NCBI GenBank assembly: GCA_903908555.1
Contig: CAIVSG010000171.1
Coordinates: 1 to 47,689, forward strand
Source of the DNA: an uncultured Chlorobiaceae bacterium
GTDB taxonomy: Bacteria; Bacteroidota; Chlorobiia; Chlorobiales; Chlorobiaceae
Direction of reading: 5' to 3'
DNA length: 47,689 nt
Part shown: in pieces, positions 1 through 47,689 of the stretch
How positions within the stretch are numbered: the stretch's first letter is position 1
Layout: each line of letters starts with the position of its first letter
Translations under genes and position numbers: made by a program
The notes under the pieces: generated by a model
Database searches by the model: none
What the model was told of the DNA's origin: nothing
What the model saw: the letters and a program-made list of their open reading frames with translations, nothing else

Positions 1-125
1 GACAAATGCGTTGGTACGGTTGGGTCCTCCGACACTCTCGTCAGCCATAGAGTCCAGTAGTTAGTTTACAAGATCGCTTTTTTTGATGTACCAATCTACT
101 GGCTTTCACTGTAGAAAACAAAAAA

Positions 126-260
126 GTTGGCAATTGGCAGTAGGCAGTGGGGAAAGTGCTGAGTGCTGAGGGACGAGTGCTGAGTGCTGGGTGCTGAGCG
201 AAGAAAGAAAAGTTGGCAGTGGGCAGTTTTCGAAGTAATGAATATACTGTGCTGAGTGAA
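126..260. repeat. Heptanucleotide repeat block (TTGGCAG-type and GTGCTGA-type)
   Basis: Direct reading: ttggcaattggcagtaggcagtgggg followed by gtgctgagtgctgag...gtgctgagtgctgggtgctgag, then ttggcagtgggcag. Confidence 0.85.
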
Positions 261-352
261 AACAGGAGAGTTGGGGTTCAGGAATCACGCTAACCTAAGG
301 AGGAACAACTCTCGATAGTTATCTACCAATCACCCCAAGCGTAGATAGGGGG

Positions 353-1165
353 TTAGCGGTTGATAAAACCAAGTTCGGTGATTATCCCTTTACCATCAGC
401 GGTTTGAGGGATGCTTATAAACTGCTTTACTGAACCTGAGGGTTGGCCGTTGGTATAAAAGTAGAGGGGCCTTGAAACCTGATAGGTGCCGTTCTTTACC
501 GTTTTTACGGTTGGCATAACGCCGTTGACTGCGATGACTTTTACTGAACGGTCGACAAAGCCAAGGCCGAGAAAGCCTATTGAGGATGGGGTTGAACTTA
601 CCCTGTTTTTTACCGAACCGTTACTTGACTGGGTTTCGGCTGTGCCTGTTATCTGGACGCCTTTGCCTACGACGAGATCCTTGAAGGACTCCTGGGTGCC
701 GCTGTTGGATTCGCGCTGGATGATGACAATACGGGAATTCGGGCCTCCGACCTCTTTCCAGTTGGTGATGGCGCCGCGATAGATGCTGCTGATCTGGGCT
801 TTGGTGAGTGAGGTTACAGGGTTGCCGGGATGAACAACCATGGAAAGACCGTCGAGTGCTGCAACATGAGCGACGGGATTGACGCCTTTCTGCTTTGCTG
901 CGGCTATCTCTTCGGGCTTCATTGCGCGGGACATTGCTGCAATGGTGCATGAGCCGTTAATGAGGCTTTTTGCTCCGTTGCCGCTTCCGGACTCACTGAC
1001 GGTAACACGGACTCCGTATTTTTTGGTGAAATATGATGCGAAGGATTTTGCGAGGGGGCCAACAGTGGTTGAACCATCGAGGACAATGGCGTTTGTTGCG
1101 GCTTCAGCTGATCCGAGAGCGGCAAAAACGGAGAGGGCAACGAGTAAGAGTAATTTTTTCATCAT
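353..1165 (-). CDS. Phosphate ABC transporter substrate-binding protein, PstS family
   Basis: Signal peptide, then IVLDGSTTVGPLAKSFASYF, SGSGNGAKSLINGSCTIAAMSRAMKPEE, TNWKEVGGPNSRIVIIQRESNSGTQESFKD, typical of PBP-like PstS proteins. Confidence 0.9.
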   Translation of the reverse strand: MMKKLLLLVALSVFAALGSAEAATNAIVLDGSTTVGPLAKSFASYFTKKYGVRVTVSESGSGNGAKSLINGSCTIAAMSRAMKPEEIAAAKQKGVNPVAHVAALDGLSMVVHPGNPVTSLTKAQISSIYRGAITNWKEVGGPNSRIVIIQRESNSGTQESFKDLVVGKGVQITGTAETQSSNGSVKNRVSSTPSSIGFLGLGFVDRSVKVIAVNGVMPTVKTVKNGTYQVSRPLYFYTNGQPSGSVKQFISIPQTADGKGIITELGFINR

Positions 1166-1358
1166 GGCAGCAGTTATATACTTTCGATTCAGTTATTAAA
1201 CCTCTATACGATTCAATCTGTTCATCGTGTAAGATAATAACATGCATTGTAACTTTGAAATCTGATGAGTTACCTATACTCTTAAGCGTCAGATTTGCTG
1301 CCGGGTTCTTATCGGCACTTTCGCGACTATTCTTTTTGAAAACCCTGAAATAACCATC

Positions 1359-2030
1359 ATGACCTTTAAAGCTGTTATTTTTGATCTTGACGGTACGCTG
1401 CTTGATACCCTGCAGGATCTTTTCAATACGCTTAATTCTGTGCTTGCCCGGCATGGCTACCCTATTCATACTCTTGATGAGTGCCGGTTTCTTGTGGGGC
1501 ATGGGATGAGAGAGCTGGTTCGGAAAGGGGTTCCGGAAGTGGCACGAAATGAGGAGACGATTGACCTTCTGCTTAAGGATTTGATGGACGAGTATGCTGA
1601 TAACTGGAAGGTCAATTCCCGGCCATATCCGGGCATTGCGACGCTGCTTGACTGCATTCGGGAGCGGAAGATTAAAATGGCGATCCTTTCGAATAAGGCT
1701 GATCATTTTACCCGTCTGTGCGCTGAGAGTCTGCTTGGGGAGTGGCGGTTTGAAGTGGTGATGGGTCAGCAGACGGGTATTGCGCCGAAGCCTGACCCGG
1801 AGGGGGCTCTCTTGGTTGCCGGTATGCTTGGGGTTGATCCCGGGGCAATTCTTTATGTGGGAGATAGCGGCGTTGACATGTTGACCGCTTCACGGGCGGG
1901 AATGTATCCTTTGGGTGTGCTTTGGGGGTTCAGGCCGGAGAGTGAACTAGTGGAGTTCGGGGCGAAGGCGTTGGTGAAGAGTCCGGAGGAGATTATGGGG
2001 ATAATTGAAAAAAGTGGGGGAAGAAAGTGA
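1359..2030 (+). CDS. HAD-superfamily hydrolase, phosphoglycolate phosphatase-like
   Basis: [10 protein letters not shown] motif, [23 protein letters not shown]. Confidence 0.9.
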
Positions 2031-2033
2031 AAA

Positions 2034-2120
2034 CAGTTGGCAGGGGGCAGTGGGCAGTTGGCAGTTGGCAGTTGGCAGTTGGCAGTTGGCAGTTGGCAGT
2101 TGGCAGTTGGCAGTTGGCAG
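2034..2120 (+). repeat. Tandem TTGGCAG heptanucleotide array (9 perfect copies at 2058-2120 plus variants)
   Basis: Direct reading; begins 3 nt after the stop codon of the HAD gene. Confidence 0.95.
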
Positions 2121-2240
2121 GGGAAGAAAGATATTTGCTGGGTTCAGACCTTGAGGAGATTTTTTGATTACTTCAATAAACCTTCAAAACCGGACAAATC
2201 GGACACATAAAAAAAGGGGAAAGAAAGTGCGGAGGAAAGA

Positions 2241-2380
2241 AAGTGCTGAGTGCTGAGTGCTGAGTGAAGAAATAAAGAGAGTTTGCAGTTTGAAGTGGGC
2301 AGTGTGCAGACTTCCTTACTTCCACCCCTCCCTGACTCAGCACTCAGCACTCAGCACTCAGCACTCAGCACTCAGCACTT
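2241..2380. repeat. GTGCTGA heptad array in inverted arrangement; 25-nt perfect inverted repeat (2241-2265 / 2356-2380)
   Basis: aagtgctgagtgctgagtgctgagt versus actcagcactcagcactcagcactt, which are exact reverse complements. Confidence 0.9.
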
Positions 2381-2704
2381 CAAAGACTGCCTACTACTTC
2401 AGGACGGGGTGAGACAGTGGTGTTTATTGTTGGGACATTTTTTTGTATGGATTTGGGTAAATGTATGGCTTTTTTTTGTGCGCTGGTGTTGGCAAGAATA
2501 ATAGTAGGTGGTTAAGTTGATTTATTATAGAGAGTTATTGATAATGGTTTTTTTTGGTCTTATATCTGGCATGGTAGTTGATGTAAATTATAAGCAAATA
2601 CTGTCTGTCTGTTGATTATATTGCGAGAATGAGAGGCGAAATCTTCCGGATGGAATGCTGCTGCGGTCTCTTGTGCTTTTGGAACTTAATAGCCCGATAC
2701 CCCA

Positions 2705-5041
2705 ATGAAATCATATAGTGGCTCTGCAGATGTAGAGCATGAGAGTGATTCTTTTATTTTGTTCAATAGCGGCAACGGTGAATGCAAGCTGGCTGAGGAG
2801 GAGCTGCAGCGGTTGAATCGTGCCCTTCTGGCAACCAACAGTTGCAATCAGGCATTGATTGATACCGAAACGGAGATGGAACTGCTGCAAAAGATCTGCA
2901 GCATCATCGTTGAAACCGGTGGGTACCGGATGGCATGGGTCGGTTATGCTGAGGAGGACAAGGGAAAAAGCATACGTCCGGTCGCTCAGGCAGGTTTTGA
3001 GGACGGGTACCTTGAAGCACTTTTGATATCCTGGGCAGATGACCAGTATGGCCACGGACCTGCAGGAAGTGCAATTCGCACCGGGGAGGCATGCTCCACT
3101 CTTAATATCCAGGAAGACCCGCAGTTTGAACTGTGGCGTGATGAAGCGATAGGGCGCGGGTATGCGTCTATTTACAGTGTACCCTTGAGAGTGGATGAGA
3201 GGGTGCTGGGCGCATTAACCATGTACGCGGATATTCCCGGTGCCTTCAATGCAAAGGAGAGGGTACTGCTTAAGGCGCTCGGGGACAATCTGGCGTATGG
3301 GATCAAGACGTTGCGAAGTCGTGTGGCGCGAGAGGAGGCTGAAAGATTGCTTAAACAAAGCGAGGAGCGGTTTAGAAAACTGTTTGAAAACCATTCGGCA
3401 ACCTTGATGCTTATCGACCCGAATAGTGGTAATATTATTGACGTGAATCAAGCTGCTGCGAATTTTTACGGGTGGCCGATTGAAACACTCCGGTTGATGC
3501 AGATACAGGATATCAATACGCTTGCTCCTGATAGAGTTATCGATGAAATGGCAAAATGCAGATCTTCGAAGCAAACCCGGTTTACCTTCAGCCATCGGAG
3601 AGCAAATGGTTCAACCCGTGATGTTGAGGTATCAAGCAGCAAAATTGAAATTGCAGGCAAAGACCTGCTTTACAGCATTATTCATGATGTTACTGAAAGA
3701 CATCGGTATGAACAGCTCAATGCGTTCAGGCTTCGGATACTCCAGTTGGCAGAGAGCTCTGCGATAGATGAACTGCTGACGGCAACGCTTGATGAGGCGG
3801 AAAGATTAACGGGAAGTTCAATCGGTTGTGTTTTTTTTGTAGCGGAAGATCAAAAGAGCCTGGTGCTTCAGGCCGTATCAACCAATACCCTTGAACATAA
3901 GTGGCAGAGTGAAGGAACGGGCCATCACTATACGCTGGACAAGGCCGGTGTATGGGCTGATGCGGTACGGGAGCGAAAAGCGGTTATCCATAATGATTAT
4001 ATCCCGTTGGAAGATTGCAAAGGAGTGTTTGAGGACTATGCTGAAATAAAGCGCGAACTGGTTATTCCTGTAACCCGTGATGAAAAATTAGTTGCAATTA
4101 TGGGGGTGGGAAACAAGCTTACGGATTATGAGGATAACGATATTGAGTGGGTAGAGATATTAGCCAATCAAGTGTGGGATATCGTGGCCAAAAAGATCGC
4201 TGAGGAAGAGAAGAAAAAACTTGCCGCACACTTACAGCACTCAACAAAAATGGAGGCGATCGGACAGCTTGCTGCTGGAATTGCTCATGAAATAAACAAT
4301 CCCCTCAATTTTATTACGCTCAATGAATATAACCTCATTGAAGATTTTAAGGATCTTCATGAAATCCTGGATTATTATCGCCGGATAGTTGCCAAAGTTG
4401 AAGGTATTGCCGCTGTTTCTGAAGAGATAGTGCAACTCCATGAAAAAGAGAAGAGTATAGACATTGATGAGTTACTCAAGGAGATTCCGAAAACTCTTGA
4501 AGCCTCAAAAAATGGAGTTGAGCGCATCAAAAACATCACCCAAAGCATGCGGAACTTCTCTCACAAAAACACTCAGAATGCCCTACGCCCGCTTGATATC
4601 AATAAGGCTGTTCAGGATAGCCTGACCATCACAAAGAGTGAGTGCCTCTACATAGCTACTATTGAAACAACGCTTGAAAATGTCCCGCAAGTAAACGGCA
4701 ATATATCGCAGATCAATCAGGTCTTACTGAACCTGATCATTAACAGTGTGCATGCTATAAAGGCACAAAACAGAAACTCTCCGGGCAGCATAATGATTAA
4801 AACATGGGCTACCGGGAAACATGTCTATTGCTCTGTGTCCGATGACGGTGAGGGAGTGCCTGAGGAGATCAAAGAACATATTTTTGAACCCTTTTTCACA
4901 ACCAAGGTACCGGGGAAAGGCACCGGACTCGGGTTGAGTATTTCTTACGACATCATTGTGCACAAACATGACGGAACGCTCTCCTGTGAGTGTCCAAAGA
5001 GCGGTGGAACTGTTTTTACACTCTCACTGCCGGTAAAATAA
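2705..5041 (+). CDS. Sensor histidine kinase (GAF-PAS-GAF-HisKA-HATPase)
   Basis: GAF-like N-terminus, PAS segment ([38 protein letters not shown]), second GAF, H-box [15 protein letters not shown]-boxes [23 protein letters not shown] and [10 protein letters not shown]. Confidence 0.9.
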
Positions 5042-5051
5042 ATAGGGAGGA

Positions 5052-5098
5052 AAGTGCTGAGGGGAGAAAGAGAGTTGGCAGTTGGCAGTTGGCAGTGA
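5052..5098 (+). repeat. Heptad repeat block (gtgctgag + ttggcag x3)
   Basis: Direct reading, 11 nt after the stop of the upstream kinase. Confidence 0.85.
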
Positions 5099-5106
5099 AG
5101 GGAAGA

Positions 5107-5140
5107 ATAGGTCGTATGGGTCGGATGGGACTTATAGGGC
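5107..5140. repeat. Third repeat motif (gtcgtatgggtcggatgggacttatagg), related to 45862-45890
   Basis: Similar 'tatggg..tgggacttatagg' motif seen near 45862 (acctataggaccaatgggagttatagg). Confidence 0.45.
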
Positions 5141-5311
5141 TTGCGGGTGATGAAAGAGAGAACCATCACGGGAGTTCGGGATGACGGGGAAAAGGGGTGA
5201 GAAGAAAAGCTGTGAACTAAAAAACGCTCACTTGGTTATCGGCATATACATAAAACGGGGTTAATGCGAATAGAAATATAATTATATTGGGGTAACCCTT
5301 AATCTACTCAC

Positions 5312-7348
5312 ATGCAGAAACCTGAAGCGCAAGCTACAGTCCTTGTGGTTGATGACAGTACAACTATACGTGCCCTCGTATCCAGTATCGTCAAGAAGTC
5401 CGGCCATACGACCATGATGGCCGATGATGGCAACAGCTGCATTGAGATCATAAAGACCCATCAGATAGATCTTCTGCTTCTCGATGTTCATATGCCGGGA
5501 AAAACCGGTATTGAAGTGCTCTCGTATCTTCGTGAACATCATTTGAATATCCCGGTCATCATGATTTCGGGTTCTGCGGATATTGAAGAGGCGGTCAAGG
5601 CTCTGAAAATGGGAGCTTATGACTTTTTACTAAAACCGGTTAATCCAGACAAGCTTAACGTCACGGTAAAAAACGCCCTCGCAGAATCGGAGCTCCGCAA
5701 AAACCTTAAACTCTTTTCGTCGGCTATCTCCCAAAATCCGCTGTCTATTATCATAACTGACACAAAGGGAATTATTCAGTATACCAATGAGGCGTTTACC
5801 ACTATTTCAGGATATAGCCAACAAGAGGTACTTGGCCGGAATATGAATACACTGAGATCCGGAAAACATTCGCGGGCGTTTTATAAAGATCTTTGGGAGA
5901 CCATTACGTCAGGAAAAACCTGGAGTGGCGAAATCATAAATAAAAAGAAAAATGGTGAGCTATTCTTTGAGCTGGCGACTATAAGCCCGATCACTGGCAA
6001 CAACTCCAAAATCTCTCACTTCATAGGTATCAAGCAGGATATTTCTGAGCAGAAAAAGAAACAGGTTGAGCTTGCTTTGAGCGAAATGAGGTTTCATGAT
6101 ATGGCTAATCTGCTTCCTCAGACGATTTTTGAAATGAACATTGAAGGTCGGATCATCTACACTAATCGTATGGGTTTTGAGACGTTCGGGTATACTAAGG
6201 AGGATTTTGAAAACGGTGTGCAAGCCTTGATGCTCTTTGCACCGGAAGAGTACGAAAAAGTCGGGTTAAACATGAAAAAACGCTTGGCGGACCTTCCTTT
6301 TGACAATCATGAATACACCGGTAGAAAAAAAGATGGAACCTTGTTTCCGATACTTGTTTATACTTCAAGGATTATCGAAAACGAAACGCTTGTGGGCATC
6401 AGGGGGATTGTGCTTGACATCAGCGAACGCAAAGAGGCTGAAAAACAGCTGCAGCAACTCAACAGGACGCTGGAACAAAGGGTTGAGGAGCGCACCCGGG
6501 ATCTTGTTCAAAGCCAGCAACAAGTTATCCAGCAGGAAAAGCTTGCATCCATCGGTCAACTCGCTGCAGGGATTGCACACGAGATCAATAATCCCCTTAA
6601 TTTTATCAAGATAAATTTTGTAACCCAGCAGGGAAACATCGCTGACATTCTCTCTATCCTGAATGAGTATCGCGCGTTCACAAAAAAAATTGAGACCAAC
6701 ACCTTGTTTTCTTCCGAGTTGCAGAAGTTACGATCAATAGAGCACGACATGGAGCTTGATACGCTGCTTGCTGATATTCCTCAAATCTTTGCCGAGTCAC
6801 AGGGAGGGTTTGAACGAATTACAACCATTATCAACAGCATGCGGAACTTTTCTTACAAGCACGCTCAGGATGAGAAGGTTCTTTTTGATATAAACAAAGG
6901 AATCCGCGACACGCTTATCATTTCCCGTAATGAGTACCGGTATTGTGCGGATATTGTAACCGACCTTAAAGAGTTGCCGCCCGTGCCTTGTAACCCGGAG
7001 CAGATGAATCAGGTTTTTCTCAACCTGATTATCAACGGCGCACACGCTATCGCATCTCAACAACGAGCAACGAATGGAAAAATAAAAATTGCGACATGGA
7101 TAGACAGTACTTCAGTCTATTGCTCTATTGCTGATGATGGGCCGGGTATTGCGCTTGAAGTTCAAAAACACATTTTTGAGCCTTTTTTTACCACAAAAAA
7201 ACCTGGAATCGGAACAGGATTGGGGCTCAGCATCTCCTATGACATTATTGTGCATAAGCATCACGGAACACTTACCGTTGATTGTCCTCATGCGGGGGGA
7301 ACCGTTTTTACGATCACGCTTCCCTTAAGGATCAATAAAGAACACTGA
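5312..7348 (+). CDS. Hybrid sensor kinase: N-terminal REC, two PAS, HisKA-HATPase
   Basis: VLVVDDSTTIRALV...LLLLDVHMPGKTGIEVL...LLKPVNP (REC); PAS/PAC segments; [36 protein letters not shown]. Confidence 0.92.
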   Translation: MQKPEAQATVLVVDDSTTIRALVSSIVKKSGHTTMMADDGNSCIEIIKTHQIDLLLLDVHMPGKTGIEVLSYLREHHLNIPVIMISGSADIEEAVKALKMGAYDFLLKPVNPDKLNVTVKNALAESELRKNLKLFSSAISQNPLSIIITDTKGIIQYTNEAFTTISGYSQQEVLGRNMNTLRSGKHSRAFYKDLWETITSGKTWSGEIINKKKNGELFFELATISPITGNNSKISHFIGIKQDISEQKKKQVELALSEMRFHDMANLLPQTIFEMNIEGRIIYTNRMGFETFGYTKEDFENGVQALMLFAPEEYEKVGLNMKKRLADLPFDNHEYTGRKKDGTLFPILVYTSRIIENETLVGIRGIVLDISERKEAEKQLQQLNRTLEQRVEERTRDLVQSQQQVIQQEKLASIGQLAAGIAHEINNPLNFIKINFVTQQGNIADILSILNEYRAFTKKIETNTLFSSELQKLRSIEHDMELDTLLADIPQIFAESQGGFERITTIINSMRNFSYKHAQDEKVLFDINKGIRDTLIISRNEYRYCADIVTDLKELPPVPCNPEQMNQVFLNLIINGAHAIASQQRATNGKIKIATWIDSTSVYCSIADDGPGIALEVQKHIFEPFFTTKKPGIGTGLGLSISYDIIVHKHHGTLTVDCPHAGGTVFTITLPLRINKEH

Positions 7349-7350
7349 CC

Positions 7351-8997
7351 ATGACCAACTTTAGTGAGATTACTATTCTCTTTGTTGATGATGAATCCTT
7401 TATTCTCAGTTCAATAAACAGGTTTCTCCGTAAAGAGCCGTATAAGAAACTCTTTGCCGAAAACGGCATGGATGCGCTTGAGCTTATCAGACAAAATAAT
7501 GTCTCTCTTGTTGTTTCTGATCTTCGAATGCCGGAAATGAACGGTCTGGAACTGATCAGTGCAGTGAAAAAGCAAAATCCAGACATACTTCGTCTTATAC
7601 TGAGCGGTTCTCAGGATATCGACCCGATTATTGAATCCATCAATACCGGAGAAGTGTTCCGCTTTATTCCAAAACCTGTTGACCCACCGGCTTTCAAAGA
7701 AATTCTGAATGATGCAATTGAGTACTATTGTTTGAGAACTGAACGGGAAAAGCTTTTTAATGAGCTGTCAATAAAAAATGAGGAGCTGACCAGTGCAAAT
7801 AATGAGCTCCTCGTTATGGCAAAAAAATTGCAGCGTAGCGAGCAGGAGTTGCGCTCAATGACCGATGCTGCGCATGATGCGGTTTTTATGCTTAATGATG
7901 CTGGGTGTATCATCTATCGTAACAGTGCAGCTGAAAATATGTTTGGATTCAGCCGGGAGCAATACGACAAACAGAATTTTGTTGACCTTATCTCCAGAGA
8001 TTCAGCCACGTTTGATATTCATGGGATATGCCAGATATCTTCGGGAGATATCCCCAGTATTGATGAGAAAATGGTCCACCAGATTGCAGGCATGAGTAAA
8101 GATGGCAGATCTATCCCTCTTGAGATTTCTAAAGGGTGTGTTCTGATTAATGAGATACCGCACACTGTTATGATCGCCCGCGATATCTCCTCAAGGGTTG
8201 CAGCGGAACGGAGCAGGGTGCGCTTTGAAGTGATGCAGAAGGAGTTTGAATCGGAGATTGAAAAAAAAATGCTTCAAAGTCCTGTACCCGATACTCTGGA
8301 GGGAGCGTCGATCGCGCGGATGATGGTGCCTTCCGGCCATCTTGACGGGGATTTTGCCGATTTTATTATTTTTGACAGTCATCACGCCGACATTCTTATC
8401 GGCGATGTCATGGGTCATGGTATTCAATCTGCCCTGGTTGGTGCCGGCATAAAATCACTCTTTCTGAAAGTGCTGGCACAGACTAAGTACCCGTACAGTG
8501 CACTTCCCGCAGTGGAGGAGATCGTTAGCGGAGTACATGAGCGCTGTATTAATGAACTTATAGGGCTCAGCACCTTTGCGACACTGCTTTTTATGCGGCT
8601 GGATCTTGAAGCAGGAGTTATTTCAGTTGTCGATTGCGGCCATCCACCTGTGATTCATTTTCATGCCCGCACAGGAACCTGCTCGATGCTCAAGGGGGAG
8701 AACCTGCCTATTGGCTTGATTGAACATCAGGAGTATCGCGCAAACTCCTATTCGATCGGTGAGAATGATATTCTTGTGCTCTTTTCGGATGGAATTACAG
8801 AGTGCACGGCACCGGACAAGACGATGTTCGGCGATCAGCAAGTGTTGGATATTATTGAAAAGCATCATGCATTGCCCCCACCGGCGATAATAGAAAAAAT
8901 TAAAGAAGCTCTTGCTCTTTTTTCCGGAAAAGAGACTTATGATGACGATCTCTCCTGTATTGTCATCCGTATAGGCCATACCGGAACGAAATATTAA
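7351..8997 (+). CDS. Response regulator with PAS and PP2C/SpoIIE-type (RsbU-like) serine phosphatase domain
   Basis: REC (LFVDDESF...LVVSDLRMPEMNGLELI...FIPKPVDP), PAS, then DGDFADFIIFDSHHADILIGDVMGHGIQSALVGAGIKSLF and FSDGITECTAPDKTMFGDQ. Confidence 0.92.
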   Translation: MTNFSEITILFVDDESFILSSINRFLRKEPYKKLFAENGMDALELIRQNNVSLVVSDLRMPEMNGLELISAVKKQNPDILRLILSGSQDIDPIIESINTGEVFRFIPKPVDPPAFKEILNDAIEYYCLRTEREKLFNELSIKNEELTSANNELLVMAKKLQRSEQELRSMTDAAHDAVFMLNDAGCIIYRNSAAENMFGFSREQYDKQNFVDLISRDSATFDIHGICQISSGDIPSIDEKMVHQIAGMSKDGRSIPLEISKGCVLINEIPHTVMIARDISSRVAAERSRVRFEVMQKEFESEIEKKMLQSPVPDTLEGASIARMMVPSGHLDGDFADFIIFDSHHADILIGDVMGHGIQSALVGAGIKSLFLKVLAQTKYPYSALPAVEEIVSGVHERCINELIGLSTFATLLFMRLDLEAGVISVVDCGHPPVIHFHARTGTCSMLKGENLPIGLIEHQEYRANSYSIGENDILVLFSDGITECTAPDKTMFGDQQVLDIIEKHHALPPPAIIEKIKEALALFSGKETYDDDLSCIVIRIGHTGTKY

Positions 8998-9015
8998 TTC
9001 AGGGGAAAGCGCTTT

Positions 9016-9759
9016 ATGAAAGCAGAACTCCTTGGTGTCGCTTTTGAACATGCAACGATGGCTACAGCTGTGGCGCAGATCCTGGATGCTGCGAGGCGAG
9101 GGCAGAAAGGGATCATCGTTACTCCCAATGTTGACCATATCGTTATGCTTCAGGACGATGCTGCTATGCGGAGAATCTACGGGGAGGCTCTTTTTCGGTA
9201 TGCCGATGGAATGCCTCTTGTGTGGCTCAGCAGAATCAAGAAGAACCCCCTTCCGGAACGGGTGGCGGGTTCTGACCTGCTTATAGCTCTCTGTAAAGAA
9301 GCTGCCGGAACCGGTCTGAATATCTATTTTCTTGGTGGAAATCCCGGTATTGCCGAACAGGCTGCTGAGAAATTGCGTAACCAATTTGCCGGATTGAAGA
9401 TAGTGGGAACCTGGTGTCCTCCTTTCGGGTTTGAAAATGATCGAGATGAAAACGAGCGGATCATAAACGATATAAACTCCCGGAGTGTCGATATTCTGTT
9501 TGTAGGGGTCGGCGCGCCTAAACAGGAGAAATGGGCAGATGCGCATATTGATCGTCTTAAGGTTGGGCCTATTTTGTGCGTTGGCGCTTCTTTTGATTTT
9601 GCCGCGGGGAAAATAAAACGTGCTCCTTTATGGATTCAGCGTCTTGGTTTTGAATGGGCATGGCGACTAGGAAGCGAACCGGGGCGGCTCTGGAGGCGTT
9701 ATCTGGTGCAGGACAGCCGGTTTCTCCCTTTGGCATTGAAAGAGATTTTTAATTCTTAA
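9016..9759 (+). CDS. WecG/TagA/CpsF family glycosyltransferase
   Basis: VTPNVDHIVMLQDD, YADGMPLVWLSR, RVAGSDLL, FLGGNPGIAEQAAEKL, FVGVGAPKQEKWADAH, GVGASFDFAAGKIKRAPLWIQRLGFEWAWRL. Confidence 0.93.
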   Translation: MKAELLGVAFEHATMATAVAQILDAARRGQKGIIVTPNVDHIVMLQDDAAMRRIYGEALFRYADGMPLVWLSRIKKNPLPERVAGSDLLIALCKEAAGTGLNIYFLGGNPGIAEQAAEKLRNQFAGLKIVGTWCPPFGFENDRDENERIINDINSRSVDILFVGVGAPKQEKWADAHIDRLKVGPILCVGASFDFAAGKIKRAPLWIQRLGFEWAWRLGSEPGRLWRRYLVQDSRFLPLALKEIFNS

Positions 9760-9789
9760 GATTCACAAAGAGACGTAATAAGGAGCAAA

Positions 9790-10509
9790 ATGGAACTTGA
9801 TCCGACGGTGCGAAAAGAGCTGATACGGACCATAAGCAGCTCAATCAATCCCCGATTCCGATACCGACGGCGCATGAAAGTGCAGGCATGGGAAACTACA
9901 ATCATGTTTTCCTATCTGCTGAAAAGAGTGCTTGATTCGGCTGTGTCGTTACTTGCCCTCGTTATGCTGCTTCCTCTTTTTATTTTTACCGCTCTTGCTA
10001 TATGGATCGAAAACCCTGGGCCAGTGTTTTATGTTCAAATGCGTGTGGGCCTGAATGGCAAACATTTCAGGTTTTATAAATTCCGGTCCATGGTTATGAA
10101 TGCAGAGAAAATCAAACAGGAACTTGTGGCTTTTAATGAGTCGGGTGCTGGAGTGATTTTTAAAATGAAACAAGATCCGAGGATTACACGGGTGGGGAAA
10201 ATCATCCGTAAATTCAGTATTGATGAACTGCCTCAACTGATCAATGTGCTTAAGGGGGATATGAGCCTTGTCGGGCCAAGACCGCCTCTGCCCGGCGAAG
10301 TTGCGGAGTACACTCTGGATGAACGTAAGCGGCTGCATATTATCCCGGGCATAACCTGCCTGTGGCAGGTTAGCGGCAGAAGTGATATTCCCTTCACCGA
10401 TCAGGTACGACTCGACATGCAGTATATACAAAGTGCAAGTTTTCTAAATGACGTTATTCTGCTTTTAAAAACCATTCCTGCCGTTCTGACTGGCAGAGGA
10501 GCTTATTAA
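9790..10509 (+). CDS. Polyprenyl-phosphate sugar phosphotransferase (bacterial sugar transferase family), catalytic motifs intact
   Basis: LLKRVLDSAVSLLALVMLLPLF, KFRSMVMNAE, FSIDELPQLINVLKGDMSLVGPRPPLPGEV, PGITCLWQVSGRSDIPF. Confidence 0.94.
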   Translation: MELDPTVRKELIRTISSSINPRFRYRRRMKVQAWETTIMFSYLLKRVLDSAVSLLALVMLLPLFIFTALAIWIENPGPVFYVQMRVGLNGKHFRFYKFRSMVMNAEKIKQELVAFNESGAGVIFKMKQDPRITRVGKIIRKFSIDELPQLINVLKGDMSLVGPRPPLPGEVAEYTLDERKRLHIIPGITCLWQVSGRSDIPFTDQVRLDMQYIQSASFLNDVILLLKTIPAVLTGRGAY

Positions 10510-10519
10510 ACAGAACATT

Positions 10520-10855
10520 ATGATCTTTCATGTAGACGCGTCAACCGGTAAAACACTTGGCATTGTTGATTTAAGCGGAAGGCTGGATGCGGCAAACAGC
10601 AGTGAGCTTTTGAAATCTTTTGCAGTGTGGCAGCAGCAAGCCAATATGTTTGTTTTTAACTGCACCAGGCTTGACATGATCGATAGCAGCGGACTGGGTG
10701 CTATAGTAGCCTGCCTGCGCAAAGCGCTTGAAAAAAACGGGGAGTTGAAACTGGCCGCTCTGAATCAGAAAGTTTCTATGGTATTTGAACTTACAAAGGC
10801 GAAAAAACTTTTTTCAATTTTTCCGGATACCGGCAGTGCGATACAATCATTCTGA
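10520..10855 (+). CDS. STAS-domain anti-anti-sigma factor (RsbV/SpoIIAA-like)
   Basis: DLSGRLDAANS...FNCTRLDMIDSSGLGAIVACLRKA. Confidence 0.93.
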   Translation: MIFHVDASTGKTLGIVDLSGRLDAANSSELLKSFAVWQQQANMFVFNCTRLDMIDSSGLGAIVACLRKALEKNGELKLAALNQKVSMVFELTKAKKLFSIFPDTGSAIQSF

Positions 10856-10884
10856 AACAGTTGACTGGAATTAAACACTGCTCC

Positions 10885-12282
10885 ATGAAAACGCTCATTA
10901 TCATCAAAGAGAAGGACTATGCATGGCTGCGACCGATTTTTACGGGTATTCATCCTTTGCTGGTTCCTATATGCAATAAACCTTTCATAGAGTTTCTTAT
11001 CGATTTTGCAATCCTTGCTGGAAGCGATGCCTTACGGATTTTGAGCGACGGGCCGCTCAGCGATGTTGAAGAATACTGCGATAACGGGAGCCGCTGGGGT
11101 ATTGCGATAAGCTATGGGAGTATTAAGAGCAGCGACGAGACTCTGTTGATCATGGAAAAAAACCATCGGTACTGCGCCGGTGAGAGAGTCCTCTTGATGA
11201 ACGGCTTTGTATTTATCGAGTATGACAAACAGCATAACTATACAGCGCTGTTTGCTGAGCTCCCTGATGGCGAGATCCTCGGCTGCAATAAAGGCAGCCT
11301 CAGTTTGAGAGGAACTCCCGGCGAGAGACCAAAAGTTGCAGGAGCACTCCCTTTATCGCTTGTGGAACTTGACTCTCTTGAGGTTTATTACCGTCTCTCG
11401 ATGGAAATTCTGAGCTTCGGTGAATCGCCATACGTCATACCCGGCTATAGCAACGAGGCTTACTGCCATATTGGACGAAATGTGGTCATAAGCAAAAGTG
11501 CTGAAATAAGAAAGCCTGTCATTATCGGTAATAATGTACAGATCATGGCGGACTCAATCATAGGGCCACTGGCAGTTATCGGCAGCAATGTCATTATTGA
11601 CAAGGCAAGCACCGTGACTGATAGTATAGTTTTAGAAAAAACCTATATCGGAGAACAGCTTGAAGTGCAAAACAGGATTGCTGCCGGAAATATTCTGATT
11701 GAACCGGAAAGTGGAATTTCCATTGCCATGGATGACCCTCATCTGTTAACCGGCATAAAAAAATCAGGGTCGGCAGAAATACTGTTTCAGTCGGTTGTTC
11801 ACCGTCTCTTCGCCTTGTTTTTGATAACCGTGCTCCTTATCCCTTTTCTTCTTCTGTCACCAATTCTGAAGTTTCAGCGAAAATGGAAAAAGAGTACCGG
11901 CAGCTATTATATAAATGATGCAGGAAAAACCCTGGCATTGACGACAACATCCATTAATCGTCAGAGTCTTCCTGGCTCAATTGCGGCAGCACTCTCTCTC
12001 GACCGTTTCGGCTTGCTTTTCAATGTTCTCAGCGGGCAGCTTGCCATTATCGGCAGCACTCCCATAGCGGCAAAAACTGATAACAGTGTTCCTCTCCTGG
12101 AAATGGGTTCATGGTACAAGGCGGGTGTGTTCAGTTACGCTGAAGCTGAGGAGTGGCCGGCAAATGGAGATGAGAGGGCAATAGTTGAACGTTATTTTGC
12201 AGTTCACGGTAATCCCCTGCTTGATATTGCCATGACGATAAAAGCATTTTTCAACCTGATTCACGAAATACATACACCATGA
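10885..12282 (+). CDS. Degenerate NDP-sugar nucleotidyltransferase-like + left-handed beta-helix + degenerate sugar-phosphotransferase-like fusion
   Basis: N-term WLRPIFTGIHPLLVPICNKPFIEFLI without GGxGTRL; hexapeptide-like repeats (VVISKSAEIRKPVIIGNNVQIMADSIIGPLAVIGSNVIIDKA); C-term HRLFALFLITVLLIPFLLLSP...FGLLFNVLSGQLAIIGSTPIA resembles the sugar transferase family; ATG at 10885 preferred over TTG 10861. Confidence 0.75.
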   Translation: MKTLIIIKEKDYAWLRPIFTGIHPLLVPICNKPFIEFLIDFAILAGSDALRILSDGPLSDVEEYCDNGSRWGIAISYGSIKSSDETLLIMEKNHRYCAGERVLLMNGFVFIEYDKQHNYTALFAELPDGEILGCNKGSLSLRGTPGERPKVAGALPLSLVELDSLEVYYRLSMEILSFGESPYVIPGYSNEAYCHIGRNVVISKSAEIRKPVIIGNNVQIMADSIIGPLAVIGSNVIIDKASTVTDSIVLEKTYIGEQLEVQNRIAAGNILIEPESGISIAMDDPHLLTGIKKSGSAEILFQSVVHRLFALFLITVLLIPFLLLSPILKFQRKWKKSTGSYYINDAGKTLALTTTSINRQSLPGSIAAALSLDRFGLLFNVLSGQLAIIGSTPIAAKTDNSVPLLEMGSWYKAGVFSYAEAEEWPANGDERAIVERYFAVHGNPLLDIAMTIKAFFNLIHEIHTP

Positions 12283-12626
12283 TTATCAAGGAAAATGTCT
12301 GTAACAACATCACGACCATCAACCTTTGGGGCACCCTTGATGCTACGACAGCTCCGACGTTGAGAAATTTCAAATCTGCGGCTGCACCGGCCGACCCTGT
12401 TGTGATCAATATGTCGGACGTTGATTTTCTTGACAGCAGCGGTCTTGGCGCTCTTGTTGGACTTACCAGAGAAAAAAGAGAACAGGGCGGAGAGGTAACT
12501 TTAGCATGCATGAACAACAAAGTCAGAAAAGTATTTGAGATCACACAGGTATACAGGCTGTTTGATATCTATGACGATGTTGAGGCCGCAACTATAAACG
12601 CTGAAAAAAAACAAACCCGCTTATGA
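12279..12626 (+). CDS. STAS-domain anti-anti-sigma factor (second copy)
   Basis: NLWGTLDATTAPTL...VDFLDSSGLGALVGLTREKREQGGEV; ATGA overlap with upstream gene. Confidence 0.93.
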   Translation: MIIKENVCNNITTINLWGTLDATTAPTLRNFKSAAAPADPVVINMSDVDFLDSSGLGALVGLTREKREQGGEVTLACMNNKVRKVFEITQVYRLFDIYDDVEAATINAEKKQTRL

Positions 12627-13060
12627 TCGCCATGATCACTCTGCCTGCAGAGATACGTTTCGTCAGGCTTGCTTCGCTTACGGCATTGAAGGTTGCGGAG
12701 GTATTTTCGGACTCACTCAATACAAAACAGAGTGACGAAGGTTTCTGCCATGCGTTTGAGCTTTCCGTCAGTGAGGCATTCACGAACTCAGTCCGTTATG
12801 CTGTTCCATCGGGAGAGGATACCATGATCACGCTGAGCTTCAGTTCGGATAACAATAAGCTTACAGCAAGTATCAGTGACAGTAACCCTCCTTTTAACCC
12901 TGACCCCACACCCGTGGATATATCCAGTTATCCGGAAAGAGGTTTTGGACTTTTACTGATTCGTCAACTTATGGATAGTGTGACCTATACAAGGGATAAT
13001 GGCACAAACAGGATTTCTTTGACCAAACAAACTGACAGCGCACATAATCAGAGCCTATAA
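12623..13060 (+). CDS. HATPase_c_2 anti-sigma factor-type serine kinase (RsbW/SpoIIAB-like)
   Basis: N-box ELSVSEAFTNSVRYA, G-box-like ISDSNPPF, ERGFGLLLIRQLMDSVTY; ATGA overlap with upstream STAS gene. Confidence 0.9.
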   Translation: MIAMITLPAEIRFVRLASLTALKVAEVFSDSLNTKQSDEGFCHAFELSVSEAFTNSVRYAVPSGEDTMITLSFSSDNNKLTASISDSNPPFNPDPTPVDISSYPERGFGLLLIRQLMDSVTYTRDNGTNRISLTKQTDSAHNQSL

Positions 13061-13064
13061 CATA

Positions 13065-14360
13065 ATGAAGAATAAAAAGTTAAAGGTGCTGTTGATTATT
13101 GAGCAGTGTAATCCTGAATGGGCGTCGGTACCATTGGTAGGCTATTGCTTTTATGACTATATCAGCCAACTCGCTGAGACGACTCTTGTCACGCATGAAA
13201 GAAACCGGGCTGCCCTGGAAAAAACTCACCCGAATAGAGATATTACCTACATTTGTGAAAGTGCTTTTATCAAGAAATACTATGCTCTTGCTGAAAAGTT
13301 AAGTAAGCTGAAGGATAGAGTCATCTGGCCTTTATACCATATGCTGACATACCCCGTTTATGGGGAGTTTAATCGTCAGGTATACTCCAGGTTTAAGGAA
13401 TCTATTCTTGAAGGCCATTATGATATTGTTCACGCGATGACACCAATGATGCCTCGATATCCTGTAAAGGCGATAAAGGCATGTACATCTACGCCATTTA
13501 TTCTTGGACCGGTAAATGGAGGGGTTCCTTTTCCAAAAGGTTTTCAAAAAGTGGCTCGACAGGAATTCTCTGATTTTAACTTTCTTCGATCAATCGGTCG
13601 ATTTATTATTCCCGGCTATCGGGAAACCTATACAAAAGCTGACTACATTCTTGCCGGCTCTACGTATACCATGAATCTGGTTAAAGAGCTCTTTGATATT
13701 AAAAATGAGAAGATTGAGTTATTTTACGAGAACGGAATCGGAAGTTCATTTTTGAAGACAGAAGAGAGCGTTTCCGAGAGTATAACAAAAGAGAGTGGAG
13801 TGATTAACCTTCTCTTTGTCGGGCGGCTGGTCCCTTATAAAGGAACAGACATGCTGATTGAGGCAATAAGCAGGCTGGAACTCTCCACCCGGAAGAAAAT
13901 TGTTCTTACGATCGTTGGTGATGGATCGGAACGAAAAGCTCTAGAACAACTGGTTGAAAAGCATAAGCTTACTGCAATAATTGCTTTTACAGGTTGGGTT
14001 GATCAGAAGGATACGCTCCAATACTATAGCAATTCCAATATTTTCTGCTTTCCTTCTATCCGTGAATTTGGCGGAGCTGTAGTTTTAGAGGCGATGGCCA
14101 ATGGCCTTCCTTGTATTGTGGTTAATAACGGCGGCATTGGTGAGTATGTTACTGAAGAAACCGGCTTTAGAATTAATCCGGAGTCCAGGGAATTTGTTGT
14201 TCGGGAATTAACGGTGTGTATAGAGAAACTAGTCACTAATCCATTGTTGCGCAAGACTATGTCAATTAAAGCTATTCAGCGGGTAAAAGAGTTTACTTGG
14301 AGTGCCAAAGCTGAAGCAATTGTTCGTATTTACAATAAACAATTAATACATCGGGTTTGA
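13065..14360 (+). CDS. Glycosyltransferase family 4
   Basis: LLFVGRLVPYKGTDMLIEAISRL, FPSIREFGGAVVLEAMANGLPCIVVNNGGIGEYV. Confidence 0.9.
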   Translation: MKNKKLKVLLIIEQCNPEWASVPLVGYCFYDYISQLAETTLVTHERNRAALEKTHPNRDITYICESAFIKKYYALAEKLSKLKDRVIWPLYHMLTYPVYGEFNRQVYSRFKESILEGHYDIVHAMTPMMPRYPVKAIKACTSTPFILGPVNGGVPFPKGFQKVARQEFSDFNFLRSIGRFIIPGYRETYTKADYILAGSTYTMNLVKELFDIKNEKIELFYENGIGSSFLKTEESVSESITKESGVINLLFVGRLVPYKGTDMLIEAISRLELSTRKKIVLTIVGDGSERKALEQLVEKHKLTAIIAFTGWVDQKDTLQYYSNSNIFCFPSIREFGGAVVLEAMANGLPCIVVNNGGIGEYVTEETGFRINPESREFVVRELTVCIEKLVTNPLLRKTMSIKAIQRVKEFTWSAKAEAIVRIYNKQLIHRV

Positions 14361-14428
14361 ATCGGCTCAGGTTTTATGTGCTTTTCAAATGTGTTCGGTA
14401 AACCCTCATTAACTTCCTGGGGCATCTT

Positions 14429-15403
14429 ATGGTATCTGTTGTTATTGTAAGTTACAATACACGTGACATTCTTCGTAACTGTCTGGATGCACTGTTTGAA
14501 CACGGCGGTGGAGTTGAAATGGAGGTTTTTGTCGTGGACAACAATTCCCATGATGGTTCTGCGGATATGGTAAAAACCGACTTCCCTTCTGTTTTTGTGA
14601 TTGCAAACAATCAGAATCTTGGGTTTGCCGCAGCAAACAATCAGGCTTTTGTTCTCGCCAAAGGGAATTATATAATCCTCCTCAATCCAGACGCCTATAT
14701 CAGACCGCTATCCATTCAGAACTGCATCAAATTCATGGACGAGACACCGAAATGTGGACTTTGCGGAGGAAAAATCATTTCGCCTGCTGGTACTATTGAA
14801 CCATCAGCAAGACGCTTTCCGACAGCTCTTTCCAAATTTCTAGCTCTTTCGGGATTGCGTGGAAAATTTCCGCAGTCCCGACTTTTAAATTACTATGAAT
14901 TTGGTGGGTTTGCTTATACCAAACCTCTGGAGGTGGACTGGGTGCCGGGCACCTTCACCATCGTTCGCAAAGAGATGCTTGATGAAATAGGTCCTTTCGA
15001 TGAAAGGTTTTATATCTATTACGAAGAGACCGATCTCTGTATGAGAGCAAAAAAGGCTGGATGGACAATCTATTTCATTCCGGATGCTGAAGTTACGCAC
15101 ATCGGCGGTGCCAGCAGCAAAACACGAAAAGACAAATCATTTGACAATAAAGCTGCTCAAGTGCTTATCTTCAGGATGCGCAGTGAATGGCTTTATTACC
15201 GTAAAAACAAGGGGGGGGCCGGGCTTCTTTCCAGTGCTGGAGTTGAATTACTCTGGTATGCAGCCCGGTTCACCAAAAACCTTCTCTTCCCATTTGGTGA
15301 TGCCGGAAATAAACGTTCAGCAGCTGTTTCGATCATCAAACAAATAGTGACTTCACTTCAGGACACAAAATTCGGTAGCTTTTCACCTCCAATACCATGG
15401 TAA
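14429..15403 (+). CDS. Glycosyltransferase family 2 (rhamnosyltransferase-like)
   Basis: VSVVIVSYNTRDILRNCLDAL, VDNNSHDGSADMV, LNPDAYI, VPGTFTIVRKEMLDEIGPFDERFYIYYEETDLCMRAKKAGW. Confidence 0.93.
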   Translation: MVSVVIVSYNTRDILRNCLDALFEHGGGVEMEVFVVDNNSHDGSADMVKTDFPSVFVIANNQNLGFAAANNQAFVLAKGNYIILLNPDAYIRPLSIQNCIKFMDETPKCGLCGGKIISPAGTIEPSARRFPTALSKFLALSGLRGKFPQSRLLNYYEFGGFAYTKPLEVDWVPGTFTIVRKEMLDEIGPFDERFYIYYEETDLCMRAKKAGWTIYFIPDAEVTHIGGASSKTRKDKSFDNKAAQVLIFRMRSEWLYYRKNKGGAGLLSSAGVELLWYAARFTKNLLFPFGDAGNKRSAAVSIIKQIVTSLQDTKFGSFSPPIPW

Positions 15404-15409
15404 AGCATC

Positions 15410-15922
15410 ATGAATCTTTTCCAAAACTTACGCGCTGATCTAGCGACTTATGAAGGAAAATGGGGCAGCCAAGGATTCTGGGTCATGATAGTCTATCGTT
15501 TTGGAAGGTGGCGCTACACTATCAAGAGCAGTTTAGTTCGTAAACCTTTTTCCCTGCTCTACAAACTACTTTACAAGATTGTTCAGATACTTACAGGTAT
15601 CGAACTTCCTTGTGAAGTTCCAGTTGGCAGAAATTTCAGAATTGACCATTTCGGGGATATCATTATCAGCGGATATGCAAGTTTCGGTGATAACTGCATT
15701 ATCCGAAACGGCGTCACCGTAGGATTAAAAAATATTTGTGAAAAAGCCGCACCGTGTTTCGGGAACAATATCAGCATTGGAGCTGGAGCAAAAATCCTTG
15801 GCAACATCTCAATCGGCAATAATGTTGATATCGGAGCCAATGCTGTAGTCCTGAAGCCAGTACCGGATAACTCCATTGCTGTTGGGATTCCGGCTAAAAT
15901 CATTACAAAAAGATCTGCTTAA
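15410..15922 (+). CDS. Serine acetyltransferase-like hexapeptide acyltransferase
   Basis: GRNFRIDHFGDIIISGYASFGDNCIIRNGVTVG..., GAGAKILGNISIGNNVDIGANAVVLKPVPDNSIAVGIPAK. Confidence 0.9.
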   Translation: MNLFQNLRADLATYEGKWGSQGFWVMIVYRFGRWRYTIKSSLVRKPFSLLYKLLYKIVQILTGIELPCEVPVGRNFRIDHFGDIIISGYASFGDNCIIRNGVTVGLKNICEKAAPCFGNNISIGAGAKILGNISIGNNVDIGANAVVLKPVPDNSIAVGIPAKIITKRSA

Positions 15923-15927
15923 TCAAC

Positions 15928-17070
15928 GTGCCGGATACCATGTACAAATTTACTGAATACATTACCTGTAATCCGATTTTTCACTATGACCGCGTGGTTA
16001 AAGCCACGGTAATGTTTTTAATTGCATCTTGTTTTGTGTTGCTGGCATCCTGCAGCAGCATTTCTCCAAAGTCTTCACGAGTCCCCACGACACCAGAAAA
16101 AGATTTTAAGACGGAACTCCCAATAAAAACACAGGAATTTGCTACCGCCCAGAAAATTTATGCACTATCCCCTCATGACAACTACCTATACCGACTTGGA
16201 CCCGGAGATTTAGTCAGTATTCAAGTGTGGCACAGGCCGGAGCTTTCACTGGAAAACATCGTCGTCTCCCCCGACGGAATCATTGCAATTCCCAGAATCG
16301 GAAGTCTCAACGTTATGAACCATACTCAAGAAGAAACACAAAGTATGATATCATCAAAACTTGAAAATCTCTATATAAAACCTGAAGTTACCGTCAGAGT
16401 TAATGAATTTCACAACAATAAGGCTTTTGTTCTCGGCCGTGTCAGTAAACCTGGTGTCATCAATTTTCCTGGAAAAGGAACGCTTCTGGAAGCACTTGCT
16501 CTTGCTGGCGGCCTTCCAACAGATCAAGCTAAAGAGAGCGCGCTAACCAAATGCGCCATTATCCGGGGCAATGACACCGTTATCTGGATCGACTTGCAGG
16601 ATTTACTCAAAAACGGCAATATGGCATTGAACTCTCCGATCAGAAACAATGATGTGATCTATATTCCTGAAGCTACTGATGACCTGGTTTATGTTATGGG
16701 TGAGGTCGTTACACCGGGTGCCATTCAAATGAGAGGCGGGATGAATGTCCTCAAAGCTATCATGCTGGCAGGAGGAATGAACAAACAGGCTAATCCGGAA
16801 AAGGTATTCGTCATCAGGCAACAGAGTCTTAGAGGCGATGTTGTCCAGATCGATCTGAAAAACCTGCTTGAACGCGGTGACTTCAGCCAGAACTTTGCGC
16901 TTTTACCGAATGACATTGTCTATATCAGTCCTAGTGGAATGTCAAAATTCAACTATGCGCTTGAAAAGCTGCTCCCAACGCTTAATGTTCTTTCTCTCGG
17001 CACAACCATCGAGCAGCAAATCTGGGGTAAGGGAAGTACTACGGTTGTCTCCCCCACTTTCTCGAAATAG
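15928..17070 (+). CDS. Polysaccharide export outer-membrane lipoprotein (Wza-like, Poly_export/SLBB)
   Basis: Lipobox FLIASCFVLLASC; YRLGPGDLVSIQVWHRPELS; SLBB-like repeats VLGRVSKPGVINFPGKGTLLEALALAGG and VMGEVVTPGAIQMRGGMNVLKAIMLAGG. True start may be internal, upstream of the lipobox. Confidence 0.92.
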   Translation: MPDTMYKFTEYITCNPIFHYDRVVKATVMFLIASCFVLLASCSSISPKSSRVPTTPEKDFKTELPIKTQEFATAQKIYALSPHDNYLYRLGPGDLVSIQVWHRPELSLENIVVSPDGIIAIPRIGSLNVMNHTQEETQSMISSKLENLYIKPEVTVRVNEFHNNKAFVLGRVSKPGVINFPGKGTLLEALALAGGLPTDQAKESALTKCAIIRGNDTVIWIDLQDLLKNGNMALNSPIRNNDVIYIPEATDDLVYVMGEVVTPGAIQMRGGMNVLKAIMLAGGMNKQANPEKVFVIRQQSLRGDVVQIDLKNLLERGDFSQNFALLPNDIVYISPSGMSKFNYALEKLLPTLNVLSLGTTIEQQIWGKGSTTVVSPTFSK

Positions 17071-17122
17071 TATCAGGGATTGACAAAAGACCATACATCA
17101 ATATGTGACTAGTAAACTTACC

Positions 17123-18883
17123 ATGAAGAAGATACCACCCCTTTCCAATATTAGTAAAATCTGGAGTCTTCTGTTGCCAGGAGAACGGCATAATTCTATT
17201 ATTCTGTTCTTTTTAATGCTTATCGGCGTTGGTCTTGAAACCTTAGGTGTCGGTCTTGTCATACCCGCTCTCTCTCTCTTTACACAAAAAAATTTTGCTG
17301 CCAAATATCCAACCCTTCAACCTTTACTTAATTTTTTTGGTAATCCAGACCAACACAGCCTGGTCGTTGGGGGGTTATTACTCCTACTTGGCGTCTATTT
17401 TGTAAAAGCTGTTTTTCTGGTATTTCTTGTCTGGAAACAAAATCGATTTACTTACGGTATCGGAGCAAGACTATCTTTACGCTTGTTTACCATTTACCTT
17501 CGTCAACCCTATGTCTTTCATTTACAGCGTAACTCCGCACAGTTAATTCGAAATGTCAGCAATGAAGTAGGGATTTTCACCGGCAGTGTGTTAACTCCCC
17601 TCATGCAATTGTTTTCTGAATCATTGGTTGTCGCAGGCCTTTGCCTTATGCTGCTTTTGGCTGAACCGATTGGAACAATTTCCATTGTATGCGTTCTTGG
17701 TATTTCAAGCTGGAGTTTCTTTCATTTTACAGCAGGAAAAATTACTCGCTGGGGAAAAGATCGTCAACATCACGATGGGTTGCGTCTGCAGCACCTACAA
17801 CAAGGCCTTGCCGGGGCTAAAGATGTCAAATTGCTTGGCCGTGAAAATGAATTTTTAAAGCAATTCAACATACATAATAGAGAGAGTACAAAAGTTGGAC
17901 GTTTAAATAATACCATTCAACAACTTCCCCGAATCTGGCTTGAGCTGCTCTCAGTCTGCGGACTTGTAGCCCTCGTGCTTGTTATGCTTGCACAAGGAGG
18001 CGCACTTGAGACTATCATTCCAAAACTTGGACTTTTTGCTGTTGTAACATTTCGGTTAATGCCCTCAGTCAGCCGCTTGCTGAATGTTATGCAATCACTT
18101 AAGTACTGTTTGCCGGTTATAGATATCCTTGAAAAAGATCTCATCCTTTTTGCACCTGATACTGTTGAAGAGAAATTCATACAATCATCTTTTCATAACT
18201 CCATTGAGCTGCAGCATATTACCTATACCTATCCAGGAGTGTCCATACCATCGCTTAAAGATATCTCACTTAGTATAAAGTGTGGGGAATCAGTAGGTTT
18301 TATTGGTACCAGCGGTGCAGGAAAGAGTACATTAGTTGATATACTGCTTGGCCTGCTGCCTCCAGATCATGGCGTAGTATTTGTCGACGGGAAAGATATT
18401 CAGCAGAATCTCCGAGATTGGCAGAATCAAATCGGTTATGTACCTCAATCAATTTATCTCACTGATGACAGTCTGCTTCGCAATATAGCATTTGGACTTT
18501 CCAGCGAACAGATTAACCTGGAATCTGTTTTAAATGCAATTCGAGCTGCTCATCTTGATGATTTTATTCAAAGTCTGCCGGAAGGACTGAGTACTGTTGT
18601 AGGAGAACGAGGTGTTCGTCTGTCAGGGGGACAACGTCAAAGAATCGGTATCGCACGGGCACTCTATCACGATCCGTCTGTGCTTGTACTTGACGAAGCT
18701 ACAAGTGCTTTGGACACAGCAACAGAAAAAGGAGTTATGGAGGCAGTGCGAGAACTGCAGGGCTCTAAAACCATTATTATTGTTGCACACCGGCTTAGCA
18801 CCATCGAACACTGTGATCGACTTTATCGTCTTGAAAACGGCGAAATAACATCATATGGGACACCAGATAAAATTCTTTATTAA
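17123..18883 (+). CDS. ABC transporter, fused TMD-NBD (PglK/MsbA-like flippase)
   Basis: N-terminal TM segments; Walker A GTSGAGKST, signature VRLSGGQRQRIGIARAL, Walker B SVLVLDEATSALD; ATG at 17123 preferred over GTG 17105. Confidence 0.92.
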   Translation: MKKIPPLSNISKIWSLLLPGERHNSIILFFLMLIGVGLETLGVGLVIPALSLFTQKNFAAKYPTLQPLLNFFGNPDQHSLVVGGLLLLLGVYFVKAVFLVFLVWKQNRFTYGIGARLSLRLFTIYLRQPYVFHLQRNSAQLIRNVSNEVGIFTGSVLTPLMQLFSESLVVAGLCLMLLLAEPIGTISIVCVLGISSWSFFHFTAGKITRWGKDRQHHDGLRLQHLQQGLAGAKDVKLLGRENEFLKQFNIHNRESTKVGRLNNTIQQLPRIWLELLSVCGLVALVLVMLAQGGALETIIPKLGLFAVVTFRLMPSVSRLLNVMQSLKYCLPVIDILEKDLILFAPDTVEEKFIQSSFHNSIELQHITYTYPGVSIPSLKDISLSIKCGESVGFIGTSGAGKSTLVDILLGLLPPDHGVVFVDGKDIQQNLRDWQNQIGYVPQSIYLTDDSLLRNIAFGLSSEQINLESVLNAIRAAHLDDFIQSLPEGLSTVVGERGVRLSGGQRQRIGIARALYHDPSVLVLDEATSALDTATEKGVMEAVRELQGSKTIIIVAHRLSTIEHCDRLYRLENGEITSYGTPDKILY

Positions 18884-18894
18884 CGCACAGTGCC

Positions 18895-19935
18895 ATGAAC
18901 TTATTTTCGAATAGATATAAAGTCAAACCCCCTCCAAAATTTGGAATAGATAATTCTATTTATCAAGGCATAAAAATCACCTACCTGTGTCCAGTATCGG
19001 ATCCTAAGAAAGATGGCCCAAGTGGAGGGGTAAAGGTGATTTATAAACAATCGGAAGAAATCAATAAACTTCTTTCTCCTCATTTTAAATCAGCTGTTGT
19101 ACATCCAGAAGAAATAAATTTTGTTTGTAATTGGTTTGAATATTCAACCGAATTTAAGCGGAATTTATATTTTAATATTAATAATGAATTTGTAATTATT
19201 CCAGATTTCTGGGCTGAACGTTATGCTCCTCAATGTATATTGAATAATATAAAATATGGTATTTTTGTTCAAGGCGGATATTTATTCGGGAATGAAAATG
19301 CAGCTTCAACCTTATCTGCATATCAAAATGCAGAAGTAATCATGACTATATCTGACGATACTGCTGATTGCTGTAAACTGGCTTTTCCCACATTATCTTC
19401 AAAAATAATGCGCATGCATTTCTTTGTTGATTCAACAATATTTACACCCAACCAACAAAAAGATACTATAATTACTTATATGCCAAGAAAACTACCTCGG
19501 CACTCAAAATTAGTACTCTTCTTTTTAGAACAATATCTTCCTTCAGACTGGAAAGTTATTCCAATACATAATATGACAGAAAAAGAGGTTATTGAAAAGT
19601 TTAAACTATCAAAAATATTTTTGTCCTTCAGTGAACTTGAGGGATGGGGACTGCCTCCAATAGAGGCCGGGCTGACAGGCAACAAGGTAATTGGATATAC
19701 TGGAGAGGGAGGGAAAGAGTATTGGAAACCACCAATTTTTTCGGAAATTATGATGGGTGATATAAAAGGTTTTGTGAAGGAGATAATTTCCACAATACAC
19801 AAAATGGACACGAATAAAGAGTTATTTGTTAATGAGAAAGCGATTGATCAATTAGCAGATTTATATTCTAAAGAACGTGAAAGTAATGATATTATTTCGC
19901 TTTCAAAAAAGATAAGTACTGTACTTTCCATTTAG
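18895..19935 (+). CDS. Putative glycosyltransferase (GT4-like, C-terminal half)
   Basis: ITYLCPVSDPKKDGPSGGVKVIYK; KLSKIFLSFSELEGWGLPPIEAGLTGNKVIGYTGEGGKEYW resembles GT4-type nucleotide-sugar site. Confidence 0.65.
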   Translation: MNLFSNRYKVKPPPKFGIDNSIYQGIKITYLCPVSDPKKDGPSGGVKVIYKQSEEINKLLSPHFKSAVVHPEEINFVCNWFEYSTEFKRNLYFNINNEFVIIPDFWAERYAPQCILNNIKYGIFVQGGYLFGNENAASTLSAYQNAEVIMTISDDTADCCKLAFPTLSSKIMRMHFFVDSTIFTPNQQKDTIITYMPRKLPRHSKLVLFFLEQYLPSDWKVIPIHNMTEKEVIEKFKLSKIFLSFSELEGWGLPPIEAGLTGNKVIGYTGEGGKEYWKPPIFSEIMMGDIKGFVKEIISTIHKMDTNKELFVNEKAIDQLADLYSKERESNDIISLSKKISTVLSI

Positions 19936-19952
19936 AACATTTGACTGAAAAA

Positions 19953-20858
19953 ATGAAAAATTGCGTTACTATTGTTTTTGCAACAAATCAGCAGTATATA
20001 CAGCACCTATGTGCTGCTTTAAAATCTTTGTTAGAAAACAACAAAGACTTATCCTTTAAGATATATATTATTAACAGCGGCATATCGCCAAAAATATACT
20101 CCAATATACTTACTGTTGCAAGACCCTATAATTGTCAACTCGAAAATATAGTTATATCAGACGATTTTTTTAAAGAACTAGTATTAACGCACCACTACTC
20201 TAAAGAAATTTATTATCGCCTTTTAATCCCTGAACTTATTGATGAAAAAAAAGTACTTTATTTAGATGCGGATATTATAATTAATGGATCGATAAAAGAA
20301 CTTTATAATCAAAATATTGAAGATTATTATGTTTGTGCGGTTGAAGATCCATATTTTGATCGATATTCACAGTTGAATATCGACAAAAAATTCAGATATT
20401 TTAATTCGGGCGTAATGCTTATAAATGTAACGAAATGGAAAAACACTGGCCTTCAAAAAAAAGTTATTAATTTTGTTGAGAAAAATTTTAAAATCTTACA
20501 CTTTCCTGATCAGGATGCCTTAAATGCACTCATGTATGGAAACTGGAAGAGATTGCCGTTAAAATACAATCTAACAATGATTCTTGATAATAATTATGAA
20601 CATGAATTTCCCTGCTTCAGTAAGGAAGAATTAAGAGAAGCTAAAATCAATCCGATAATTATTCATTACACTGGAGGATCAAAACCATGGCAGTTAAAAA
20701 ATATACATCCATATAAATATTTGTACTGGAAATATTTATGGATGACTCCCTATAGATTTTCTTTACCAACAGAACTACAACCCAAGAATATTTTAAAGAG
20801 TTTGGTTCCAAAAGCTGTAAAAATGCAAATAAAAAAAATTATAACTTTCAACCAATAG
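19953..20858 (+). CDS. Glycosyltransferase family 8
   Basis: SKEIYYRLLIPELIDEKKVLYLDADIIINGSIKELY, RYFNSGVMLINVTKWK, FPDQDALNALMYGNWKRLPLKYN, IIHYTGGSKPW. Confidence 0.92.
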   Translation: MKNCVTIVFATNQQYIQHLCAALKSLLENNKDLSFKIYIINSGISPKIYSNILTVARPYNCQLENIVISDDFFKELVLTHHYSKEIYYRLLIPELIDEKKVLYLDADIIINGSIKELYNQNIEDYYVCAVEDPYFDRYSQLNIDKKFRYFNSGVMLINVTKWKNTGLQKKVINFVEKNFKILHFPDQDALNALMYGNWKRLPLKYNLTMILDNNYEHEFPCFSKEELREAKINPIIIHYTGGSKPWQLKNIHPYKYLYWKYLWMTPYRFSLPTELQPKNILKSLVPKAVKMQIKKIITFNQ

Positions 20859-20890
20859 CAAGTACTTTTTGTAACTTTGCAGTTTGATTT

Positions 20891-23170
20891 ATGATAAATG
20901 AGAATGTGATAAGGGAGCCTCTTCCTTATGGAAAAAAATCGAAATCACTTGATCTGGTAGGTTTTGCCAAACGGTATGGCCTCTTTATTCTTGTAATAGG
21001 CTCTTTTCTATTCACCATATCCGTTCCCATTGTTCTTTTGATCAGCAAACCAAATTATGCCGTTAAAGCGATCATGCGCGTAGATCCTGTTATGCCTTCA
21101 CTGATCACTTCGAGCGATGACCCTCAGATCATCAACTACTACCAGGACTATGCCAGAACACAGGCTCAACGAATGATGTCTTTTGATGTCCTAAAAAAAA
21201 CAGTTGAAAAACTAACACTAGAAGAAAAAACATCAATATTTCCAAAAGGGATGCCTATAGATAATTGCGCGACATTGCTCTCTTTTAACATAAAAACTAA
21301 CCCCTTGATCGGAACGCACCTTATTGAAATAACCGCATCAAGTCTCAAAAAGGAAGGCCTTGCCCCACTGGTCAACAAATTTATGGCAGTGTTTCTTGAA
21401 AAAGTCCACAAAAACTCAGAAACACAGGACAATGATCGACTGGTATTCCTAAGAAATAAACAAAAAGAGTTAACAAGGGACATCAGCACCATTGAGAATA
21501 AATTGATCAGTCTCACAAAAGATATTAAAACCGCCACTTTTTCTGAAAGTTTTAATATTGCCGGAAAAAAAACTGAGCAAATGCAATCACTTTATATCAA
21601 AGCACTTGGTGAACAAATTGCGGCTAAAACTCAATTAGATGAAAAAGTACAATTAAATAACCAGATCAAAAGTCTTTCCCTTGAGCCGATGGTTGAAGAA
21701 ATGGTTATGAAAGACGCTTCACTTAATTTGACAAGTTCATGGACCTATCAGCAACAACAACAGATGAGAAGTTCTACTGATGGATTGACTAAAAACAATC
21801 CAGACCGGATATATATTGAAGAACGGATGGCTGCAATGCGTGACTATGAAAAAAAACAGAAGAATGAACTCAATAAAAATGCTCATAAAATTCTGTATGG
21901 AATACGTGATTTCGGACTGAATAAAGAGCTGATCACAGCAAAAAATGACTTCGATAGGACTAATACCGTTGAAGAAAAGATCAAAGAAGAACTAACAAAA
22001 AGCAGCACAGATGCAATAAAAACTTCTGTTGGAATTCATCTTGGTGAGTCTCTTGAGGCAGAACTTAAACACAAACGAGAGTTGCTTGACCATATTGATA
22101 CAAGAATTCAAGAGCTTGAGGTTGAAGGCAAAGCACCCCTTCGTCTCTCGATCGAATCTGCTGCCCGTAAACCCGATCATGCGGAAGGATCAAACGTTAA
22201 TAAATTGTTTATGATCTTTTTCAGCCTATCATTCGGGAGTGTGGGATGTGTATTTTTTGCTTATGACTACTTCGACAACCGCATCCGTCGCACCAAAGAT
22301 ATACAACAGGCACTCGGTTATTCTCCGGCATGTATTGTTCAAAAATCCAGAGACAACATTCCATTTCATCAACTGATTTCTTTAGCTGCAAACAATGATG
22401 CGGCGAAAGCCATTAAAAGTTTTGCTGTCCAGTTAAGCCTTGAAAAAACTGAATCCAAGGCAGCGATTATCCTCTTTACAGGTGTCGACAACGAATCAGG
22501 ATGCACCTCGATTGCCTTGAACACTGCAGAGGCACTGGCTGCTCTTTCACCAAAGGTGCTTCTGATTGAAGGGAACATTGCTAACCCTGCTGTTTGCAAA
22601 ATTACCGGTCTATCTTCGGAGTCTAAAGGGTTCTCTGACTTTCTCAACTCAACAGAACTCTGGAAAAACTTCATCGTCAGTAGCCCAACGTACAACAGCA
22701 GTATCATGCATGCAGGAAGCACCATGGTCGGAAACATTTCGCAACATCGCATCAAGGAGCTTTTTGATTCAGCAAAAAGAGAGTATGACTATATATGCAT
22801 CGACTGCGCACCAGTTCTGCAAAGCGACCTGACAGAACACCTTGCTCTTTATGCTGACATTATAGTTCTGATATCAGTTGGCGAAAGCACTTACTTCAAC
22901 GATTTGAGAAAAGCTGCTGAACTCCTCGTACACCTTAAAGTTCCCGCAATTGCACCTCTGCTTAATTGGGGTGGTCTCAAACGCAGCATGAGCATTGACA
23001 AACTCCTGGAAAAACAACCAGAAATTCTTGATAAAATCAACACCAAAAAGATTGAAGAATTTATTCAGAATATTCCTGATGCCAAGGAGTTGGGAAGAAA
23101 AATCAAAACAATTGTCGATACAACACTGACAAAAAAGAAAATAACATCGAAAGCGGAGAACCAAGGATGA
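20891..23170 (+). CDS. Wzz/Wzc-like polysaccharide co-polymerase with degenerate BY-kinase-type ATPase domain
   Basis: Two TM segments flanking coiled-coil; C-term AIILFTGVDNESGCTSIALNTAEALAALSPKVLLIEGN...YDYICIDCAPVLQSDL; Walker A lacks canonical Lys. Confidence 0.85.
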   Translation: MINENVIREPLPYGKKSKSLDLVGFAKRYGLFILVIGSFLFTISVPIVLLISKPNYAVKAIMRVDPVMPSLITSSDDPQIINYYQDYARTQAQRMMSFDVLKKTVEKLTLEEKTSIFPKGMPIDNCATLLSFNIKTNPLIGTHLIEITASSLKKEGLAPLVNKFMAVFLEKVHKNSETQDNDRLVFLRNKQKELTRDISTIENKLISLTKDIKTATFSESFNIAGKKTEQMQSLYIKALGEQIAAKTQLDEKVQLNNQIKSLSLEPMVEEMVMKDASLNLTSSWTYQQQQQMRSSTDGLTKNNPDRIYIEERMAAMRDYEKKQKNELNKNAHKILYGIRDFGLNKELITAKNDFDRTNTVEEKIKEELTKSSTDAIKTSVGIHLGESLEAELKHKRELLDHIDTRIQELEVEGKAPLRLSIESAARKPDHAEGSNVNKLFMIFFSLSFGSVGCVFFAYDYFDNRIRRTKDIQQALGYSPACIVQKSRDNIPFHQLISLAANNDAAKAIKSFAVQLSLEKTESKAAIILFTGVDNESGCTSIALNTAEALAALSPKVLLIEGNIANPAVCKITGLSSESKGFSDFLNSTELWKNFIVSSPTYNSSIMHAGSTMVGNISQHRIKELFDSAKREYDYICIDCAPVLQSDLTEHLALYADIIVLISVGESTYFNDLRKAAELLVHLKVPAIAPLLNWGGLKRSMSIDKLLEKQPEILDKINTKKIEEFIQNIPDAKELGRKIKTIVDTTLTKKKITSKAENQG

Positions 23171-24321
23171 GTTTACTACCGGTTCTGTTCGGCTATCATG
23201 CTTCAAACCTTGGGAATAGTCATGTTCCGCTTTCACTTTGCAGGTACTGGCATGAAAGTGGAAGAGCGGTAAGGCTTACCGTTCCAAGCGCTGACAGATC
23301 TATACACTATCCTTGGCTGAAGCCTGTCGTGAGCGGTATAAAAAAAACACTTATCTACAGGTTTGGGAGCAGTCAACAACCTCGAAACATCACTGAACAG
23401 CTCTTTTTAAAAAACGAAGGCGACGCACCATATGTCTATCTATGGGCGGCTCTTTCCCTGGAAATATTTGAAGCTTTTCACCGGCGAGGTTCTAAAATTA
23501 TTATTGAACGTATCAACTGCCACCGTCGCACCTCTCAAAATATTCTTCAGAACGCCTCAACACAATGGAATATTCCGATTGAAAACTCTATAACCGAACA
23601 GGCAATCGCTGAGGAAGAGCGCAAACTTGCCCTTGCGGACTCTGTGTTCTGTCCAAGCCCGATGGTGTGGCGATCGATGACTGAAAACGGGGTAACTGAA
23701 ACTAAACTCCTCTCTACAAGCTATGGCTGGTCACCTGAGCGATTTCCTGAAGCAAATTATCCTCCAACAGTGAAGCCGCGACCTGTCTTTCTTTTTGCTG
23801 GCAATCTTTGCCTGCGAAAAGGTGTGCCACTCTTGCTCGAGGCCTGGCGTCGAGCAAATTTGAATGCCGAGATGGTACTATGCGGAAGCATATCTCCTGA
23901 AATCCAAGATCATTGCCCGCTTCTGCATAACGGAAAAAACATCACCCATGTTGATTACACCAAGGATATTGGACAACTTTATCGTAATACAGATGTTTTT
24001 GTTTTTCCAAGCCTTGAAGAGGGAGGACCGATGGTAACCTATGAAGCAATGGCACACGGAATCCCCCCGATTGTAACCGCTATGGGTGGTGGAGCTATTG
24101 TTCAAAACAATCTTAATGGCATGATTCTCTCCGACACAAACATCGATGATTGGGCTCAAGCCATGACGTTGATGGCGGAAAACCCCGTAAAAAGGAGTGA
24201 GCTGGGTCAATGTGCCCGGGAAAGAGCACAGGAGTTCACATGGAAGCGAGTTGCCGCACAACGTGCAGCGTTGTTAGAACAACGCTATCCGTCACTCTGG
24301 AACAAAACCATACAGCAATGA
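23167..24321 (+). CDS. Glycosyltransferase family 4
   Basis: FLFAGNLCLRKGVPLLLEAWRRA, FVFPSLEEGGPMVTYEAMAHGIPPIVTAMGGGAIV; ATGA overlap with upstream gene. Confidence 0.9.
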   Translation: MSLLPVLFGYHASNLGNSHVPLSLCRYWHESGRAVRLTVPSADRSIHYPWLKPVVSGIKKTLIYRFGSSQQPRNITEQLFLKNEGDAPYVYLWAALSLEIFEAFHRRGSKIIIERINCHRRTSQNILQNASTQWNIPIENSITEQAIAEEERKLALADSVFCPSPMVWRSMTENGVTETKLLSTSYGWSPERFPEANYPPTVKPRPVFLFAGNLCLRKGVPLLLEAWRRANLNAEMVLCGSISPEIQDHCPLLHNGKNITHVDYTKDIGQLYRNTDVFVFPSLEEGGPMVTYEAMAHGIPPIVTAMGGGAIVQNNLNGMILSDTNIDDWAQAMTLMAENPVKRSELGQCARERAQEFTWKRVAAQRAALLEQRYPSLWNKTIQQ

Positions 24322-24809
24322 TATCAGCAACTGAAGCAGACTGGAAACGGGAGTATTCGTTACGAGGAAGTTACGAACCAGGAAAAAAACTTCTTAGTGC
24401 GATACGCCGTTATCAGCTTCTGATTAATAATGATGGATTATTATCAGGAGTTATCAAATCAATTGTTGTACTTCGTTATCGGTTCTGGAGCGCCATAAGC
24501 GGTGCTGATATCCCACTAAACTCAAAAATCGGTGGAGGTCTCCTGATCCCCCATCCAAATGGTATTGTCATCCATCCTGATGCTCAAATAGGCCCGAACT
24601 GCCTTATTTTTCAGCAGGTCACCATAGGTACAGGCCCTCAACCCGGCCTTCCGGTTATCGAGGGTCATGTCGATATTGGTGCCGGAGCAAAAATTCTTGG
24701 TGGCGTCCGTATTGGAGCCCATGCACGGATAGGAGCAAACGCTGTTGTCATAAATGATATCCCTTCCAATGCAACTGCGGTAGGCATACCGGCAGTCGTG
24801 AGGCAATAG
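24318..24809 (+). CDS. Serine acetyltransferase-like hexapeptide acyltransferase
   Basis: ADIPLNSKIGGGLLIPHPNGIVIHPDAQIGPNCLIFQQVTIG...GAGAKILGGVRIGAHARIGANAVVINDIPSNATAVGIPAVV; start at ATGA overlap 24318. Confidence 0.9.
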   Translation: MISATEADWKREYSLRGSYEPGKKLLSAIRRYQLLINNDGLLSGVIKSIVVLRYRFWSAISGADIPLNSKIGGGLLIPHPNGIVIHPDAQIGPNCLIFQQVTIGTGPQPGLPVIEGHVDIGAGAKILGGVRIGAHARIGANAVVINDIPSNATAVGIPAVVRQ

Positions 24810-24843
24810 GAATGACGATAAACAAAAAAAAGGACTGGTAACA

Positions 24844-26277
24844 ATGGGTGGCGCTCCCGGAAATATTTTAGTACCAATCGCTTTCCTGGCCTTTCCTCTT
24901 TTGGTCGTGGCTCTTTTTAAAAAGCTTGACCCTCGTAAGGCAATAGCAATAGCCTTTGTTTTTGGCTGGATGTTTTTACCGGTTGCCAACTACGATATCT
25001 TTCTCCTCCACAATACCAAAACAGCTATTATATGTCTCAGTATTTTGGGAGGTGCTTATCAATTTGACAAGAAAAGACTCTCGACATTCCAGTTCAACGC
25101 TGCTGATATCCCGATGCTCTTATGGTGCACTGCCCCTTTTTTTTCCTCGATTGCCAATGATCTTGGTGCTTATGACGGCCTTGCGTCAGTTTTGTCCCAA
25201 ACAGAACGATGGGGAATGCCCTACTACATTGCAAGAATTTATTTCAGCGATGAAGAGAGCATAAAAATTCTCGCTTATATCATTTTTATCGGAACACTTG
25301 TTTATGTCCCGTTCTGCTGGTACGAATTGATCATGAGCCCACAGTTGCACAGACTTACCTACGGTTTTCATCAAAGCGACTTCATTCAGACACTCAGACA
25401 AGGGGGTGGGTTCAGACCAATGGTCTATATGGAACACGGACTCATGACAGCAATGTGGATGGTACTCGGTGTGTTTTTTGGAATCTGGATGTTCCTCACT
25501 GGCATGCTTCCGAAAAACATCATGCACATACCATCCATCTACCTTCTTATACTGCTTATTGTCACCAACATCATGATGCGTTCGATGGGAGCTATTTCAC
25601 TTCTTATCATCGCTCTCCTCGTTGTTTATCTTTCAAATACAACGAAAACAACCTTTCTGGTTCTGATCCTTCTTTTTGTTCCTCATCTCTATATGTTCAC
25701 CAGAACAACCGGCATCTGGGATGGGCGAAATTTGTCTAACGCTATATCTGAAAAATATAGTAGTGATCGCTCGGGATCGCTGCAGTTCCGATTTGACAAT
25801 GAAACAATTCTGGTAGAAAAAGCACTGCAGGGCAGTTTTTTCGGGTGGGGAGGATACGGCCGCTCAAGAGTTTACGATGAAACAGGTAAAGATATCAGTG
25901 TTACTGACGGATTGTGGGTTATCACCTTTGGTGCAAACGGAATCTACGGGCTTATCGCTATGGTTGTCGCCATTCAATGGCCGACCGTGCTCTTTCTTTT
26001 GCGTGTCAAGCCAGAGCTATGGAAAACAACACGATGGGGTTCATCTTCGGTCATGGCCATCTTTCTCGGTATTTTTATGATTGATAATTTACTTAACTCT
26101 ATGATCAATCCGGTTTACATGCTTTGCAGCGGTTCACTTATCGGAGCACTTCTCAACTCATCAAAGATAGTTTCTGTCAATAGTGATACAGACCTTCTTG
26201 AAGTTGAAACAAAGCGGAAAATAGTTGGAACCCGTTTTATTCCAGCACCAAGCATGAAACCGTCGAGATTTATCTGA
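24844..26277 (+). CDS. O-antigen polymerase/ligase-like (Wzy-like) membrane protein
   Basis: Multiple TM helices, long hydrophilic segment, position in EPS operon; no strong single motif. Confidence 0.7.
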   Translation: MGGAPGNILVPIAFLAFPLLVVALFKKLDPRKAIAIAFVFGWMFLPVANYDIFLLHNTKTAIICLSILGGAYQFDKKRLSTFQFNAADIPMLLWCTAPFFSSIANDLGAYDGLASVLSQTERWGMPYYIARIYFSDEESIKILAYIIFIGTLVYVPFCWYELIMSPQLHRLTYGFHQSDFIQTLRQGGGFRPMVYMEHGLMTAMWMVLGVFFGIWMFLTGMLPKNIMHIPSIYLLILLIVTNIMMRSMGAISLLIIALLVVYLSNTTKTTFLVLILLFVPHLYMFTRTTGIWDGRNLSNAISEKYSSDRSGSLQFRFDNETILVEKALQGSFFGWGGYGRSRVYDETGKDISVTDGLWVITFGANGIYGLIAMVVAIQWPTVLFLLRVKPELWKTTRWGSSSVMAIFLGIFMIDNLLNSMINPVYMLCSGSLIGALLNSSKIVSVNSDTDLLEVETKRKIVGTRFIPAPSMKPSRFI

Positions 26278-26303
26278 TAAAAAAATTTTTAGCCTTTACT
26301 TGC

Positions 26304-26723
26304 ATGCTCAACATGATTCAAAAAATCACTCTTCTAAAACCAGAATGGAATACTAACCGATCACTCCTGGTCTACTGGATACTGTTACTTGTTCTGCTCT
26401 TTATAGGAAGTTTCATACCTCTGTCAGCAATTGTTCACCATTTTTTCCTGATTGATACCTTGCTGCACATGATTCTTTACAGCATACTCTCGTTTATTCC
26501 GATGATTCTTTTCAAAAGCCGCAAAAACGCGTTTATTCTCTCTCTGGCTATGACGCCGATTGGCTACCTTTTTGAAACTATGCACATATTGGTGACTGAG
26601 GAAAATTTCAATGCCATCAATGTTCTTGCCAACAATATTGGAGTTCTTGCCGGAATTGCAACAGGCTTTGTTGTGCGTCTCAAATGTCACTACTCCCACG
26701 AAAAACAAGAAATAAACCTGTAG
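26304..26723 (+). CDS. VanZ-like membrane protein
   Basis: Small 4-TM protein, LIDTLLHMILYSILSFIPMILF...GYLFETMHIL pattern. Confidence 0.6.
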   Translation: MLNMIQKITLLKPEWNTNRSLLVYWILLLVLLFIGSFIPLSAIVHHFFLIDTLLHMILYSILSFIPMILFKSRKNAFILSLAMTPIGYLFETMHILVTEENFNAINVLANNIGVLAGIATGFVVRLKCHYSHEKQEINL

Positions 26724-27812
26724 ATGAAAGAGGAACTATCTGACATTATAACACAAACAGAGCTGCCGGACATAGACTGCATCATTATCGGCGTCAACTG
26801 CGAAAAAACGCTTGAACGCTGCATCAGATCAGTACTTTCAGCAAACTACCCTGAGCACCAGATGCATATTATCTATTCGGATGGAGGCTCATCAGACCGG
26901 AGTGTTGCCATTGCCCATAAATTCAGTCAGGTAGATGTGATCGAACTGTACCCAGAATACCCCACTCCTGGTCTTGGAAGAAATGCTGGCTGGAAGGCAG
27001 GCCGATCAACTTATGTCCAGTTTCTTGATTCAGATACTATCCTTGACCCAGAGTGGATGAATACCGCAATAGATGCACTGAAGAACCCTGCTATCGGGGC
27101 TGTCAGAGGTTACCGAAAAGAACTTCATCCGGAACGTTCCTTTTTTAACTGGATCGGCAATATGGAGTGGAACACAAAACCCGGCGAATGCGACAGCTTT
27201 GGTGGTGATGTCCTGATCCGTCGTTCTGCACTTGAAACAACCGGGGGCTATGATGAAGAACTTGTTGGAGGGGAAGACCCAGAACTGAGCTGGCGCATAA
27301 GCCAGAATGGCTGGAAAATTCTCATGCTTGATGCACTCATGACCAGCCATGACCTCGCTATGCTTAAAATAAGCCAGTACTTGAAACGCTCTTTCCGTTC
27401 AGGATATGGTTTTGTTGCGGTTCAAAGCAGGGTTGCCGGTACTGGAAGCACTTTCTGGAAAGCCGATCTGCGCAGGATTATGCTTAAAGGAGGAGGATTT
27501 TTCATCTTTTTGTTTGCAGGAATAATCCTGCTTATACTTCAGCAGAGCTACCTCGGAATTGCCTGTTCTGTGCTGAGTATCATAGCGGGAAGTACCATGC
27601 TATTTTCACCCCGGCTGTTCAGAACCGAGAAATTCATGCGCGAAAACAACCTGAATAAAAAGGAAGCAAAAAAATACGCATGGCACTGTTCATTGGTGGT
27701 TATACCTCAACTCTTCGGAATTCTCCGCTTTTATTCCGGTCAATTATTCAACAAGCCACTGAAAAACAAGCGAAGCACTCTTAAAACAGGACTTTCAACC
27801 CCCGGCTCATGA
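26724..27812 (+). CDS. Glycosyltransferase family 2
   Basis: DCIIIGVNCEKTLERCIRSVLSANYPEHQMHIIYSDGGSSDRSV, QFLDSDTILDPEWM, GGDVLIRRSALETTGGYDEELVGGEDPELSWRI. Confidence 0.93.
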   Translation: MKEELSDIITQTELPDIDCIIIGVNCEKTLERCIRSVLSANYPEHQMHIIYSDGGSSDRSVAIAHKFSQVDVIELYPEYPTPGLGRNAGWKAGRSTYVQFLDSDTILDPEWMNTAIDALKNPAIGAVRGYRKELHPERSFFNWIGNMEWNTKPGECDSFGGDVLIRRSALETTGGYDEELVGGEDPELSWRISQNGWKILMLDALMTSHDLAMLKISQYLKRSFRSGYGFVAVQSRVAGTGSTFWKADLRRIMLKGGGFFIFLFAGIILLILQQSYLGIACSVLSIIAGSTMLFSPRLFRTEKFMRENNLNKKEAKKYAWHCSLVVIPQLFGILRFYSGQLFNKPLKNKRSTLKTGLSTPGS

Positions 27813-29029
27813 CATCAAAATCTATAGCTTATCTCTGCAGCGAGTACCCGGCAATTTCCCATACCTTTATCTACCGGGAAATTGAGTCACTCCGTAAAGC
27901 GGGAATGAATGTCTATACCGCATCGATTCACAAGCCATCTAACCTCTCTGTAATGACAACTGCAGAACAGCTGGAGGCAGAAACAACCCTGATGGTACTC
28001 TCACAACCAATACCATCGATTATAGGCGCACATTGGCACTGTATGCATACAAACCCGAATGGCTACCTGCGTATGGCAGTCGGAGCACTTAAACTGTTGA
28101 CAACAGGACCAAAAAGCCCGGTTAAAGCAATTGCTTACTTTGCAGAAGCAGGTATTCTTTTGCAATGGCTGCACCGGCTCGGCATCACCCATATTCATGA
28201 GCACTTTGCAAACCCTACCGCTATTGTCGCCATGCTCATGAAAATTTATGGAGGAATAAGCTACAGCCTCTCGGTACATGGGCCTGATATCTTTTATCGT
28301 GTCGACTCCGCCATGCTTGCGGAGAAAGTTGAAGAAGCTGCCTTTATCCGCTGCATCAGCCACTACTGCCTGAGCCAGATCATGCGCATCAGCGAACCAA
28401 ATGCTTGGAATAAACTGCACATCGTCCGCTGCGGGGTCAATCCCGACCTTTACTCCATAAGAAAAGAACCCCACAACGCCTTACCAAATATTCTTTGCGT
28501 CGGCAGGCTGGTGCCTGCTAAAGGGCAGCATATCCTGCTCGAAGCGTGTCGATTGCTTAAACAAGAAGGTCTTCGATTTAAGGTCATCATCATTGGGGAA
28601 GGCCCTGACGGTAAGTCGCTTGAACAGTTTTCATCAAGTAACGACCTGAACGATATCGTTACGTTCACCGGAGTCCTCGGACAGAATACCGTCCGTGACT
28701 ACTATGACAAAGCTGATATTTTTGTACTGGCAAGTTTTGCTGAAGGAGTTCCTGTTGTGCTGATGGAAGCCATGGCTAAAGAGATCCCTGTCATATCAAC
28801 AAGAATAACGGGGATCCCTGAATTGATTGATCACGAACATGACGGACTGCTTGCTACTCCCGGGGATGCTGAGGATCTTGCCAATCAGATACGAAAACTG
28901 CTTTTCGATTCTGCATTGCGACGTAAATACGGCCAGGCTGGACGAGAAAAAGTCATTTCACTCTATAACCAGCATATCAACAACCAACAGATGGTCAATC
29001 TTTTCAATGAGGAATGCCAAACGTCATGA
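27809..29029 (+). CDS. Glycosyltransferase family 4 (colanic acid-type)
   Basis: YLCSEYPAISHTFIYREIESLRKAG, LCVGRLVPAKGQHILLEACRLL, ADIFVLASFAEGVPVVLMEAMAKEIPVISTRITGIPELIDH. Confidence 0.94.
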   Translation: MTSKSIAYLCSEYPAISHTFIYREIESLRKAGMNVYTASIHKPSNLSVMTTAEQLEAETTLMVLSQPIPSIIGAHWHCMHTNPNGYLRMAVGALKLLTTGPKSPVKAIAYFAEAGILLQWLHRLGITHIHEHFANPTAIVAMLMKIYGGISYSLSVHGPDIFYRVDSAMLAEKVEEAAFIRCISHYCLSQIMRISEPNAWNKLHIVRCGVNPDLYSIRKEPHNALPNILCVGRLVPAKGQHILLEACRLLKQEGLRFKVIIIGEGPDGKSLEQFSSSNDLNDIVTFTGVLGQNTVRDYYDKADIFVLASFAEGVPVVLMEAMAKEIPVISTRITGIPELIDHEHDGLLATPGDAEDLANQIRKLLFDSALRRKYGQAGREKVISLYNQHINNQQMVNLFNEECQTS

Positions 29030-30225
29030 TCATTTTTCAACTCATTGTTCAAGGCCTGCTCATTGTGCTGGCCTTCCCTGCTGGATATCTGCTCCTGTGT
29101 ACCATTGGAGCCTACCTTTTCCGAAAAGAAATCGCTACAAAAAACAAGTTTCTCAATATCGGAGTACTCATATCCGCTCATAATGAAGAAGAAGGAATTG
29201 CCCATACCATTGAGGGCGTCCTTGCATGCGATTACCCGACCAACCTGCTTAATATCTATGTTATTGCTGACAACTGTACAGACAATACCGCTACGGAAGC
29301 CCGCAATACAGGCGCTCTCGTTTTTGAACGCGTTGACAGCATCAACAGAGGTAAGGGTCAAGCTCTCGACTGGTTTCTGATAAACTTTGTAGAAAGCTAT
29401 CGTCATACAAATGTCATCACCATTATCGACGCTGATGTCTCTCCCGACAAAAACTACCTTCGCGAAATCAGTGCATCCCTTAGTAATCCGAGAATTCAGG
29501 TTGTCCAAGCATTTAACAGTGTCAGTAACCCGGATGCAGGATGGCGACCAGCACTCAGCGATGCAGCCTTTAACATATTCTGCCATTTGCGCATGGCCGG
29601 TTCAATAAAGCTGTCAGGAACTGCGGTGCTGAAAGGCAACGGTATGGCCTTCAAAACCGATCTTCTCAAGCAGTATGGATGGCCATGCCACTCAGTGGTC
29701 GAGGATATGGAGTTCACTCTTCGCCTCCTTGAGGATGGAATATCTGTGAACTATAATCCTGATGCGGTTATCCGCAGCGAAATGGTAACCTCAGGGAAAA
29801 GCGCCACAAGTCAAAGGAACCGCTGGGAAGGTGGACGATTTATGCTCGTAAATAAAATGACACTGCCTCTTCTCAAACTTTTTGCAAAAACAGGACATCC
29901 CCGTTATCTTTTTGCTCTCGCCGAATTGGCTACTCCCCCTCTCTCATTGCTTGTGATGCTTTTCAGTATCGCTTCTGCAGGTACGCTGTTACTCCTCAAT
30001 GGAACATGGCTTATACTTGCAGCATCCTTCTGGCTGATTCTTGTATTTTACGTCATATCCGGGCAAATTCAGCGCCGTGCACCCCTTTCAACCTGGCTTT
30101 ATCTTGCAACCGCTCCGCTCTATATTCTTTGGAAAATCCCACTGTATGCGGCGATGATACTAAAAAAAAGGAGTACTGCATGGGTTAGAACTGAACGTGA
30201 ATCAACAGGTCAGCAAAACAGATGA
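29026..30225 (+). CDS. Glycosyltransferase family 2 membrane protein
   Basis: ILISAHNEEEGIAHTIEGVL, NCTDNTATEAR, IIDADVSPD, GNGMAFKTDLL, VEDMEFTLRLLEDG, RNRWEGGR; ATGA overlap start at 29026. Confidence 0.92.
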   Translation: MIIFQLIVQGLLIVLAFPAGYLLLCTIGAYLFRKEIATKNKFLNIGVLISAHNEEEGIAHTIEGVLACDYPTNLLNIYVIADNCTDNTATEARNTGALVFERVDSINRGKGQALDWFLINFVESYRHTNVITIIDADVSPDKNYLREISASLSNPRIQVVQAFNSVSNPDAGWRPALSDAAFNIFCHLRMAGSIKLSGTAVLKGNGMAFKTDLLKQYGWPCHSVVEDMEFTLRLLEDGISVNYNPDAVIRSEMVTSGKSATSQRNRWEGGRFMLVNKMTLPLLKLFAKTGHPRYLFALAELATPPLSLLVMLFSIASAGTLLLLNGTWLILAASFWLILVFYVISGQIQRRAPLSTWLYLATAPLYILWKIPLYAAMILKKRSTAWVRTERESTGQQNR

Positions 30226-30363
30226 GCTACAACTTCAGAGTATCAATAGGTTTCGTATAACAAGAGTAATCACTCTCCATACTATCCTTAGAACCTGTAA
30301 TGCATTATCAACTTTTTAGCACTTTGTTCTTGCCTTAACCAATTTGCAGGTTGAACCAACTTT

Positions 30364-30377
30364 CGTTACGTGTAACG
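30364..30377. promoter_or_regulatory. 14-bp perfect palindrome CGTTACGTGTAACG upstream of GT25 gene
   Basis: Direct reading; lies ~20 nt upstream of probable ATG at 30396. Confidence 0.35.
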
Positions 30378-30395
30378 AGATTTAACAGACTGATC

Positions 30396-31115
30396 ATGAC
30401 CATCATTGATTACTTCGACAGAACCGCCATTATCAATCTTCCGGAACGAGCGGACAGAAGAGCTGAAACAAGAGATGAATTCAGACGAATCGGCTGGCCT
30501 ATAGAAAATGCAAAAGTAGATTTTTTTACTGCTCTTCGACCTGAAACACCTGCCGGATTTCCAAACCAAGGCGTAAGAGGTTGTTTTTTAAGCCATATGA
30601 ACGTCATAAAAACAGCAAAACATGACAATCTTGCCAATGTTTTGATTATGGAAGACGATATAGCATTTATATCTGATATTGATAAAATCGCTGCTGATGC
30701 ACTACAAGCACTCGATCAGACAAACTGGGGGTTTTTATATCTCGGTCATGATCACACATCAGACACTTCTGGAAGTACCCGGCTTGAAAAAATAACAGAG
30801 CCATTACTTTTTGCCCACTTTTATGCTGTAAACAGTACCATTTTTGACCGGTTACTGGAGTTTTTAGAACAAGTGCTTGAGCGTCCACCGGGACATCCTG
30901 ATGGAGGCCCCATGCACTATGACGGTGCGTTATCAACATTCCGAATGCAAAATCGTGATATCAAGACCTTTGCGATTATTCCCAGTCTCGGTTATCAAAG
31001 GAGCTCCCGTACTGATTTACATTCACTTTCGTTTTGGGACAGTTGGGCAATTCTAAATCCTTTGACCTCCAGAATTCGGAGGCTGAAAAATGCTATAAAA
31101 AGATCGAAAAAGTGA
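30396..31115 (+). CDS. Glycosyltransferase family 25 (LPS-type)
   Basis: AIINLPERADRRAETRDEFRRIGW, GVRGCFLSHMNVIKTAKHDNLANVLIMEDDIAF, GPMHYDGALSTFRMQ. Confidence 0.88.
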   Translation: MTIIDYFDRTAIINLPERADRRAETRDEFRRIGWPIENAKVDFFTALRPETPAGFPNQGVRGCFLSHMNVIKTAKHDNLANVLIMEDDIAFISDIDKIAADALQALDQTNWGFLYLGHDHTSDTSGSTRLEKITEPLLFAHFYAVNSTIFDRLLEFLEQVLERPPGHPDGGPMHYDGALSTFRMQNRDIKTFAIIPSLGYQRSSRTDLHSLSFWDSWAILNPLTSRIRRLKNAIKRSKK

Positions 31116-31143
31116 CTCAATATTTCTTCTCAGTAGTGTCCGA

Positions 31144-31611
31144 TTAATATCAGCCGAGCTACAAGACTACAAAAAGCTGAAGGAGAACCTTGTACGCAAC
31201 CATATCGAGCATGGAATTGCATTGCATGTAGAGGCTGTTGGAATGCCGACGGAAAGCGTTGCCATAACATCCTGGTTCACAGCATCCGGCGAGCAAAAAG
31301 TATTGATGAGCCCCCCCACATTGACCGAGAATGTCCGTAGGATAACTTTGGCGGAAATCCTTGCAGCGGGAAAAATGGAACGATGTGACCTCATGAAGAT
31401 GGATATTGTAGGTGCTGAATTCCCAATCTTCGAGGCAACTCCACCGAAAGTCTGGGGCGGAATCGATCGGATCGTGATGGAAACACATGAAGACGCTGGA
31501 GGTCGCTCTCAGGAGCTACTGGTTGACACTCTCAAAAAGCAAGGGTTCTACGTGAAGACTCACCCGATGTTCCTCTATGCCATTCGCCCAGCACTCATCA
31601 CAGAACTGTGA
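31144..31611 (+). pseudogene. 5'-truncated FkbM-family methyltransferase remnant
   Basis: In-frame translation ELQDYKKLKENLVRNHIEHGIALHVEAVGMPTES...LAEILAAGKMERCDLMKMDIVGAEFPIFEATPPKVWGGIDRIVMETH; FkbM C-terminal half with no N-terminal SAM-binding half and no ATG. Confidence 0.75.
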
Positions 31612-31632
31612 TCGGTTGAACACCTGAGTCAC

Positions 31633-32832
31633 TTATTTCAACGCTAAATCCAGGGCTCGACCAAGAGCCGCACCCCAACTCTGCTCGCGATCATAAAACT
31701 GCTCAGCCTCAGCCGCACAGCTTTCGCGAATAGACTCATAATAATTATTATCACTTGCAAGACGCTTAATGGCAGTAACCATCGCCAGCTGGTCACCACA
31801 GTTAACGGTAATTACTGAACGTGGAAAGACATCAATTGCATTACAGACGGTGGTTGCAACTACCGGTCGCCCAGCTAACACTCCTTCAACCACCACACGG
31901 TTCAACCCTTCAGGAAAATAAGCGGTTGTCGGTACAACAACCACGTGACAGCGCTCATAGGCTGCACGCATATCTGAGCTATTCAACTGGCCGAGGACAT
32001 TAATACAACTTTGCAATCCCCGTCGGTCCACCTCTGCCTTGATCTCACTTAGCGCTGTACCTCCTCCACAAATATCAAGCAATACTTTGCGATGGTTGTC
32101 GGCTAGTAAACTTGCCATCACATCCAGCAAATCAAAAACGCCCTTATTGCGTTCTACGCGTCCTGCGAACATTAACCTGAATGAATCAGCATCCCAATTT
32201 TGGGGGATGATCTCTGAAAAATCAGCGCGCTGATAAGAACTACGTGCCTGGAGCAGACGTCCTTTGACCTGACCATAGCTCATCTCTCTCACCTGCCGTT
32301 CGCACTCCGGTGAAATACAAATCGTGGCAACTGGAATTTTCCTCCAAAACAATCCATTTAAGCCCTGCAGAATACGCTCATAAAGAGCATTAGAACGATA
32401 ACCACGAGGCCAAAAGGTGCACTGTAAATCGGTGATTACCTTAATACCAAAGATGGCAGGAATTGCTAATAACCACCAATGCTCTAGATCTGCTATCAAA
32501 ACTACTCGTGGACGAAATCGCAGTATAGTGCCAATAATACCAAGCCAATGAGACATGTAGGTCAGTTTATAAGCAAGACCTGTTTTACCAGTAGCCTTAT
32601 TTGGGCGGTGCTCTATTGTGATAAGGCCTTCAACCAATAATTCCTTGCGCGCATGCGTCGAAATAACCAACGCGGAAAGTCCTCGTGCTTTAATCTGGTC
32701 AAAAAACTGTCCCGAATACGTGTCAGAGACCTCTTTTGCGTCATGTTTGCCAGAAATCCAGCTGCGCATCGTGCCTGCAATGTCTCCAGGACCACCGCAA
32801 TAAATTACTTGTGGTTTTAATTTTATTAACAT
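31633..32832 (-). CDS. Glycosyltransferase family 4
   Basis: RLMFAGRVERNKGVFDLLDVMASLL, CHVVVVPTTAYFPEGLNRVVVEGVLAGRPVVATTVCNAIDVF. Confidence 0.9.
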   Translation of the reverse strand: MLIKLKPQVIYCGGPGDIAGTMRSWISGKHDAKEVSDTYSGQFFDQIKARGLSALVISTHARKELLVEGLITIEHRPNKATGKTGLAYKLTYMSHWLGIIGTILRFRPRVVLIADLEHWWLLAIPAIFGIKVITDLQCTFWPRGYRSNALYERILQGLNGLFWRKIPVATICISPECERQVREMSYGQVKGRLLQARSSYQRADFSEIIPQNWDADSFRLMFAGRVERNKGVFDLLDVMASLLADNHRKVLLDICGGGTALSEIKAEVDRRGLQSCINVLGQLNSSDMRAAYERCHVVVVPTTAYFPEGLNRVVVEGVLAGRPVVATTVCNAIDVFPRSVITVNCGDQLAMVTAIKRLASDNNYYESIRESCAAEAEQFYDREQSWGAALGRALDLALK

Positions 32833-32864
32833 TTTTAAAATTTAAACCCTATAGTGAAATGAAG

Positions 32865-35800
32865 TTACGTCCCTATTTCAATATGTAAAGCTCTGTCAAT
32901 AGATTGTCTAAGTTTTTTTGCCAGTGTTTCCACATGGGGGTCAACAAGCATACCAAGATGATTGCCAGGACAATGAATAATCTCAACACCACCTAACGAA
33001 ACTTCTCCCCATCCTAGCTGAGGATCCTTTATGTTGTCAACTTCGTGTAAAGTGTGATCGCTTTTGAAAAGAATTACTTTCCCTGCATACGGTGCGGGAT
33101 TATAACGTTTTGAGGCTTCATGGTTTTCGCTCCATGTAACATATTCCTTCAGATCAATTGTCATTTCACCACTGCGTCCTGTTACCTTATAATACCATAG
33201 AATTCTGCGAAAGTACCAATGGGTAATTTTTTCTCGCCATACATAGTATGTTCTTTGAAGGACTTGTCTTATAAAATAGTATGAGCCTTGCCTCCTCCAT
33301 TTTTTATACCGTTCTTTTACACTTCTTGCAAGGCCGATTTTTGTAAACGTCTTTGGTAAAATAGTATCTAATATCGCAACCAAACGAACATCTTCTCCAC
33401 TTTCTCTCATTTGCTTAGCCATTTCAAAAGCTATAATACCACCATTTGAAAAGCCAACAAACAGATAAGGGCCTGAAGGTTGAATCTGCTTTACCTGTAG
33501 AATATAGAATCGGGCCCAGTCTTCTATTCGATTTTCAACATGAGGCTGTTGATCAAGAAGTTGAATGGACAGTCCATACACGGGAAGATCTGAACCAAGG
33601 TATTTTATCATAGGCTTGCAAAACTTCAAGCCAGTGCCAAGTACGTGGATAAAATATAATGGAGGAAGGGCTTTGTTAGATGTGCCTTTCTGAAGGCATA
33701 CCATAGAAAAATTGTTGTTCGACCATTCATCCTTTCTTAACATCTCAGCAAGCCCAGCTATAGTCAATGCCTGATAAAAATCCGATAACGTAATTTTACT
33801 ATTGATTTTTTTTTGGATTTGTAACAGTAACCGTAAAGATAAAAGTGAATGGCCTCCAATGTCGAAAAAGTTATCATGAATACCTATGGGATGAACTCCA
33901 AGAACATTTTCCCATAGTTCAACCAGTTGTGTTTCGATTTCATCTCTTGGAGCAACATAGGTTATTTTTTTTTCAATTATTCTATCAGGAGGGGGAAGAG
34001 CATTTCGGTCTATCTTTCTATTAGGTGTCAGTGGAATTTTTTCAAGAAAAACAAAAGCTGACGGTATCATATAGGCTGGTAGAGCTTCGCGCATGAAAGC
34101 ACGAAGATCATCTTGCTTCACCTTTACCTCTTTTTTAGCAACAACATATGCCACTAATTTTTCTGAACCAGGTTCGTCTTCCCGACGGATCACGACTGTT
34201 TCGCCAATAGTTGAATGACTTCTCAAAACCGCTTCAATTTCACCAAGTTCAATGCGATACCCCCGGATTTTGACTTGATGGTCAAGACGACCGAGAAATT
34301 CAAGATTGCCATCAGAACGATAGCGCACAAGATCGCCACTCTTATAGAGGCGGGCTCCTGGCTCACTGCTAAAAGGATCGGGAATGAATTTCTCGGCGGT
34401 GAGTTCCGGACGGTTCAGATATCCCCGGGCGAGACACAATCCGCCAATGTGCAGTTCACCCGGAACACCTATTGGGGTCGGATGCATCTCTTTATCAAGA
34501 ACGTATACGGTACGATGAGGCAAAGGGTTACCAATCGGTACATACAGCCCTGTCGGACCTTCAGGAATGTCGTACAACGTAGTTGAAATCGTAGCCTCAG
34601 TAGGACCATAAACATTCAAAATACGAGGCCACGGTTTGAGCCAATTTTCTCGAATGTTGAGTAACTTAGGTACCACCACATCGCCAGCGAGAATAATAAG
34701 ACGAAGCAACGGGAATAGAGTACCTTTGCAAGACAAAGACCAGAGTTGAAAGAATGCCGGAGGAAGTTCCAGTACTGTTACGCCCTGCTTTAGCATGCAT
34801 TCATTCAACATTTCATCAGAAAGCAGACCAGGTGTTGGCAATACTATTGCCGCACCAAAAGAGAGCGTGGGGAGTATCTGCTCAAGCGAAGCATCAAAAC
34901 TGATCGATGCAAACTGCAAAAAGCGGTCTTGAGTGGTCAGTTCAAAACAAGCTGGTATCGTTTGGCAGTGTAGGGCAATTGATCGGTGTTCCACCGCTAC
35001 CCCTTTTGGGCTTCCAGTCGAACCTGAGGTATAAATAATGTATGCAAGAGACTCGAAAGTTATGGGAAGATTTGGGTTACTCTCTGAATGGGTTGTAATA
35101 TATTCCTGATCCCTGTCAAGATAGATGGTATGCTCTGCTTTGAGCGGTAAACGATCCAGCAAAACTTCCCTTGTGATCAGTATGCGAGCACCGGAATCCT
35201 GAAGCATGAACGTCAAGCGAGCGGCAGGATAGTCTGGATCAAATGGAACGTAAACACAGCCTGCCTTAAGGATGGCAAGTAACGCTATTATAACCTCAGG
35301 TGAACGCTCAAGCGCAACAGCAACCGGTTCTTCGGATTTTACTCCTAAGACTATCAATGCATGCGCCAGTTGATTAGCGCGGGCATTAAGTTCAGCATAG
35401 GTGAGAATTACGTCTTCAAAGATGACAGCCTCAGCATCAGGTGCTTTGGAGACCTGCTCTTCGAACAGTAGATGAACACAAGTATCATTTGGTAGCGAGA
35501 ATGTCGTGGCGTTCCAGTCAATCAAAAGTTGTTTTTTTTCTGCTAAGGGCAGAATGTCCAATTCACACAATTGAGTATGCGGTGCCTTTTCCAGTGCATT
35601 AACAAGTGCCTCTATGGCGCATTGCATAAAAGCACAGATCCGCTCAGGTTCGACAGGGGTTTCAACTTGGACCGTCAAGCTAAATCCGTCGCTTAAATCA
35701 TCGACCGACAAACTCAAGGGATAATTGCTTTGTTCTTCAATCGTAATGAGTTCAATCCCTTCCTGTTGATAAGCTATATTGCCTAATCCTGAACTATGTC

Positions 35801-38800
35801 GATAATTAAGAAATGACGAAAAAAGCGGTACTGAGGCAGGAATCGCACTACAGCGCTGCATGAGACTGAGTGATGCTTGTTCGTGAGGCATCAGCGCACG
35901 CAAACGCTGCTGAGTATCCTTCACTACATCAGCAACTTGACGTGCATCACAAGTGATGCGAAATGGAAGTGTATTCATAAAAAGGCCAAGCGCATGTTCT
36001 ATTCCCTCTCCTCCCTGCATACGCCCAAAGAACACTGTGCCGAATACAACTTCTGTCTGAAGGCAAAAGCGCGAAAGAACAAGTGCCCAAGCAAGATGAA
36101 ACAATGCAGCTGGTGTAGCACCAAGAAAGCGCGATGCTAATCGAAGCCGAAAGGCAAGTTCCGTAGGCAGATTACGGTGCGCCTCGACAAGTGCTGAACC
36201 ATCACCATGAACATTAATCAAGCCAAATGGAGTGGTTGGCTGTTCGATGTCACCGAGCATATCACGGAAAAAAGATTCATGCAGTTTGGTAGTAATCCCT
36301 CCACGTGCCATGAAAACAAAGTTGCGAAAAGGAAGAGGGGGCAGAAGGCGTTCTGCTTTTCCTTCCATAAGAGTTGCAATCTCTTCTAAAATGACCTCCA
36401 GTGTTCTGTGATCCATGATCAGATGGTGCGAAAGCAATAACATTACCCATCGATCGCCGTCCTCTGCCAAAATTATACGCAGTAATGGTGCCTTTGTAAG
36501 ATCAAGTCTTGTATATCGAGGGTTATAGGCTTTAAACAATTGATCAGCAACTAAACCCGCACTGGGATCAAAATGCTGGATTTCGACAGGAAGCACTGCG
36601 TGACGCAAAACAACCTGCACTGGTTCGGACAACTTTTCCCAGACAATGGCAGTTCGCATTATGTCGTGACGATCGATAACCGATTGGAAGGCGGAAATAA
36701 ACGCTTCACATCTGGCAAAAGTATCTAAACGGAATAAATGATAAAGAAGGTAGACATCTCCAACACCTTGTGATAAATGGTGAAAAAAGATGCCTTCTTG
36801 CAGCGGTGCAAGTGGATAAATATCCTGTATGTTTCTCATGCCGCTATCAACTGTACTTGCTACTTGTTCGATCTCTGCTTGTGAAAGGGTGATCATAGAC
36901 AGAAGATCGGGAGAAATCATTGTTGTTTCTGGCAGAATCCGGTTCTCTGGAATTGGAATAGAAGATTCTTCACTTTGTGTATGGATGCGGATACGCGCAG
37001 CAAGTTCAAAGACTGTAGGGAATTCAAAAATCCACTCAACAGGAATACTTATTCCCAAAGTGACATGCAGACGAGATACTAACTGGATCGCAATCAAAGA
37101 GTGACCACCAAGCTCAAAAAAGTTATCGTGAATACTTAGGTTACCCCGATGAAGCACCTTACCCCACAGGACGACAAGAATCTCTTCGAGTTCATCGTTT
37201 GTGTCGACTGCATTACTCGTGACTGCAATTTCTTTTTCAACAAGTACTTTTCGATCGACCTTTCTGTTTGGGGTAAGCGGTAATGCTTCAAGAAAAACAA
37301 ATGCTGATGGAAGCATGTAGTCAGGAAGCGTCGCTTGAAGGAAAACACGGAGTTCTTTAGTTGTGAGTTCTTTTTTTATTTTTTCCGAATTCTGGGCTGT
37401 GACAATATACGCTACGAGGCGTTTGTCGTCATTTTGTTCTGTACGGGCGATAACAACCGCTTCGTGAATGTCTGGGTGAGCGACAAGTGCGGCTTCAATT
37501 TCACCAAGTTCAATGCGATACCCCCGGATTTTGACTTGATGATCGAGGCGACCGAGAAATTCAAGATTGCCATCAGAACGATAGCGCACAAGATCGCCAG
37601 TCTTATAGAGCCGAGCACCTAGGTCGCTGCTAAAAGGATCAGAAATGAATTTCTCTGCGGTTAGGTCCGGGCGATTCAAATAGCCTCGGGCAAGACACGG
37701 TCCTCCAATATGCAGTTCACCAGGAATGCCGATAGGGGTTGGCTGCATCTCTTTGTCAAGAACATACATGGTCCGATGCGGCAATGGCCGGCCAATCGGA
37801 ACATAGGAACCTGTCAGTTCCTTGGGAATATCATACATCGTAGCCGTTATCGTGGCTTCTGTAGGACCATACGTATTCACAATATGAACGTCTGGCCTGG
37901 ACCATGATTCACGAACTTTAAGCGAATCGGGCGGCAACACATCACCACCAGAATTAATCAGACGCAACGAGGAAGGTAGATTACCTTGACATGATAATGA
38001 CCAGGGGAAAAAGAATGCTGGAGTGAGATGCATTACTGTCACCTTCTGTTTACGTAGACAGGCGTCCAGAATTTCAGGAGAATTGAGTCTGGGTATTGGC
38101 AGTACTATAGCGGCACCTGAAGAGAGTGGAGGAAGTATCTGTGCCAGAGAAGCATCAAAACTGAGTGAGGCGAACTGTAATACACGGTCTTGTGGTGTCA
38201 GTTTAAAACACGCTTTAATCGCCTGGCAATGCAGTGCAATTGGACGGTGTTCCACCGCCACTCCCTTTGGTCTTCCAGTAGAACCCGAGGTATAGATGAT
38301 GTAGGCAAGGTGCTCCGGCGCTATAACAAGATTTGGATTACTATGAGGATTGGCAGCAATAGACTCCTGATTAGTATCGAGACAGATGGTATGCTCCGCC
38401 TTGAGCAGTAAGCGTTCACGCAAAGTTTCTGTGGTAAGCAGTATCCGGGCTCCAGAATCCTCAAGCATGAACCGAAGGCGATCAGCTGGATAATCAGGAT
38501 CGAATGGTACGTAAACCCCGCCAGACTTAAAAATAGCAAGTAACGCTATAACAGCCGCAGGTGACCGCTCAAGAGCAACGGCAACCGGCTCATCAGCTTT
38601 TACACCAAATGTTATGAGCGTGTACGCCAGTTGATTAGCACGAGCATTAAGTTCAGCATAGGTGAGCATCTCGTCCTCAAAAACTACCGCAGTAGCATTC
38701 GGTGACTCGAACACCTGCGCTTCGAACAGTTTATGAACAAAAGTATCCTTCGACGGGGGTGATGTCGTGGCGTTCCAATCATTCAAAAGTTTTTTTCTCT

Positions 38801-38819
38801 CTGCTGGGGGTAGTCTCAT
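32865..38819 (-). CDS. Dimodular non-ribosomal peptide synthetase, A-T-C-A-T-TE
   Basis: Two A domains (YIIYTSGSTGRPKGVAVEHR / YIIYTSGSTGSPKGVAVEHR; YGPTEATI; YKTGDLVRYRSDGNLEFLGRLDHQVKIRGYRIELGEIE), two carrier motifs (FFELGGHSLIA, FFDIGGHSLLS), one C domain (SHHLIMDHRTLE), C-terminal thioesterase (FVGFSNGGIIAFEMA). SD AGGAGGG immediately before ATG at 38819. Confidence 0.96.
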   Translation of the reverse strand: MRLPPAERKKLLNDWNATTSPPSKDTFVHKLFEAQVFESPNATAVVFEDEMLTYAELNARANQLAYTLITFGVKADEPVAVALERSPAAVIALLAIFKSGGVYVPFDPDYPADRLRFMLEDSGARILLTTETLRERLLLKAEHTICLDTNQESIAANPHSNPNLVIAPEHLAYIIYTSGSTGRPKGVAVEHRPIALHCQAIKACFKLTPQDRVLQFASLSFDASLAQILPPLSSGAAIVLPIPRLNSPEILDACLRKQKVTVMHLTPAFFFPWSLSCQGNLPSSLRLINSGGDVLPPDSLKVRESWSRPDVHIVNTYGPTEATITATMYDIPKELTGSYVPIGRPLPHRTMYVLDKEMQPTPIGIPGELHIGGPCLARGYLNRPDLTAEKFISDPFSSDLGARLYKTGDLVRYRSDGNLEFLGRLDHQVKIRGYRIELGEIEAALVAHPDIHEAVVIARTEQNDDKRLVAYIVTAQNSEKIKKELTTKELRVFLQATLPDYMLPSAFVFLEALPLTPNRKVDRKVLVEKEIAVTSNAVDTNDELEEILVVLWGKVLHRGNLSIHDNFFELGGHSLIAIQLVSRLHVTLGISIPVEWIFEFPTVFELAARIRIHTQSEESSIPIPENRILPETTMISPDLLSMITLSQAEIEQVASTVDSGMRNIQDIYPLAPLQEGIFFHHLSQGVGDVYLLYHLFRLDTFARCEAFISAFQSVIDRHDIMRTAIVWEKLSEPVQVVLRHAVLPVEIQHFDPSAGLVADQLFKAYNPRYTRLDLTKAPLLRIILAEDGDRWVMLLLSHHLIMDHRTLEVILEEIATLMEGKAERLLPPLPFRNFVFMARGGITTKLHESFFRDMLGDIEQPTTPFGLINVHGDGSALVEAHRNLPTELAFRLRLASRFLGATPAALFHLAWALVLSRFCLQTEVVFGTVFFGRMQGGEGIEHALGLFMNTLPFRITCDARQVADVVKDTQQRLRALMPHEQASLSLMQRCSAIPASVPLFSSFLNYRHSSGLGNIAYQQEGIELITIEEQSNYPLSLSVDDLSDGFSLTVQVETPVEPERICAFMQCAIEALVNALEKAPHTQLCELDILPLAEKKQLLIDWNATTFSLPNDTCVHLLFEEQVSKAPDAEAVIFEDVILTYAELNARANQLAHALIVLGVKSEEPVAVALERSPEVIIALLAILKAGCVYVPFDPDYPAARLTFMLQDSGARILITREVLLDRLPLKAEHTIYLDRDQEYITTHSESNPNLPITFESLAYIIYTSGSTGSPKGVAVEHRSIALHCQTIPACFELTTQDRFLQFASISFDASLEQILPTLSFGAAIVLPTPGLLSDEMLNECMLKQGVTVLELPPAFFQLWSLSCKGTLFPLLRLIILAGDVVVPKLLNIRENWLKPWPRILNVYGPTEATISTTLYDIPEGPTGLYVPIGNPLPHRTVYVLDKEMHPTPIGVPGELHIGGLCLARGYLNRPELTAEKFIPDPFSSEPGARLYKSGDLVRYRSDGNLEFLGRLDHQVKIRGYRIELGEIEAVLRSHSTIGETVVIRREDEPGSEKLVAYVVAKKEVKVKQDDLRAFMREALPAYMIPSAFVFLEKIPLTPNRKIDRNALPPPDRIIEKKITYVAPRDEIETQLVELWENVLGVHPIGIHDNFFDIGGHSLLSLRLLLQIQKKINSKITLSDFYQALTIAGLAEMLRKDEWSNNNFSMVCLQKGTSNKALPPLYFIHVLGTGLKFCKPMIKYLGSDLPVYGLSIQLLDQQPHVENRIEDWARFYILQVKQIQPSGPYLFVGFSNGGIIAFEMAKQMRESGEDVRLVAILDTILPKTFTKIGLARSVKERYKKWRRQGSYYFIRQVLQRTYYVWREKITHWYFRRILWYYKVTGRSGEMTIDLKEYVTWSENHEASKRYNPAPYAGKVILFKSDHTLHEVDNIKDPQLGWGEVSLGGVEIIHCPGNHLGMLVDPHVETLAKKLRQSIDRALHIEIGT
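34231..34349. repeat. Intragenic near-identical direct repeat copy in A2 domain (partner 37492-37610)
   Basis: By-eye alignment: 115/119 identical with 37492-37610. Confidence 0.85.
37492..37610. repeat. Intragenic near-identical direct repeat copy in A1 domain (partner 34231-34349)
   Basis: By-eye alignment: 115/119 identical with 34231-34349. Confidence 0.85.
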
Positions 38820-38904
38820 AACCCTCCTATAAAACCAATTAGAACAGTGTAGTAATCCAGATAGTGCATTTCTTTTGAAAACTCCAACGAAATCAGAATC
38901 AAGC

Positions 38905-39621
38905 TTAGTTTTGAATAATCTGAAGATCAGGGTAGAATTTTCTTATACCAACAGTTGAAGAAGACTCTACCATCATGGCAATTTTATGTCGTTCATAATC
39001 AAAAACTTCAAATTGCCAGCATTTTGCTTCGTTATTAAGTTTGTCATCAAACTTTAGACTAATTCCAGAAAAATCAAACAAAAAACTGAACTTTTTTAGA
39101 GGGAAATTAATCCCTACACCACGAGCCTTTACGTAGGACTCTTCCAGAGTCCAAAGAGACAGTGCCCTATCCTCCCATAAAGCAAGAGGTAAGGAATATA
39201 ATTGCCTCAGTTCGAACGGAGAAAAAATATCCTTTGCAATCTCTAAAATATCTTTAGCTCTGCGCCAAGGTTCTGCATCTACTCCAACCTCGCCACAACG
39301 ACTTATGAGACATGCTACTAACCAAGGTGTGTTGGTGAGGTTGAATTGAAGTTTATATGATGGTTCAATTTGGGGTTTACCGAACGGACCATAGGTAAAA
39401 TACCACTCTTCATGCTTGACAGGTAGATAATGAGATAGTGTCGTACGAACTAAAACACGAGTAAGCAAGTATTCATGCCTGTCGCGCTCAAAACGTAACT
39501 TTTCGTATCGATCAGATTCAGTATCTGATAAAAGTGAACGATATGATTCTACTGTATTTCCCGATAACACAGGAACTCTGGCGCACCAGAGGTGAATTTC
39601 ATTGTTACCGATGCCAAGCAA
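38905..39621 (-). CDS. Sfp-type 4'-phosphopantetheinyl transferase
   Basis: YGPFGKPQI, FNLTNTPWLVACLIS, GVDAEPWRRAKDI, LSLWTLEESYVKARGVGI; adjacent to NRPS; apparent TTG start. Confidence 0.88.
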   Translation of the reverse strand: MLGIGNNEIHLWCARVPVLSGNTVESYRSLLSDTESDRYEKLRFERDRHEYLLTRVLVRTTLSHYLPVKHEEWYFTYGPFGKPQIEPSYKLQFNLTNTPWLVACLISRCGEVGVDAEPWRRAKDILEIAKDIFSPFELRQLYSLPLALWEDRALSLWTLEESYVKARGVGINFPLKKFSFLFDFSGISLKFDDKLNNEAKCWQFEVFDYERHKIAMMVESSSTVGIRKFYPDLQIIQN

Positions 39622-39654
39622 GGTTTTATATAATTGTGAAGGACGTCCTCCCGT

Positions 39655-39800
39655 TTACCATACCACCAGCATCTGAAAAATATTCGTTTGCTTAGCCTGA
39701 AATTCTTCCGGCGTCAGCTTACGTAATGAACTGTAGTGTCGGATTTTGGCTGAGGTCGAGTGGTTGGGCGGTTTACCGACTAATTTCCGACCTCGTTCTT
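39655..39800 (-). pseudogene. Probable transposase C-terminal remnant (IS3/integrase-core-like)
   Basis: Minus-strand in-frame reading KPPNHSTSAKIRHYSSLRKLTPEEFQAKQTNIFQMLVVW* resembles the 'H-S-x-L-x-x-(L)TPEEF' C-terminus of IS3-type transposases. Confidence 0.5.
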
Positions 39801-39822
39801 TGACTTTCTTTTCTTGCTCATT

Positions 39823-40896
39823 TCAAGCAAGAAGGTGTAGACGGGAAAAAACATAGTCGAGAGAGTCTTCGTTGAGCACAATCCTTGAAAAGCCTGTTGA
39901 GTCCAGTTCTGTGGGGCGGTTATCACGATCACTGGTAAATTTACGGCTCTGTTTGCCGTTATACCAGTAGACAAGGCGTATTTTATTTCCTTCAATTTCA
40001 AGGGCTGTGATACCTCGTTTACCTATGGCACAGCCGGAGTTGAAAACACTTGGAATGGTAAGACTGTTATAGAGGCCACTGCGGAGACCGATTTTTTTAC
40101 CGCGTTTGTAGCATGTGGCGAGTTCGATTTTCATTGCTGAAATTTTCTTCTCTATTGCGGCGCGTTTTTCTGCGTCGGCTGTTGGATACGCCCTGCAGAG
40201 TTCCTCGATGCGGAAGTTGAGAAAATCCACTTTGGAGAGGGATTCAAACAAAGGGCGATGGGTGTGACCTATGATGGAAACAATTTTTGCCTGGTTTGAA
40301 AACTCATAAATTGATTTTTCGATTGCGAACCTGCGACGGCTGTTGTAGGCTGTTGAAAAGTTTCGTATGCCTACCGGCTTTGCTATGTAACGGAGAAAAA
40401 AAACAACGGAGCGACTGACTATGGGGTATGTCTCCCACAACAGTACCGATGCCTGATGGCCGTGAAGAACAAGTATGGTTTCATCGCCGTAGAGAAATTT
40501 CAGGGATTTGACCATCGAAGAGGCAAGAGGGTAGGCCTTTTCTTCCAGCAATTCAGCATCATGGTTGCCATAGGTTTTCCAAAAAAAACCGTTATGCTCG
40601 AATTTGAGAAACAGATCATACATATCTCCCCAAGTATCGACAATGCTATCAAGAGGAAATTTGAACAGTTCCTCTATATCGCCATTAAGGACGAGACTGT
40701 ATTTTTCGGGCAGATAGTAACTTCCGAGCATGGCTTTGACCAGTTCGGCGTTGCGGCGAAAATCATCACGCCTGCCGCCATTGCCCATGTGCAGGTCGCT
40801 GAGAATAAGGACTTTTGAGGATTGACCGAGAGTAACCGCCTTCGCTTTCTGAAGCAGTAGTTCAAGCTGGGGATGTTTTTTTGTACTTAGACTCAT
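39823..40896 (-). CDS. Calcineurin-like metallophosphoesterase (UDP-diacylglucosamine hydrolase-like)
   Basis: LILSDLHMGNGGRRDDF, LNGDIEELF, GNHDAELL, LVLHGHQASV, SIIGHTHRPLFE. Confidence 0.88.
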   Translation of the reverse strand: MSLSTKKHPQLELLLQKAKAVTLGQSSKVLILSDLHMGNGGRRDDFRRNAELVKAMLGSYYLPEKYSLVLNGDIEELFKFPLDSIVDTWGDMYDLFLKFEHNGFFWKTYGNHDAELLEEKAYPLASSMVKSLKFLYGDETILVLHGHQASVLLWETYPIVSRSVVFFLRYIAKPVGIRNFSTAYNSRRRFAIEKSIYEFSNQAKIVSIIGHTHRPLFESLSKVDFLNFRIEELCRAYPTADAEKRAAIEKKISAMKIELATCYKRGKKIGLRSGLYNSLTIPSVFNSGCAIGKRGITALEIEGNKIRLVYWYNGKQSRKFTSDRDNRPTELDSTGFSRIVLNEDSLDYVFSRLHLLA

Positions 40897-41098
40897 AATG
40901 TTACTACAGCCTGGTCTCCCTCCCAGTGTATAATTGTGTTCCAGAATGAAGGGTTATTATGATATACCTAAAATAATTTACCCTCGCAATATTGAATCCA
41001 GCTGAGCCAGCCCTGGAGATTAAGGAAAAAGAGAAAAAATAGCTTTCTTATGAACTCTCTCTTAGTTTGTATTGATTTATTAATATTCTATCAAGATT

Positions 41099-41752
41099 TT
41101 GATTACTCCCCTGCGATTCAGAAAAATCCGTGAGATGCTTCTTCACCGGCAGCCTGATCTAACGGTTGTTATGGATAATGTGAATAAGGCTCACAATCTG
41201 TCGGCGATTCTGCGTAGCTGTGATGTTGTAGGCATCGGTCATGTCCAGGCAGTTTCGTACCGAAAATACATTCATGCCAGACAGAATAATGCTGCTGCCG
41301 GGTCAAGTAAATGGACAAAGCTGCATCTCTTTCATGACATTGCAACGGTCTATGAAAAATTGGCCGGGGAGGGCATGCAGATCCTTGTGGCAACGAACAG
41401 GGAAGGATGTGTTGATTTCAGAGATGTGGATTATACGGTTCCGACTGCAGTGGTGGTTGGGGCTGAATGGGACGGGATTTCGAATGAGGCTGTCAATGGC
41501 GCTGATCATACTATTTCGGTACCGATGCTGGGGATGGTTGAGTCGCTGAATGTTTCTGTAGCGACAGGCGTTATTCTTTTTGAAGCTCAGCGCCAGAGGG
41601 AGAACAAGGGAATGTACGCTACTCAGCAGCTTGACCCTGAGCTGTTTGAACGGTTGCTTTTTGAAGCTACCTATCCGCGCCTGAGCCATGAGTTGAGGGT
41701 GAATGGCACTTCTTATCCTGCGCTTGATGAGCACGGGAATATCGGGGTTTGA
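41099..41752 (+). CDS. trmH: tRNA (guanosine-2'-O-)-methyltransferase, TrmH/SpoU family
   Basis: RFRKIREMLLHRQPDLTVVMDNVNKAHNLSAILRSCDVVGI, VVGAEWDGISNEAVNGADHTISVPMLGMVESLNVSVATGVILFE; TTG start supported by family-type N-terminus. Confidence 0.85.
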   Translation: MITPLRFRKIREMLLHRQPDLTVVMDNVNKAHNLSAILRSCDVVGIGHVQAVSYRKYIHARQNNAAAGSSKWTKLHLFHDIATVYEKLAGEGMQILVATNREGCVDFRDVDYTVPTAVVVGAEWDGISNEAVNGADHTISVPMLGMVESLNVSVATGVILFEAQRQRENKGMYATQQLDPELFERLLFEATYPRLSHELRVNGTSYPALDEHGNIGV

Positions 41753-41756
41753 AAGA

Positions 41757-41817
41757 AAGTGGGCAGTGCTGAGTGCTGAGTGAAATCAGTTGGCAGTTGG
41801 CAGTGGGCAGTGGGCAT
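41757..41817 (+). repeat. Heptad repeat block (gtgctgagtgctgag + ttggcag variants)
   Basis: Direct reading; begins ~5 nt after trmH-like stop. Confidence 0.85.
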
Positions 41818-41839
41818 CATTCAATAATATGGTTTGGTT

Positions 41840-42232
41840 ATGAGACATGTTGGGGCGAGTATTATTTTTTTTAATGGGCGGCATGAGGTTTTGCTGGTGC
41901 TTAGGGATGATGTGCCTACTATTGTTTGCCCGAATATGTGGGATCTGCCGGGAGGGCATGTTGAAAATGAGGAAACACCGGAGGAGTGCATTGTTCGGGA
42001 GATGATGGAGGAGATTGAGGTGAATGTGGAGGGTTGCGGGCTTTTCAGGGTTTATGAATTTTCGGACAGGACTGAGCACGTGTTTAGCATGAGTGCGGAG
42101 TTTGATGTGGAAAGCATGGTGCTGCATGAGGGGCAGATGCTGCGATGGTTTTCGCGGGAAGAGGCGGTGAATACTGAACTTGCTTATGGGTTTCATGAGG
42201 TGGTGGTGGAGTTTTTTGAGAGCTTGAAATGA
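41840..42232 (+). CDS. NUDIX hydrolase
   Basis: NUDIX box GGHVENEETPEECIVREMMEEIEV. Confidence 0.93.
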   Translation: MRHVGASIIFFNGRHEVLLVLRDDVPTIVCPNMWDLPGGHVENEETPEECIVREMMEEIEVNVEGCGLFRVYEFSDRTEHVFSMSAEFDVESMVLHEGQMLRWFSREEAVNTELAYGFHEVVVEFFESLK

Positions 42233-42234
42233 AA

Positions 42235-42372
42235 GCAGTGGGCAGTGGGCAGTTGGCAGTTGGCAGTTGGCAGTTGGCAGTAAAAGAAAGATAGATCCCT
42301 CACTGCGTGTGCGGGATGACAAAATGCACGAGTTCGGGATAATTGCCAACTGCTGACTGCCAACTGCTGACT
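42235..42372. repeat. Heptad repeats in inverted pair between convergent NUDIX and umuC genes
   Basis: ttggcagttggcagttggcagttggcag at 42252-42280 versus tgccaactgctgactgccaactgctgac at 42343-42372. Confidence 0.85.
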
Positions 42373-42380
42373 TTGACGCT

Positions 42381-43658
42381 TCAGACTTTTACTTCGAGGA
42401 TGTCGTTCCAGTTGGTGGTGCGGCTTGGGGAGAGGTGGTCCTGGGTGGGCTTCCAGCTTTCGGTGTTTTCGGAGGCGAGGTGGAGTGTGCCTCGGCCGTA
42501 GCGCTGGTTGATGGCGTCCATGGCTTGCATGAGGGTGGTATCACGCTGGTTCGGCTCATCAGGCTCTTCTTCAGGGAAGAGTGAAAGCGTTGTGCTGTAT
42601 GAGGCTTTTGGTACCATTGCGCTCACAATAACGCCTGCTTTTTTATAGATTTTTCCATCTTGAAATATACCGGCAAGGATAGTCTCTGCTGCGCTGAGAA
42701 TTTTTATGGAATCATGGGTTGGATACGGCAGGGCTGCTGTGCGGGTTCCCCAGTAGCGGTTGGCGGATTCATCGAAGGGGTTGGTAGCGATGAAGACTGT
42801 CAGCATGGAGGCGAGTGCGTTCTCCTTGCGCAGCTTGACGGCGCATTTGCCGGCGAATGTTGCCACTGCCTGCTGCAGCTCCGCAAGCGTGGTTACGCTG
42901 CGGCCAAATGATCGCGAGGTGCAGATGCTTTGTTTTGCGGGCCTTACCATCTCCATCTCAAGGCAGGATGTGCCCTGCAACTCGGCCTGAATTCTGGCAC
43001 CGACTATGTGCAGGTGCCTGCGTACCCAGGGAGCGGAGGCTGTTGCAAGATCAGCGGCAGTCGCAATCCTCTTTGCCTGAAGCAGCTTGCTCCATTGCCG
43101 CCCGATTCCCCAGATATCCTCGACTGTTGTACGTTCAAGGGCAGAGTAAATCTCCTCATGGGTTTTAAGTACACAGACTCCCTGATACTCCGGGTTCTTT
43201 TTTGCCAGGCGGTTGGCAATCTTGGCAAGTGTTTTTGTAGGCGCAATGCCGACGCAGACCGGAATGCCGGTATGCTGCCGGATTGTTTGTCGTATGTGCC
43301 GGGCGTAGTCCTTTAAGTCGAAGCGCGTGAAGCTCGACATATCGAGAAAGGCCTCATCGATGGAATAGACTTCGATTTCAGGCGCAAGTTTGCCCAAAAG
43401 TCGCATTACACGGGAGGACATATCGCCGTAAAGGGCATAGTTCGAAGAGAAGACTGAAACATCATGCTTCTTGAGCAGGTCACGGCACTTGAATTCAGGC
43501 GCGCCCATTTTGATGCCGATTGCTTTGGCTTCTTCAGAACGGGCAATGATGCATCCGTCGTTGTTTGAAAGCACAACAACAGGCTGCAGACGCAGCTCGG
43601 GCCTGAAGGTGCGCTCGCATGAGGCGTAGAAATTATTGCAGTCAACAAGTGCAAACAT
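42381..43658 (-). CDS. umuC: DNA polymerase V subunit UmuC (Y-family)
   Basis: MFALVDCNNFYASCERTFRPELRLQPVVVLSNNDGCIIARS, VYSIDEAFLDMSSF, VGIAPTKTLAKIANRLAKK, DIWGIGRQW; start at 43658 preferred over longer ORF. Confidence 0.94.
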   Translation of the reverse strand: MFALVDCNNFYASCERTFRPELRLQPVVVLSNNDGCIIARSEEAKAIGIKMGAPEFKCRDLLKKHDVSVFSSNYALYGDMSSRVMRLLGKLAPEIEVYSIDEAFLDMSSFTRFDLKDYARHIRQTIRQHTGIPVCVGIAPTKTLAKIANRLAKKNPEYQGVCVLKTHEEIYSALERTTVEDIWGIGRQWSKLLQAKRIATAADLATASAPWVRRHLHIVGARIQAELQGTSCLEMEMVRPAKQSICTSRSFGRSVTTLAELQQAVATFAGKCAVKLRKENALASMLTVFIATNPFDESANRYWGTRTAALPYPTHDSIKILSAAETILAGIFQDGKIYKKAGVIVSAMVPKASYSTTLSLFPEEEPDEPNQRDTTLMQAMDAINQRYGRGTLHLASENTESWKPTQDHLSPSRTTNWNDILEVKV

Positions 43659-43680
43659 GGTTGGTGGTCTCCCGGCGCTG

Positions 43681-44133
43681 TTATCTCGGCTTGTGGATAA
43701 TATAGGCAAGCATTCCCCAGACGAGAAAATCATTTTCTTCAGTGATCCTGATAGGCTTGAACTCGGCGTTGGCAGGCATGAGGTAGATGCCATCCGCCTT
43801 CATGGCCAGGCGCTTCAGGGTAAACTCGCCGTCTATGAAGCAGACTGCAATATCACCGTCTTTCGGCTCAAGCGCCTTGTCGATAACAAGCAGGTCGCCA
43901 TCTGCTATACCTGCATCAATCATGGAGTGCCCTTTCACTCTGGCGTAGAAGGTGGCTTCAGGGTGCTTGATAAGCTCTTTATTGAGATCAAGGGCCATCT
44001 CGATATAGTCTTCAGCAGGCGAAGGAAATCCGGCAGAGACTGGAGAGCCGGCAAACGGAAGCTTGAGCTCGGTTGTGTAGTCCGGGGTATAGAAGTCCAG
44101 CACGGGGCCGGAATGTATTCGGGAGAGGCGCAT
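43681..44133 (-). CDS. umuD: UmuD/LexA-like S24 peptidase
   Basis: AGFPSPAEDYIE cleavage region, KGHSMIDAGIADGDLLVID, DGEFTLKRL. Confidence 0.93.
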   Translation of the reverse strand: MRLSRIHSGPVLDFYTPDYTTELKLPFAGSPVSAGFPSPAEDYIEMALDLNKELIKHPEATFYARVKGHSMIDAGIADGDLLVIDKALEPKDGDIAVCFIDGEFTLKRLAMKADGIYLMPANAEFKPIRITEENDFLVWGMLAYIIHKPR

Positions 44134-44166
44134 TCGAGGAACCTTGGAATGGGGAGTTAAGGAAGA

Positions 44167-44362
<196 letters not shown>

Positions 44363-44366
44363 TTTT

Positions 44367-45302
44367 TCAGCGCATTGATTCGAGGAAGCGTTCGGCGTCT
44401 ACGGCTGCCATGCATCCGGTTCCTACTGCTGTGACGGCCTGGCGATAGGTGAAGTCCTGAACGTCTCCACAGGCAAATACGCCGGGGACATTGGTTTCGG
44501 TGGATGATTTTTTGGTTAGGATATAGCCGTAGTCATCGGTATCGATCTGCCCGTTGAAGAGCTTGGAATTCGGCTCGTGACCAATTGCTAAAAAGACTCC
44601 ATCACATGGGTGAATTGTGAGTTCACCGGTCTGCACATTTTTCAGGCGAATGCCGGTGACTTTTAGACCATCTCCGAGGATTTCGTCAATAACCTGATTG
44701 ACCATCGTGCTGATTTTCGCATTTTTACGAGTACGGAGCGTCATTATTTTGGAGGCTCTGAACTCTTCGCGACGATGAATAAGTGTAACATGAGAGGCGA
44801 ATTTGGTCAGATAGAGGGCTTCTTCCATTGCTGTATCTCCCCCACCAACAACAACGATATTGCAATCACGGAAGAAAAATCCATCACAGGTAGCACAGGC
44901 CGATACGCCTTTGCCTCGATAACGGCTTTCAGACTCTATGCCGAGCCATTTGGCATTTGCTCCAGTGGCGATAATAAGTGAACGGGTAAAGTATTCGCGA
45001 CCATCCTCAAGCGTAAGACAGAAAGGGCTTCTTGAAAGGTCTACTTCAGTCACACTCCCACTGACAAACTCAGCGCCAAACTTTGTTGCCTGATCGCGCA
45101 TTTTCCCCATGAGTTCAGGACCGCGAATGCCTTCAGGAAAGCCGGGGAAGTTCTCAATCTCTGTGGTGATCATGAGCTGGCCACCCGGCTGATATCCATC
45201 GATGACAAGCGGCTTGAGGTTTGCCCGACCTGTATAGATGGCCGCCGAATATCCGGCAGGTCCCGTTCCCATGATGATTATATCGCGTACTTCAGAGTCC
45301 AT
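44367..45302 (-). CDS. trxB: Thioredoxin reductase
   Basis: [27 protein letters not shown] redox motif, [38 protein letters not shown]. Confidence 0.96.
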
Positions 45303-45392
45303 ACTTATTTTTTTTGAGAGAGTTACAGGGAGGATATTCCATCTATCCCGACGCTACACGGCGGATGACGGGTAACTTTTTATAATGATCAT

Positions 45393-45722
45393 TCAGTTGA
45401 GATGCTCGTCAATTTTTTTTGAAATCTGGTTTTTCGGCAAAGCTCCGAGCATTTGATCAACAACCTTACCATTTTTAAAAAGAAGAAGAGCAGGAATACT
45501 TCTGATGCCGAACTGTGCTGCGATGGCAGGGTTTTCATCAACATTGAGCTTTGCAATGACTGCCTTTCCTTCATAATCACCTGCAAGTTCTTCAATAACA
45601 GGTCCGAGCATCATGCAAGGACCGCACCAGGTTGCCCAGAAATCGACCAAGGCAACTTTATCTGAATCCAGAATCTCTGATTTGAAATTCACATCGGTTG
45701 CTGCAAGATATTTTCCACTCAT
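45393..45722 (-). CDS. trxA: Thioredoxin
   Basis: VDFWATWCGPCMMLGPVIEELAGDYEGKAVIAKLNVDENP. Confidence 0.95.
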   Translation of the reverse strand: MSGKYLAATDVNFKSEILDSDKVALVDFWATWCGPCMMLGPVIEELAGDYEGKAVIAKLNVDENPAIAAQFGIRSIPALLLFKNGKVVDQMLGALPKNQISKKIDEHLN

Positions 45723-45861
45723 AGTAATTGCATCCCGTTAAATTAGTAAAAGTAAATATAGATCATAGCAATCTTACTGTTACAAATATATCGGTGCATA
45801 CCTTTAAAAGCTCTAAAGCTAAGCTTAAAAATTTCTTAAAAAGAGAAAGGCTAGGGAATAT

Positions 45862-45980
45862 GACCTATAGGACCAATGGGAGTTATAGGCTGAGTGCTGG
45901 GTGCTGAGTGCTGAGTGAGGAAAGAAAGTGGGCAGTGGGCAGTTGGCAGTTGGCAGTTGGCGGTGGGGGGTGCTGGGTGA
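45862..45980. repeat. Repeat block between the two thioredoxin genes (tatagg motif + gtgctgag + ttggcag)
   Basis: Direct reading. Confidence 0.85.
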
Positions 45981-46058
45981 GGGTGCGGTGGATCGAGAGG
46001 GGCCTGTTATCCCGGCGCGGGAACCGGGATATGGGGCGGGTGTGGGGTATTGGGCGGT

Positions 46059-46388
46059 TCAGGCGATGTGCTCGTCGATTTTTTTTGCGATCTGGTTTTT
46101 CGGCAGAGCACCAAGCATCTGATCAACGACCTGACCGTTTTTGAACACAAGAAGGGAGGGGATGCTTCTGATGCCGTACTGTGCAGCTGTAGCAGGATTT
46201 TCATCGACATTCAGCTTTGCAATGACAGCTTTTCCTTCGTAATCACCAGCAAGCTCTTCGATAACCGGACCGAGCATCATACACGGGCCACACCATGCCG
46301 CCCAGAAGTCTACCAAGGCAACTTTATCTGATTCAAGGATCTCTTTCTGGAAATTCTGGTCGGTTGCTACTAAATATTTTCCGCTCAT
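46059..46388 (-). CDS. Thioredoxin (tandem paralog)
   Basis: VDFWAAWCGPCMMLGPVIEELAGDYEGKAVIAKLNVDENPATAAQYGIRSIPSLLVFKNG. Confidence 0.95.
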   Translation of the reverse strand: MSGKYLVATDQNFQKEILESDKVALVDFWAAWCGPCMMLGPVIEELAGDYEGKAVIAKLNVDENPATAAQYGIRSIPSLLVFKNGQVVDQMLGALPKNQIAKKIDEHIA

Positions 46389-46489
46389 TTTTTATCTACC
46401 TATTTGAATTAGTGAAGGTTTAAAGCTGACTATCCATACAATCGAACAGTGAAGAAAGTAATAAAAATAATTTATTATTTATACCCCGA

Positions 46490-47689
46490 CTACCCTGAAA
46501 TCCGCACATTATCGGGACCAAGAACTTCCTCAAGCTGTTCAATAGTACTTTCGGCAGGGTCGATTGGAATAGTGCGGGCAAAAAGTGTAAGCGTTTCAAT
46601 ATTTTCACCCGACTGTGCTTTGACTTCAAAATCGACTTGCGTCCCTCCCCTGTTTGCATCGAAAATCCTTTTTACTGCTACAAGCTTTTCGAGCTGCTGC
46701 TGATCGTCGGCATCTATTTTAAGAATAATTTTTTTGACAAGGCCTTCTCTTACCTTTTTTATCGGCACAATCTCTCTGACAAGCAGTTTGAGCATACCAC
46801 CACTCACCTCCCCTTCTGCAACAAGCATCAGCACCTCTTCGGGTTTGATAAGATGCCCGTACTGTTCGTAGAGACTTGCAAATACGGTGAAGTCAGCTTT
46901 GCCGGTAAAGTCTTCGATGGAGCCGAACAGCATCTGCTTGCCTTTACGGTCCTGATAAGGCTTTACTGAGACGATAACCCCTATGACTTTATATTGTTTT
47001 GCCTTGACAACCTCTTTCGACTGAAGCTGCAGTGTTGCAAATGCCTGCCAATCCCGCCGGTATGGAGTGAGCGGATGGTGGCTCAGATAGAAACCAACCA
47101 GTTTTTTTTCGTGCAGAAGCTTTTCAGGCTCGGGCATCATTTCGGCAGGCTCCATATCGGGGTAGTGCTCGGCCTCAAGCTGAGCCCCTTCTTCGGCTGA
47201 GAAAAAACCGCATTGGCCGAGCGTGACGGAGCGGTTCTGCATCTGCCCGAATTTGATTGCCTTGTCGACATTGGCAATAAGGCGGGCCCGATGCTTGTCG
47301 AGTTCATCAAAGGCTCCTGAAAGTATGAGGCACTCGAGTGCCTTGCGATTCATGACTCTCAGATCAACCGAGACGGCAAGATCAAAAATGTTTGTAAAGT
47401 CACGCTTCCGGCGGAGCCTGGAGGTGACCACTGCCCGCGCCGCTCCCCCAACCTGCTTGATAGCGCTGAGTCCAACCCGGATGTAGGAGCGTCCATCAAG
47501 ATCTTCAACTGAAAAGAGAGCATCACTTTTATTGATCGATGGCGGCAAGGTTGCTATGCCGAAACTTTTGGCCTCATCGGTCAAGTGTTTCATTCGTTCT
47601 GTATCACCTATTTCACTATTGAGAACGGCTGTCACAAACTCAATCGTGTAGTGGGCTTTGAGATACCCGGTCCAGTAGGCAAGAACTCC
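46490..47689 (-). CDS. dnaE: DNA polymerase III alpha subunit, C-terminal part (runs off window end)
   Basis: AYWTGYLKAHYTIEFVTAVLNSE, SFGIATLPPSINKSDALFSVED, IRVGLSAIKQVGGAA, LILSGAFDELDKHRARLIANVD, GFYLSHHPLTPY; reading frame open through 47689. Confidence 0.95.
   Translation of the reverse strand, partial: GVLAYWTGYLKAHYTIEFVTAVLNSEIGDTERMKHLTDEAKSFGIATLPPSINKSDALFSVEDLDGRSYIRVGLSAIKQVGGAARAVVTSRLRRKRDFTNIFDLAVSVDLRVMNRKALECLILSGAFDELDKHRARLIANVDKAIKFGQMQNRSVTLGQCGFFSAEEGAQLEAEHYPDMEPAEMMPEPEKLLHEKKLVGFYLSHHPLTPYRRDWQAFATLQLQSKEVVKAKQYKVIGVIVSVKPYQDRKGKQMLFGSIEDFTGKADFTVFASLYEQYGHLIKPEEVLMLVAEGEVSGGMLKLLVREIVPIKKVREGLVKKIILKIDADDQQQLEKLVAVKRIFDANRGGTQVDFEVKAQSGENIETLTLFARTIPIDPAESTIEQLEEVLGPDNVRISG

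Follow-up and report, generated by a model that had tools for sequence, protein, structure and literature searches.

The 465-residue protein encoded between two STAS genes in a 47,689-nt contig from a Chlorobiaceae (green sulfur bacterial) metagenome-assembled genome (the window) is, on balance, probably a membrane-anchored, STAS-responsive regulatory subunit of an initiating phosphoglycosyl transferase (PGT), derived from a bifunctional fusion enzyme. The protein is homologous to nucleotidyltransferases (NTases) and to PGTs, has lost catalytic residues in both parts, is under purifying selection, occupies a syntenic locus, is co-inherited with a specific PGT and has intact relatives adjacent to STAS genes. 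Its open reading frame was found where the sequence-only reading had placed it (Table 1). The ATG at 10885 is kept across orthologues (MKT/MKS), and starting instead from the TTG at 10861 would lengthen the protein by 8 residues. A protein search of genome contigs with the single sequence gave no match to the pseudoenzyme; a search with an alignment as the query recovered 31 pseudoenzyme loci, in which the named relatives were Chlorobiaceae, Chlorobium and Chlorobaculum.

Table 1. Genes of the polysaccharide locus and modules of the double pseudoenzyme, with positions in the window
Feature	Position	Strand	Evidence
GAF/PAS histidine kinase, likely switch input	2705..5041	+	Pfam GAF, PAS, HisKA, HATPase_c
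REC-PAS histidine kinase, likely switch input	5312..7348	+	Pfam Response_reg, PAS, HATPase_c
REC-PAS-SpoIIE (PP2C) phosphatase, proposed STAS phosphatase	7351..8997	+	SpoIIE E 2.9e-40, Response_reg E 1.4e-20
WecG/TagA-type glycosyltransferase	9016..9759	+	Pfam E 1.9e-63
Intact monotopic PGT, proposed regulated enzyme	9790..10509	+	Bac_transf E 1.6e-66
STAS protein 1, conserved DSSG phospho-site	10520..10855	+	STAS E 1.1e-16; DSSG 10/10
Double pseudoenzyme, 465 aa	10885..12282	+	NTase, LbH, membrane helix and PGT-like modules
Truncated pseudo-nucleotidyltransferase module, residues 1-180	10885..11424	+	Fold match of AF2 model to PDB; catalytic Asp, PK lysine and GGxGTRL missing
HPLLVPICNKP segment, residues 23-33, retained NTase-like motif	10951..10983	+	Largely invariant across orthologues
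Left-handed beta-helix (LbH) module, residues 190-288	11452..11748	+	Pfam LbH_EIF2B/Hexapep; lowest dN, best-conserved module
Membrane helix, residues 296-330, invariant Pro320	11770..11874	+	AF2 helix; aligned with PGT membrane helix
Pseudo-PGT module, residues 333-465	11881..12279	+	Bac_transf E 1.3e-5; PglC by profile; collinear with intact fusions
Asp373-Arg374 replacing the catalytic Asp-Glu dyad	12001..12006	+	Glu position Arg 31/32, His 1/32
VFSYAEAExWP motif, residues 415-425, in place of the PGT PGIxxxWQxxGR segment	12127..12159	+	Conserved, orthologue alignments
STAS protein 2, conserved DSSG	12279..12626	+	STAS E 7.6e-20; DSSG 10/10; start overlaps pseudoenzyme stop
RsbW-like HATPase, proposed STAS kinase	12623..13060	+	HATPase_c_2 E 2.4e-22; N-box SEAFTNSVRY retained
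Same-cluster polysaccharide genes: two glycosyltransferases, hexapeptide protein, Poly_export/SLBB protein	13065..17070	+	Pfam; mostly syntenic

The modular architecture first proposed from the letters alone, namely an NTase-like N-terminus without GGxGTRL, a hexapeptide-like middle and a C-terminus resembling bacterial sugar transferases, was borne out by profile and structure searches. Pfam placed Hexapep and LbH_EIF2B at residues ~194-278 and Bac_transf at residues 353-458, the latter with a score (25.3 bits) slightly below the 27-bit cutoff. NCBIfam models matched weakly at 14-119 (MurU/RmlA) and also at 292-395 (HepC). Searching solved structures (hmmsearch, 10 orthologues) retrieved CugP (8x7s), eIF2B epsilon and PglC (8e37), the last spanning residues 358-454 (E 1.2e-4). 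A first AF2 model built from 10 alignment rows was poor (pLDDT 54) and was replaced by a 45-row model (mean pLDDT 84, pTM 0.62), which may be pulled towards the fold of intact relatives, as these are included in the alignment. The closest PDB folds to this model were CugP (E 1.4e-15), VTC1-KJC2, GMPPA/GMPPB and eIF2B, which assigns the protein to the NTase-LbH fold of PF00483. Likewise, the sub-gathering Pfam score, the PglC profile match and alignment to the fusions described below indicate that the pseudo-PGT module is homologous to PF02397 across the domain. Monotopic PGTs have a re-entrant membrane helix kinked by a proline; here, Pro320 in the predicted membrane helix is invariant in the pseudoenzyme alignment (A1), as is P62 in the PGT alignment (A2). 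Two orthologues (L029 10121-11395 and L028 5739-7079) are missing much of the segment around a predicted beta-hairpin (334-357), and this part of the pseudo-PGT module may therefore be dispensable.

None of the pseudoenzyme orthologues retains the GGxGTRL motif, the PK lysine or the catalytic Asp of NTases (PF00483), and ~70-100 internal residues of full-length relatives are absent from the NTase half, which is thus truncated as well as mutated. In the PGT-like module, the KFRxM and GPRP motifs of PF02397 are missing and the catalytic Glu of the dyad is replaced (Table 1), while its Asp is mostly retained (31/32 orthologues). The DE-to-DR change and the loss of both motifs had been noted in the single protein and proved to hold in the orthologue alignments, with Arg or, once, His at the Glu position. 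By contrast, the neighboring PGT and all 11 intact-PGT fusions have DE. As the same losses are kept across 32 orthologues, they are, judging from the alignment, fixed and not due to chance.

Close pseudoenzyme pairs had dN/dS values of 0.16 to 0.38, with dN low in all modules and at its minimum in the beta-helix. The reading frame was open in every orthologue aligned, and many residues are invariant. The absence of catalytic motifs from both halves might suggest a decaying pseudogene, but these values, the open frames and the invariant residues rule this out, and we give it practically no weight. New conserved motifs (HPLL..CNKP, DPHL and VFSYAEAExWP) occur at or near the old motif sites, as might be the case if one of the modules carried out another chemistry, using new invariant residues for, e.g., beta-helix acyl transfer or nucleotide-sugar hydrolysis. 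However, the NTase-LbH part is closest in fold to nucleotidyltransferases and to regulatory subunits of these enzymes, its NTase half has become shorter, and the searches run recognized no known catalytic signature, making a cryptic activity very improbable.

The position of the gene between two STAS genes and the presence of an intact PGT paralogue upstream were both confirmed by Pfam. The upstream PGT is a true member of the monotopic PGTs (PF02397), and KFRSM, DELP and GPRPP are invariant in its alignment. The ends of the pseudoenzyme and STAS2 genes, and of the STAS2 and RsbW genes, overlap in an operon-like manner. As far as sequence can tell, the locus contains a complete set of partner-switching components: STAS proteins with a phospho-Ser site, a HATPase kinase and a PP2C phosphatase. 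Of the 33 distinct Chlorobiaceae loci (some contigs appear under two L identifiers), 32 have the order PGT-STAS-pseudoenzyme-STAS-RsbW, and PGT, STAS, pseudoenzyme and RsbW follow the common order in all 33, the second STAS gene being uncalled in L052. A SpoIIE phosphatase gene was located upstream in nearly all Chlorobiaceae loci with sufficient flank. Additional STAS and/or RsbW genes were observed near the module in L043, L046, L052, L057 and L059.

The pseudoenzyme was present in 29 of the ~65 Chlorobiaceae genomes listed. In 29 genomes without it, the best PGT identity to the cognate PGT was 49%, compared with 72 to 92% in holders, and the cognate PGT was found in none of these 29. The cognate PGT also carries a strongly conserved N-terminal extension of ~40 amino acids (window 9790-9905; MELDPTVRKELI...KVxAWE), and non-cognate Chlorobiaceae PGTs align only from approximately residue 37 onward. 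From its sequence, the extension is a candidate docking segment. A conserved 477-amino-acid protein of the polysaccharide cluster (24844-26277), with homologues in L027 and L029, had no Pfam match.

The STAS, RsbW and SpoIIE proteins are all canonical and keep their catalytic motifs, and they could equally serve a sigma factor encoded elsewhere. STAS1/2 and RsbW would then control transcription of the polysaccharide genes, with the pseudoenzyme as a metabolic sensor or a passenger. We consider such a transcriptional switch quite unlikely, as the proteins of the locus that were scanned include no sigma factor, and purifying selection and fixed gene order are not expected of a passenger.

Searches of the GTDB phylum that includes the Chlorobiaceae, and of its classes, identified full-length relatives of ~560 to 610 amino acids in ~20 of 391 genomes, in another class of the phylum (families f13, f33, f39, f54 and f10). 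These are fusions of an NTase, an LbH, a membrane helix and a PGT. The hhalign alignment of the Chlorobiaceae family (A1) with the fusions (A5) had a Prob of 99.9 and an E of 5.6e-33 and ran collinearly through 414 columns, placing the DR of the pseudoenzyme on the DE of the fusions, and P0001 matched the f13 homologue along its length (E 7e-22). A STAS gene was located upstream of 18/18 intact or half-intact fusions examined and in f13. It is the adjacent gene or is separated from the fusion by one HATPase-like gene (f39 and part of f33), which was identified as HATPase_c_2 by Pfam in the single one scanned and gave weak profile hits in others. A SpoIIE phosphatase gene was near the fusions wherever flanks were long enough and was REC-fused in the two scanned. 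Three-module collinearity and a position downstream of STAS are thus common to the pseudoenzyme and the fusion family, and this gene- and alignment-level evidence traces the pseudoenzyme to NTase-LbH-PGT fusions, an ancestry that is a new finding of this analysis. An origin of its C-terminus by recent duplication of the neighboring PGT was rejected, as the hhalign match to that PGT was weak (Prob 30, E 5.5e-4) compared with that of the whole pseudoenzyme to the fusions. A tree uniting the pseudo-PGT and the neighboring PGT was, however, not formally rejected (p-AU 0.117).

Fusions differ in the state of their active sites. Both sites are intact in L092, L093, L095-L097 and L129-L132 and are kept in f33 and most f39 members (A[AS]GxGSRL..PKPMLP..GDG; xFRTM; DELP); L094 (f39) runs into masked bases and was excluded from motif scoring. 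In f54, the NTase is dead (PK to PA, GD to GN) and the PGT is intact. The f39 fusion in L133 (1501-3228) has likewise lost its NTase motifs (LSPGLDESLLPF, SGEC) and kept its PGT, apparently independently of f54 to judge by sequence, so that a dead NTase with a live PGT occurs in at least two lineages. Both modules are dead in f13 (L072/L073) and in the Chlorobiaceae. Clusters encoding a separate intact PGT were restricted to lineages with a dead fused PGT: all 33 distinct Chlorobiaceae loci and the two f13 loci have one, and none was found in f39, f33 or f54 loci. The separate PGTs of f13 and the Chlorobiaceae form one clade (100/98; 57% identity). The f13 and Chlorobiaceae pseudoenzymes also group together (82/95 and 79/83), on long branches, and the tree gave no support to a single clade uniting all NTase halves of the fusions (62/11); the two double-dead lineages may therefore have lost activity independently. 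A plasmid search returned distant NTases only. On a Streptomyces plasmid (L117, 5624-8505), a STAS gene overlaps the start of an NTase gene, possibly a separate STAS-NTase link.

The original suggestion of two degenerate modules between STAS genes held, and the modules are in addition ancient and under selection. The proposed role as a scaffold or regulatory receiver is strengthened by the near-invariant PGT/STAS/RsbW synteny, the all-or-none inheritance with a specific PGT and the intact relatives beside STAS and SpoIIE genes; its mechanism is something we infer. A purely constitutive scaffold would do no more than bring glycosyltransferases and the PGT together at the membrane, with STAS, RsbW and SpoIIE co-transcribed but acting on another target. 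The LbH is the best-conserved module and LbH domains usually oligomerize, and the membrane helix and PGT-like module are retained, all of which would suit such a scaffold. However, STAS adjacency is kept in every fusion family, even without a second STAS or a separate PGT, which points to a functional connection with STAS as such, and we regard the constitutive scaffold as unlikely.

A regulatory subunit responding to STAS accommodates these observations as follows. The ancestor would have been a fusion of a sugar-nucleotide-making nucleotidyltransferase, with its beta-helix, to a monotopic PGT, already beside a STAS/SpoIIE switch, and the fused protein may already have been the contact point of that switch. 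In the Chlorobiaceae and f13, both active sites would have died and catalysis would have passed to the separate, tightly co-inherited PGT, leaving the contact point as a membrane-anchored, probably oligomerizing regulatory subunit. The constant association of the fusion family is with STAS and not with catalysis, and a separate PGT is present where the fused PGT site has been lost, so that retention of the contact point while catalysis moved is the simplest reading. As related bacteria have a working fusion beside the same type of switch, the protein probably serves today as a regulatory subunit. Its helix and PGT-like module would place it beside the PGT, where it would read whether STAS1 and/or STAS2 is phosphorylated. 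These STAS proteins would be phosphorylated by the RsbW-like kinase and reset by the REC-PAS-SpoIIE phosphatase, so that two-component signals could exert post-translational control over the first committed step in making exopolysaccharide. In this scheme we infer every physical contact, whether control is by activation or by inhibition, and the specificity of the kinase and phosphatase. More tentatively, direct action of STAS proteins on a membrane-bound double pseudoenzyme that allosterically gates the initiating PGT might constitute a new class of signaling output.

Compared with known systems, the C-terminal module is homologous to monotopic PGTs (PglC, WbaP and EpsZ) and keeps a predicted membrane helix with an invariant proline but differs in lacking the Asp-Glu dyad, KFRxM and GPRP and in being fused to an NTase-LbH. 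The best fold matches of the NTase-LbH part include NTase-LbH enzymes (CugP, GMPP) and inactive regulatory relatives (GMPPA, KJC and eIF2B gamma). KJC is an NTase-LbH relative that works with a catalytic partner. GMPPA is described as lacking catalytic function and regulating its paralogue GMPPB (PMC11228364). While GMPPA and KJC act with a catalytic partner, co-inheritance with a PGT is what the genomes show for the pseudoenzyme. In contrast to CugP, GMPP, GMPPA and KJC, its NTase is truncated, and it is membrane-anchored, joined to a pseudo-PGT, bacterial and STAS-linked.

As in SypA/SypE of Vibrio fischeri and HmpUVW of Nostoc, STAS, a serine kinase and a phosphatase are tied here to a polysaccharide locus. 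Those switches have no identified STAS target (PMC8256260, PMC4517449), whereas here the gene flanked by the two STAS genes encodes a candidate target. In Myxococcus xanthus, the PGT EpsZ is activated through direct contact with EpsW, a single-domain response regulator (PMC12802240). By analogy, a signaling protein may also act post-translationally on the initiating PGT here, but in M. xanthus the response regulator itself contacts the PGT, and a pseudo-PGT or STAS protein is not described there (PMC12802240). The open-access literature searched for NTase-PGT fusions, pseudo-PGTs and STAS proteins with PGTs contained no description of the family; a PNAS survey of PGT fusions was outside this scope.

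These results bear on how polysaccharide synthesis is switched post-translationally and on the targets of SypA and HmpV, for which the pseudoenzyme offers a concrete candidate kind of target. The natural series from a working bifunctional enzyme to a double pseudoenzyme offers a way to separate the regulatory part from catalysis, and the locus provides a bacterial counterpart to dead nucleotidyltransferases turned regulators of the GMPPA/KJC type. If STAS proteins do act directly on the pseudoenzyme, other STAS switches linked to polysaccharides might work on targets of this kind, which have so far been missing.
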